Assembly (NCBI RefSeq): GCF_000151315.2
Contig: NW_011887302.1
Span: 686,014-750,013 of the forward strand
Source of the DNA: Capsaspora owczarzaki ATCC 30864
Lineage: Eukaryota > Opisthokonta > Filasterea
Direction of reading: 5' to 3'
DNA: 64,000 bases
Shown here: in pieces, positions 1-64,000 of the stretch
How positions within the stretch are numbered: the stretch's first letter is position 1
Layout: each line of letters starts with the position of its first letter
The notes under the pieces: model-generated
Told to the model about the DNA's origin: nothing
What the model saw: the letters and a program-made list of their open reading frames with translations, nothing else
The model's database searches: none
Position numbers and translations under genes: made by a program

Positions 1-118
1 GCTGTTGATCGGCATCGCTCTCAATGGCTGTCTCGTTGTCGTCGAGGATGGCGTGGTATTCGGAGCCCAGGGCATTCAAGATTTGAACTCCGTTCGTGGG
101 AATGACAGGAGCAAGAGA
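1..118 (-). CDS. possible edge of a gene, partial exon
   Basis: The first ~115 bases are open on the minus strand and read A-P-V-I-P-T-N-G-V-Q-I-L-N-A-L, then an acidic stretch, with the third-position GC bias of real exons nearby. A TAG lies just upstream in frame and could be the end of an intron (acceptor near 118). The plus strand is also open here, up to a TAA at 179-181. No family is recognised. The call rests only on codon texture, so it is weak. Confidence 0.25.
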
Positions 119-290
119 GTACTAGCAGACAAGCAGACAGAAGCGAAACGCACCAAAGAAAAACAAGGGATGGTAGAATAACAGTTTAATGAGTAACAAC
201 GAACGAACATGCTTTCCAAAAATAAAAAACGCGCTCTCCCTCACTCGCACACTCGCTCTCAATCATGCATGGTTCTGTGTTTGGGTTTTT

Positions 291-1019
291 TCACTCGTAG
301 GCGGCATAAGACCGAAGAGAATACAAAACAAACCCAATGAAAAGAAAGAGAACGAGTCGGTCCATGGACGATGTGAGGGACCCGTTGCCGCCTGCGTTTG
401 CGCCAGCGCCACTGCCACTTACAAAGCCAGGAACAGGGCTCTTGGTAGCAGCAGCCGCACCAGCCTGGCCAGACGAAGAGGCGCCGCCAAGAACGTGACC
501 AGCGCCCTCAAAGCTCGAGCCGCCCGAGCCAATGTGTGCCTGGACCTTGCGCTCCAGCCCAGCGGGGTCTGCGCCGGTCATGTCGTCGATCTTGGCTCCG
601 TTCTTGAAGAACTGGAACGTGGGCATGGCTCGGATTCCGCATGCTTGCGCGACAGACTGCCCAGAGAGTAGAGAGTTTCATGTCAATGATGCGTTCCTCA
701 AAGCGCCGAGTCCAGTGAGTTTCATCCTTTTTTTGTTTTGTTTTGTTTTGTTTGTTTTTGGTTACCTTGCACTTGTCGACGTCGACCTTGAGGAAGACTG
801 CGTTGGGGTACTTGGTCGAGAGCGAGTCGACGAACGGAGCAATGCGAACGCAAGGACCGCACCAGGTTGCGAAAAAGTCGACGACGACCTGAACCAGCAT
901 CAAAGACAAGACAGAGAAGGTGCCAAAGTAGGTAAGAGTACATGGGGTGAGTGTTTGGACGAATGCGCAGACAAGAAGGAGCGACAGAGAACGAATGCAT
1001 GCAGACACAGCAAAAACGG

Positions 1020-1052
<33 letters not shown>

Positions 1053-1260
1053 AAATCTCGAAACTTTTGTGTTTGCGCGAACAGAGCAAAAGAACGAAGC
1101 GAGTGTGCGTTCCAGCTGAGAAGGAGCACTACAGACAGAGAGAGAGAGGCAGAGACAGAGACAGAGGCAGAGTGTGTGACGGCCGTACCAGCTTGGAGCC
1201 AGCGCCGGTGATGGCAGGAGCAAACTCGGAGTCTTGGTTGATTTGTTGAACGCGACCCAT
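291..1260 (-). CDS. thioredoxin-domain protein with C-terminal membrane anchor
   Basis: A three-exon gene: 1260-1189, 888-766 and 656-291, all junctions in phase 0, giving 186 residues. The start is the ATG at 1260-1258, which opens M-G-R-V-Q-Q-I-N. The thioredoxin fold is shown by FFATWCGPC (active-site CGPC, about residues 30-38) and by the cis-proline motif R-A-M-P-T-F-Q-F-F in exon 3. After the domain comes a Gly/Ser/Ala-rich linker, and the protein ends in a hydrophobic segment [14 protein letters not shown] followed by RSYAAYE. That end predicts a tail-anchored, cytosol-facing thioredoxin on an intracellular membrane; this is inference. Thioredoxins reduce protein disulfides through the two active-site cysteines. 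The first intron contains a ~29-nt A tract on the plus strand (T on the coding strand). Confidence 0.85.
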
Positions 1261-1886
1261 TATTGTGTTGAAGTTTGGGGAAAATTTGAAAGGAGTGAAT
1301 CGATCGTTTTTGGGATTGTGCTGAGAAACAGTGGAATGATGTGGTGATGAGAAGAAACGAAATGAACGAGTTCATGGTGACTCGACAGGAGGGGAGAAAA
1401 ACAGGGAGAAGTGATGGAAAATGGTCAAAAACAAAAGGTCATCTTGTGGCGGGGATTGCGTTCATAGAGACGACCGCGATGTCGGTCTACAACACAAGGA
1501 TGATGTGAAATATTGTTTATTAGCTCTTGGTTGGTGTCGAGGGTGGATTTTGAGACGAGCTGTCGGCATCGGAACTGAATATCGAGTTGTCGCACTTTGA
1601 AGTGCTTGTATCTCTGCTGTATCTTGAGTAACAGTTATAGTACTTTGGAAGAATAATATTTAATAATTGATGTATTATTGGTGTGATTGTCAGGGTGATT
1701 GCTCGTGTTGACCAAAAATTGTTGGTCGTGACACAGTGGAAAAAATTTTCCGAATTTCGGAACGACCGAATTTTTTCAAAAATTCGGTTTTTTTCCAATT
1801 CACCCTGAACGACACGCCAAACTCAGTCAATTACTAGTCTAAACATTTACCAGAGCTATATCACGCATTCTGCACTTGGCTGTATC

Positions 1887-1970
1887 GCAGAGGACAGCTG
1901 CATGCTTGCGGAATTGAAGAACAACGCGAAACGGGTTTCGATTTTCCGCTTTAACGTGGTGAATCCTCGC
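1887..1970 (+). repeat. structured direct repeat, copy 1 (possible ncRNA)
   Basis: This is the first of two ~84-nt copies spaced 155 bp apart. Its ends can pair (GC-A-GAGGA at 1887-1894 with TCCTC-GC at 1964-1970). An internal stem can form between AATTGAA (1912-1918) and TTCGATT (about 1937-1943). The central motif CAACGCGAAA is shared with copy 2. The strand shown is arbitrary. No known RNA family is recognised, and structure was judged by eye. Confidence 0.4.
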
Positions 1971-2041
1971 TTCAACTGACTCTTACGCTATTCTGCACAT
2001 TCACTAGATCTCTACCATACACTTTGCATTTGTTTTTATCC

Positions 2042-2125
2042 GCAGAGGACAGCTGCATGCTTGCTCAAATGAAGATCAACGCGAAATTCTCTTCAATTGG
2101 TCGCTTTAACGTGGTGAATCCTCGC
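2042..2125 (+). repeat. structured direct repeat, copy 2 (possible ncRNA)
   Basis: This is the second copy, of the same 84-nt length, with the same outer pairing (GC-A-GAGGA with TCCTC-GC). Its inner stem uses different bases: TGAAGA pairs with TCTTCA around CAACGCGAAA. Flanks such as the CTATTC...AGATC segment downstream are also partly shared, so the duplicated unit is about 155 bp. Confidence 0.4.
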
Positions 2126-3761
2126 TCCAACTCACTCATACTCGCTCATACACTATTCCACAGATCTGGCAACCTGCTCTGAGCGACATGCTGCTCAGAT
2201 TCCCATTTCGACTTTTGTGTCGACTCATTCTTGTTTCTGTGAGTAGGGTTGGATTTTTTTTATTTATTTATTGAAGTTTTCCTTCCTTTTTCGATTCTTG
2301 TTGTTTTTTCCCCCCCTTCTCAACTCTCGCTCTCTCGACCACGCTTCATCACTGCGTCTCTCTGTCGTTTGAACGGTTTGACATCTCGCCAATGTGCACA
2401 TCCACATCGATGGCGATGGCGTTGAGCTCACGTCAGTTCAAAAGAAAAAAAAAAAAAAAAGACGCGTCTGCAATCTGCATTGAACGAATTTTTTTTCTTT
2501 TCCTTCATTTTTTCATTCAGTCTGTGAATCCTGTTGCACGTCTCGTTGCGCAGCTCGCAGGACGAGCGTCGACTAGCGTGTGTCCACTTGCTGCCTTGAT
2601 CTGCTTCCTCCTCAGCTGCACTGCTTGGGCCGGGTGGAGGGGTTTAACGTTGGCGATCGAACAAGTCTGTTTTTTTTTTTGTTTTTTTTTTTACGATTCG
2701 TTCCACTTGGTGTTTGTTTTCCGTCGCTCTTTGGAACCACGCCGTTCGTCCGTCCACTCAAACGACGTTGCGTCTGCACTTGTCGGGTCGAGTCCTTGGT
2801 GATTGTGTTCGTCCTCACTGCGATCAACTCACTGCGATTCGTGACGTTTCACTGCGCATTTTTCATTGTATTTTTTTTTTTTTTTTTTGGCTATGATTGT
2901 TTGAATGTCCTTCTTTGGTGTTTTTTTTTTTTTTTTTTTTCCCTTCGTTTCGTTTCTTCTCGCTTTTCTTTGATTTTCGATGCCAACGCTTTCTTCAAGC
3001 CAAGCACATGCTTTCGTTTGTTCTTCTTGTTGAACTTTAGAAGAAACGGCGGCTGTGAAGGTTGTTGGACGATTGTTCACAAAATGGAATGCCACAGTCA
3101 GTTAATCGAAATAAATAAAAAAAACAACTCACAAAAAAAAAAAAAAAAAAAAAAAAAATAACGAACCATGACGAAAGTCATCAAATCATCATTTTCAGCG
3201 AAAACAAACACAACAAAAACACTCAAAAAAAGAGAACGAGAACTTTGTATTGATCGCAATCGAAGTTGACGTTCTTATGCATGTTGTGCGTTTGAACAGC
3301 TCAAAAGTGATTGAATGGATGAGTGAATGAGTGAACGAGTGAATGTGAGAGCGTCAGAGTACACAGTCAACAACGGGCACCCCGCATGTGGGCCTTTTTG
3401 ATGAGTTCAGCAATTCTGATGAAAAATTGCTCCATCACCACTTTTATTTTTGTGTGTGGTTTTTGTTTTAAAAAGGCGATCGCATTTCCACTCATTCCCT
3501 CAGTCTTCTTTTTTATCTCTCTCTTTTGTTGGATTCAAACATCACTCCATTCTCTGATTCTTGACTACATTCTATTTCATCATCCACAATTTTTTCGTTA
3601 TTGAAACCCTTCTTTGTTTTCTCTCTCTCTTCTGATTGTATTTCGGTACTGCACACCTTCAAAACACTTTTTTTTGCACCAACTTGCTCGACTCAAACTC
3701 ACTCTGATTGTCACAACTCCTTGTAGTCAATTTTCACACACACACACAACCATCTTAAACC

Positions 3762-6344
3762 ATGGCGTCCAAGTCAAACAACGAGGGCAAGCCCAACCTG
3801 TACCGCATCCCGCCGTACTACTACCTGCACGTTCTGGACCAGAACACGAACATTACACGCGTCGAGGTCGGCCCCAAGACGTTCATTCGCCAGGACCACG
3901 AGAATGTCATTTACGGCCCCGAGAAGATGATTTCAATCCCTCCTCGCAACTATTGCATTATCGAAAACCCGGTTGCGCGCGATGCCAAGGGCGACATTAT
4001 CTTTGAGGACGGCCAGGTCAAGCTGCGCCACGCCGACCAGGAGATTCGCCTCGCCAAGGGCCGCTACGTCGACCCCTTTGCCCTGTACCCCGGCGAAGTC
4101 CTGTTTGGCAAGATCACTCCCCTGCGCACTGTTCCCGCCAACTCTGCCCTGCGCCTTCGCGCCGTCCTCGACTTTTCCGAGGAGGACGGCACCAAGCGCA
4201 CTGCCGGCGACGAGTGGCTCTTTGAGGGCCCTGGCACGTACATTCCCCAGGTCGAGGTCGAGGTTGCCGAGACCATCCGCGCCACCATCATCAAGGCCAA
4301 CCAGGCTCTCAAGCTCCGCGCCCGCAAGGACTGCGTCGACCGCGATGGCGTCGTCCGCGTCACTGGCGAGGAGTGGATTGTGAGCAAGGTTGGTGCCTAC
4401 CTCAACGGCGCCTACGAGGAGGTTGTCGACGTGGTCAACGCCTTTGTCCTGACTGACAAGAAGGCCCTGCACCTGCGTGCCACCAAGACCTTCAAGGACG
4501 CCTACAACCAGGTCCGCAAGAACGGTGAGGAGTGGCTCATCACCCTCAAGGACACTGAGGCGCACATCCCCTCCGTCTACGAGGAGGTTGTTGGCATTAT
4601 CAACATTACCACCATCACCAACCGCCAGTACGCCGTCATTCTCGACCCTGTCGGTGCTGACGGCAAGCCCCAGCTCGGCCAGAAGCGTCTTGTCAAGGGC
4701 GAGACGTCCTTCTTCCTCCGCCCCGGCGAATCGCTCGAGCGCGGCATCCAGAGCGTGCACGTTCTCGGCGAGGACGAGGGCCTGATTCTCCGAGCCAACG
4801 AGGAGTTTGTCGAGCAGGTTCAGGGCGGCGCCAACATTAAGCGCTCCCCCGGTGACCGCTGGATGATTCGCGGCCCCGTCGAGTACGTGCCCCCCGTCGA
4901 GATTGAGGTTGTCTCCAAGCGCAAGGCCATCCCGCTCGACGCCAACGAGGGTATCTATGTCCGCGACACCAAGACCGGCAAGGTTCGCGACATTAAGGGC
5001 ATCACGTACATGCTCAACGAGAACGAGGAGCTTTGGCAGAAGGAGTTGCCCGCCGCTGTCGAGCAGCTGCTCGTCTCTGGCCGCGATCCGCTTGCCGAGC
5101 GCTCTGAGCGCGACCCCCCGGCTGCCGGCAAGGCTCGCGACATGACCCGCATTGTCACCTTCCGCGTGCCTCACAACGCTGCCGTCCAGATTTACGACTT
5201 TAAGGAAAAGAAGGCCCGCGTTGTCTTTGGCCCCGAGCTTGTCATGCTTGGCCCCGACGAACAGTTCACCAAGCTTTCGCTCTCTGGCGGCAAGCCCAAG
5301 CGCCCCAACGTGATCAAGGCGCTGTGCCTGCTCCTCGGCCCCGACTTTTTCACTGACATTATCACCATCGAGACTGCCGATCACGCTCGCCTCCAGCTCC
5401 AGCTCTCGTACAACTGGCACTTTGAGGTCGACCAGAAGAACACTGACGATGCCGCCAAGCTCTTCTCGGTGCCCGACTTTGTCGGCGACGCTTGCAAGGC
5501 CATTGCCTCTCGCGTTCGTGGCGCCGTTGCCTCTGTCCAGTTTGACGACTTCCACAAGAACTCTGCCAAGATCATCCGTGCGTCGGTCTTTGGCATTGAC
5601 GAGAAGGGCAAGGTCCGCGACAAGTTTGTCTTCCCCTCCAACAACCTCTGCATCACCTCGATTGATATTCAGTCCGTCGAGCCCGTCGACCAGCGCACCC
5701 GCGACGCTCTGCAAAAGTCCGTCCAACTCGCCATCGAGATCACCACCAACTCGCAGGAGGCTGCTGCTCGCCACGAGGCCGAGCGTCTCGAGCAGGAGGC
5801 CAAGGGCCGCCTCGAGCGCCAGAAGATTGAGGCTGAGGCCGAGGCCGAGAAGGCTCGCCGATCGCTGCTCGAGCTCCAGGCCCAGTCCGCAGCCGTCGAG
5901 TCCACTGGTCAGGCCAAGGCTGAGGCCCAGTCCCGCGCTGAGGCTGCCCGCATTGAGGGTGAGGCTGCCGTCAACCAGGCCAAGCTCAAGGCCGAGGCCA
6001 TGCGCATTGAGGCCGAGTCCGAGCTCGAGCGCTTGACTGCTGCCCGCGAGGCCGAGACCAAGTACGTTCGCGAGCAGAACGAGCTCGAGATTGTCAAGAC
6101 CCGCGACATGGCCGAGATTGAGACCCGCAAGTTTGAGGACACTGTCAAGGCCCTCACTCCCGAGACGCTCCGCTCCATCTTCTCGGCAGAGAGCGAGTCC
6201 AAGGTCCGTCTGCTCCAGGCCCTCAACCTCCAGTCGACCATTTTCACCGACGGCAACTCGCCCATCAACCTGTTCAACACTGCCAACGGTCTTATCGGTG
6301 CTGCCGGCGCTGCCGGCGCTTCTGGCGCCATTGCCAACAAGTAA
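3762..6344 (+). CDS. MVP: major vault protein
   Basis: A single uninterrupted reading frame of 860 residues, close to the ~890 of animal MVP. MVP is the only structural protein of the vault shell, a large cytosolic ribonucleoprotein of unsettled function. The N-terminal half is a chain of beta-rich MVP repeats (for example [17 protein letters not shown] and later blocks with EEWL/GPxxYxP motifs). About residues 510-640 hold the shoulder (band-7-like) domain, with [17 protein letters not shown]. About 650-800 is the long Ala/Glu/Arg-rich cap helix ([19 protein letters not shown]), which forms the half-vault coiled coil. The tail is Ala/Gly-rich ([15 protein letters not shown]). The ATG sits in ACCATGG and opens [20 protein letters not shown]. 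The gene has no introns, unlike most large genes around it. Downstream neighbours are on the other strand. Confidence 0.97.
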
Positions 6345-6759
6345 ACGTTTGTTGGTGTTGCCTGTGAATGCCTGTTAATGTTTGATGTGTTTTGTTCTCT
6401 CCAAATAATCAACTCGTTCATTTTTGGATTGTTGTTTGGTTCATTTTGTGATTGGATTCGAGGAATTGGTTTGAAATTGTTGGGTGAACTCATTGTTGAA
6501 CGCAAACTCGAATGATTTGGTAGTTTTAAACTGGGTCAGTAAACTTTGAGTGGAAAGTCGAGTCGGCGCAAACTGCATGTCCAATAACATCAGTCAAGTC
6601 CTGCCTCGTGAACAAACGCTTGGAGATAGGGTTGATGTTCATCCTCAGTGCTTTTTTGAGAGGGGAGAGAAAGAACTCGCGGCATGGTCGAATATTAGAG
6701 CATCGATCCTCAGCAAAAAAACGTGTTGATGGAACCGAACAACTCAAACATTTGCAAGA
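6345..6759. other. intergenic region between convergent genes
   Basis: This is 415 bp between the stop of the vault gene (+) and the stop of the coiled-coil gene (-). It should hold both 3' UTRs. Nothing else is visible. Confidence 0.5.
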
Positions 6760-7791
6760 TTAGTCGAGCCAGGGCAGAGAGAGGATGCTGTCAAGATCCT
6801 CTTGCGCATACAGACGGTATTCTTCCGGCAGCTGGGACATTTCAGCCTTGAGCTGTTCGGTAGTCTTGCCAGCGCCATAGTGCGCGAGTGCGTGGAACCG
6901 ACTGCGAAGCCCGTACGCAATCAGGAGCCAGTACGCAACCATGAAGCTGCGGAATGACCACTTGGTTGTTGTAAAGTGCTCCTTCAGTTTCTTGATTTCC
7001 GCCTCATCATCGTCCCTGACCGTGTTCGAAACTTCAGTCAGACGGCCGCCCGACAACAAAGCGGGAGAGTAGCGCCCGCGGCCCGAAAAGTTTTCGGCAC
7101 AGACATCGAAGGCATCTCGACGAGCAGCACGATCGGGAAACGCTTCTTTCAGAACGTGATTCACAAGCGTGGACATGGAAGCACCAAGATTGAGGAGAGC
7201 TTCCTTTGCTGCCGCCTGAGCTTCCTTTGTAGCCGCCTGAGCCTTGAACTCCTCAAAAGCGGTCTCGAGACCAGCGATCTTCTCATCTTGAGCGGCGATC
7301 TTGGCCTTCAACTCTAAGATGGTAGAGGATTGATGAGCGACCGTGGCCTCGAGAGCAAGGATCTTGGCTTGCAACGTCTGCGCGTCTTGGAGAAGATTGC
7401 TTTTTTCTAACGTCAGACGGTTGACAGAAGCGGAGAGTTGTCGATTTTGAATAACAAGGTCGCGATTTTGAGCGGTCAGGTCGCGGTTTTTCGCAGATGG
7501 GTTGCTCGCAGATGGACCGATTTTCATCAACAATTCAAGATGATCCACGTCGGCGTGAAGCTGTTTGATGAGGACTTTTTGATCGGCAATCGTCGACTCG
7601 AAAACTCGAACGCGCTCGAGATGCTCGCCCGTCATGCGGAGCTGAGCTGACTTTTCCGTCTCGAGAGCAGCGTGAGAGCGCTCGCACTCAGCGTGGCATT
7701 CTTGCAGTTGCTGGCGAAGGGAAGCGATCAAATCAGATGTGTTGCATGAGTCTGCCGAGACAATCGATGTCGAACCGGTTGATGAGTCCAT
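6760..7791 (-). CDS. coiled-coil protein of unknown function
   Basis: An intronless frame of 343 residues starting at the ATG at 7791-7789. After a Ser/Thr-rich head, residues ~20-215 are almost continuous heptad-like coiled coil (LRQQLQECHAECERSH; repeats such as NRDLTAQNRDLVIQNRQLSA). Residues ~215-343 look globular, with an aromatic/hydrophobic segment SFRSFMVAYWLLIAYGLRSR and an acidic end (LDSILSLPWLD). No family is recognised. The regular heptads argue for a real protein and a dimeric or scaffold role. The gene converges on the vault gene and is tandem with the PRP28 gene upstream. Confidence 0.75.
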   Translation of the reverse strand: MDSSTGSTSIVSADSCNTSDLIASLRQQLQECHAECERSHAALETEKSAQLRMTGEHLERVRVFESTIADQKVLIKQLHADVDHLELLMKIGPSASNPSAKNRDLTAQNRDLVIQNRQLSASVNRLTLEKSNLLQDAQTLQAKILALEATVAHQSSTILELKAKIAAQDEKIAGLETAFEEFKAQAATKEAQAAAKEALLNLGASMSTLVNHVLKEAFPDRAARRDAFDVCAENFSGRGRYSPALLSGGRLTEVSNTVRDDDEAEIKKLKEHFTTTKWSFRSFMVAYWLLIAYGLRSRFHALAHYGAGKTTEQLKAEMSQLPEEYRLYAQEDLDSILSLPWLD

Positions 7792-8305
7792 TTGTTCCTA
7801 CACGAAGTCGGAGAAGCTGTCGCATCACAATCCGAACAAGTTAGCCATCATCGGGTTCAACGAAAAGCAGTGGGTGGTGTAATGCGAGTTGTGCTGGTGA
7901 AAGAAGGATGTTTGTTTTTGTTTTGTTTTTTCGTTGCGTTGGTTTGCGTGGGGAGTCTCCAGCTCAAAGCAAGTGTTCATCACAGAAGTAAACAAGTACT
8001 GGTGTTGTCAATATGAACCAACCTGTTCAATGCGAAATGAAAGGGGCAGTACAACTGAGAGTGTAGATTGACTGCGTTCGGTGAATCAGCACTTTTGACT
8101 TGCACTGTTCGACTCGAATGATTTGGTGACTTCAATGATGATTGGTTTCTGAAAGTAAAACATTGGAGAGGAACACGGATCAGAAGACTCGTTGAACACA
8201 ACATTGAACTTGTTGAACACAGCTTTTGAATTTGTTGAACGAAACTTTGAACGTTTCGAACAAGAATACAAACTTTTGAAACCTTCTCAAACACTGCAAG
8301 TTGCT
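7792..8305. other. intergenic region
   Basis: This is 514 bp between the start of the coiled-coil gene and the stop of the PRP28 gene, both on the minus strand. It should hold the promoter of one and the 3' UTR of the other. No gene is seen. Confidence 0.5.
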
Positions 8306-11300
8306 CTAAAAACCCATCTTGCGCAAATCTTTGCTGGACATCTGACCGGGCGGGTTTTGCGCTTCGGGGTGGTTCATGAGATCGGGAGGGCACTTGGACA
8401 CTGGAGAGTTGATCAAAATCTGCTTGAGCTCGTAGTACACGCCCGTGTCCTCGTTGGTCAAGAAGGTGATGGCGAGACCCTTCTTGCCGGCACGACCAGT
8501 ACGACCGATGCGATGCGTGTACTCTGCAAAAGGAAGGGGGAAAGGCAAAAGCCAACGTGAGGAGAACTCTCAAACCCACACACAACAACACCTCTTTTGA
8601 CATCATACCCTGAACAGTCTTGGACATGTCGTAGTTGATGACAAGAGAGACATCCTTAATGTCAATACCGCGACCTGCGACATCCGTGGCAACCAGCAGA
8701 TCGAGATCGCCAGACTTGAAGCCGTCCAGGGCGGCCTGACGCTGCTCTTGCGTCTTGCCACCGTGGAGCGACGCAACGCGATAGCCGAGCTTTTCGAGAG
8801 ACTTGGCCAGCAAGTCGCAGCCCTTCTTTTGATTGACGAAAATGAAGATTGGGGGCTCGTGCTCTTCGCCCAAGATCTCGAGCAGACGCTTGCGCTTGTT
8901 CGCTTCGGTCATGATTTCCACGACCTGCGTGACTTGGTCGACGGTTTGGCCTGCAGATCCAATGGTGACCACTGCAGGCTTGCGCATGTATTGCTGGGCC
9001 AGCCGCTGCACAAGCGGAGGCATGGTGGCTGTGAACATGACTGTCTGGCGGTAGCGCGTCTTGACAATCGAATCAATGTCCATGTTTTCAAACTTTTGCG
9101 TGTGGTAAGTCACCGCGTCAAGGGCTTCGTCCGGCTCGTCCGTTGGGCGCATGTTGGAGACCGGGAAGAAGTCGAGCACTTTCTTGAGATCCGGCTCAAA
9201 ACCCATGTCAATCATGCGATCGGCTTCGTCCAACACAATGTATGTGCAGCGGTTGAGCACCAAGTAGCGGTTTTCAAGAATGTCAATCAGGCGACCAGGA
9301 GTGGCAATGATAATGTCGCAGCCCAGCCGGAGTTGGAAGGCTTGTTCTTCGCGAGAAAGCTGGAGGAGGTGAGGCGAGTACAAGTGGGACATGCGAGGAG
9401 TCAGTTGAGCAAAATCAAGCAGTTACACACACGCAGTAAACACACAAACAAGGCAGACGTACACCACCAATGACGCAGACGGTGCGCAGGCCCATCGGGT
9501 TGGCAAACTTGAGCGTCTCGACCTCGATCTGCTGGGCAAGTTCACGGGTTGGCGCCATAATGATGGCAAAGGGACCATGGTCGACAGTCTGCTCGCGCAG
9601 GCGGCGCGGAATGCGTGAAACCCACACGAGAAGCGGGATGACAAAGGCTGCCGTTTTACCACTGCCCGTTTGCGCAATGCCGATAACATCGCGGTTTTGC
9701 AGGCCGATGGGGATGGCTTGACGCTGAATGGGCGACGGCTCAGTGTAGCCCAAATCCGTGATAATGTCGAGGATTTCAGTTGGCAGGCCAATCTCATTCC
9801 AGTTGCGCATCGGCCGTGGAATGTGGCCGCCCTTCGCACCAATGTTGTAGTCTTCTCGCAGGATGCGCCAGTCACGCTCTGTCATTTGGTCCAGCGGCTT
9901 GTCGGCCCAATGGCGCTCGTCAAACTTGACTCGGGATTCCTTGAGGAGTTCTTCACGCCGGCGTTCTCTGAAAGAAAGGGAAAATGAAACGCGTGAGCGG
10001 CTGCAGGACTCATGATACACATCCACAAAGAACGTTTGCCAAGCTCGAACAAGCAAGGAAGGGAACAAAAAAACTGGAACGTACTCGACACGCTCGTTCT
10101 CCTCTTGAGTTTGGCGGGCAGAAAGATAGTCGCGGTAGAAGGACGCCTTCAGCTGGCTCGTCGGGTCAATGCCAGCAATATGGCCACGGCCAAACAACTG
10201 GGCCTGGTGGCGCTCCTTGTACAAGGGGTTGAAATCCATGGACGTGTCGTCCTGGTTGTCCCATTCGAACAGGAACTTGCGATCCAAGCGTTTGCGGTTT
10301 GTTTGGACGGCCTGGCCAGACAAGTAGCGTTCCTATGTGACAGAATGAGATTGATATAAGTTAGTGGCTTGGCCAGCAACATGTTGCATGGAGGTTGAAA
10401 TGGAAGAAGGAAAGAAAACAAACAAACAAACAAAAAAAAAAAAAAAGACGCACCTTGTTTGCTTTGAGCTCTTCTTCGGCTGCAATTTCAGCCTCGGAGC
10501 GACGCGGCTCGCGGCTGTCGCGCCCACCACGATCAAAGCGGTCGCGACTATCGCGGGGACGGTCGCGATCGTTCGAGGAAGTACGGTCTGATGAGAAGCG
10601 CGAATATGGGTCGGTGCGATCACGATCGCGATCACTGCTGCTGCCGCGGTTGAACGATGATCCATTCGAGCTTCCGGCGGCATTGCTGCTGCTGCTGCTA
10701 CTAGTACCGCTCGAGGTGGACATGGAGTGGTCGGATGAGCTTGCTCCGCTTGCCAAGATGGCAATGCCACCCTGGAGTCGAGCACGTTGGGCATTCACTT
10801 CGTCCTGGCTACATTTGATGGCCAGCTCTGCGCGCTGTTCCTTGGTGAGAAATACCGGCTGCATGATGAAAGAGGAGTGCACATGATAAACAAAAGCAAT
10901 GCAAACACAAATCCAAAAACAGTCAGTATCTCAGAAATCGCAACCCAAAATGACACATTCGGTTGGTGATGCTTTTGTTACCTTGTCTTGCACATTCTGT
11001 TGCTGCTGTCGCTCAGCAACGAGGGCTTCCAATGACAGCGGCTGACGCTTGCTGGACGACGATGCGGACGAGGATGACGATCCAGCAGCAGAAGCATCAT
11101 CGCCCAGTGTCGAATCGCTTCCGGCTCCAGACCGAGCGCCAGACAGCACTGACGACGACGACGATGATGATGATGAAGAGGCACCAGAAGCACCAGGGGC
11201 GTCCGAGTCCATCCTTGGTCGCTTGCTCATGCTTGAGGACGACGACGAGGACGACGATCGGTTGTCGTCTCGGCCATAGTCCCGTCCTCCGTGGTCCCTG

Positions 11301-11335
11301 CCATAGTCACGGCTGTCACGACTGTCGCGAGAGTA

Positions 11336-11380
<45 letters not shown>

Positions 11381-11617
11381 GCGGGAATCGCGGTGGTCGT
11401 AGTCAGACCGGCTCGAGCTCGATCGGCTGCTGGAACTGGCGCTGGCACTGCTGCGTTCCCGGTCTCGCTCACGGTCGCGACCATCACGAGAGTCACGGTA
11501 ATCACGAGAGTCACGAGAGTCTCGGTAATCACGAGAGTCGCGGGAGTCGCGGGAGTCGCGCGAGTCGTCCGCGTACGGTCGCTTCGAAGTTGTGCGCTCC
11601 GTCGCCGAGTCGTCCAT
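8306..11617 (-). CDS. DDX23: PRP28/DDX23-type DEAD-box spliceosomal RNA helicase
   Basis: Six exons join in phase: 11617-10982, 10858-10454, 10332-10085, 9967-9463, 9359-8609 and 8523-8306, giving about 920 residues. PRP28 helps exchange U1 for U6 at the 5' splice site during spliceosome activation in the nucleus. Exons 1-2 encode an SR-like arm of RD/DSR repeats ([20 protein letters not shown] and a DRDRDRD run) with long Ser tracts. The C-terminal half shows the complete helicase set: a Q-motif region ([14 protein letters not shown]), [60 protein letters not shown] and [10 protein letters not shown]. The [10 protein letters not shown] context and the [20 protein letters not shown] linker are typical of PRP28. 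Human DDX23 is 820 residues; the excess is in the low-complexity arm. The start is the first ATG after an intron-free upstream stop region. Confidence 0.95.
11338..11386. repeat. hexanucleotide microsatellite inside PRP28 exon 1
   Basis: A tandem GGTCTC-type hexamer, about eight copies, codes the Arg-Asp dipeptide run of the SR-like arm on the minus strand. Related GAGTCGCG/GAGTCACG units at 11480-11560 encode the DSR repeats. Such tracts change length easily by slippage in multiples of two codons. Confidence 0.8.
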
Positions 11618-11832
11618 GCTGCTGCGAGTGAAAAAAAAAAATAGGGAATGACAAGTGGACAAACTTGGGTATGACAAGCTGCAAGACATGATAGCGAAGT
11701 GGATTGAATGGATGGTTGGTTCAAGAATAAAATGTAATGTACAGCGAAATCGGAACAGAAACGTACAACATGGAAAAAGCTTTGACATACAAACAGCTCA
11801 CCCCTTTGCAGAAGCGCGAGCACTAACATGAC

Positions 11833-13005
11833 TCAAACTTCAACCAATGGATCGGACGGGTGGGCCTCTTCTTGTGACAAGTCGGGCGCTTCGGTGCGCG
11901 TGTGCCAGACGAGAATCGTGCTGCACAGGTCGGCCTTGGGCTCGAGCTGGGCGAGCTGGCGCACAAAGCGTGCTAGCAAGTGCGACTCCAAGTACCCTCG
12001 GGGTGACGAGCGCGACAGCAATTCTCCGGGCGTGTTGATAAAGTTTCGGGCGTGGATTGCAAATCCGGCCATGTCGATGGGGAATTGCCGTTGCTTCTTC
12101 CACCCGACGTGCCAGCGAACAACACGACGTGTTGCCAAATCGACAACCGGGCCTTCATACATTAATCCGCCAACGATGCCCACGGGCCAGACAGATACGT
12201 GTTGGGTGAAGCGCATTTCTTCAAAAACCCGCAAGTCGTACGTGTTGTCGTCATCTGCAAAGTAGACCACCCCCTCTGGAGCGGACGTTTCAGACTCGCC
12301 TTGCTGGTCTCCAGGTCGTTGCGGGCTGCGCTTGAGCTGAGCAGCAGCAGCAGCAGCAGCAGAAACCAGCTCGCGCAGGTGGGCAATGCCCAGGTTGCGC
12401 TGCTCGACTCCGCGCGCAGTCTTGTAGCGTGGCCCCGCTGACACGGCCTCGCTCTGAACGGCCAGATGCGAGTATGAGTTACGCATGCCAGAGCGCTCGA
12501 GCAAGGCAGCAACGAGTGCAGTGGGAGCAGGCTGGTCTTCAATCACAATCCAGTGGAGCGCTGGGACTTGGCGCAACGTCGATGCCAGCCTCGTCAGATC
12601 GGCCTTTTGTGTGGGACCGGGCTTGGATGGAGTGATGACATAGATGACTGGCAGTCCTTCCGGTCGCAGAGGGGCGTACGCAGGAGCTGCTTGGTTCCAG
12701 TCGGCAAGGGTTGAATTGGGCGTGCATGCGCATGCTGCAGTGTCAGCGCTTTGTTGCGGACCATTTGCGAGTATTGCATTGCCTCGGTTTTGCATGGGTA
12801 ATCGTTGGGCCGGAAGGAGTCTGGTCGGAGGCAATCCTGCTTCGGGTGCTGGCCCAGTTCCAGCTCCCAGTGGAGCAGCAGAGTGAACGAGCGCGCAATC
12901 CGAGCGCAGCCGCGGGTCGGGAGACAACAGGACAAAGCAGACTTGTGTTGTGATGATGCACGACGCGAGTGCGGTCAGAACGTAGGGCGCGAGTCGTGGT
13001 GGCAT
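11833..13005 (-). CDS. family 43 glycosyltransferase, beta-1,3-glucuronosyltransferase-like
   Basis: An intronless frame of 390 residues from the ATG at 13005-13003 (MPPRLAPYVLTALASC); an in-frame ATG 34 codons upstream is less likely, because the type II signal anchor begins at the chosen start. Layout: short cytosolic tail, membrane anchor (~7-28), Pro/Ala-rich stem, then a GT43 catalytic domain starting at LPVIYVITPSKPGPTQKADL. The metal and UDP-binding motif is VVYFADDDNTYDLRVFEEMR (around residue 250), followed by WPVGIVGGLMYEGP and the acceptor-site region FPIDMAGFAIHARNF. GT43 enzymes in the Golgi add glucuronic acid to galactose in proteoglycan linkers or HNK-1-type glycans. The exact acceptor cannot be told from sequence. 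An Ala run of eight (codon repeat near 12345) interrupts the domain. Confidence 0.92.
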   Translation of the reverse strand: MPPRLAPYVLTALASCIITTQVCFVLLSPDPRLRSDCALVHSAAPLGAGTGPAPEAGLPPTRLLPAQRLPMQNRGNAILANGPQQSADTAACACTPNSTLADWNQAAPAYAPLRPEGLPVIYVITPSKPGPTQKADLTRLASTLRQVPALHWIVIEDQPAPTALVAALLERSGMRNSYSHLAVQSEAVSAGPRYKTARGVEQRNLGIAHLRELVSAAAAAAAQLKRSPQRPGDQQGESETSAPEGVVYFADDDNTYDLRVFEEMRFTQHVSVWPVGIVGGLMYEGPVVDLATRRVVRWHVGWKKQRQFPIDMAGFAIHARNFINTPGELLSRSSPRGYLESHLLARFVRQLAQLEPKADLCSTILVWHTRTEAPDLSQEEAHPSDPLVEV

Positions 13006-13546
13006 TTTGACAGCTTTTGTATGGGTGGGCAGCCGATTGGCTTGGGTTTTTTTTTGGATCCAAAGAGCCAAAAGGCGGATGAGAACACAGGTGAAATAAG
13101 GATTCAACAGGACGGAAGTGGCAGGGGGGGGGGAAGCGAGTCAGAGTTATCCGGCTACGATGAGCAAGAAGGATAGAGACTGAGCGTATGCGGACTCTGA
13201 ACGTGAGCTTCAAAGTGGATTTTGCCAATTTTCATACACAGCTCGTGTATTTCATGCCATTACCCAGTGGCGCACAGAGATGCATGATGACTCATCGCTC
13301 AACTTTCGCATTCATTTCATACGCTTCAGTGATAATTCCAGGTTAAGTTCTATTCAACCAACCATCCAAGTGTTTTTTTTCAGGGGTGTATTCAAGAATG
13401 ATTCACAACTACAAAAGCAAGAAGCAGGAGGATCAATGAAATTATTGTCCCCGTTCCAAACAAAATTCAAAAAGAGCGATTTGTCCTCGGACTATTCTTT
13501 GTTCGGTGAGCTGGCGGCCGGGTCTTCGCTGGCGCCGGCCGATTCA
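13006..13546. other. intergenic region
   Basis: This is 541 bp upstream of the GT43 gene. It contains a G tract near 13120-13130 and a T-rich stretch at 13372-13380. No gene is supported. The plus-strand open frame overlapping 13280-13741 lacks recognisable features. Confidence 0.4.
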
Positions 13547-13732
13547 TCAGACGCAGCATTTCGGACAGCGCCAACTTTTGCTGCTGCAGCAGTCAGGGCA
13601 GCACACAGCAGTTTTGGGACAGAGCTTCGTAGTCCCTTTAGGACCAGGGCAGTGCGCGCCTATCTCCGAAAGATTCGTTCCGCAGGAGGCACATTGCGTA
13701 TGATCGCGATTGCAGTAGTCACACTTCACCAT
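13547..13732 (-). CDS. small cysteine-rich protein, possible zinc ribbon
   Basis: A 61-residue frame from the ATG at 13732-13730 contains 13 cysteines. It begins with a CxxC pair, C-D-Y-C-N-R-D-H-T-Q-C-A-S-C, and continues with further clustered pairs (V-C-C-P-D-C-C and W-R-C-P-K-C-C-V). CxxC spacing suggests zinc binding. No family is recognised. Directly after the stop, another frame reads DESAGASEDPAASSPNKE and then stops, so a short intron or an alternative end is possible. The plus strand is also open here, which lowers confidence. Confidence 0.45.
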   Translation of the reverse strand: MVKCDYCNRDHTQCASCGTNLSEIGAHCPGPKGTTKLCPKTAVCCPDCCSSKSWRCPKCCV

Positions 13733-14780
13733 CTGTTATGATCAGAGATCGCTCCACGAAGACATGTTGAGAGTAATAATATGGAAACAAGAGACTTCAT
13801 TGAGACTGTTACGACCTTACCCGCGGAAGTATCGTTTACTAAGAATATAGTGAAGAATGAGGGGAAGACCGATTAGGGATGAGCCCAGTTCGTAATAGCC
13901 AATAAATACACATCAATCCATAACACCAGCAGCAACAACAATCACAAACCAGATATGACGAAACACGACTCAGTTCGAATCCAGATTTGGACGCGAGAGT
14001 GTGGCCACATCACAACAAACAACAAACAAACAAACAACACGCCAGCAAGCTGAGTTGCGATTGCTTTTGCACGCGCAGCCCCTGCCCCCAAAAAAGCCGC
14101 TGTTGCGCTGCTCACACGTGCACGCAGCTCGTTGATAGAATTGTCATTCGGAGGCTGCTGGCCGTACTGGGTCCTGACAGGGCTGGATAGCGGGGCCGGA
14201 TCTATCTCGCGATCGAATCGCAACCGAATCGATTGTCAATGACTCAGTCCCTACAGTTTACGGGGTTCTGCTTGTGCCACAGAGACTGGACCGTACGTGC
14301 TTCTAGGCTAGTGTTCTTCAAACAGGATGTCCATCGTATCAGGCCTGATGCGTGAGCTGAGTGTCGAGTCGAGCGAGTAGTCAAGTCAACCGCAAAAAAA
14401 AAAAATAAATCAAAAAATCCCAAACCCCCTCCCCCAACAACAACAACAACCACAACAAAAACAAAAAAACAACTACAAGTCCAAAAACAAGATAAAGCAA
14501 AAAGTAACGAACACATCTCGTTGAACGGCCTTTACAGGAGTGCTTGCCGTACAAGGTGGATGGGATGTAGGTAAGGAGTTCTCATTGCTGGAAGACTAAG
14601 TTGTTCGAAGCGTCTGCATTTGAGTGTTTCGTTTCAAATTGGGTTGTTTATCTGATGGCAGCATCCTCGAGATGTTTGATTGGTTGTCGATGACGCGAGA
14701 AGTGTTGGATTTCCAAAGTAAAAAAAACGAAACCCTTAAATAGGACGGACGATTTGGAAGGTGATGCTCAGTCTTCAATC
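13733..14780. other. intergenic region, no clear gene
   Basis: About 1 kb without a supported gene. It has A-rich tracts near 14393-14470 with CAACAA repeats. The end of the region contains the first copy of a direct repeat (14562-14719) that recurs beyond the assembly gap. Confidence 0.4.
14562..14719. repeat. diverged direct repeat, left copy
   Basis: The segment from GGGATGTAGGTAAGGAGTT to TTCCAAAGT is recognisably repeated at 15665-15867. Shared blocks include GAAGACTAA, TTGTTCGAAGCGTCTG, CAAATTGGGTTGTTT and GATGACGCG. The right copy has extra bases inside. The two copies flank the unknown ORF and the gap. Confidence 0.6.
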
Positions 14781-15334
14781 ATGAAGGATCTGTTTAACCT
14801 TCGTGTCAACCTGTTCAAAAAACCCCGAATCAAAACCCATGTCACTTTTACCTATCCAATTACGGACAGGGACGTTGCGGTTAGAGCGCTCAAACAGTTG
14901 CATGATGCTTTGCCCTCTTGGAGGCCGATTTACAAGGATTTGAAGGTCAAGCAACCAAACTTCAGCATGTTTATCAACCACGGATCGCACGTCGAACTTA
15001 ATCGTGTACTGACCTGGCTGAACGATCCGGCCAGAGAACTCCAAGAAGCCAGTCAAGCCGTCCCCGACGAGCACGACGACCCGGATGATCTTTCCGATGA
15101 CGGCGAGCTTTCCGATGATAGCGATCGTTCCGAAGAAGAAATTGTCGCAACTTATCACCCAAAACTGCGACGGTCGGTCACGTCTCGCGCAACCGAAGTG
15201 CTTGCATTTCACCAATGCGATTTGTACACGGGAAAAAAAAAGCACAAGCGAGCTCTCAACCTCAAGTTGATCATGTCTGGGAGATCCAAGCTTGCTGAGC
15301 GTGTAGTGCAAGCAGGCAGATCAAACCTAACTAC
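14781..15334 (+). CDS. unknown protein, 3' part lost in an assembly gap
   Basis: An open frame with ATG at 14781 (MKDLFNLRVNLFKKPR) runs at least 184 codons into a run of N. It contains a globular-looking start (HVTFTYPITDRDVAVRALKQ; FSMFINHGSHVELNRVLTWL), an acidic Asp/Ser/Glu stretch (DDPDDLSDDGELSDDSDRSE) and then a basic part (YTGKKKHKRALNLKLIMSGR). I do not recognise the family. Direct repeats on both sides raise the possibility that it belongs to a mobile or duplicated segment. Its end cannot be set because of the gap. Confidence 0.4.
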
Positions 15335-15606
15335 NNNNNNNNNNNNNNNNNNNNNNNNNNNNNNNNNNNNNNNNNNNNNNNNNNNNNNNNNNNNNNNNNN
15401 NNNNNNNNNNNNNNNNNNNNNNNNNNNNNNNNNNNNNNNNNNNNNNNNNNNNNNNNNNNNNNNNNNNNNNNNNNNNNNNNNNNNNNNNNNNNNNNNNNNN
15501 NNNNNNNNNNNNNNNNNNNNNNNNNNNNNNNNNNNNNNNNNNNNNNNNNNNNNNNNNNNNNNNNNNNNNNNNNNNNNNNNNNNNNNNNNNNNNNNNNNNN
15601 NNNNNN
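15335..15606. other. assembly gap (272 N)
   Basis: A run of 272 undetermined bases. After the gap the same frame reads P-T-P-D-S-K-G-L-L-R-R-A and stops near 15650. Whether that is the true end of the unknown ORF is not knowable, since the gap size may be estimated. Confidence 1.
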
Positions 15607-15664
15607 CCGCACCGACGCCAGACTCAAAGGGCCTGCTGAGGAGAGCTTGACGTTTAATGAGGCC

Positions 15665-15867
15665 GGGATGCAGGCAAGGAGCTTTGTTTGCTGGTTGATA
15701 ACTTTCTTGTCTTTTTTGCATGGAAATGCTGAAGACTAACGAATCGGTGTGTTTGTTGTTCGAAGCGTCTGAATTGGTGTTTCGTTCCAAATTGGGTTGT
15801 TTGCTCGGCAAAGATAGCAAGCGATTTGATTGGCTGGTGATGACGCGCGGTGTTGGGCTTCCAAAGT
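15665..15867. repeat. diverged direct repeat, right copy
   Basis: This is the right copy of the repeat at 14562-14719, about 203 bp, in the same orientation. It starts GGGATGCAGGCAAGGAGCT and ends TTCCAAAGT. Its flank continues GGGCGATTTGATTGGCGAG. Confidence 0.6.
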
Positions 15868-17432
15868 TTTTTGAAAAAGTTCGAGAGACAAACCCTGGGA
15901 ATGGGCGATTTGATTGGCGAGTACAATTTTCGAATTTTTGATTAGGAGAGTGCTGATTTAATTTCTCAGGGACCACAATCAGTCTTTTATTTTTGTTTTA
16001 TATTTTACTTTTTGCCATGACACTTCGTGCTAACGATTTCTACAACTTTATCAACGAAAATCACCATGAGCAAGCATTGGCGCGTGCACTCACTAAATAG
16101 AGAGGCGTCTCTAATTATGAACAAGATTTTTTGACTGGGCCACCGTTACGCCCCTGATTTTAATTGTGAACAAGAGTGTTTTTGAGCCACTAGTCGATGT
16201 AGAAGCCTCTAATCCGCTTCCCCGCTTGAAATTATAGTAAACCCAGTCTTATTTTATTGATGGAGGAAAGTAGGCGGGCGACAGAGCTGTTCTACGAGTG
16301 TCGGTGCAGACGGTGAGCGCTGGTCCTGTGGGAGGCAAAGCGCACTGAACAGCACCGCAGCCCTGGACAGCTCCTGCGCCATGTCCGGTGCCAATAATGA
16401 TACAGCTGGGAGTATATGGGACTCTGATGATCGTAGAGTCGTTCACTTGCGGCGCAGTGACACACAGAGCGACAGCGACGGGGCGCTCAGTCGAGCCCGA
16501 TCCATCGTGGAAAATTTTCGCATGTGCGTCCAGCCCGCGATCATGCACAATCACGAAGACGATGTATGCGATTGCATTTCACAACGAGCGGGGCTCGAAA
16601 CGTCGATTCAGGCTGGGCACGCGCCGTCGCGACTGCAAAACTTGTCAACGCGTTGACTTTGCTCCTGCAGTGCAACCATCGCCCCCGCCTGTTCATAAAA
16701 TAAACAAACATGTTGCATGTATCACTTTCCGCGCAAAAGGAGGCGGCTAGGACCGCGTCTGCTCGAGATGCAGTTTCGGGCTGTTCCGGCCATTTTGTTG
16801 TTCGACGGGCCTGCAGCCACCCCGGCGATGTTCCATGCCCGCTCTTTGCTACCAGTCGGAGAGTCTAGGTTGATGTCACATGCCCAGTAGGGCGAGGTGC
16901 CGCTCAGATGAGTATGGGCGCCTCCACTAGCGAAATGCTTTTAATTATGAAGCGTAATGCATGTCCAGCAAAACGAGCCAAACTGACGACCGGCGCCCTG
17001 CCGACCCGAGACGTGCGCTCAGCCCCTCCGTCTCGCCATAATATCACTAAACCATATAGTATGTATTACTATCGAAACAAGGGGCGGATATCGAAGCTTC
17101 AGCGAAATAGGTTCGGAATTAGAAGCAGTGTTGCCACTCCGGCTTTTGGTTGTTTGCAAAGCAAGCAACGTGGCAAGTCCCGGGGATGAGATGCGATTTG
17201 CACAAGTGGGAAGGGTGGATCAGGAATAAGGTTATATAATGGTACAAAGCGACAGATGAACAAGAACAGCGATCGAGGGACAGGCGTTCAGAACAATGAA
17301 AAAGAACCAAGAAAAAAAGAAAACAAAAAAAGAAAGAAGCCTCCAACTCATCGCTCATGGTAACAAGACACAAAAAATCAAAACAAAAGAGCCTTAACAA
17401 TTCAGGAGAAAACCTCCAAACTTGGAAACCAT
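15868..17432. other. region without a confident gene
   Basis: About 1.5 kb. Several short open frames exist on both strands. The best textured is on the minus strand, roughly 16578-16249, reading VHDRGLDAHAKIFHDGSGST and ending just before an AATAAA-like string, but it lacks a convincing start and any known family. The strand texture resembles a decayed or duplicated segment. Nothing firmer can be said. Confidence 0.35.
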
Positions 17433-18134
17433 TCACCGCTCGTCAGGAACCTCGACGGGAAACTTGCAATCGAGCGCAATGTTGTCGGACAACTGAGTCT
17501 GGTAATCTTCTCGCAAACTTGCGCAGTCAAAGGGATCCAGCACCTGGTCGGAGACGTAGATGGCATCAATTTCGCCTTCGGCTTGCAGAGTGCACGCGTC
17601 GTCCGCCAATGGAGGCTCGGGCACGCAAAACTCGCGCCACTTGTGCACAAAGTTGGCGACGCCGACCGTCTTTCGCAGCCACGGCTTTCCTTGGCCATTC
17701 CAATGCAGCAGTTTGGCCTCGTCCACGTACTCTTTTTGATACGAATTGCTTCCATGCCAGCCGAGGTGCCGCACGTGCCATTTCGGATCGAGATCGACAA
17801 CGTGCCCGAAAAGCGCCAGCAGCACTGGCGGTTGCGAGCCTCCACCAGAGCCCTGGCCGCCGTAAACGTTCTCGCGCGTGTTGAGCTCCATCCAGTACTC
17901 GAGTTCGCTGGTAATGTTGTGCTTCTTCCATCGCACCAAGTCAGTCACGTACACGCCAGCGTTGAAACTGCAAGTGTCTGGGTCGATGTTGAGGGCCTGG
18001 ACCTTTGCGTTTTCGAAATTGATGAAAAACTTGTACTTGTTCCGCGAGCAGTCTTGTGCAAAGGCGGCAATCTTGTCCGGGCCGAGGGGAAACTTGTAAA
18101 ACTCGGCAATGTCGCCTGAGTTTGGGAGAGGGGG

Positions 18135-18178
<44 letters not shown>

Positions 18179-19003
18179 CACAGCCAAAGTACCAAAAGCA
18201 ATCACGTTAGTAGAAAAAGTGTGAGTTACATTAGTGGTGCATGGGAAGGGGGGGGGTTAGAAGAGCCGCCACAGTGAAGCAAACCGATAAAAGAGTCGGC
18301 CGCAATTTGCCTTCCTCGTCCACTCACCTCGGACTATAACATCGGTGTCGAGGTAAATGACTCGTTTAGAGATGCCCGGAAATAGATCCAGCACGTAATA
18401 CCGAGCATAATTTGCCTAGTCACAAATGAGTGCGCTGTGAGCCACTCCTCGCCCGCATTTTTTGCTTCCAAACCAGCAACACCCAAAACTCACAGGTGAC
18501 GCGAGTTCGGTTCTCCGGCCTCGAATCTTGATTTTATTGGCGACCCATTCCACTGGGAACACCTTGAGCACAAACTGAGACTCGCTGTACTGCCAGAAGG
18601 ACAGCGAAATCCACCGTTGCAGACGCAGCAGCTCCGTGTCGGATCCAACAGCAATGTAAAACACGACTCGCTCTGGCTCGGGAGTTTGCGCAAAGATGGA
18701 CTGGATGAGCGTTGGGACGCCCATGACGGTCTGTGCGTCAGAGCTGATCATGACGTTGATGGGCTCCTTCCGCGCGGCTTCGGGTACAATCCCGTTGGCC
18801 TGGTTGGAATCTTCTGCAGCAGAGCGATCTTGCTGGTCCATCCATGGGAAGCCGAGTGGCCCAACGCCTGCTCCCCATGGACTGGTCGGTTGGCTGGGAG
18901 TCGCTCCGCCTCGAGCACGTCTGGAGTGCAGGCAGTACGCCAGAACGACCAGACCCAAGAGTAGAAGGGCGATTCTGATCTCGTGGCGGCCAACGCGCGG
19001 CAT
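17433..19003 (-). CDS. family 8 glycosyltransferase, paralogue A
   Basis: Three exons, 19003-18494, 18415-18328 and 18115-17433 (phases 0 and 1), encode 426 residues. Topology is type II: a short N-tail, a membrane anchor (IRIALLLLGLVVLAYCL, ~9-25), a stem, then the GT8 domain. Key motifs: INVMISSDAQTVMGVPTLIQ at the nucleotide-binding start, DTDVIV (the DxD-type metal site, exon 2), FNAGVYVTDLVRW, GGGSQPP, and HWNGQGKPWLR (the C-terminal HxxGxxKPW motif). GT8 enzymes are retaining transferases using UDP- or other nucleotide sugars, here probably in the Golgi. The donor and acceptor are unknown. Paralogue B is its closest relative, sharing the run ELEYWMELNTRENVYGGQGS. Intron 2 contains a GA microsatellite. 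Confidence 0.93.
18144..18176. repeat. (GA)n microsatellite in GT8-A intron 2
   Basis: A near-perfect GA dinucleotide run lies within the second intron of paralogue A (intron 18116-18327). Confidence 0.85.
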
Positions 19004-19359
19004 ACTCGGTAGCGCGCGGGGAAGGCGAGGGGGGGAGGGCGAGAGTGAGTGGAACTGCAGTCACAAAGTGAAACACACTGAGATGACTGCGCTCGCTGCC
19101 CCTCATTTGAGTGTTGCAACCCAACTCATATCTCTGGCGTAGTCATCAGAGACGTAACTTTGTCAGTCCTTCAGGTGTGACTGCAGCTTCAACTTTTGAC
19201 AGAAACTTTGGAGAGAATTTAAGTTTCATTTAAATCTAGCATCATCAACAGAGCGAAAGGGTCCGAACAAAAACAACAAAAAGAGAACTATCACACAGCA
19301 ACATTAGAGGGAACGGAGACGACAACATTTTGCATTAACACGGTTCTTGCCAAAGCCAA
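19004..19359. other. spacer between GT8 paralogues A and B
   Basis: This is 356 bp between the start of A and the stop of B, both on the minus strand. It should hold the A promoter. No gene is seen. Confidence 0.5.
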
Positions 19360-21508
19360 CTAATCAAACCGACAGTTCAGCGCAATACCGGCGGCAAGCT
19401 CTTGCTCGCGAGCTTCGCGAAGAGTGGCGCAGTCAAACGGATCCAGCACTTGGTCCGAGTGATACACCAGTGGGTTGTCGGCGGTGAGTTGCCGAGAACA
19501 CGCGTTTGGTGCGAGAATCGCCTCTGGGATGCAGTATTGGCGCCAGAGGTTGGGGAAGTTGGCTCCGCCCGTCTTCAACCACGGCTTGCCCGCGCCGTTC
19601 CAGTGCAGAATCTTTGCTGACTCGACAAACTCCTGGGTGTACTTGTCACTCCCGTGCCAGCCGAGGTGACGCACATGCCAGAGGGGGTCGAGGTTGCTTC
19701 GTCGGCCCAAAAAGACGAGGAGCATCGGTGGCTGTGAACCGCCGCCCGATCCCTGTCCACCGTAGACGTTCTCGCGCGTGTTGAGCTCCATCCAGTACTC
19801 GAGCTCCTTGGTAATGTTCTGCTCACGCCACCGCTGCAAGTCGGCGACGTACACACCCGCGTTAAAGCTGCACGTGTCCGGGTCAATCTTGAGCGCCTGC
19901 ACCTTGGGGTGTTGCAGATTGACAAACGACTTGAAGCGGTTGCGCTCGCAGTCTTGGACAAACACGGCAATATGGCCTTCGTGAATGGGGTGGTTGTACA
20001 GCTCGGCAATGTCGCCTGTTTCAAGCGAGTGTTTTTCAAAATTTTGCGGTACACCAAAAGGGACACAGTGAGTCATTCAATGTCGCTTCCATTTGGGTTT
20101 TTTTTTCGGTACGACCCGTCTGTCGTCGTGTTCCTGTCCCCTCAGCGTTTGCGGATGCAAGCTCGCCATGTCTCGTGATTCAAAGCGGAAATAAAAGGAA
20201 GAAACGGCTTTTGCGGTTGCCGCCAAAGAAAAAAAAAAAATTCCATCCCTCGATTTTTTTTTTTTTTTTTTTTTGCTTTGTTTTTTGTGGGTTTTTGCTT
20301 ACCTCGCACGATGACATCCGAGTCGAGATACACGATGCGTCCTGTCATTTCCGGGAAGAGATCCAAGACATAGTAACGCGCATAGTTGGCCTGTCAATAT
20401 CAGAAACAAACACACGAGTTAAAATCAAATAAAATAAAATCAAATAATATAAAAAATAAATAAAAAAATAAAACAAAAAACTGGTGACACCCAAACCACG
20501 CCCTATTGCTGCGTTTCCAACCCCCCCTTTTGTCATCTCGATTTGCCGCCTCCAAACCCTCAGCCCGCGGAATGATGCACAACCAAAACAGCAAACCACC
20601 AAGGGACGTACGGGCGAGGCGAGGTCTTTGCGGCGGCCGCGAATCTTGATCTTGTTCGTGACCCACTCCACTGGGAACACTTTGAGCACAATTTGGGACA
20701 TGACCTTCTCCCCGAACGCCAGCATCAGCCAGCGGTAGAGGCGAAGCTCCTCTGCGGCAGAATCGACCATGACGTAGAATACCACGACGTCGGGCTGCTT
20801 TGTGTTTTTCAGGATGGAGTTGATCAGGCTGGGAACTCCCATCATTGTGGCCGAGTCGGAACTGATGAGCACATTGATCGGCTCAGCCGCCGGCTTGACG
20901 TACACCACCGGCAGGTTGGCTGGATCCTGCTGCTGCAGATGACGCTGCTGTTGATGCACGACTTGCTCGTGCGAACGCTTGCGCTGCTGCCGTTGCTGGT
21001 CCATCATGGCTTGCTGCTCCCCACCGAGCTGCTGCGGTTTGGGGGCTCGGTGCTGCTTGTTTGGCTGCTCTTGCTGTCGCTGGCGCCGTAGTTGCGCAAA
21101 CATGTTGGTGTCGTCGTTGCCCTTCAGTGCGTTTTCACCGCCATCGGCACGGCCGACCTCGGGGACGGCATTGTCGGCGCGGTTTTGGAGGCCGCCGTTT
21201 GAATCAGCCGCAGCAGCATGTGGTCTGCCGCCAAGCGTGTCGCGTTGTCGCGCTGCCATGTTCGGCTGGGGCAGTTGCTGATCGTTGATGTTGTCGTCGA
21301 GATGCATGCGCGCCTTGGCTGCACGAGCCTCCCACGGGCGCTGCTGTGATCGTCCACCAGCCGCAGCCGCGCCACCGACGCCATTGATGCCACGGAATGT
21401 TCCTGCGCGGTGGTGCTCGGGCTGCTCTGCCTGCGGAGCCTGCCGCAAGAAGACCATGAACGCTACTACCAGCAATATCCCCAACACGATCGTCTTGTTC
21501 CGTCGCAT
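19360..21508 (-). CDS. family 8 glycosyltransferase, paralogue B
   Basis: Three exons, 21508-20612, 20390-20303 and 20015-19360, encode 546 residues. The junction phases and the 88-bp middle exon are the same as in paralogue A. The N-terminus is a signal anchor (TIVLGILLVVAFMVFL). It is followed by an unusually long Gln/Ala-rich stem (for example QQQRHLQQQDPANLPVVYVK), which explains the extra length. Catalytic landmarks are INVLISSDSATMMGVPSLIN, YLDSDVIV (metal site), FNAGVYVADLQRW, GGGSQPP and HWNGAGKPWLK. It ends A-L-N-C-R-F-D. It is probably a Golgi enzyme of unknown acceptor. Intron 2 carries a ~22-nt T tract plus further T/A runs, and intron 1 is A-rich. Confidence 0.93.
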
Positions 21509-22399
21509 TCTGCTGGAAAGTGAGCGATGATAGGAGGAAAGGGGAAACGAGAATTAAAAAAAAAATAATTAAAAATGAAAAAATAAAACAATAAAATAAA
21601 AATAATAGAATAATAAAAAAAGAAAAGGGCAAAAGAGCGGGAAGAGAACTGAAAGTCAGTATGATGGAAGGGGGTATTAAAAACAAAATCAGAATGCCTG
21701 TGGTAGAGAGGGGGGAATACAGCCGGAACCAGCCGGAGTGCGACAAACGGACGAAAACAGCCACAACCCCGCCAGCAGCGACCGTCGCGGTGAGCTTTAC
21801 TGTCCCCTCTGTACTGTTGTGGTGTTGTGGAGTGGCGAACAAAGTGCGGGTTATGGGATGGCGAGCGGGTGCTATGAATGGCGGCAGGTCGCAGCTCCTT
21901 CGGGATTGGCTAACGTGACAAAAAGACAAAAAACAATTTCCGCCCTCTGTCTTTTTTTTTTTTTTGCGGGAACTTTCTGGAGTGACTCATGCTCTGGACT
22001 CGCTCGCCTGCTCAGCCGCTGGGGCGGGCTTTCGCCCTTGGTCCTTTGGCCCAGTGCACATGTTGTGTCCCAGTGGAGCTGGCAGGCGAGCAGACCGAGC
22101 GTCAAATGCGGGCGTCCCACTGCATTCCAAAATCCCAAAAAAACAACCTCTCCCCGCCCTCTCAGTGCTTGCTGTCGCGTTGACCGCTCTGGGTTGTCCC
22201 TGCTGCTGGCGGCTTGTGATGGATGCGTTCCGCCTGCTATTCGTGCTTCTCTCGCGTTGGCTGGTTCTCGCTTGCGCTTGTCCTCTCCGCGCTCTTTCGC
22301 TCTTGGTTTCAGTTGAGGTCACCCTCCTCCTTCATTCCAATGTTTTGTTGATTTTATTTATTTTCCCATCGCGCCCACCATGTTTTTGGGCCGATTGGG

Positions 22400-22438
<39 letters not shown>

Positions 22439-22875
22439 TTTTGTTGTTGTTGTTGTTGTTGTTGTTTTGTTTTGTTGTTTTGTTTTGTTTTTGTTTTTGT
22501 TTAGTTTCGCCTTGCTCAGTTCTCATGACTTTTGACGCATTATGACACGCACAAGGCGGTGAAAACCCTGGTTTTGAGTTTTTCCAACTCCCCCTCCTCC
22601 CCTCACTCATTTCCCGACCTCCTCATCACCTCCCCCTTGCTCCAGCGACCTCAAATAAATACTAAGTTTCAGCAGGAACCATCCGCGGGTCAGGCATTTT
22701 TTGAAGCCATGGAACTTGGCGCACGTCGGAAGAAGTTGCCGCGAATGTCGATCCGGGCCCGACAACGAGGACGACAACGGCCCACCTGCATCGCATCCCA
22801 TGCTGTTTTGAGAATGTTGATGTTTTTGGTGATGCTGGCGGATGGGATCGAGGTGCTTGCCATGTCTGAATTGTA
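21509..22875. other. intergenic region between the divergent GT8 pairs, left of the transposon
   Basis: About 1.37 kb upstream of paralogue B. It includes an A/T-rich stretch (21555-21640), a 37-nt T tract at 22401-22437 followed by GTT repeats, and no supported gene. Confidence 0.5.
22401..22437. repeat. poly-T tract (37 nt)
   Basis: This is the longest uninterrupted homopolymer in the window, followed by (GTT)n at about 22443-22465. It is one of many long T/A tracts in the introns and spacers of this genome. Confidence 0.95.
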
Positions 22876-24552
22876 CTATCACCCCAAAAAGTTTTTTACA
22901 TCGCGATTTGTTTTGGTTAATTCAGTCTCCATCTCCGTGTGACGACGGTTAGTTCGCCCTATTTCACATGTGGGGTGTGCGTCGGTGTACCCTACATCGG
23001 AAAATGATGAGGAGCGGGGACGGGAAGAGAAGTGTGCGTGTGGGGACCGCGTGGATGCGGCAAAACATCGAAAAAAGCGCGCGCTTTGGATTGAATTTTT
23101 CCCGCCTTTTTCTCTCATTTCCACAGTTCGACGCCCCCATGGCTCGTTCTACTCGTGCCTCGTCCCCGCCGTCTTCGTCCGTGAAGCGAGTCACACGTGG
23201 CAATGTATCCCCACCATCGCCGCCGAAGCCCACTGTCATCAAGCCGAGTAGGGAGGTCATTCGGTCGAACGTGTTGGAGCTGCACAAAGCCGGCCTCTCC
23301 TACCGCCAGATCGCCGACCAACTCGGTCTCCTTTGGCACACAGTGCGTGCAATCCATGTACGCTACTCGGCGAGGGGCGGGACGCAGGATTCGCCGCGAT
23401 CTGGACGTCCGACCAAGGTTTCTTCGACTGCCGCCGTAAACATCGTGCAGCAGATTAAGACCGGAGATTCGCACACAGCTACCGAAGTCGCCGCCACCAT
23501 GCGCAAATGGAAGCACTGTGATGTCACTGCAGATACGATCAGGAACGGGCTGCGGCGGGAGGGTCTCTTTTGTGCGGCGAAGGTCAAAAAAAGCGAGGCT
23601 GCTGCAGCGTCATAAAGACGCCCGATTTGCTTTCGCCCGCGCTCACGCCAATTGGACCGTAGAGGACTGGTTGAACGTCGTTTTTTCCGACGAGACCGCT
23701 CTCTACCTGTACAGGAACAACAACTCTGGCCGTGTGTGGCGTGTGTGGGGTGCACCGCTCGACGACAGGTCGGTCCAGGGCACTGTCAAGTTTGGAGGAG
23801 GGCACATCAATGTGTGGGGAGCGATTTCGCGTTACGGCATCTCCTTCTTCTCCGAGCTCGGCGACCGCATGAACGGCGACGTCTACCTCTCCTTTCTGAA
23901 CGAAAGGTTGAAAGACAGTCTGGCCGCTTGGGGAAACGACCCAAACCTGATTTTCATGCAGGACAACGCGCCCTGTCACAAGCGGAAGGACGTGATGAAA
24001 TGGTTCAAAAACCAGAACCTCACCCTCTTGGAGTGGCCTGCGAACTCCCCCGACCTCAACCCCATCGAGCATGCGTGGAACATGGTCAAGAACGCTGTGT
24101 ACAAGCAGCGGGAGATCACAAACCAAGATATGCTCTGGGAGCGCTTCCAAGAGGTCTACCACAAGGTCCTCACCGTCGAGGTCTGCACCTCGCTCATTTC
24201 ATCCATGCCGCGCCGCATCAAAGCAGTTTTGGATGCCCAAGGTGGTTATACCAAGTATTGAAGTGGTTTGGTGGGGCTCATGCGTCCGTATGGTGTTGTG
24301 TTTGTGAAAGTTGAAAAAAGAACGCCAAAAAGTCCCTTTTTGGGACGATCGCGTTTTGTCCCTTTTTGCATCCTTTCTCCTTCCCCCGTCGTACCAGTCA
24401 TCACCCCTCCGCTTATCTCACTCTAAACACATAGAAGGTACATATATACATGCAGTAGAGAGGGAAAATGGAGAGTTGTGGTCGAAACGGTCGCAGGGCG
24501 GGGTGAGGAGTGGAAAAAAAAACGCGATGTAAAAAACTTTTTTGGGTGAAAG
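22876..24552 (+). mobile_element. Tc1-type DNA transposon with terminal inverted repeats
   Basis: A 1,677-bp element bounded by 30-bp inverted repeats (22876-22905 and 24523-24552) that match at 28 of 30 positions. The left end begins CTATCACCCC and the right end, read inward, CTTTCACCCA; both share AGTTTTTTACATCGCG. A TA dinucleotide flanks each side (22874-22875 and 24553-24554), the usual Tc1/mariner target duplication. It carries one transposase region on the plus strand. It sits between the divergent GT8 gene pairs. High repeat identity suggests a fairly recent insertion, but age cannot be measured from one copy. Confidence 0.93.
23139..24261 (+). pseudogene. Tc1-type transposase, DD34E, with one frameshift
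   Basis: The start at 23139 (MARSTRASSPPSSSV) leads into a helix-turn-helix region (VLELHKAGLSYRQIADQLG) and a GRPTKV linker. The frame changes at a run of seven A at about 23585-23591. The second frame continues KARLLQRHKDARFAFARAHA and the DDE catalytic core: FSDETALYLY, FMQDNAPCH and DLNPIEHAWN. There are 34 residues between the second Asp and the Glu, hence DD34E. The second part ends at 24261. One base too many in the A run accounts for the split; it may be a true mutation or a sequencing error in a homopolymer. Confidence 0.9.
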
Positions 24553-25232
24553 TACGCTGATTCTTCGCTGCCCAATGCCTCGTCTGTCCGTGTGCCGCCC
24601 ACGCCCTCCACAACCACTTACGCGACGATCGCTGGTGTAGCTTCCACCACCAGCCCGTAATGTGTCGACTCCGCGCCGATCGCTGACCAGCGTGTTCGTT
24701 GGTTTGTGCTGTTCGACTGCCTGGATTGGATTTTGGTTTATTTTGTCTGTCATTGTCATGCCTTCCCCTTTCTGTTATCGTCTTGTGTTTACACTCTGAT
24801 GTGTGCTTTGTTCAATGCTCAATGCATCAATTCGACGAGTCTTTGCTTTTGGTCGGTTTTCACGCATGTTTTTCCACAATTTCCAAATTCTCACACACCC
24901 CAAACTCTTCTTTTTTCATCCTGCCTTGCGTTTCAGGCCTGCTTACAAAAGCTGCTCTGCTGGTGAGGTCTCGTGCTTGAGGACGCTCTTCGTAGTTGCT
25001 TGCTCATCTGCTTCACCCCCCTCCCTCTCTCTGTCTCTCCCTCTCTCAGCATTCACGCCTCTCCTTCTCAAGCCACACTCTCCCTTTTTTTTTTTTTTTT
25101 TTTTTTTTTTCGTTTTATTTGTTCCATTTCGCCCAAACCACTCCCCCACTCTCTCTCCCCACCCCGCTCTCCCCCTCGTACAAAACCAGTCCATTTCTTA
25201 TACCTTGTCTGTTTTCCCTCCCACCCCTTGAG
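24553..25232. other. upstream region of GT8 paralogue C
   Basis: This is 680 bp between the transposon and paralogue C. It is pyrimidine-rich, with a T tract at about 25085-25110, and probably contains the promoter and 5' UTR of C. No gene is seen. Confidence 0.5.
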
Positions 25233-27275
25233 ATGCTTCAGCTGCTGCGGTTGACGGCGCGCCGCCGCCGTGCTGCTCTGATGGGAGCTGCGGCGGTCGT
25301 TGTGCTGCTTCTCGTCCTGCACACGGTCAGCAAGAGCACCATGACGGCGGGCGCCGGTGGGCTCGGCGGCGTGATGAACGGACGCTACCGCGACAACGGA
25401 GCCTTCCACGGCGAGGATCCCACGGACGACACTGAGGATCTGCGGGTCCCTGCGGACGGCCTGGTGAACATCATGACGGCCGCGGACGAAACCACGCTGG
25501 TTGGCGTCCCAGCGCTCATCCGCTCCGTCCTGGGCAACACAAACGAGTCGAGCCGCATCCACTTTTACATTGCAGTCGACAGCCAGATCTCAGCCATCCG
25601 GCTCACGCGCTGGCTCGAGGGCGGCTTCCAGGAAGGCGAGGCGCCGGCGTACTCCATTGCAGTCATGCAGGCTGAATGGGTGGAAGGCCGCTTCCTGCTC
25701 CGTGGGTCGACTGCCCGCGACGACCTCGCTGCCCCGGTAACGACAAAAAGCACATAGACCACCAAGAAGCACATTTATAGAAGAGGATGGTCGCACTTTG
25801 GGGGTGGGGGTTGTGAGTGGGCATTGCATTGGGAGCCTGTTGTTTCCACAGCAGTGGGGGATGTGCATGACAACCGCCTTGCCAATTCATTTTGGGGGAC
25901 GCAATGCTGCTTAACATCCTAACGCAAGGCATGGATGGCAGCATCAGACGCTAGTCGAAAGCAGAGGAAGCGGAAAAAAAAAAGGAAGGAAGGGCAAACC
26001 GAACGGAGCAACGTTGCTCTGCTGGGAGGTAGTTGCAATGCTCCAGCAGCAGCACACCTCCATCCGCGCATGGATCCCCTTTGAAACCGCATCTCGAACA
26101 TCCCTCTCATCACTGTTTCCAAATACCAAAAACCAACCCCCCAGATGACCAATGCACTCACATGGTTGAAAATCCACTTCTTTTTTTTTGGTGGCTTGGT
26201 TTGGTAGACAAACTTTGCTCGCTACTTTGTCTTGGACCTCTTCCCGGAAATGAAAGGTCGCGTCGTCTACCTTGATGCCGATGTTATTGTCACTGGTAAC
26301 GTCATTCGTCAATGTACACCACCAGCTCAGCTGGCCGAACTTTGCCTTCTCACCATTCTCCCAATCACATCGCAACGGCATTGTCCACTTTCCCCCCTTT
26401 TTTGCCCCCTACCAACAGGAAACATTATCGACTTGCACAACCACCGCATCGAAGGGCGGCATCTCGCGGCGTTCTTCAAGGACTGCCGTGCCTCGTTCTT
26501 GAACTTTGAAAACAAGCGCATCCAAGCCATGCAGCTGCTGCCCAAGCATTGCGGACTGAACGCGGGTGTCTATGTTGCCGACTTGGAGCGATGGAACGCC
26601 CTGAACGTGACGGCACAGTTAATGTTCTGGCTGGAGCTCAACACGCGCGAGCATCTGTTCCAGGGCGAGGAGATTGGCGGCGGCTCGCAAGGCCCAATGC
26701 AGATCGTGTTCAACAACCGCCGCACCAACTTGGATCCTGCATGGAACATTCCACATCTTGGATTTGCGCGCGGACGGAGGTTTGTGCGCGATCTCGAGAT
26801 GAACGTGACGACAGGCAACCTGTTCCATTGGGCAGGGCCCGCCAAGCCCTGGCTGACCACTCCTGGCGCATTGCTCCCGAATTTGTGGGCAGCCAACTGT
26901 GTTCCCGAGCCAGAGTTGACCGACGCTGATTGCCCTGCCGACACAGCGGCCGCAATCGATGACAAAGATCCGGATCAGAGCGCATCCAATGAACGCGAGT
27001 TCACAAAGAAACAGTGCTCCGGCATGCGGAATGCTCGCGCGGCCAACCTGGCAGCCAAGATTGCCGTGGACTGCGACTTCCCCGTTCCGGCGGCACCAGC
27101 ACGGCGACCACCCGCGCGAAACACCCGCGCTCCCGCTGCACGGCCTGGCGCCACCCGGAACACGCGCGCCCCTCGCCCTGCCGGCGCGACACAAGCAGCT
27201 CGTCCAGCACGCAATGCCCATGCACAAATACGCGAGGCCCCTCGAGCTCGCCGACCAAGCCCAAACCACCCATAA
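25233..27275 (+). CDS. family 8 glycosyltransferase, paralogue C
   Basis: Three exons, 25233-25736, 26208-26295 and 26419-27275, encode 482 residues. Phases and the 88-bp second exon are the same as in A, B and D. It has an N-terminal anchor (ALMGAAAVVVLLLVLHTV), a short stem and a GT8 domain starting VNIMTAADETTLVGVPALIR. Motifs: YLDADVIV (metal site), LNAGVYVADLERW, LELNTREHLF, GGGSQGP and HWAGPAKPWL. The C-terminus has an added Pro/Ala/Arg-rich tail of about 65 residues (PVPAAPARRPPARNTRAP) that A and B lack. It is probably a Golgi transferase. The acceptor of exon 2 is TAG before ACA-AAC-TTT. Confidence 0.92.
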
Positions 27276-27596
27276 CGTCATTGCATTGCTTTACCCCCAT
27301 CCCCTCACCAAATCGTTTCATGTCTGGCCTTGTGTCGCTTTGAAACTACTGTTCCTTGTGTTTTTGTTTCAGTTGATTGTTATTTGTTTTCGTAATGTCT
27401 GCTCCTTGCCCGTGTCGTTCGTAAGCCTGTATCCTGTTCATCTTTACAAAATTTTGATGTCATTTCTCTCTTGTTCTTCAACACACAGTGCCAGCACGCG
27501 CCGCGCAATTCCGAACTGTCGGCTCAACCATGCAAAGTCATCTTGTTGTACTATTCTTGGTCAAGTGCAGTCATTACAGATGCGAGAGTGGTCAGC
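27276..27596. other. spacer between GT8 paralogues C and D
   Basis: This is 321 bp, T-rich, holding the 3' end of C and the promoter of D. No gene is seen. Confidence 0.5.
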
Positions 27597-29295
27597 ATGA
27601 TTCGTTCAAGGCGGCTCAGAATCGCCGTCGTCGGCCTTCTGTTCCTGTCGCTGATTTGGCTGATTCCACAGCCATCAGCAGTCAACCAAGGCAATCTCTA
27701 CCATCATCCTGGTGATCGCGAGTCCGACCATGTTGTGGCACCCGCTGTCGTGCGCAGGGCCCAGTTGCCAGCCGTGGTGGTCCCAGGAGGGCAAGGCCGC
27801 ATCGAGCCAGACCCTGCTCCCGAGCAGCCCGTCAACGTCATTGAAGTCGACAAAGTTGTTCCAGTCGAGACTGACCATCGCCAGGGCCAAGGCAACGGCG
27901 ATCACGTCGCTGACACTGAGCCAGCCAAGCCTGACTCTGGCCACGTCTTCTTCGCCAACCGTGCACCAGGCTCGCACTCGTCTGAACAGCCAAAAGCCTT
28001 GAAACCAGCCGCCAGACCGTCTGCGAATATCAGCACGGTTGGCGAGATGTACCAGACGATTGAGCGACCGTTCAACATCCTGACCTCGTGCGACATGGCA
28101 ACCATGATTGGAGTTCCGACGCTACTCCTGTCCATCTACCAGCGAAGCTCGCGTCCTCAAGATCTAGCCTTCTTTGTCGCGGTCGACACCGAATCGGCTC
28201 TCGGCCGGCTTCGGCGGTGGTTGAGCGCGGCTCTCCCATCCGACATCAATCTTCATACGTTTGTGCGAGTCATGCCTGCCAATCTGCTGCCGAAACGAAA
28301 GCCCGGTGGTAGCAGGCCAGAGCTGGAAGCCGAGGTGAGTGTGACTATCGACCTTGATACAGAATGGAAGGGATGGGGCGTTGTTTGACTGACATTTTGT
28401 GATTTAGCCCAACTTTGCACGCTTTTTCTTTGCAGAAATCTTCCCAGAGGCTACAGGGCGCGCGTTTTACATTGACAGTGACTGCCTTGTTCTAGGTAGG
28501 GCCGTTTCTCTCTCTGCGTGCCTCTCTCCAGCAAAAGCGTGTTTGAGCGGGATTCTCACTGTTTTGCGTTCAAACCCGCGACCAAACCCCACCACAGGAG
28601 ACGTCATGGAGCTTCAAACACTCAGCCTCAAAGAGAATGAGGTGATGGCGGTGAAGGAGACGTGCGAGACATATCGCTTGCAAGACTTCATCAATGTCAA
28701 TCACACGGCCGTCAAGCCGCTGGGAATTGACCCAGACCACTGCGCGTTCAACGCCGGTGTATTCCTGTGGGATGTTGCCAAGTGGAAGCACTTTAACATT
28801 ACAGCAGAGGTGCTCAAGTGGATTTCGCTCAACGCTGCGAGCAACAATGCGATTTACGGCCGACGGAAGGGCGGAGGTGTCACGCAGCCTGCATTAATGC
28901 TGGCATTGCAAGGCAAGCACGGCCATTTGCCACCCATATGGCACGTTAATTCCATGGGTGGTGGGCAGGCTGCCTATGGGCGACAGGACAAGGACGCGCT
29001 GGCAAGCCCCAAGTTGATGCATTGGAGTGGAGCTCGCAAGCCATGGTTGCGCAAGACGCCCGACAATATTTCTGGTATTAAGGTGCAAGCTTGGCGTGAC
29101 AAGTGCGTGCCAGAGCCCCCAGTTGTTGTCTCCTCGACAGCAACAAGTCTAGCGATGACTGCGCTGCCTGCCCGTTGGCTCGCAGGTCTCTTTGTTCCGC
29201 TCACCGATGCAGAGCTTCCCACCACCTTCCTAGAGCAGGTCCGATCGTTGCAAGAGCAGTCACCTCTTGTTGCGCTCAATTGCGTGTTCGATTAA
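27597..29295 (+). CDS. family 8 glycosyltransferase, paralogue D (most diverged)
   Basis: Three exons, 27597-28334, 28408-28495 and 28598-29295, encode 507 residues with the same intron positions and 88-bp middle exon as the other three. The ATG at 27597 (MIRSRRLRIAVVGLLFLSLI) gives a type II anchor. An open frame continues upstream, but without an anchor-like reason to start earlier. A long stem (~25-165) precedes the GT8 domain (FNILTSCDMATMIGVPTLLL). Motifs: YIDSDCLVL (metal site), FNAGVFLWDVAKW, GGGVTQPALML and HWSGARKPWLR. The block equivalent to ELNTRE is changed to ISLNAASNNAIYG, so donor or acceptor specificity may differ. It converges on the DHHC gene, with 148 bp between stops. Confidence 0.92.
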
Positions 29296-29443
29296 GCCCG
29301 CATGTTCATGTTCATGGGAATGCGTTGCCGCCAGTTAACGCGCGTTTGTTAAGTCCGTGTTCACGTGTTCAGTTAGCAGATTTGTATGTAGTATATTTCG
29401 AAAAAAACGACCCCAACAGTTATTACTCGTGATGAGATGTTAT

Positions 29444-31268
29444 CTAAACCGATCCAACGTTCACAACAGTTGAGTCGTGGTTTGTTTCTGATCGCAAGGC
29501 GTTATCATAAACTTCGCCAACTTGGGCGGATTCGGACGGTGGTGCAGATGGGGATCTTTGTTCCATTTGGACGCCTGCGGCATCTGAAGCAGAGGGAGCG
29601 CTGCCAGCGACGGCGCTAGTGGCTGTGACCTTGGTCAGCTCCACCTCCTGCGGTTGCACCGGCTTGATGAATCTGGCACACAGGAAAACAACAACACAGC
29701 GATGAGATGGCATCCATGACATTGTTACGCATGAGTAGGTGGGCGTGCTGGTCAAACGAGAAAGCGGCACAGGGCAGCAAAACTTCAAAGCACTCACCTA
29801 GGAAAGCGCGGAGCACACAGAACACTGGCGCAATTCTTCGCGCAGCCTTGGTCGAACGGATTGCCGGTCTTGACATACTTTTCAGTGATCTGGCAAAGGA
29901 GATTGGACAAAGATGGCCATTCCAAATCAGAAACAGCGATCTAACGCAATTTCGTTTCTGCTCGACAGATCTCGGCAGTCGATAGTCAAACAGCAACGAT
30001 GAGCATTTACTTACATCCTCGTTAGTGGTCAGGTTCAATCGCACCAGTCGTGCATGGAAGTTTAACAACATCAAAACGGGCCAGAGGGCTACGAAAGCGA
30101 AGAGACCCACAATAACGGACGCAGCGGCCTCCTGGAAGACTCCATCGTTGGCTGCTTGGACAATATGCACGATTGAGAATGCCAAGACCCATATCGTCAA
30201 CAGAGTGATAAACAGCACAAAGCCAAAGAACATGCGGTAGTTGCGTCGCCCGATGCAGTTTGCAATCCAAGGGCAGTGGTGGTCAAACCCCTGGTAAGAT
30301 GTTAGGTATCGAGACAGCGACAAAAGCGAAGCATAGAGGCAAAAATTGGCAGCAAGATGGGATGGTGAGCAACAGAGGCGAGCAAAAGGGCAGAAAAACG
30401 AAATTGAACAACAAAAATTACAAAACCAGGCAACCACCTTGTACGCAAACAAACTCACCTCGATGCAGTTGTTGCAAATAGAGCAATGGTTGGCGCGAGG
30501 TGGCCGGAAGAAGTTGCACGTCACACAGTACTTTAGTTTGATATCAATCCCATTCACGTTGATATCCTTGTAAAGCGGCGCCATCGGGTCTTCCCGTTCT
30601 GGCACCCGTGCTGCAAAACGGACATTTGTTGACAAAGGAATCATGAGCCGCATGTTCTGTCAACGAGCGACAACCTGCCCGGGGCGGAGAGTGCAGTGAG
30701 GATTGAACAAAAACTCACCTCGAGGGAGAATGCCTGGGTCTTTCAACGCCGTGGCAATCAATAACACAAATGCCTGCAAAAAGATGTATGATCCGACGAA
30801 CGGAATGGACTTTGAGAGGCTATAGTACAAGTATCGCGCTCTGTCAACAGACGCACAAGCAAGAGTAAGTAACGGACGTAAGCAGAGATGAAGAGCATTC
30901 TTCAACAATCAGCATCACGGATGATGGATGCATGATACGCAACAACTATTGTGTATCCAAGCCGCATGTCTGGGGGAACTTGGCACGGTGTGACGTATCC
31001 GACGCGTCCATAACACACACACGAGTGATCCATCATGCCATTGGCAAGCATTGCGCGGTCGGGTGAAAATCCACACTCCCCGCAACCAAAGCACTCCAAA
31101 GCAACCCAGCACTCCAAAGCACGAGCACACTTACGGGAAGGCCAGGAAGACGCCGTAGATGACGACCATGAGCGCGAGTGTAATGTAGAGGACGTTGCGA
31201 TTGGGCCCAGTGACGCCCTTGCCGCGGCACGACAGCCGGTTGGTCCCAGCGTACTCGCTAAACCGCAT
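29444..31268 (-). CDS. DHHC-type protein S-acyltransferase
   Basis: Six exons join in phase: 31268-31135, 30840-30719, 30610-30459, 30290-30015, 29889-29798 and 29672-29444, giving 334 residues. The enzyme attaches palmitate to cysteines of target proteins at Golgi or plasma membranes. Two membrane segments (NVLYITLALMVVIYGVFLAF; VGSYIFLQAFVLLIATAL) precede DPGILPRA. The Cys-rich domain follows (KYCVTCNFFRPPRANHCSIC, then GFDHHCPWIANCIGRRNYR with the catalytic DHHC). Then come two more membrane segments (MFFGFVLFITLLTIWVLAFS; IVGLFAFVALWPVLMLL) and TTNE, part of the TTxE motif. It resembles the ZDHHC9/14/18 (Erf2) group. The N-terminus is uncertain: an acceptor-like CAG lies 6 bases before the ATG used, so a further 5' exon is possible. 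Confidence 0.92.
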
Positions 31269-31877
31269 TTGGCTCTGGTAAGTTATGTGTGTGTGTTTGT
31301 TATTGGAGGAGAAGGAAGAATGGCTCGATCGGAAAAGGACGAACAAGAAGAACAAGAAGGAAGGAAAGGAAGCGGAACAAAGAACAAGGTCGACGACCCC
31401 CCGCTGGAGTGAGGTGAGGTAGGGGAGGGGGAAGGGGTGATGGAAGTGTAAGGAGCTTAGAAGTAGAGAGAGAGAGCGAAGTGAAAGAGAGAGGAGAGTG
31501 AAGAGGGGGGGGGGGTAACAGGCAACACGGAACGAAATGGAGGAAAAAGCGGAAATTTAAGAGAAACGACTGAAATGAAAAAGAAAAAAACAAAAAGGAA
31601 CTGTTTCATAAAGAACGACAAGAAAAAGAGGGGAAAAACGACCGATCGACCTCACAAAGTGTATTGGACAAGCTGCAACCATCATCATCAACTACACGAA
31701 AAATGTAGAAAAAATAGCACACATCGCACAAACGGAGGCTTGGTCCCAGCAATGTGAAAACACACAGTATCAAGCAAACTCTGGTGTTTTTTGTTTTTTG
31801 TTTTTTTTGTTTCTTTTTGATGCTTTGTTTTGTTCGTTGGAGGGAGAGGCTACGACTGCGACCATTCGCAACTTCAC
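31269..31877. other. intergenic region
   Basis: This is 609 bp between the DHHC gene start and the LEA-like gene stop, both on minus. It is purine-rich on the plus strand, with a G tract near 31506-31516. It could hide a first exon of the DHHC gene; I could not identify one. Confidence 0.4.
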
Positions 31878-34800
31878 TCAGTAGCCATCCTTTTGGGGAA
31901 ACGGACCCTTGTTCGGATCTTGCTTTTTGGCGGCCTCAGTGGTCTTTTTGGCATGGCGCTCAGCAAACTGCGGCTCGGCATCCTCAACCACCTTTTCGTT
32001 GGCGGTGGCAATCTTGTCCGATGCCATGGCGTCGACGGCTTGCACGGCAGCTTCATCGTATTGCGCTTGAGCTCTGAGGCGCTCCGGGTTGACATTGGGG
32101 CCTCGGGTGGCAGCTTTCGAAAAGTTGCGCTGAGAGTTGATGTTGCGGATCGCCGTGTCATTGGCTTTGGCAATCTTGTCGGAGGCCATCGTGTCGACCT
32201 CTTCAATCTCAGATGCAATTTCCTGGGTGTAGTCGGCTGCTTTTGCGCGGGGGTCGAGCGTATCGCGAGCGATCGCCTTGACGCCCGACTTGATCTTGCC
32301 GGAAGGTGTCGTGGTTGCCTCGGACGCCGCCATCGCTTTGGACTTGATGCTGTCCACAGCACGCTCCGCCTTATCGGCCATATAGCGAGCTGTCTCTTTA
32401 GTCTCGCCGGTGACATCGGACGACTTGAGCGTCTCGGCAGCGTTCGAAGCCTTCTCAAGAACAGTATCCTTGACGTCTTCCATCTTGTCCGAGACTGACG
32501 AAGCCACAGTCTGAGCCTTCGACTTGACGTTCTCGACAAAGCCCTCTGCCTTCTCGCCAGCTTCACGAGCAGCACCCTTGGCCTCGTTCATCTTGGCCGA
32601 CGCTTCGTACCCGGCGGACTTGGCTTGCGACTTGACATTGTCAGCCACACGCTCAGCCTTGTTGGCCACGTTGCGAGCAGTAGCCTTCGCCTCGCTGGCA
32701 GCATCGGACGACTTGAGAGTCTCGACAGCGTTCGAAGCCTTCTCGAGCACAGTGTCCTTGACGTCTTCCATCCTGTCCGAGACTGACGAAGCCACAGCCT
32801 GAGCTTTCGACTTGACGTTCTCGACAAAGCCCTCTGCCTTCTGGCTAACCTCACGAGTAGCACCCTTGGCTTCATTCATCTTGGCCGACGCTTCGTACCC
32901 GGCGGACTTGGCTTGCGACTTGACATTGTCGACAGCACGCTCAGCCTTGTTGGCCACGTTGCGAGCGGCAGCCTTTGCCTCGCTGGCAGCATCAGACGAC
33001 TTGAGAGTCTCGGCAACGTTCGAAGCCTTCTCGAGCACCGTGTCCTTCACATCTCCAATCTTGTCCGAGACTGATGAAGCCACAGCCTGAGCCTGCGACT
33101 TGACGTTCTCGACAAAGCCCTCTGCCTTCTGGCTAACCTCACGAGTAGCACCCTTGGCTTCATTCATCTTGGCCGACGCTTCGTACCCGGCGGACTTGGC
33201 TTGCGACTTGACATTGTCGACAGCACGTTCAGCCTTGTTGGCCACATTGCGAGCAGTAGCCTTTGCTTCGCTTGCTGCATCGGACGACTTGAGCGTCTCG
33301 ATGGCATCAGAAGCCTTCTCGAGCACAGTGTCCTTGACGTCTTCCATCCTGTCCGAGACTGACGAAGCCACAGCCTGAGCTTTCGACTTGACGTTCTCGA
33401 CAAAGCCCTCTGCCTTCTCGCCAGCCTCACGAGTAGCACCCTTGGCCTCGTTCATCTTGGCCGACGCTTCGTAACCGGCGGACTTGGCTTGCGACTTGAC
33501 ATTGTCAGCCACACGCTCAGCTTTGTTGGCCACGTTGCGAGCAGTAGCCTTTGCCTCGCTTGCTGCATCGGACGACTTGAGCGTCTCGATGGCATCAGAA
33601 GCCTTCTCGAGCACCGTGTCCTTCACATCTCCAATCTTGTCCGAGACTGACGAAGCCACAGTCTGAGCCTTCGACTTGACGTTCTCGACAAAGCCCTCTG
33701 CCTTCTGGCTAACCTCACGAGCAGCACCCTTGGCTTCATTCATCTTGGCCGACGCTTCGTAACCGGTGGACTTGGCTTGCGACTTGACATTGTCGACAGC
33801 ACGCTCAGCCTTGTTGGCCACATTGCGAGCAGTAGCCTTCGCCTCGCTGGCAGCATCAGACGACTTGAGCGTCTCGACAGCGTTCGAAGCCTTCTCGAGC
33901 ACAGTGTCCTTGACGTCCCCAATCTTGTCCGAGACTGACGAAGCCACAGTCTGAGCCTTCGACTTGACGTTCTCGACAAAGCCCTCTGCCTTCTGGCTAA
34001 CCTCACGAGCAGCACCCTTGGCTTCATTCATCTTCGCCGACGCTTCGTACCCGGCGGACTCAGCCTTGTTGGCCACATTACGAGCGGCAGTGACATCGGA
34101 CGACTTGAGAGTCTCGGCAGCATTGGACGCCTTCTCAAGCATAGTGTCCTTGACGTCCCCAATCTTGTCAGAGGCCATTGCGCTAATGTCTTGAAGAACC
34201 TCGCCAACCCGCTGGCCTTGCGCCATCACGTCCTCTGCAGCCGCGGATATACGCGAAACGATGGCATCCTTCGTCTCGGCCAACTTCTCGCCCTGCTTGG
34301 CGACAGTGGACGACAGCGACGACGCCTGCTCGAGCACAGCATCCTTGACGTCTGCAATCTTGTCGGTGGCCATGGAGCCCATGTCTTGGACCGAATTCTT
34401 GAGCTGGGAGGCTGCAGCAACTGCAGGGGAGGCAATGCTTTTGTCGAGTCCGTCCATCGCGTGGCTGCCAACGGCTCCCTCACTCTGTTTGAACGCATCG
34501 GCAGTTTCATCGGCCATGTGCGAGACAGATCCTTTGGCGCGACGCAGCGGAGCGGAAAGAGTGCTCGCGATGGTTTGACGAGCAAAGGCGGCATCGCTGC
34601 GCACTGCGGATGTCGATTGAGCGACCTCATCACGCAGGTGACGCACGAGACCAGTGTAGCCCTCAGGTCCTGGAGACAAGGCGTCCATGTTGACTTGATC
34701 TTGCTGGGTAGCGCGAGCCTCCAGTTCGGCGGCTTCCGGTTGACGCATAAAGTCCTCGTGCGGGATGAAGCCTTCCAAGAGCTCCTTCTTGCTCATCTTC

Positions 34801-35672
34801 GCTTGGGGTGGCCACTGGAGCTGCTTCTTGAGCTCCTTGGATGACATCTCTGGGGGCTTCGGGACAGTTGCCGCAGTACGCACGGGGACGGTAGAGGCAG
34901 ATGAAGGGGCAATGCTCGGAGCAGCTGCACGAAGCAGCGTTGATTTGTGACGAACTTGCTCGACGAGCGTCTGCCCCAGCCGACGAAGCCGCCCGCTTTC
35001 GAGGGGCTCGGACGAGGTGGTTCTGGTTGAAGCCACGCCTGGAATGGGAATGGCGTCGACGGGTGGAGACAGAAACTCTTCCAAGGGCATGGAGGTCGAG
35101 AAGGGTTGATCCGTGTGAGCAGTAGTCGCGGCAGCAGTCGGGTAGCCAGCAGCGTGCGGGCTGCGGTACGTGTAATAATGCTGTCCCGTGCCATGCTGCT
35201 GCTGCACTGGCTTGGACCAAAACGATGATGATGACGACGACGACGAAGAGGCCGATGGCGAACTGCTTGACGCGGGCGCTGGGATTTTGCGTTCTTGTTG
35301 CTCAGACGACGACGCACTCGGACGCTCTTTGTCGGGCGAAGCAGCGACACTGGCATGCATTGAGAAGGCTCGCATGGAGCAGTCAGGCGTGAACGACCTC
35401 AGTCTGCTGGTGTGCGGGCCGACGAGGAGCAGTGATGGCGGTTGCATCGAGGCGAGGGCGGAGGCGGCAGAGGGAAAGTTTGAGAAGAGCGCCGTGCTCA
35501 ACGTGCCCGCGCTCCCACGACGCACTTTAGGCATCGGCGGGGCAGTCTCGCTGCACGAACCTCCGCACGCCAGAGTGCCAGATACAATAGCACGAGCAGC
35601 AGTAACCGCATTGGCGGCAGCGACCCGAGTTGACGTCGCTGACGGTGGTGACCATTGGCGGAGCGCAAACAT
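31878..35672 (-). CDS. giant LEA-like amphipathic-repeat protein
   Basis: An intronless frame of 1,264 residues. The N-terminus (MFALRQWSPPSATSTRVAAA) is Arg/Ser/Ala-rich and lacks acids, like a mitochondrial presequence. Residues ~110-330 are Ser/Pro-rich. The C-terminal two thirds are Ala/Lys/Glu-rich amphipathic helix repeats resembling group 3 LEA proteins. A 96-residue unit contains SSVSDKIGDVKDTVLEKASN, ETLKSSDAASEAKATARNVA and KMNEAKGATREVSQKAEGFV. It is tandemly repeated, with shorter relatives on both sides. LEA proteins protect other proteins and membranes during drying or freezing; here that role, and a mitochondrial location, are inferred from composition only. Large plus-strand open frames over the repeats are antisense shadows. 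Confidence 0.85.
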   Translation of the reverse strand: MFALRQWSPPSATSTRVAAANAVTAARAIVSGTLACGGSCSETAPPMPKVRRGSAGTLSTALFSNFPSAASALASMQPPSLLLVGPHTSRLRSFTPDCSMRAFSMHASVAASPDKERPSASSSEQQERKIPAPASSSSPSASSSSSSSSSFWSKPVQQQHGTGQHYYTYRSPHAAGYPTAAATTAHTDQPFSTSMPLEEFLSPPVDAIPIPGVASTRTTSSEPLESGRLRRLGQTLVEQVRHKSTLLRAAAPSIAPSSASTVPVRTAATVPKPPEMSSKELKKQLQWPPQAKMSKKELLEGFIPHEDFMRQPEAAELEARATQQDQVNMDALSPGPEGYTGLVRHLRDEVAQSTSAVRSDAAFARQTIASTLSAPLRRAKGSVSHMADETADAFKQSEGAVGSHAMDGLDKSIASPAVAAASQLKNSVQDMGSMATDKIADVKDAVLEQASSLSSTVAKQGEKLAETKDAIVSRISAAAEDVMAQGQRVGEVLQDISAMASDKIGDVKDTMLEKASNAAETLKSSDVTAARNVANKAESAGYEASAKMNEAKGAAREVSQKAEGFVENVKSKAQTVASSVSDKIGDVKDTVLEKASNAVETLKSSDAASEAKATARNVANKAERAVDNVKSQAKSTGYEASAKMNEAKGAAREVSQKAEGFVENVKSKAQTVASSVSDKIGDVKDTVLEKASDAIETLKSSDAASEAKATARNVANKAERVADNVKSQAKSAGYEASAKMNEAKGATREAGEKAEGFVENVKSKAQAVASSVSDRMEDVKDTVLEKASDAIETLKSSDAASEAKATARNVANKAERAVDNVKSQAKSAGYEASAKMNEAKGATREVSQKAEGFVENVKSQAQAVASSVSDKIGDVKDTVLEKASNVAETLKSSDAASEAKAAARNVANKAERAVDNVKSQAKSAGYEASAKMNEAKGATREVSQKAEGFVENVKSKAQAVASSVSDRMEDVKDTVLEKASNAVETLKSSDAASEAKATARNVANKAERVADNVKSQAKSAGYEASAKMNEAKGAAREAGEKAEGFVENVKSKAQTVASSVSDKMEDVKDTVLEKASNAAETLKSSDVTGETKETARYMADKAERAVDSIKSKAMAASEATTTPSGKIKSGVKAIARDTLDPRAKAADYTQEIASEIEEVDTMASDKIAKANDTAIRNINSQRNFSKAATRGPNVNPERLRAQAQYDEAAVQAVDAMASDKIATANEKVVEDAEPQFAERHAKKTTEAAKKQDPNKGPFPQKDGY
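32521..34020. repeat. 288-bp tandem coding repeats in the LEA-like gene
   Basis: The same block (TCGACTTGACGTTCTCGACA on the plus strand) begins near 32521, 32809, 33097, 33385, 33673 and 33961, exactly 288 bp apart. This gives five complete units and flanking partial ones. The units are nearly identical at the DNA level, including synonymous positions, which points to recent unequal exchange or gene conversion. Confidence 0.95.
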
Positions 35673-35938
35673 GTTGTTGTTGCTGTTGTTGTTGCTGTTG
35701 TAGGTTGTTGCTGTCGGTAAGCTACGCAGTTGGTTACGCAGTTGGTTGCCTTTGTTTAGCTACAACGTGTCGGACGACAAAATGACTGAGAGGGGAATTG
35801 ATATTCCCCAAAACAACAATGCACTCAGTCAAGTTGTCAGACACATTGTATCCATTTTCAAAACCATTGTTTATTGTTTTTTTTTCTTGGCAACGACGAC
35901 AGCATGCAACTTTTTTTATAACTCTAACGGCAACAAGC

Positions 35939-38900
35939 TCATGCATTGTTCATGGCGTGGGGATTGTGCATGCGCAAAAGTTGGGTGCGCATGGCTTCAA
36001 TCTCATGCATAAGGCGAGCGTTTTCATGGCGAAGAGCCTTGACGTCGGAGCTGGCAGCCTTCGAGCTGTATGGTGTTCCATTCTCGGATTCACTGTCGTG
36101 ACCTGAAGACATTTCAATCTCTGCCGCCTTGGCGTTTTGACTGCCTGACGGTGTCTTGCGGTGGCTTCCGCTGGGATTGTACGTGCTAGTGGCCACGCCA
36201 TCACCCTTGCCGCGAGCGATGAGATAGAACTTTGGCACAAATGAAATCAGCATGGTGATTGGCACGGTGATGAGGACTTCGAGCGACTGCACGGCAAAGT
36301 AAAAGTCTGCGGGACCCGTTGTGGAGTTGAGGATGATTTGCAGAATGACGCCAACCATAATCCAGTTGTACACGGAAATTGCTGCACGCTTTGATCCGTT
36401 GAAGGCGGAAGGTGCCTTGCGAACGCGGTAGCACAGCATGCCGGTAATGAACATGGCAATCAGCTCTTGGATGTACATTGCGTTGTCCCACCATGTCACC
36501 TCACAAACCTCGTAGCTTTCATTGTTGTGCACCATCGTGGTGACCTGGGGAGGATGGGAGACGGACCAAGCCACAAGCATGACGCAGCCGTAGGCGACGA
36601 TGAGCACAAAGCGGAACAGCAGGACGCGGTCTGTCAAGTGGCCCGCGTTGGTGCTGGACTTGGTGTTGAACACGCTTGCAATTCGGTATGTCTTGAGGAA
36701 CAAGGCACCGTAGATCAGGACAAAGCCCAGGTGGCGGGCCCAAATCCGTGCCATGCAAATGCTTTCCGAGAGCTCCTCCTGGTAGTTCAAGATAATCCAA
36801 AACATTGACCAGACGGCGCCAAGCAGCATGAGCAGAAGGAACGTGGGGCTGCCCGAGAGAATGACGCGAACGCGGCGATAGTGGAAGACACCGATGGCAG
36901 CAAGGATGAAGATGAACACTTCAAAGCAGGCAATCGCAACAAAGGCGATGCGAAGAGCCGAAGACACTGACGTCGGGGAAACAAGGCGCGAAGGGTCGGG
37001 CAGGTTGGGCTCCATTGCTGCAAAGTTGGCCAGCACCCACTCGCAGGTGGCCTCTTCCAGCGACTGGCCTCCAAAGTAGACTTGGCCCAAAATGTTGGAT
37101 TGGTCGTTGCCCGAGTAGCTAAACTGGGCGGCAAAGTCGTACACGACCGGGTTCTTTCCGGCAAGGCCGGATGAGATGAGCTTGATGACGGACTGGTCGG
37201 GGTATCCGCAGCGGTTGGCGCTGCTCGCTGTTTAGTTGGATGGCAGTGAGAACGAGCAAGTGAGTGCAAAAGCATTCAACCAGATTGTTGACCGGAACGA
37301 CGAGAGCGAAAAAGCAGCTTACAAATGTTGCAGGTCGAGTCGTACTCGGGCAATTGCATGCGGTGGAATCGGGCTGGGGAGTTGTCTGCAAAGACATAGT
37401 GCGGCTTGGCAGCATACGTGATGAATGGCTGGCGGAGAAAGTACGCGGGTCCGATAACTCCAACCATCGCATCCATCGTCTGGGACACGGTGAGATTCGG
37501 GGAAACTGGGCAGGTGACGTTGAGATTCAAGCCCAAGTTTTCCACCAGCAGGCGATCCATCGGCTGCCAAGAGTCCGGCACCGTCCACATTGTCCCAGGG
37601 GTACTCTCCTCGTCCAATTGGGCATGGACGCGCATGTAGGTCGTAAATGCTTGAACAGCAGCTGCGCAATCCTCGGCAAGAGCGGACGCGTTGACGGCAA
37701 CATTGCAAGCAGGCCCGGCCAGAATGCTGTCAATGTCGTTCACAACAGAGCGAATGGTAGAGTTGTCGAGCTGAAGGCCCGGCGGGATGGAACTCAAGCG
37801 GAAGATGGCTTGGATGCGTTCGTCGCTGTTTGCAATGAGAAGTACAGGTTGTTCGTGAGCGGCAGAGTGGAGACAGAAGCATTTGGTTGGCCTGTACGCC
37901 TTACTAGATTGCAGTGTAGCTGTCCAATAGAGGGCTGACTTCGTAGAGATATTCGGGAATAAACCAGCCAGTTTCGGCAATCACACCAGAGGGACCAGCT
38001 GTGAAAACGAGGTTGGTGGAGGAGGTGGTGAGCATTTTTGTTGTTTTTGGGCAATCCACTGCACGAAAACCTTCGCAATTGATTGGCAACGTACCATTCA
38101 CGACAGAGCGGAGCGTATTGACGTAAAGCTCCATCAGCGACTGGACTTCAGCGTCGGCAGGGTAGGCCTCCAGGAGGAAGTCGTTCGTGTTTGTACCCAA
38201 CGATGCAAACGCGGTTGCGTACGTTTCGTGGACGATCGTGTTTGTGGGCAGACCAAGCTTCTCCTCAATGAGGATTTTGGCAATCATCGCGCTGGTGCGG
38301 GACGAGTCGACGTTCAGGGCGGAAATAGTGATTGGTTCCAGGTCTGTTCGGAGTGGGCCTACGTGTGTGGGATGAAAAATGATATCATTGAGCGGTGTTT
38401 CAACAGGTGAGCTAAAGCCGCAGCAGCATCATCATCATCAACCAGAGTGACACCGTAACACTGGGAGAAATCGGGAAGAGAGCAGCAGAAGCACCGGATG
38501 ATGTCCGAGATCATCATCGATCGCCAAACCGGCTTTTGCAGCTTCTGAACGGCTGTTTTTCCCCCTCCACACGCTATTCCAAGAAAAGAAAGAAAGAAAA
38601 AAAAGACCTGCTTTCCTTTTGGACCCAATTTTTCTGATAGCGGCGCACCCAACCAGAAACCTTCCGATGGCTATTAGGCGTGAAAACGAGAAAAAACCAA
38701 AACAACAAAATATGACAACCATGTGCGATCGAAAGCCGCCAGCTGCCAAGAAGGCGTTCAACATGGAAACCTTTCTCAAGCATGATGCGCATGTACGCGT
38801 TGAGCGAAGCAGCAGAAAGTGTTGTGATGCGGGGGATGGAGAAAACGACAATAATAACAAAACGATCTAGGGCTTGGCCTTAGGGCATTTTTTGAAAAAT

Positions 38901-39026
38901 TACATCTACCGCTAGCAAAAAAACCATGTGAGTCATCTTACGTCGTTCAGCGGCAGGGAAACAGGCGGCAGTGGCAAGGCCTGCCAAAGCGAGCAGAATG
39001 ATGGTGGAGACCACACGACGCGTCAT
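35939..39026 (-). CDS. class C 7TM receptor with OpuAC-like (glycine-betaine binding protein) ectodomain
   Basis: Five exons join in phase: 39026-38942, 38358-38095, 37998-37905, 37825-37323 and 37227-35939, giving 744 residues. Residues 1-21 are a signal peptide (RRVVSTIILLALAGLATAAC). The ectodomain (~25-390) looks like the OpuAC/ProX solute-binding fold: ISALNVDSSRTSAMIAKILI, FLLEAYPADAEV, ETGWFIPEYLYE, RCGYPDQSVIKLI and the typical last helix SLEEATCEWVLAN. Seven membrane segments follow (~405-660): FVAIACFEVFIFILAAIGVF, FLLLMLLGAVWSMFWIIL, through LITVPITMLISFVPKFYLIA. They resemble GABA-B-type class C receptors. The tail has a coiled coil (VKALRHENARLMHEIEAMRT). The first intron (583 bp) is long for this region. 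The intron at 37999-38094 is a multiple of three and fully open, so retention would add 32 residues. Such a receptor would sense a small extracellular ligand through a G protein. Confidence 0.83.
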
Positions 39027-40828
39027 GGTGGTTAGTGGGAGGAAGTCTCGTGAGAGAGATGGGGGAGGGGAAAAAAAAAGTGGGCGAGAATGGAGGGATT
39101 GATAAAAGTTATCGAGGGGCAGAAAGAGAGAGAGAGAGGGAGAGAGAGAGATAGTGAGAGAGACAGAAAGAGATAGAGGTAGAGAGGTAGAGAAGTAGAG
39201 AGGTCGAGAAGATGGATAGATGTAGAGAGCTGAGTGGAACAAAAAAGAAAAGAAAAAGAAAGAAGAGTGAGCGGGAATGGGAAAAAAAGGAGACCTTTTG
39301 AACTCTGGAATGGTTTTTCCTTCCGTGTTTTGCTGACTCGTTAATGCACTCGCACTAAATGTGTCCGGTGCTCGACGTGTTGTACCTTGTGAGGTTGTCA
39401 AGCTGGGCTTTGAAGTTGAAGTGGCTGGTTGCGCTTTCCCCAACATGATCGGGCTTTTTGTACTTTTATTGTATTTCTTTTATTGGCTGTTTTTTTTTTT
39501 TTGCTTTAGTCATACAGTTTGACTCAAGCATCTCGATTGTTCGATGCGCCGCGAAGTGCCGAGTGCACCGCGCTCCGTCCACCAGTCGCCAACAAAAAGC
39601 GATAGGAAGGCTTTGTCAATCTGCGGTCATGCGGCTTGGGGATGGAACACGGGATCTCTGGCCGCAAGTGAGCGGGGGTGGAACACGCGATCTACTGCCA
39701 CAATTCGATGTGGAGCGCGTCATGCACACCCTTCACACGGCCAACCCGCTAAAGTGGCTGGCCTCTGGATTCTCGAGCGAAAACACAGGGAATCTCGAAT
39801 ACGCTGTCAAATGGAACGGTAGCATTAGCGTTGGTGCAGCGGTGGCTGAAAGAAGATGGCGGCTGGACATGTGTGTTTGTTAACCAAGCCCGAGAGGGCG
39901 CGCCACCGTAGATCGAGGATTGCGTGATACAAGAGACAGTGACACGCAACTGTCATGCATGCAACGAATATAGGGCGACTGACGGCGACAGATGTCGGTG
40001 CCAACTGTGGATGGTGTGAGTGGGCACTTCGATCATGCGGGCTGCTGCTGCGTGAGGGAACGCTTGATAACGTTCCAAACTGGCAAGCAATTCTTGAGCA
40101 AAGTGGCTTGTGACAGCAGGGCGTGCGTGGGGGGGGGGATTCAGGAGCGGGGCTTTTTTCTGCTGACACTTAGTGCTCGTTTTTTTGACGAGCCCTACAG
40201 CAATCAGCCATTGCGTTCAGACTTGTAGCATCACTGCCGAATGCGCAAACTCCTTTCTTTAGATCGATTGTGATTCCACGAAGCAATCCAAGGCGAGAGA
40301 GCGGCAATGAGCAAGCGCTCCCTCACTGCAATTACCGGCACAGGTTCCAACGGGGGCAAAACTTGCCTTAAGAGTTCGAGTGACTCAATGAAAATCAATC
40401 GGTTTCCAAAAAACACAATAGCCACACCAAGCCCGGAGACACAAGGCAGAGCGATGCCGTTCAGCACTCAACACCGAGGACAGGCCTCGAGGACGGTTTC
40501 ACCATGAGGATTGTAAACTGCAACCGGCCACTCCTTGGTCAACAGACCGAGCTTGCGCCTGCGCCTGGTCTTGCCATCGAAAACACGATTCGCCAAGCAG
40601 GTTGGATTGGTATGGCAATTGGGAGGTCGATGTGAATTTGCTTGGCGGCTTGATGACTGGAGGCCAAGCCAAGCCGAGCAACCGTCACCATCACACCTAT
40701 CAGCCTATCAATGCCGATAAAGCTCGCCACTGTAGTAATGATGCAAACAACACAATTACCAATCGCCAAACCTACCTGGCAGTGTTCAGTTTTTGAATTT
40801 TTGCCGTTTCACGCGCCATTTTGACAAT
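39027..40828. other. intergenic region, no confident gene
   Basis: About 1.8 kb between the receptor (-) and the katanin gene (+). GA-rich microsatellite sequence (39120-39200) lies upstream of the receptor start. A minus-strand stretch at about 40640-40468 reads GKTRRRRKLGLLTKEWPVAV and ends C-P-R-C then TGA, with coding-like codon use, but no start or partner exon is found. It may be a gene remnant. Confidence 0.4.
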
Positions 40829-43559
<2,731 letters not shown>

Positions 43560-44145
43560 ACTCGTTGCACAAATCAGCAGTTGTCTTGTGGAAATAGTTT
43601 TTGGCGTTGTTTGGTTTCGTTCCCCACAGCACGGCATGCAGCTTTAGCAATGTAGTTTTGTGAGAACTTGGCAAGATTCTGGTGAGACTTTTGTTCTGCT
43701 TTGCCAATCCGAGCAAAAAAAAAACTCCAACGTTTGCCAGCCATTTTTCACGGTTTCCGTAAACATACGACACGGCTAAATCAATTCTAGCATGTTTCAG
43801 TGATTCAGGGCAAGGGCCAACGGTTCTTGAGTTTCAAATAACAATCCAACGCCATCGCTTTGGCTTATTGACTACTCATTGACTATTGACCATGAACATG
43901 AATGCCGAGCACGGATCTGGAAAGCATCGACGCGAATATAAATGGGTCGTCCTGCGATTGAAGTGCGTGTGTATGTGGTTTTTTTTCGAGACGGAGCAGG
44001 CTACAGACGCTACAGATACTACAGACGTGTTGATTCAAAGCTCTTCCAATGCCGTCGTCTCGAAATAGGACTTTTAGACAGCAAGTGGTGTGTCAAGTCA
44101 AACACCTCGATCGCACTGCCACTCGAGGACTTAGAATGGCATAGA
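43560..44145. other. intergenic region between convergent genes
   Basis: This is 586 bp between the katanin stop (+) and the NTPase stop (-). No gene is seen. Confidence 0.5.
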
Positions 44146-45637
44146 TCAAACCTCGAAACGTGGATCCGTCATCATTTGATTGAGGACTGCGAGCGCAGCT
44201 CTGCGAGTGCAAGGGCTCACTGGAATCAGCCGCCTTGGGTCATCCGGATCGCGCTTGACCATGTTGGTCTCCAGCCATACATCATCAAGTGTCTCAAGAG
44301 TCTGACCGTGCACAAATATTGCGGTAAGGTCTTCAACAAGACGGCGCTTGCTGGTAGCTCGCTTTCGGACTCTATCGAGTCGGCAGCCATAGTAGCTCCA
44401 GTACATGTCCTGCAAATCGGAGTTGAAATTATTCTTGAAGTGCGAAGATGCATACCACTGCAAAATGTGCACAACGCCACCGAGGTCGAGGAACTGCCTC
44501 TGCATTTCTTCGCGAGTGACTGCCAAGGATGGGCTGCGGTAGTACCAAATGGCGCGTAGCGTCTCAGCCTCTTCGGGAGTGAGCGGCTGAACTGTCACTT
44601 TTGCATCCCCAGCTTGCGCATCGCACCAGACTTCGACCGAACCGTTGCTGAGCGAGGAGCCGATTGCAGTCACGAAGAGCGAGCAACCGAAGCTGGCGTC
44701 GAGCCTGGAAAAGTCTTGAGCAGGATGGTCTGCCTCGAGCTTGTCCCGGTCTCCAACGGGAAGTGCATTCGCTTCAATGATCGCATTCCACTGGTCGATG
44801 AGGACGAGTACACGAAAACGGTGACTCTGGGACTCGAGGCTTTTCAATGCAGCCTTGATGCGGCCCCACTGGTCGAGAGAAGCCTCAGAATCTCTAGACG
44901 AGGTCTTGCGTCGCACAAACGCATCCTTGAGTACCTCAAACGCGGGCTCGTCAAACATTCGAGACTGCAGGAAGCGGCGGTTGTTCACTTGCATTTCGTA
45001 AATCAGTCCGAAGGCCGCCAATTCGGCAGTATCGTCCACGAACGAATATGTAGCGGGCTGGTAGATGAGAAAGATGACGCCATCGAATGAGGCGCGAGCA
45101 GGCCCAGGAGCTGAAGCAACAAGGGGAGAAGTCGAAGTAGAAGCAGGAGCAGGAGCAGAAGCCGGTGCAAACAAGGCCTTGTTGTGGCGCATGGCCAGTA
45201 CGGCCAGCATCAGCATGATACTGCTTTTGCCGGCACCACCGACACCTGCCAGATAGCGAGGCTTGGGTGATTTGTTCGAACCAAGCAAGTCCAGAAAGAT
45301 TTCTTCAGGCAGTTTGCGATCCACCAAGTCGATTGTTCTGCCGTGTTCACGCCGCAACCCTTTGAACGGGTCCGGAAAATTGTAGAGGCCGTCCAAATCA
45401 TCTTGGGAAATAGTGAATGTGGTTCCTGGGTCTGGTCGAGCCACGAAAGGCTGTTGCTGTCGTTGCTTGGTGGCATCGTCCGTGTCGAGGCCGCAAAAGA
45501 GCAAATGGTCGTCCTGGTTCACGAAAACGCGCCCGTCAGTTCAAACGAAAGCACGCCAGCCAAGACCACAGCGCTTGAGTTCTTACACTGAAGGCTTCCC
45601 GTTGCATTTCAGTTTGAGGTACGGCCGCGGTGGACAT
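44146..45637 (-). CDS. P-loop NTPase of unknown role (Crinkler/STAND-like ATPase domain)
   Basis: Two exons, 45637-45587 and 45513-44146 (phase 0), encode 472 residues. The large exon has no ATG near its 5' end and a stop just upstream, so the short first exon (MSTAAVPQTEMQREAFS) with donor AGT|GTAAGA is needed. Walker A is RYLAGVGGAGKSSIM (~residue 105). A Walker B-like strand is RFRVLVLIDQWNAI. The rest is alpha/beta without recognised domains and ends in DPRFEV. The GVGGxGKSS style of P-loop and hhhhDQWN strand recall the ATPase module of Crinkler-type and STAND proteins, but this is only a family-level impression. It may regulate or remodel a partner by ATP hydrolysis. Confidence 0.75.
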
Positions 45638-45780
45638 TACTGTTTTTGAAAAGTAGGCGGCAAAAGGCGCCAAAAGTGACTGAGAGTTTCCTTTTGAGCC
45701 CCACGAAGAGGATGCTCATTTAATTCATGTTCCTGTAGAACGTACAGGTTGCATCCTGGCTTGTCCAGGATTTCGGTTCA

Positions 45781-45812
<32 letters not shown>

Positions 45813-46458
45813 AGGTTGAGGTTGACTTTGACCTTGGCAAACGCCCGACAAAATCCTCGAGATCTGCAAATACAGATGTGAAATACTAGAACAAGCGTAT
45901 TCCATTCATTCCCATATCGAACCAGCGCGCATGCTCAGTCTTTTACAACGGTATTCCACTGTCAACTCTTCAATCCTCCGCTCTCGCATCCTCCTTGACC
46001 AACCCACCCAGAGCAAGAGCGCTCCATCGTCATCCCTCTTGATTCCCATCGATCGGTCGCGCCTGTGAGTCGTTGGCTGGTTCCAACCGACTGCGCCCCA
46101 TAAATAGCAAGAGAATAACAATCATAACAAACCCAAACCTGCTTTTGCGGGAATGCGTTTGGCTGCTGTGCATGCGCGAGAGAGCCGGAACAGCCAAGCA
46201 TTCCGAGACACGAGTCGCTTATGGGTAGCTGGGAGCGGCTGGAGCGGACAGAGCGCGAGTGAGGAGTGAGGGGTGAGGGTGAGGGTGTGAAGGTGACGGG
46301 TGCGGGTGTGAGAAGCAACATCAGAACCTAACAAAAATCCTTCACCCGACTCTGCGGCAGTCTATCGAAAACGTTTGTTGCCACATCGTTGGTCGAGGAG
46401 AAGCTCACAGTTATTGCAATCTGCAACTCGAATGATTTTGTTGTGATCAAACAGGCGG
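45638..46458. other. intergenic region
   Basis: This is 821 bp between divergent genes (NTPase minus, receptor kinase plus). It has a CGTTGT hexamer microsatellite at about 45782-45812 and a GTGAGG repeat near 46265-46290. No gene is seen; it should hold both promoters. Confidence 0.5.
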
Positions 46459-49400
46459 ATGCGCATCTTGAATCTGCCGCTGCTCGCGGCGGTCGTTGCG
46501 CTGGCAATGCAGCTGCCAGACTTGGCAAGCACGCAGTCCAACGATTGCCACACGGCTCCACTGCTCAATATCAGTGCTGCTGCTACGTTTTACACGACGC
46601 CATCCGTCACCTACCCGTGCGTGGATGACGATCGTCAAAGCTGCATGGTTTGGAGAATCAGGAGCGCCACTTCGCTGCACTTCATTGTCACATCGTGTGG
46701 ATTCCTGGCTGATTCGTCGTTTGCGATTCGAACCGATTGCAACAATGGACGCTTTGGGGACTCGACACCGCTCGTGTTCAATGACAATCTCGGGGCTACC
46801 TGCGCACATTCATACACTGCAAGCGAAGCCGAAGCCGACATTATTGCCGACACGGACTACTACCTGAGTCTTGGTGGAGTTTCGCTGCCAGCAACGGGAG
46901 GCTTTGGAAGGCCCTATAACTGTGAAGCCGGATCGACAGACCACGACGGGTCGGACCTTGTTACTCACTATTCCACGCCTTGCGTGCCTTGCTCGCCTGG
47001 TCAGTACGTTCCCGCTGCGTCGATTGGAGGTTGCTCAGGTTTCGTTTGCAGCATCGGCACAGTCGATCACGATAGCGACCCATCAACGCCCTGCCTCGTT
47101 GCCGGTCCTGGCAACGACACGACCACTGCTGGGTTGTTTGGTCCCATGGCCAACTTTAAAGTCGTTGCTGGTTCATACGACCACGACAGCAACCCATCGA
47201 CGGCCTCAATCGCCTGTCCCGCCGGCAACTATGCACCCGCGGGCAGCACGACCTGCACCCCTTGCGCTGCTGGCACCTGGGATCACGATGGCACATCGGC
47301 AACCGCGTGCACGAATTGCACCGAATGCGCTCTCGGCTCCACCTACGCATCTGGTGCCTGCACTGCCACCACCGATAGAGTGTGTTCTCCGTGCATCACA
47401 TGCACTCACGGGCACTACCCAAACGCCGAATGCACTTTGACATCCACCGCCACAACGTGTGTGCCATGCACTTCCATCACCAATTGCACAATCACCGGCC
47501 TGACCTGCTCGTCCAGCTCGAACCACCAATGCAGCCAGTGTCAGAGCGGAAGTTACGTGACTGCACAGGGAACGTGCGAGTTGTGTTCCGCCTGTGGCTC
47601 GGGCACCTACGAGACAAGGGCGTGTGACGGCATAGCCAATCGCCTTTGCACCACTCCCGCTGACGCGTCTCCCGTGGCGGCAATCGCTGTTGCTGTGGGT
47701 TCCGTTCTGGGCGTCGGTTTGATTGCGCTCGCCATCTTTCTGGTACGACAACGTCGTCGTCGATTGCAACAATGTTCCGTTGCGCGATCGAGGGACTTTA
47801 CCGGGCCCATTCAGCACGAGACGATCGTCATGAGCATTTCTCCTCTTGCCAAGTCGAACTTGCACTCAACCAAGGAAAGCAATGCACAGCATGAGCTTGT
47901 ACAATCAACTCAGAACACAGAAGACGCTTCGTACGACCTCTTGCAGCAAGTCCCAGAGCATGAGAGCACAGAAAGCGAGAGTCACTATGCGGCTCCAGTG
48001 ACACGTCCGGAGCGTCAGAACGCGGAAGGCGCTTTGCGGTACGAAATGCCAGAAAAGTCTCCAAATCACGAAGACCTGCAAGGACCTGCGCAGTATGCCG
48101 TCCCCGAGACAAACCCTGATCGTCCAAGCTCAGCAAACACTTCAAGATATGAAATGCCCGAGCGCACAAGTCCAGAAGGCGTTTCGCGGTACGAAATGCC
48201 CGAGCGCCAGGGCACAGAAGGTGCTTCTCGGTACGAGATGCCAGAAAAGACCCCCACCGGCGGCCAACACAAGGAAGCCCATGTCCATTACGAAGAGATG
48301 CAGAACGCGCATGTGCGTGAGAACAAAGCCGACATTCCAAGTTATGAAGTGCCAGAAAAGCCCACGTCGGAACCTCTGTACCACGCCGTCTCGTCGACCT
48401 CCCCAGACGACATCTACGACAATGAAATCGTCTACATGACAGGCAGCAACTCTCATCGCATTCGTGAAGGTCTGGCGATTGTCAAGCATTTGGCTAGCGG
48501 CAACTTTGGTGATGTGTCGTTGGGCGAAGTGCCGTTCGCCGTTCTGCCGCCCCGCGCCCAAGGCCTGCTTGGATCTACATCCTCTGAAAAGGTGCAAGTT
48601 GCAGTCAAGTCTCTCAAGTCCAACGCAGACGAGAAATCCCGCAAGGACTTTGAAAGCGAGGCGAGACTCATGGCGCCGTTTGTGCATCCGAATGTTGTGC
48701 ACCTGCTGGCGGCTCTCGTCGAGTCGGAGCCTCATCTCGTATTGATTGAGTTTGTGCGATACGGAGATTTGCGATCATTGCTGGAAACATCGAAAAACAA
48801 GTCGCTCTGGTGGACACAAAACGAGCAGGTTCATGCCGTGCGTCAGATTGCACTGGGCATGGAATATCTTGGCACGCTCCACTTTGTGCACCGTGATCTT
48901 GCCGCACGCAACTGCCTTGTGGGGCAAAACATGGTCGTGAAGATTGCCGACTTTGGTCTTTCTCGCGAGCTGGCGGATGAGAGCGATTACTATCGCATGC
49001 AAACGCGTGGCAAGGTTCCTGCAAAGGTGAGTCGAGGGTGTGCTGGCAGTAAATGTTTGGACGAGGTGATGCTGATTGCAGTTGCTCCTCCTAGTGGATG
49101 GCACCGGAAGCACTCGCTCGCCGGAAGTTTTCTTCAATGTCTGATGTCTGGTCGTTCGGTGTGACTGCCTGTAAGTTCATGGATGTGTGGTGGCGTGCAA
49201 TAGGTGAAGTGTTATCATCTCATTTCCGGCGCCTTTGTACTTTGTAGGGGAATGCTGCAGTTACGGCGACAAGCCATACGGCACGATCGACGCGCGCGAT
49301 ATTTGGGCTCATGTCGAAGCCGGTGGTCGACTGCCCATGCCCGAAAGTTGCTCGCTTGATTTCTACAACTTGATGCTGAGTTGCTGGCACATGTCTCCCG

Positions 49401-49489
49401 AGCAGCGCCCAAGCTTTTCTCAGCTCGTCGCAACGTTGACAGCGCTTCAGGATGACACGACCATTCGCGACATTGGCGCCATGGTGTGA
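46459..49489 (+). CDS. receptor tyrosine kinase with cysteine-rich ectodomain and YxxP tail array
   Basis: Three exons, 46459-49026, 49095-49170 and 49248-49489, encode 961 residues. A signal peptide (LPLLAAVVALAMQLPDLAST) leads a ~380-residue ectodomain. Its second half carries cysteine repeats with a DHD core (for example TVDHDSDPSTPC and GTWDHDGTSATAC) and TNFR-like CxxC pairs. The membrane segment is at about 403-430 (AVAVGSVLGVGLIALAIFLV). Before the kinase, residues ~510-635 hold seven YxxP motifs (YAAP, YEMP four times, YAVP, YEVP). The kinase (~670-945) has GNFGDV, VAVKSLK, HRDLAARN, DFGLSRELADESDYYRM (twin Tyr in the activation loop), WMAPEAL and SDVWSFGVTAWE. All catalytic residues are present. 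The ligand is unknown. Both introns fall inside the kinase domain. Confidence 0.95.
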
Positions 49490-50213
49490 ACGCAGCCCGC
49501 CCCTCGTTCTCCCGAGTCCCAGTATGGGCCACTTTGCATGATGATGAAGATGGTTGCAGTTTGCAGCTGCCCTTGCTCGAGTTGATCAATGGGAAATGGT
49601 TGAAAGTGTGGAATTCAGCATTTTTGGCTTTTCAATACAAACTTTCGACGATTCCGTACGATTCGGCGAATGGCTGCTCTACGTTGATGAAGCATTTGAT
49701 CATCGTCAAGGTGGTGGTGGTACACACGCCTTCGTTCAAAGCTCAAACGAGAAGCGAACAAAATCTCAAGTTGCTTCCTCTCACAGCCTTCCAAAAAACA
49801 AAAAAAAAAAAAAAAGAGAGAGAACGACAATAATGTCAAACTTTATGCAGTCCTAACGGCTCAGAGCGGGTTGATCGTTGCAGCAAGATCTCGGCCGAAA
49901 AAAAAAAAAAAAAAAGTTGGAAAAAAGAACCAAAAAAAGGAAGAGGGGAGTAAGCGAGTGTCGAGTTTGGAACCTCGACCGTCACGAGTCCGCTCGGGCT
50001 TTGAGCGGACAGGTGTGACAAGGAGGAAATTGCTTTAGGCTCAATTGCGTATCGTGGTTCCAGTGGCTCGCTTACAAAATACAATGCTTGGGCAAGTTGC
50101 TTTCAAGCAGCACGAATGACGTCAAGCATCGTTTTTCTTTTTTTGTTTTTTTTTGCCAATTCATTCAAAAAACCCAACCAACCTACAGCAAGAGACAGTA
50201 CTACCACAATACA
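49490..50213. other. intergenic region
   Basis: This is 724 bp between the receptor kinase and the ENPP gene, both on plus. It contains A tracts near 49798-49815 and 49899-49914. No gene is seen. Confidence 0.5.
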
Positions 50214-52154
50214 ATGCATTGCAATCGATTCGAGGCAAGAAATGACAAAGTCGTAAGCGCAAACGAACGGATCTTTTGGTCAGTCGCTTTTTCGATCCTG
50301 ATGACCGCGTCCGCACCCGTCCTACTCTTCCTCTTCTGCGCTGCAGTTGCGACTGCTGCGAGTGCATGGGCCGCTCCAGTTCCAAACGACACTCCTCGCG
50401 TCGTCTTGGTCTCAATGTACCTTCACCATTACGCTTGAGTGTCAAACCCTGTCGGAGAACTCACTTTTTGGGATTCGACTCTTCTTTTTGGGTCGTCATC
50501 ATCAGAGACGGGATGCGCTACGACTACCTCACACGCGCTTACAATCAAGGGGACATTCGCATCCCGAATCTGCTCAAGCTCATCCGTGGAGGCGTGTGGA
50601 GTCCCGCTGGTGCGATCAGCGAATTTCCCGCAGTCACCTTTCCCAGCCATACGTCGTAAGCCGGAAAGGCAGTGTTCGATGCATGTCAGCACGACATGTC
50701 CAAGTTTACTGAGCGAGAGTGAGAGGGTGCAACACAGAATGATTACTGGAGTCCCTCCTGCGCGGCATGGAATTGTCGCCAACAACCTCCTGGATCCTGC
50801 GAACACGAACGCCGACATGAACTACTTCTACCCAGGCATCACGGCCCAGACAGTCTTTGATGCGTGCAACTCGCGAAACTTTACGACCGCCGCGATTGAC
50901 TGGCCCGTCACAGGTTGGTCCCCAGGTTGCGGGGGGAGGAGACGGTTTCCAAAGTCTCAATTCTGATATATTTTGCGTATTTTGCGGAAGCACAGTCGGA
51001 GCGCCCATCACGTACTTGTTCCCGGGAAACGTGGACGCTCCAAACAGTCTCGATGAGGCCAGATGGCTCTTTTCTGCTTGCAAGGGCCCAGTCTACGACA
51101 TTCTGCCGACGCCCCAATCGATGCGCCAAGTGTCGGATGATCAGCGCGGGCAGATTGCACAGCGCTTTCACACAGACTTGCTGCCACAGTTCATGGCGTT
51201 GCATTACGACGATCTTGATGAGATTGAGTCAGTGAGCCGTTTTTTTTTGGTCGGGGGTTTGGAGGCGTTTGAGTTGGATTGTTCACAAGGGGATTTTTGG
51301 TTTGCTGTCAGACACGCAACGGGAGTCATGAGCCAGGCCGCCATTGCCCAGCTCGAGTACATTGATGCATCGCTTGGAGATGTCATTGCCACTGTGCAAA
51401 AGAACGGCGTTTTCGACAGCACAACATGGATTGTGGTCTCGGATCATGGTCAGTTTTGTCGTTTTCTGCGCGTGTTCTCACCGCTAAAAGCATCTAATCC
51501 TCACTCACACACGCACATTTCTACGCCGACAATCGGTCATTCACACAGGCTTTTCAAACATTTCCACCGTGATTTCGCCAGCAACCGTGTTTGAAAAGTA
51601 CAATCTCACGACTCCTCAGAATGGATTGGATTACGTTGCATACTATGTCAGCAGCGGTGGATGCTCTGCCATTTATGTCAATGCGAATGCCTCCACGGCC
51701 CAACGAACGCTCGTGGACCAGGCTCTCAACGAGTTTATTGCGCAAAACTCTGACTCGCTGTATCACGTGTGGTCGCCCGCCGAACTGCTGCCCTACGCCG
51801 CCTTCCCCGACGCCTATGTCGTTCTCGAGTCCAACTTGAATGTCATGTTCGTGGACAATCCGGCTGGTGAGTGTTGTAGCAATTTGTTCGTTTGTTTCCC
51901 CGTTTTGTGTGGCTGAGAAGTGTGTGCTGCATCCCAATTCAGCGCCGGTTGTCAGCAAGGCCACCCACGGATGGAGTCCGAATCACGGCGCCGAAATGCG
52001 CGCAAGCTTTCTGGCCTACGGTGCCAACATTCGCTCGAACGTGCAAATCGACTCTGTGCGATTGATTGACATTGCGCCGACCATTGCCGCAATCATGGGC
52101 TTGGACATGCCGAGCACTGAAGGCCGTGTATTGAGCGAGCTTTTTGTCTCATGA
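50214..52154 (+). CDS. ectonucleotide pyrophosphatase/phosphodiesterase (ENPP family)
   Basis: Seven exons, 50214-50416, 50506-50655, 50738-50913, 50996-51227, 51312-51448, 51549-51866 and 51943-52154, encode 475 residues. The N-terminus has a hydrophobic signal or signal-anchor (MTASAPVLLFLFCAAVATAA). All the alkaline-phosphatase-fold landmarks are visible: VVLVSIDGMRYDYL (metal Asp), AVTFPSHTSMITGVPPARHG (nucleophile Thr), DLDEIEHATG (Asp and His of the second metal site), IVVSDHGFS (Asp-His) and THGWSPN (His). ENPPs cleave nucleotide or lipid phosphodiesters outside the cell or in the secretory lumen. The substrate cannot be inferred. The donor after exon 4 (GTCAGT) was chosen because it restores the D-x-x-x-H metal motif. 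Confidence 0.93.
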
Positions 52155-52285
52155 TTGTCAAGCGTTGGTGAGTTTGAAGAACGTAAAACAAGCAAATTCT
52201 CGTTTCCAGCCATTTTCGTATCCTTTTGTTTCATTTCATTTTCATTTCATTCATTTATTATTATTTTTTCCCAATAATTCTCAAA

Positions 52286-52502
52286 ATGCGTTTGGCTTGG
52301 TTGCTGGCTGTGCTTTTGTTGGTTGGCCTCGTCGCTAGCCCTTTCGTCGTTGGTCAGTTCCAGCCACCCACCTTCCTCGTCATTCCCCCCCAAGCTCAGC
52401 ACAACTTAGCTCAACACAACAACAGCAACACACGATCTCGCGTTGAAGAAGAAGCGCAAGAACAAGTCGAAAGGAAAAAAAAAAATGTGATCGCAGATCT
52501 TT

Positions 52503-52534
<32 letters not shown>

Positions 52535-53849
52535 TTCAATCATCCGCTTTCTCCTCCAGTCAGTCAGTCGAATCCGAGGCTGCGTTGCGTTTGAGCCAAT
52601 CGCGTCAACATGCTGTGATGTTTCGTGATTTGCATACGCAGGTCGAACGCGACGCACTGACACCGCATTGCAAGCGAGAAGAGCGATGAATGATTTTCAA
52701 CGGCTTTTTTTTTTTTTTTTTTTTTTTTTGGGATGTTGACGTGGTGCTGCGTTTACACTGAGTGCAGCGGGATCGGATCACTTTTTTTGTTCGCTCGGTG
52801 GCAATCCATCAATGGTGCGGTTGGCAACGAGAGGCTGCTGAGGTGGATGTCTTCAAATTTCGCCTTTCTGTCTGTTCCTTCTGGACGATCAAGTGCTCAC
52901 TCGAAGATTCATTTTGTCCTCCTTTTGCGCTCACATCGTGACTTTGTGCCTTGTTGTGACAGTTCGCGCTCAGGACGTTGAAGATGAGACCGTCGTCGAA
53001 GGCGAGTCCGATGGCATTGTTGTAAGTCCGTTTGTTCGTCTCATTCGCCCAGACTGGCTTTGATCTTTTGGAGTCGACCTCATTGATTTTTTTTCTCTCT
53101 ATTTCTCGTTCATCGCAGGACATCCCCGATGTTAACTTCTCGGAAGAGGAGTTCCGCATTGCTGGCCCTTCCCCCGACGTCAAGACTACCATTCTGTTTA
53201 CCGAAACTCAAGACAACGGTGGGTTGCTTTTGGGATTGAATGCTGTCGCGTCTTGTTGCTGTTGTTTTTGCTTGTCGTCCATCCGCCCTCGACTCACATT
53301 GGAACAAACTCCCTCAATCCAGAATTCCCCGGCGGCGAGATTGTTCGCGCTCTCATCGGCGTCTCCAACACTGGCCTGAACGACATTACCGTCATTGGCG
53401 TTGTTGGCCAGTTCCGTCACCCCCAGGATCTCAAGCACATCAACCAGAACTTCACCGCCAAGGAGCTCGGCGTCAACGTCGTTGCCCAGACCCAGGCCTC
53501 GTTCGAGTATGTCTTCCGTCCCGAGTACGAGGCTCGCTCGCACTTCCTCATCCTGAACATCTACTACAACGACACGACTGGTGCCGAGTACGTCGACTCT
53601 GTCTTCAACAGCACTGTCACCGTCATTGAGGCCGACGAGCCCTTCCAAATCGAGACTCTGTACACCATTGTCACCCTGATTGCCCTCATTGGCGGCGGTG
53701 GTTTCTTCGCGTACCAGCAGCTTGCCCCTCAATCGGCCAAGAAGACCAAGAAGGTCACGGCTATCGAGACTGGCACTTCCAGCTCTGGCAGCAACGAATG
53801 GCTTTCCAACTTGAACACACAGCCAGTCGGCAAGAAGGTTCGCAAGTAA
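52286..53849 (+). CDS. SSR1: translocon-associated protein subunit alpha (SSR1/TRAP-alpha)
   Basis: Four exons, 52286-52352, 52963-53021, 53119-53218 and 53323-53849, encode 250 residues. TRAP-alpha is an ER membrane protein next to the Sec61 channel and assists insertion of some signal sequences. It has a cleavable signal (RLAWLLAVLLLVGLVASPFV), an acidic luminal start (VEDETVVEGESDG), then the luminal beta domain (FPGGEIVRALIGVSNTGLND; RHPQDLKHINQNFTAKEL; QASFEYVFRPEYEARSHFLI). One membrane span (LYTIVTLIALIGGGGFFAYQ) and a basic cytosolic tail (KKTKKVTAIETG, ending KKVRK) follow. Intron 1 (610 bp) contains two T tracts of over 20 nt. Confidence 0.95.
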
Positions 53850-54328
53850 AAAAACAAAACAAGGAAAGTTTTAACGCAGCTTCCCCCCCAACCCAACCCC
53901 CCCTGTTTTTTTATTCCTTGCAGCGAAAGCTAAGGCAACCCATGATTGCATTCAGTTGTCAAGAATACACCAAACGTCTTTTCTATCTTTTGTAGATCTA
54001 GCAGCTCGGATAACGGATTTTTGAGTTTCATTTGCGTTTTGTCGAGCTCGTTATGGACGAAGCGGAGTACTTGCAAGGCGTGCAGCACATTCACGAACGA
54101 ATGTTCAGCTTGTTTTCGCTTGCCTACACTGTCCTTTTCTTCTCTGAAGTCGTTCATCGCGCTGCTCCGAGTGAATTTTAACAAACGCATGTATTGAAAG
54201 GTGCGTGCATGTGTGTGTATGTGTATGTGTGAAAGGAGGCACCAATCAAACAAACACACAAACAAACAAACAAACAACAGGCACAAAATTTGGTTGGCAT
54301 TTTGGCAGAGGTTGCCCAAAGAGTTGTT
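53850..54328. other. intergenic region between convergent genes
   Basis: This is 479 bp between the TRAP-alpha stop (+) and the ClpP stop (-). It has a TG-rich stretch near 54205-54230 and CAAA repeats near 54248-54278. No gene is seen. Confidence 0.5.
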
Positions 54329-55565
54329 TTACACTGGGACAGTAATGTCACGCTTTTGAATGACTTGGTCAATGATTCCAAACTCCTTGGCCTCTTCGGG
54401 ATTCATAAAGTAGTCGCGTTCGGTGGCATCCTCTGCAAACACAAAACCAAGAAACACGCGGAGATTCATCAGAAATGACCCTTGACCAGGAGCTTCACGA
54501 TGACAAAAGCAAACATCACGAATGCGTACCAATGCGTTTCAGGGGCTGACCAGTGTGCTCAACATAGATTCGGTTCAGCATCTCGCGCATTTTCAGAATT
54601 TCGCGGGCTTGGATGGCAATGTCAGACGCTTGACCCTGAGCGCCACCCAGAGGTTGGTGAATCATGACACGAGCATGTGGGAGGATGAAGCGCTGCCCCT
54701 TGGCACCGGCGGCCAGAATCAAAGAGCCCATCGATGCTGCCTGACCCATGCAGATGGTCGACACTGGAGACTGGACGTACTGCATCGTGTCATAGATTGC
54801 CATGCCGGCCGTCACCACGCCACCGGGACTGTTGATGTACATGTGTATTGGCTTGAGTGGATTGTCGCCTTCAAGGAAGAGCAACTGGCCGACAATCACA
54901 GATGCCGTGGAATCGTCAATCTGGTGCGGGGAGCAAAAATTTGAGCAGGAGTGAGTACCGCTGACACCGTTCCACCTCCTACAAATCCAACCATAAGATG
55001 GTCATTTACAGGTCCCATGAGACAGATGATGCGTTCTCGCAGCAATCGTGAGAACAGATCAAACCAGCGCTCCGATTTGCCCTATAACAGCATTCGATCT
55101 CAGTGAGTTCCGACAGTCTTGGTCAACCCAGAATTCAATGCCATCAACAAAAAACCCCAGGTTGCAGACGCAATGCTTGAACGCGCTTCGCCAGACAGTC
55201 CGTTCAGCCTCGGGTCTGATTGATGACGAGTAGGAGACCAAGAGCCAAGAACGAATTCTGTTACCGTGTTTTCGACCACCGTCGGGATGACACCTGCGCC
55301 CACCGTCGGCGAGGCGTACGAGTAGAAGGGCGATCCTGCAGAAGAGGACTTGGCCACCATCGGCGACAGGCTGCTCGTTGCGGCCAGAACGGAGGAAAGC
55401 GCGGCTGCTGCTGGTGCTTGCGCGACCGCGCTGTGCACGGCGGCCTGGGCATTTGAAGAAGAGTCATACAGATTCAAACAACGGAAATTGAGAGAGGGGG
55501 AACTTTTGGTCTGGAGCAGCAGAAGCGGAGGCTCAAACCTGAACGAGATGCTGGAATCGGCTCAT
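54329..55565 (-). CDS. CLPP: mitochondrial ATP-dependent Clp protease proteolytic subunit
   Basis: Five exons, 55565-55539, 55444-55265, 55081-55010, 54920-54530 and 54432-54329, encode 257 residues (human CLPP 277). ClpP forms a tetradecameric serine protease chamber fed by ClpX in the mitochondrial matrix. A nine-codon first exon (MSRFQHLVQ) plus an Ala/Ser-rich second exon ([20 protein letters not shown]) forms a presequence. The mature part starts [20 protein letters not shown]. Then follow [32 protein letters not shown], the serine motif [12 protein letters not shown] (~150), the histidine motif [12 protein letters not shown] (~177) and [20 protein letters not shown]. The first exon is inferred from splice signals; an in-frame ATG at 55405-55477 cannot be ruled out as an alternative. 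Confidence 0.93.
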
Positions 55566-55856
55566 CGACTCTGGATGAAGTGCAAATACAGGGACTGTGC
55601 GTCAATGCGTTCATCACAAGTGTAGCTAGATACATTGAGAGAGAGTACATGCATGAAATGACCATGGATTGATGCGACATCATCAAAACGAGCGTTTGGC
55701 TTGACTTTCGAAAAAAAAAAAAAAGGTGTCTATTCACAAAGCATTAGATTTGCACAGCAAACAAACACTCAAAGACCACAAAAGAGCTACATTTGCATGT
55801 TTGCTAAAACGGCAAAAGGGGAAGAGCTGAGCCCCCCCAAAACAACGCGAGCTCGT

Positions 55857-56963
55857 TTAAGCAAACTTGAGGCCAGAGATGGCAGACTCGAGAGCCTTGA
55901 CATCCCAGTTGACAAGGCGACCGTCAGAGCCAGTGGTGGTGAACTTGGTGACGCGGTCCTTGGTGCCAGCAAAGAGCGAAAGCTGGGTGATGGGGTTTTG
56001 GTGGACAGTGTCAAGGGCAGTCTCCTCACCCTCGGTGGCGCGGGTGTCGAGGTTGCGGAACTTGGACATGGCGTTGCCCTCGACGGCAGCCTTCTTGACG
56101 GCGTGGTCGAGCTTGTTGACAAACTTGGGGGTGCCCGACGAGACGTCCCAGAGAGCGGGGTAGTACTCAAAGCCGGCCGTGATGATCGAGTTCTCGGACG
56201 CCCAGAGCAGGGTGACGTAGGGGAGGGTCGAGAAGGTGACAGTCTTGGGCTCGGTGGCGTCGCCAGCCTCGACGACAGAGATGCTCGAGTTGTGGCTGAC
56301 CCAGGCGAGACGGTTGCCGGAGGGCGAGAAGGCGACCGAGTGAACCCAGCCACCAGGGCCGTGCGAGAGCTCGCGGACGCAGTCGCCAAAGGCGTTCTTG
56401 CCACCCCAAGGAGTGGGCTGGGGCTTTTCGTCGACGCCCTTGATGCCGGCAAAGAAGATGCGCGTCTTAAAGTCGGACGAGCCGGCAGCCAGCAGGACGT
56501 TGTTGGGGTGCCAGTCGAGGGTCAGGACGGTGGAGCGGATGGGCTTCTTGATGTGCTTGCTGACCCACCAGTCGTGCTCAGCCTCAAAGTAGCAGATTGA
56601 GATGAGGCGGGCGCCCGAGGCGACGGCAAACTTGTCCTCCTTGGGGGACCAGCGGACAAAGGTGGCCGCGCGGTTGATGCGCAGGATGACAAGAGAGGGC
56701 TTCCACTCGTTGTCGGTGATCGTCCACACGTAGGCGTTGCGATCGGCGCCGCACGAGACAATGCGGTTGGTGTTGGCAGCCCAGTCGAGCGACGTCACAC
56801 GCTGGTCGTGGCCGGTGAGGACCTGCGACTTGACCCAGGTGTTGCCCTCCTTCTTGTAGATGTGGATTTCGTGGTTGTTGGGCGAGAAGGCCAGCTGCGA
56901 GCGGTCCTTGTTCCAGGCATGGCACGAGATGGGCTCCGACAGAAGGTGGTGCGGTTCCGACAT
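55857..56963 (-). CDS. ARPC1: Arp2/3 complex subunit 1 (ARPC1, p41-Arc)
   Basis: An intronless frame of 368 residues, the usual ARPC1 length (human 370-372). ARPC1 is the seven-bladed WD40 subunit of the Arp2/3 complex, which nucleates branched actin in the cytoplasm. It opens EPISCHAWNKDRSQLAFSPN and NHEIHIYKKEGNTW, then GHDQRVTSLDWAANTNRIVS, RNAYVWT, RAATFVRWSPKEDKFAVASG, TVLTLDWHPNNVLLAAGSSD and WVHSVAFSPSGNRLAWVSHN. The insert between blades 6 and 7 (NLDTRATEGEETALDTVHQN) matches the place of the ARPC1-specific loop. The codon bias is strongly GC3, as expected of a highly expressed gene. Confidence 0.97.
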   Translation of the reverse strand: MSEPHHLLSEPISCHAWNKDRSQLAFSPNNHEIHIYKKEGNTWVKSQVLTGHDQRVTSLDWAANTNRIVSCGADRNAYVWTITDNEWKPSLVILRINRAATFVRWSPKEDKFAVASGARLISICYFEAEHDWWVSKHIKKPIRSTVLTLDWHPNNVLLAAGSSDFKTRIFFAGIKGVDEKPQPTPWGGKNAFGDCVRELSHGPGGWVHSVAFSPSGNRLAWVSHNSSISVVEAGDATEPKTVTFSTLPYVTLLWASENSIITAGFEYYPALWDVSSGTPKFVNKLDHAVKKAAVEGNAMSKFRNLDTRATEGEETALDTVHQNPITQLSLFAGTKDRVTKFTTTGSDGRLVNWDVKALESAISGLKFA

Positions 56964-58193
56964 TGTTGGCTTGAGAGCTTTTGTTTTGGCTTTGTTTTAG
57001 AAAGACACTGGTTTTGAATGGATGTTTGACAGCGGACTCTGGCCAGTCAACACTGCGCTTTGAGTTTTGGCAATCCTAGAAATACCAAACAAAAAAAAAA
57101 AAAAAAAAAAAAAAAAAGTGAGTGAAATTTGAAAAAGGAAATGTTTGGGTTCAAAAAAATAAAAAATAAATAAAAATAAAATAAAACAGAATGAAGTTTG
57201 AGTTTACAGCGAGCGACATTGACGACAGGGACAGCGACACACACACACACCCGGCGGGCGAGCGAGCGCAACAAGATCGGCAGTGAGTAAGTGATGGACG
57301 GGGCGTGGGGGAGTCGGATGAACAGCAGAAGGAAGAAACCAGCGAAAAGAATGGCAAAAAAAAAAAAAAGAAACGATCTTTGGATTGTTGCGGCTTGCTT
57401 TTCACAGCGAGCTGCTGCTGCAGTCAGCTGAACGAGGGAGAAGAGCAATGCGAAACAGACACAAGGCAAACTGTGTTAAGGCAGGCGAGATGAGGGAAGA
57501 AGAAGAAGAAGAAGAAGAAGAAGTGGAGGATGGAAAAAAAAATAAAAAAAAAAGAGCAAGAAAGCAAACAAAAACTGATGGAAAAACTGATGGAAGAATT
57601 ACAACGCAAAACGAAAAGAAACATACAAAAAGTTTGGAGTGAATTTGTATTGAATTTGTATTGAATTTGGAAGTGGAACTGAAATCGACTTTTGGCTGCA
57701 GACTTGTTGATTGTCGCATTGATGAGATGAAAAAAATGTTCATTTCTGAGCGAGATTGTTTTTTTTTGGTCTCAGTTTTGATTTTCTTTGTTTGACTGTT
57801 CTCGCTGTTCAGGTTGCCAATGCTTGCTTTTGACTGATGACGCTTTTTCGCTCCAACCTCTGTCGCTCTTCCTCGTTCTGCCAAACCTCCCTCTCTTTCC
57901 TCTCAAATTACAACAAACCAATCCCTCGTGGCTCGACTCTATTGTGCGATAGCGGCTGTTGTTTTGAGGGGGAGGGGCTGGTGCGTCCACCTCGCTAAAC
58001 CCTATTTCGCTGTGCCGCTCTTCTCTTCCCTCTCTCTCTCACTCCATCGCCGCCCTTTCTCCTGCTGTTACAACCCTTTGATGTTGCTGACTTTTACTTC
58101 TCTTTCTATCTCGGCCCGTGCTCACTGCAAACCCCATCCGCGTGTCCGTTTTGTGTCAGAACAGCCAAAAAAAAAAGCCTCAAAAAGCCGAAA
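56964..58193. other. intergenic region between divergent genes
   Basis: This is 1.23 kb between ARPC1 (-) and the EcsC gene (+). It contains an A tract at about 57090-57117, a GAA repeat near 57498-57522, AC repeats at 57238-57251 and pyrimidine-rich DNA before 58194. No gene is seen; it should hold both promoters. Confidence 0.5.
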
Positions 58194-60299
58194 ATGATGA
58201 CCAACTCCGACAGTTGCGGCGAACTGGTCGCTGTGCCGAGCCCGCCGCCGCCGTCTGCGCTGGCGTCTGGAGTTGCGCTGTCGAACGCACTGGTGTCGTC
58301 GCTGCCGAGTCTGGCGGAGGCAACTCCCGCTGCAAGTACTCCAACAGCGACGACGACGAGCGAGGAAACTACCGACACCAACCAGGCTGTCTCAGCCAGC
58401 CTTCCCGCGCATAGTCCCGGGCCCGGTGCCGATGAGGAAACCGGACCCGTCGTTTCGATTGCCAGCATGATGAACGAGTACGAGTCGCGTATTGCTCGAG
58501 AAGTGCTCAAGTGGGAGCGCGACACGTTGCACGAGGTCCACCAGAGCCACAAATCTAAGAAGAAGCTCGAACAAGCTGTTGCCGCAACCCCGCCGAGAAC
58601 GGCAACTCCTACGCCCTCTCCCGCTCCGGCCACCACAGCCGACGCCGACAGTGCCAAGGCTGCACAACCAGGAGCCGCCACGTCCTGGTGGGATTGGTTG
58701 ACTGGCTCGAGCGCCATTTCTCAGATGACGACCAACGCCATTTATGACTGGTACGTATTGCGATGCAGGGAGGCCGTTGACACGGAAGGTTTTGTGAGAC
58801 AAGTGCCCGATTTCTTGTTGCGACCGCACACTAACGCCTCTGCCGATTTGATTGCGTTTTCTTTTTTGCTGTTTGCCCCATTTTCATCCCACTCGTAGCC
58901 TCGTGAGAATCGAATCGCTGGCCCTCGACACCGTCTCCCTCGACGCGCTGCAGCACAACATGATGACGTTTGCAGCGCGCAGCGGCTTGGCGGAAAGCAT
59001 TCACTCGCCTGCAGAGTTTGACCTGTTTACGCTCCAGCAGCTGGACGAGCTGGCTGCCACTTACGCGTCCCCGTCGTACCTGGCGTCGTTCATCCAAGGC
59101 GCTGGTCTCGGCCTTGGCGGGCTGCTCTTCATGACGGCAGACATTCCCCTGCTGATTGCGCTGAACTGCCGCGTTCTCGCTCAGCTCGGCTACATTTATG
59201 GCGGCCAGTACTACGCCAAGCCCGCCGTCGTTCTGCACCTGTTTGTGTCTTCGTGCTCCTCCATGCTTGCGGAAGCCCAAGACGATGCTGTGCGTGCACA
59301 CAGCGCCGCCCACGATCTTGTTAGCGAGTGGCAGCGTCGTGTTTCGCTCGAGACGCTTCGCAAGGACGTCATTACCGATGTGGAGAAGGGCGTTGTCACT
59401 GAGGTGATCAAGAATGTGAGTAGCCCGTGTTTCGTTTTCTTTTGTGCGGCGATTGCAATTCCTGTGATGCCGAAACTCATTTGTCATTGTCGCTTGCTTT
59501 CCTTCCCTTCCATTCCCTTCCCTTCCCTTCCCTTTGCCCCCATCCTTCCCACAAACAGATTTCAATCTTCCTGGCGGCCCACTTTGCAAAGAGCAAGCTC
59601 CTCCAGCTCATCCCTGTTGTGGGTGGCGCTGTGGGAGCAGGGTCAAACTACTTTTTCACCGCAACGTGCGTGCGCAACGCGCAGATGACGCTCCGTCGTC
59701 AGTACCTTGACCGCCGTTTCGGAATGGCGGCTGTGCACGCGTGTCTGGACGCCCAAGACGACGAGGCGTTTGCATGGACGCTTGTCGATCACGCCGAAGA
59801 CGATGGCGATTTTGACGAGTTTGCAAAGTCGCCGTCGCCGGATGAATTTGTGTCGACAACCAGCGGCCAAGGGCTGCTTGTGCATGATGTGGCGATCGAG
59901 CAAACGGAAGACGAGGAGGCAGCTCGCATTGCGCTCTCCTTGAGCATGCAGCGTGTGTCGGACTTGGAGCACCATCCGCTGATGGGCGTGCCGGCGCTGT
60001 CCGAGCTCCCTGCGCATTCCGCCCGCACTCACAAGGGTGGCTCTACATCGTCCGGCTTGTCTGCGAGCTATCTTTCCGCCACTCAGTCTTCTTCTTCGAC
60101 GTCGACCGGGACCTCCACGGCCTCCACCCCGTCCTCCTCCAGGCCCCCGATGACTGGTGACGAGCATCCCTTGACCTTTTCATTCTCAGGCGTGTCGGAA
60201 GAGAACTGGAAGAGCTTTAACGATGAGATTGATCACGGCGAAGTGAATCAAGCAGCGGCTGCTCGCATCGATGCCGCGTTGACCGAGCAGCTCATGTAA
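58194..60299 (+). CDS. EcsC-domain protein with UIM-like motif
   Basis: Three exons, 58194-58750, 58899-59415 and 59559-60299, encode 604 residues. Residues 1-95 are Ser/Thr/Pro-rich. A basic, helical patch follows (YESRIAREVLKWERDTLHEV). The EcsC domain (~175-430) includes SWWDWLTGSSAISQMTTNAI, GAGLGLGGLLFMTADIPLLI, NCRVLAQLGYIYG and LLQLIPVVGGAVGAGSNYFF, all in the family order. EcsC-family function is poorly known; proteins of this type are membrane-associated and linked to secretion or membrane traffic in some species. Near residue ~480, EDEEAARIALSLSMQ fits the ubiquitin-interacting motif pattern. The tail is Ser/Thr-rich. The ATG follows AAAATG with a second Met codon directly after. 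Confidence 0.88.
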
Positions 60300-60368
60300 C
60301 GATGAGTTGAAACGCAGTCATGTAAAGTTCACGGATTCTCGCTCTGTTCGTTCCGTCTGTTCTTTTTG

Positions 60369-60413
<45 letters not shown>

Positions 60414-60601
60414 GGCTGTACCGTCTGAACTGTATTGTTGATGTACTCTACATTTGTTGTTGTCAAATGAGTGGCTCTGCTGCCACCATCAGTAAATGGA
60501 AAAAAAGACAAACCACAAACAAAACACAAAGAGAACAGTTTCTGAATGCGTTTGATTCAACACAAAGAAGCACAGGGGCATCCCGCTTCTGCTCTGCACG
60601 A
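60300..60601. other. intergenic region between convergent genes, with (GT)n
   Basis: This is 302 bp between the EcsC stop (+) and the homoserine kinase stop (-). It carries a (GT)n microsatellite of about 42 nt at 60370-60411. Confidence 0.7.
60370..60411. repeat. (GT)n microsatellite
   Basis: About 21 GT units lie in the short spacer downstream of the EcsC gene. Confidence 0.95.
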
Positions 60602-62367
60602 CTAAACCGATTGCGAATTGGAGGCATCCGCGGGCTCGACCGAGACGACGTGTGCGCCCAACTCGACTGGGTGGGTCACGTAAATCTTGCCGGGCATGTT
60701 GTGTGCGCGCGCGGCAGCAAGCATGGCGTCGCTGACCTCCTTCTCTTTGCGCTCATCGCTCCGTTGCACATAGACGTCGCCGCGACGGCCGCTCGTGAGT
60801 GCCAAAATGGTCGAGCCAGCGCCCGAGAGGAATGCTCCATGCGCGCCTGCCGCAATCGCCTGCCACACGAACAAACAACAAAGCGTCGCGAGACAGTTAG
60901 GAGGCTGGGAAGTAAAAAAAAAAGGCTGCGTGGCGCTTTCAATCGTACAGCATCAATGACGGGGAAGAGCACGGGCATAATTCCACTGCGCTGAGGCTGG
61001 TGCAGCGCATCGCGAGTAGCCTCTTGCAGCTTGTCGAGACGACCAGTGTTGAATGCGTGCACGAGCATGGCCGCCCGGCCGATATTGAACACTGCCTCGG
61101 ATCGCTGAATCTGGGAACGAGGAGCGATGATCAAACACACAAACCACTCAGTCATCATAGTGTTTCAACAGCGATCAAGCCCAAGCAAATGCAGTGAAAA
61201 GGCATCAACAACGGAGACTGTTAGCAGAGCCTTACTGTGGGAAGGAGAACTGCGCGAGCCGTTGCAGTTTCCATTGGCGTGTCGGGAACAAACAGCACCG
61301 CCTGCAGACCGTGCGGCACACTCACACGCGTGCTCATCCATCGTCGTCCAGTATGAACGCCAATTTGCAAGCCGCCATAAATGCACGGGGCCACGTTGTC
61401 TGGGTGTCCTTCGAGATCTGTGAGAAGCATCCCAATTTGTGTTTGAGAGCCGAGTTCACACTGCACAATGTTGAAAGAGAAGCAAGAACGACAGACATCT
61501 TACCCGCGGCAATGTTCAACAGTTCTTCGTCCTGCTGCACCGAGAGCTCTGAAACGCGGGATTTCATGTCGAAAGATTAGGACTTGTTTAGTTTCGCAAT
61601 GCAGGCAGTGTCGAGCTCGACCATCATACACTATCCACTACATACCGTGCCCTGCCAACGTCAGTCCCGCTAGCAGCCCTGCAACGATCGCCGCAGACGA
61701 GCTGCCGAGACCGCGAGCGAACGGGATGGCATTTTTGAGCACATACGACAAGGTCGGGGTCGTCTGTCGTAGCAGTATCACGCACACCCAACAAAAAAGG
61801 TCAATCAGCACTTGATTTGATGCTTGTTTGAAGTAATGGAGCAACATTGGAGCAGCATTGACAATCCAAAAACCGACCTTGCCAGCAATCCGGAACGCGG
61901 CCTCAACGCCAACGACAACCTGGGTTCCACAAGTCACAAGTGCGGCAAACACAGAGTAAGAAATACAATCAATAGTCCATTTTACAATGAATATTTGTCC
62001 GAGTCACTCAGTTCTGAGAAAACTCGGATACGCTTGGTAACTTGCCAGGTTTGAGGCGTCTCGCGGCAGTTCGGCCTGCCCTTCGCCGATAATCTCCATT
62101 GCAAAGGCGTCGCTTCGCTCGACAATCAGCTCGTTGAAGATGCCGAGCGCCATGCCTGCCAGATTCAATGATGATCACGATCAGCTTGCTGCGGTCATAT
62201 CAATTGGTCGCCCTCCCTTTGCGCTCCTCGACATCCACGCACAGCCGCCGTCCGCCCAATTGCAAGGGGAAACAATGCTCGGGCTCACCGATGCAGTCAA
62301 AGCCGGGACCCATGTTGGCTGTCGTCGCAGGGACGCGCACAACGACGCGGTTTCGCTCAACTGGCAT
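60602..62367 (-). CDS. homoserine kinase (GHMP family)
   Basis: Eight exons, 62367-62289, 62155-62046, 61919-61878, 61763-61646, 61548-61504, 61417-61236, 61110-60949 and 60859-60602, encode 331 residues. The enzyme phosphorylates L-homoserine with ATP, the step before threonine synthase. It starts PVERNRVVVRVPATTANMGP followed by GFDCIGMALGIFNEL. The GHMP ATP motif is IPFARGLGSSSAAIVAGLLA. GHPDNVAPCIYGG is the second conserved site, and GAHGAFLSGAGSTILAL the C-terminal motif. All are intact. The intron after exon 2 (61920-62045) uses a GC donor (CTG|GCAAGT); the neighbouring GT is out of phase. The gene is divergent from threonine synthase, with 442 bp between the two start codons. Confidence 0.93.
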
Positions 62368-62809
62368 AGTATTGGAATCAAACGACGAAAGGACTGAAAC
62401 GATTCTGAGACTCCCATTTCGGTTGAGAAAAAGTAAAACATCGAATCTGTCCATCGGTCTATTGTCGCAGGTCGCAGCAGCAGAGAGAATCAAGAGAGAA
62501 TCAGCTCAAAGAACAGCTTAAAAACCGGCAAACGCTGAGCCGGTCTCAGAATTGATACAACCTTGCCCGGAACATTACCCGAGTCACTAATGAAGCATGC
62601 CTGATTGTATGCGGAGGTATCTTGAGCTCAGTACTACCTGGTACTGTGAGATTGAATTCACTACTGTACCTCCGAGCACTCATCGTGCGTCCCAGGTCAA
62701 TCACCACCATCACCACCATCATCACCATCACTATCACCATGATCATCCATCCATCAATTTCCTACTGTTCACTGACTCACTGACTCACTCTCTTTTCCTC
62801 CCCCCCCAA
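62368..62809. promoter_or_regulatory. shared divergent promoter region of the two threonine-synthesis genes
   Basis: These 442 bp separate the ATG of homoserine kinase (-) from the ATG of threonine synthase (+). It must contain both 5' UTRs and probably both promoters. It includes a CAC/CAT-rich stretch at about 62700-62742 and pyrimidine-rich DNA before 62810. I see no clear TATA element or known operator. The regulatory role is inferred from geometry only. Confidence 0.5.
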
Positions 62810-63908
62810 ATGGTTGGCATCACGTACTCGAGCACGCGCGGCGGCGATCAGCATCTCGGCTTCCGCGAGACTGTCATGCGCGGACTCGCGAGCGACGGCG
62901 GCCTGTTTGTTCCAGACGAGGTCAGTGATGACAGAGATCCAATCCAGAGCATTGTGATATGGGTGATACGCGGGGTGTGGCGTTGGGGTTAGAGGGTTGG
63001 AGGGTTGTCGGTGATTGTGAGATTGAGGCCGACTGTGACCTTGCATCTCAACTCAACATGCATACTCGTTTTGTTGGGGGTTTGTCTATATGTATGTATA
63101 TTGTGCGCGACAGATCCCAGTCATTGACGCTGCGACGCTGGCAGAGTGGAGCAAGCTCGACTTTGGATTGCTCGCGGTTCAAGTCATCAAGCGGTTTGTC
63201 CATCCAGACAACGACAAGCTCGACGACGCCACTCTCACTGAGCTGGTTGAGCGCAGCTTTGGCACGTCGTTCACATCCCCGAAAGTGACCCCGTTGGTCG
63301 AGGTAAAGCCAACGATCAGAATCTTCATCCACAACCACATCCTTCGATAACAGGACCGAACAATGTGCTGGAATATGCACGCAGATAATGTCCTAACATC
63401 TATGCTTGGGGGGGGTAGGCTTCGGAAGATGGCGCCTTGTCCGTGCTCGAGCTTTTCCATGGACCGACATTCGCGTTCAAGGACGTTGCGCTGCAATTCT
63501 TGGGAAATCTGTTTGAGCACTTTTTGACCACCACGCCGGGTGCTCGACCAATCACCGTCCTTGGTGCAACCAGCGGGGACACTGGAAGCGCCGCCATCTA
63601 TGGACTGCGCGGCCGGAAGAATGTCCAAGTGTTCATTCTCTACCCGACCGGCAAAGTCGCGCATGTTCAAGAAAAGCAAATGACCACCGTCGACGACCCG
63701 AACGTCCACTGCATCTCGGTCGCAGGCACGTTCGACGATTGTCAAGACATTGTCAAGGAGCTCTTCAACAACCCCGTGTTTCGCGAAAAGCACAATCTTG
63801 CAGCCATCAACTCGATCAACTGGGCCAGGATTCTCGCGCAGATTGTCTACTACTTTTCCGCATACTTTCAGCTTCAAGCTGCTCACCCTGAGCGCGCGGG
63901 TAGCAAGG
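62810..63908 (+). CDS. threonine synthase (fungal/bacterial THR4 type), 3' end outside the window
   Basis: Exons 62810-62920, 63114-63302 and 63419-63908 (phases 0, 0, 1) give the first ~263 residues. The remaining ~90 bases look like intron, so the gene continues past 64000. The enzyme makes threonine and phosphate from O-phosphohomoserine using PLP. The N-terminus (YSSTRGGDQHLGFRETVMRG; LASDGGLFVPDE) is typical of the long class. The PLP lysine lies in LFHGPTFAFKDVALQFLG (~residue 121). TVLGATSGDTGSAAIYGLRG and VFILYPTGKVAHVQEKQMTT follow, then INSINWARILAQIVYYFSAY. All are conserved positions of the family. Confidence 0.94.
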
Positions 63909-64000
63909 GTGAGGTTGCTCTTGTTCATTTTTTGTCTATTCGTCTCGTTTGTTGTTCTTTTGTTGTTAGATTACTCACGTCGGCCTTGCACGAATCCTTC

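What the first reader, a model, noticed from the sequence alone, without database searches (positions are those of the whole stretch)
35939..39026. Class C 7TM receptor whose ligand-binding part looks like a bacterial glycine-betaine binding protein
Seen: a signal peptide, a ~365-residue ectodomain with OpuAC-style motifs (ETGWFIPEYLYE near the middle, SLEEATCEWVLAN at the end), then seven membrane segments of GABA-B/class C style. Established: animal class C receptors use a Venus-flytrap of the LIVBP (type I) group; OpuAC is a type II solute-binding fold. Inference: a different periplasmic-binding fold has been joined to the class C 7TM core, making an osmolyte or quaternary-amine sensor. This is the best candidate here for an under-described system.
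Basis: partly seen in the sequence, partly recalled or inferred. Interest (0 to 1): 0.75.

Follow-up and report, generated by a model that had tools for sequence, protein, structure and literature searches.

The report
Betaine-binding-protein-type class C receptor
In a single-celled relative of animals, a bacterial-style scoop protein for betaine-like compounds has been joined to the membrane part of the receptor family that includes our glutamate and GABA receptors; this is one of twelve such genes found in the genome, and its scoop has lost part of the usual betaine pocket.

Summary
Confirmed: minus-strand gene, five exons, 744 residues, signal-peptide-like start, OpuAC-type ectodomain, full-length 7tm_3 domain, C-terminal zipper-like coil. 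Pfam OpuAC 1.4e-9, 7tm_3 4.3e-37, no ANF_receptor. A profile of 21 bacterial OpuAC proteins hits 3 of 1,488 window ORFs, all from this gene and in order; one holds binding-protein sequence and 7TM in one frame. The type II assignment rests on sequence, not on a model.

The genome (very probably Capsaspora owczarzaki) holds 12 such receptors forming one group. The OpuAC-7tm_3 combination was reported in Allomyces in 2012.

The ligand inference fits the family better than this gene. Six pocket positions are all aromatic in 21 of 21 bacterial rows, and at least five are in 10 of 12 receptors; this gene and one paralogue keep three.

Unexpected: four tandem paralogues have 97-100% identical 7TM domains but 52-64% identical ectodomains, with synonymous sites to match: recombination seems to homogenise the signalling half while sensing halves diverge. 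The window gene shows no such exchange in the three pairs tested.

The parts
35939..39026 (-). whole gene, start codon to stop codon, 5 exons, 744 aa
38942..39026 (-). exon 1: signal-peptide-like start (residues 1 to about 21)
   Evidence: hydropathy peak at residues 5-23; cleavage place inferred, no dedicated predictor run
38359..38941 (-). intron 1 (583 nt, GTAAGA..TAG)
38095..38358 (-). exon 2: OpuAC first part; holds pocket positions V45 (38309-38311) and Y94 (38162-38164)
37999..38094 (-). intron 2 (96 nt)
37905..37998 (-). exon 3: TGWFIPEY motif; 94 nt, same length in 11 of 11 paralogue models
37826..37904 (-). intron 3 (79 nt)
37612..37825 (-). first part of exon 4: stretch that holds the receptor-specific insertion (net about 60 residues) with C188 and C201
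   Evidence: W128-to-W234 distance 105-107 residues in 12 receptors, 36-52 in 21 bacterial rows
37323..37611 (-). rest of exon 4: OpuAC continued; W234 (37567-37569), Y285 (37414-37416), A286-A287 (37408-37413)
37228..37322 (-). intron 4 (95 nt)
37010..37219 (-). last OpuAC stretch, in the same exon and frame as the 7TM
   Evidence: 2e-08 for the stretch
36230..36970 (-). class C seven-transmembrane domain, residues 402-648
35975..36055 (-). C-terminal zipper-like coil (residues 707-733), pattern kept in 12 of 12 receptors
35939..37227 (-). exon 5: end of ectodomain, 7TM, cytoplasmic tail, stop

Best explanation
A class C G-protein-coupled receptor whose extracellular Venus-flytrap is a type II (OpuAC-type) solute-binding domain of bacterial descent. 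A small external molecule closes the two lobes (inferred from bacterial OpuAC proteins); closure in a receptor pair held by the C-terminal coil turns on the 7TM and a G protein (inferred from animal class C receptors). The family's ancestral ligand was probably a quaternary ammonium or sulfonium compound (choline, betaine, DMSP class). This copy has lost three of six box aromatics and probably binds something else, or binds such compounds weakly. Shown: gene, domains, family, pocket residues by alignment. Inferred: fold, ligand class, dimerisation, G-protein coupling.
For: Pfam OpuAC and 7tm_3 above cut-off, no ANF; OpuAC in 12 of 12 receptor ectodomains, ANF in 0 of 12. A profile of the 12 ectodomains finds six PDB sequences at E<=10, all OpuAC-type binding proteins or transporters: 7yle (RnDmpX) 1.2e-16, 4xz6 3.6e-9, 3l6g 3.4e-6, 2b4l (OpuAC) 1.5e-5, 7ahc 3.9e-5, 2reg (choline) 0.02. 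A bacteria-only profile scores 12 of 12 receptors (1.4e-53 to 2.6e-37 in a 12-sequence search, this gene lowest). 30 of 296 genomes of one bacterial phylum match at E<=1e-8. Bacterial locus L080 encodes an OpuAC protein (1.1e-41) beside a BPD_transp_1 permease and a GMC oxidoreductase. Pocket: RnDmpX residues (PMC10030565, passages) mapped; box 6 of 6 aromatic in 21 of 21 bacterial rows and in L070, L071. Full-length 7TM.
Against: No structure of the joined protein was made; the one model (exon 5 alone, no alignment) is poor, mean pLDDT 49.5. No ligand, transcript or G-protein data. The pocket map rests on alignment across an insertion. The bacterial rows were chosen by likeness to the receptors, several are close kin, and their ligands are not known. 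At the DmpX T64 position this gene has T like DmpX, but the 21 bacterial rows have D, N, K or A, and E113 of DmpX is kept in none of the 12 receptors. No NCBIfam model was reached at its cut-off in the member tabulated.
Confidence: 0.75

Rival explanations
1. The receptor keeps its ancestral ligand: it is an osmolyte (glycine betaine, proline betaine or DMSP) sensor, using the remaining aromatics Y94, W234, Y285, with W128 nearby.
For: T74 matches the carboxylate-binding T64 of DmpX; Y285 matches Y200, needed for DMSP binding there; Y94 and W234 are aromatic. Closest solved relative is DmpX.
Against: V45, A286 and A287 replace residues that are aromatic in 21 of 21 bacterial rows and in 10, 10 and 7 of 12 receptors.
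Confidence: 0.2
2. A subunit that no longer binds ligand: it pairs through its tail with a paralogue that does, as GB2 serves GB1 in the GABA-B receptor (recalled).
For: Degenerate pocket while GW..PEY and the cysteines are kept; zipper-like tail in 12 of 12; lowest score of 12 with the bacterial profile.
Against: The ectodomain is still under constraint: against L068 dN is 0.24-0.34 and dS 1.3-1.5 in its three parts, which fits a working binding domain as well as a structural one. Pairing is not shown.
Confidence: 0.2
3. The ectodomain is an ordinary LIVBP/ANF type I flytrap misread by motif.
For: It would be the usual animal arrangement; in the same genome 3 of 5 ANF matches lie beside 7tm_3 matches.
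Against: OpuAC 12 of 12, ANF 0 of 12; the profile finds only OpuAC-type entries in the PDB.
Confidence: 0.01

Closest known systems
Allomyces macrogynus Glutamate-family receptors with OpuAC domains (six sequences; Krishnan et al. 2012, PMC3251606, passages seen)
   Same: OpuAC plus 7tm_3 domain combination
RnDmpX, DMSP-binding protein (PDB 7yle; PMC10030565, passages seen)
   Same: Nearest solved relative of the ectodomain (2.9e-8 single sequence; 1.2e-16 profile); Y200, W152 and T64 equivalents kept
   Different: Binding protein of an ABC importer; of its four box tryptophans this gene keeps W234 and has Tyr at W84, V at W35, A at W202; an insertion of about 60 residues relative to the 21 bacterial rows
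GPR158/mGlyR and GPR179
   Same: Nearest solved 7TM (2e-21, 2e-16)
   Different: No Cache domain found here; OpuAC instead
GABA-B receptor
   Same: Class C 7TM without NCD3G; C-terminal zipper-like coil (the GABA-B coil is recalled)
   Different: GABA-B ectodomain is ANF type I; its 7TM is a more distant match (6.2e-14)
Clustered protocadherins (PMC1852091, abstract and outline seen)
   Same: Paralogues with regional homogenisation by gene conversion
   Different: Adhesion proteins; the comparison is with the C1 array, not with the window gene

Membership tests
Class C GPCR (7tm_3) | Full-length 7tm_3 domain | tested here: met
   128.6 bits, cut-off 33.5, model 2-251 of 251
Class C GPCR (7tm_3) | PKxY motif at end of TM7 (motif recalled) | tested here: met
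   PKFYL or PKLYL in 12 of 12
Class C GPCR (7tm_3) | Type I ANF/LIVBP flytrap ectodomain (usual in animals, not universal) | tested here: not met
   ANF in 0 of 12, OpuAC in 12 of 12
Class C GPCR (7tm_3) | NCD3G cysteine-rich domain (mGlu/CaSR/T1R branch) | tested here: not met
   absent from the Pfam table at E<=10
Class C GPCR (7tm_3) | Acts as dimer, couples to G proteins | not testable with these tools
   only the C-terminal coil pattern was seen
OpuAC (PF04069) solute-binding domain | Profile match above the curated cut-off | tested here: met
   38.4 bits, cut-off 21.2; 12 of 12 ectodomains match at E<=1
OpuAC (PF04069) solute-binding domain | Type II fold shown by structure | not tested
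OpuAC (PF04069) solute-binding domain | Aromatic box for the cationic head group (not needed for Pfam membership) | tested here: not met
   3 of 6 positions aromatic in the window gene; 6 of 6 in 21 of 21 bacterial rows
mGlyR/GPR179 | Cache plus EGF-like ectodomain (PMC12716839 section 9) | tested here: not met
   neither appears in the Pfam table at E<=10
GABA-B receptor | ANF ectodomain | tested here: not met
GABA-B receptor | C-terminal coiled coil (recalled) | tested here: inconclusive
   heptad-like pattern with a shared Asn in 12 of 12; helix with one block at pLDDT 78 in a poor model

The most novel reading that the evidence does not exclude
The 12 receptors are a modular sensing system: recombination repeatedly copies one signalling half (7TM plus zipper tail) across paralogues while the flytraps diverge, so that many ligands feed one output and receptors can pair with each other. 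The window gene and L068 are a branch that left the quaternary-amine pocket for a different ligand class.
Probability: 0.3. Interest if true: 0.75.

Novelty: new member of a known kind. Interest (0 to 1): 0.55.

Why it matters
Animal class C receptors are usually described with type I flytraps. A 12-member family in a close relative of animals with a transporter-derived, OpuAC-type flytrap suggests that the 7TM core accepts a different lobe-closure domain, and gives a natural test of how flytrap closure is passed to the membrane. The nearest solved bacterial relative has a known pocket, so ligand predictions are concrete. I saw no description of a class C receptor array with shared signalling halves and diverged sensing halves, but the search was limited: of which 13 (20 of 160), (20 of 315; 10 of 24) showed only part of their listings; the library lacks most subscription papers, and de Mendoza 2014 is not held.

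Tried and rejected
Type I fold: rejected. Splicing artefact: rejected for the fusion because exon 5 carries both parts (Pfam OpuAC alone does not reach E<=1 on exon 5, the bacterial profile does). Low synonymous divergence of the 7TM as mere codon constraint: rejected, since win-L068, win-L066, win-C1a and L070-L072 differ at half or more of fourfold sites there. L074 (C4:747960) as a paralogue: rejected, weak hit (E 0.48) with no coherent model. Structure of exon 5: too poor; no fold search was run. NCBIfam: choline-binding model in 4 of 12 (best 2.6e-7); for the member tabulated 24.3 bits against a cut-off of 379. Relatives in other eukaryotes: untested; the collections I could scan are prokaryote, phage, plasmid or viral, metagenome contigs had no scans, and I did not scan viral contigs. 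Limits of the models: exon 1 was recovered in 4 of 11 paralogues (L067, L068, L069, C1d); L071's first exon is doubtful, the other six start at exon 2.

Full report
Where it lies. The window is G000:C11:686014-750013 of a 27.46-Mb genome in 29 contigs. The organism is very probably Capsaspora owczarzaki (inference): the size fits (recalled), 3 of 5 ANF matches lie beside 7tm_3 matches on the same strand (C14, C4, C16), and the one Pentaxin match (C8:446866) lies about 3.6 kb from a 7tm_3 match on the same strand (C8:442323-443247). Krishnan et al. 2012 report three receptors with ANF and one with Pentaxin in C. owczarzaki (PMC3251606, passages).

The gene. On the minus strand, five exons with GT..AG introns give a 744-residue protein. 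Pfam finds OpuAC (38.4 bits, cut-off 21.2) and 7tm_3 (128.6 bits, cut-off 33.5), and no ANF_receptor, NCD3G or Cache at E<=10. A profile made only from 21 bacterial OpuAC proteins hits 3 of 1,488 window ORFs, all this gene, in order. The bacterial set had been found with the receptor alignment, so it is not wholly independent, but the profile holds no receptor sequence. The hit in the exon 5 frame and the 7tm_3 domain share one exon and one frame, so the fusion does not rest on a predicted splice. Eleven of 11 paralogues have an intron inside what is one 264-nt exon here.

The family. A search with the ectodomain gave 52 exon-level matches at E<=10. Fifty of them resolve into 12 receptors: this one, two at C11:453-460k, one each on C6 and C9, two on C2, one at C1:2355k, and four in tandem at C1:3120-3135k. 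The other two are L073 and the rejected L074. The 12 form one group in a 7TM tree of 21 rows (support 96/97); the other nine rows include long branches whose placement is unsure. The genome has 34 7tm_3 matches, about 29 places when neighbouring exon matches are merged by eye. All 12 ectodomains match OpuAC. L073 has an OpuAC domain (1.6e-9) in a 663-residue frame with one apparent membrane segment (by eye) and no 7tm_3 match.

Fold and origin. With the 12 ectodomains as a profile, all six PDB sequences found at E<=10 are OpuAC-type binding proteins or transporters. Bacterial relatives: the pattern scan of genome contigs confirmed 2 of 41 candidate stretches; 30 of 296 genomes of the phylum of L080's genome match at E<=1e-8. 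Between the W128 and W234 positions the receptors have 105-107 residues and the bacterial rows 36-52, an insertion of about 60 residues that holds two cysteines present in 12 of 12 receptors. Two further cysteines are shared with bacteria: C313 with 21 of 21 and C322 with 20 of 21 rows. Bacterial descent of the ectodomain is inferred from this likeness; I built no tree of receptors and bacterial proteins together.

Pocket. RnDmpX binds DMSP with W35, T64, W84, E113, W152, A153, Y200 and W202 (PMC10030565, passages). Mapped by alignment, six positions (35, 84, 152, 200, 201, 202) are aromatic in 21 of 21 bacterial rows, several of which are close kin. Position 201 was added by me; it is aromatic in DmpX but not in the paper's list. 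Among receptors, L070 and L071 keep 6 of 6; L072, L066, L067, L069 and the four C1 copies keep 5; the window gene and L068 keep 3. Polar positions agree less: the T64 position is T in 6 of 12 receptors, this gene among them, but D, N, K or A in the bacterial rows, and E113 is kept in no receptor. So the quaternary-amine reading is reasonable for part of the family and doubtful here.

Signalling half. The nearest solved 7TM is GPR158/mGlyR (2e-21), then GPR179 (2e-16), then GABA-B (6.2e-14). The tail ends in a zipper-like coil with the same Asn in 12 of 12.

Homogenised halves. In the C1 array, ectodomains are 52-64% identical and 7TM domains 97-100%. At fourfold-degenerate sites C1a-C1b differ at 64 of 97 in the ectodomain and 12 of 195 in 7TM plus tail (p=1.5e-27). 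All six C1 pairs and two of three pairs among L066, L067 and L069 show this; L066-L069, L070-L071, L070-L072 and the three window pairs tested do not (14 of 66 possible pairs). Among C1a, C1b and C1c identity rises within exon 5 at about +228 nt, near the 7TM start (less sharply with C1d), and falls around the stop codon. Gene conversion or a similar exchange is the simplest reading; ordinary divergence of the 7TM in other pairs argues against codon constraint.

Known or new. The domain combination is in print for Allomyces. The 2025 survey of relatives of animals (PMC12716839; passages and section 9) says non-metazoan receptors have diverse extracellular domains; its text has no occurrence of OpuAC, but its supplementary tables, which I could not read, may list it. 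Only PMC3251606 holds both 'OpuAC' and 'protein-coupled receptor'; PMC7952708, off topic by its title, holds 'OpuAC' and 'GPCR'. I therefore call it a new member of a known kind, with the array pattern as the more novel part.

Noticed in passing
L064, L065 (G000:C1:3119900-3135800): Four tandem OpuAC receptors with nearly identical 7TM and tail but strongly diverged ectodomains, as if the signalling half were kept alike by gene conversion.
   Followed up: yes
L066, L067, L069: The same pattern, weaker, in two neighbouring genes on C11 and partly with one on C2, so exchange may also cross contigs.
   Followed up: partly
window 38095-38358: Exon 2 is a single exon here but split by an intron in 11 of 11 paralogues: an apparent intron loss in the window gene.
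   Followed up: partly
L073:818-2809 (minus): A 663-residue frame with an OpuAC domain, one apparent membrane segment and no 7tm_3: a possible single-pass OpuAC receptor.
   Followed up: partly
window 31878-35759 (minus): 1,293-aa frame next to the receptor, same strand, with several long near-identical repeats; only matches below Pfam's cut-off, best Apolipoprotein. Looks LEA-like (recalled, not tested).
   Followed up: partly
window 3759-6341 (plus): Major vault protein by Pfam.
   Followed up: no
window 46447-49161 (plus): 905-aa frame with a TNFR-like cysteine-rich stretch (29.0 bits, cut-off 29.4) and a protein kinase domain: a possible receptor kinase.
   Followed up: no
L080:121-4831: Bacterial OpuAC gene beside an ABC permease and a GMC oxidoreductase (choline-dehydrogenase-like by recall), which hints at a choline or betaine ligand for this bacterial relative.
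   Followed up: partly
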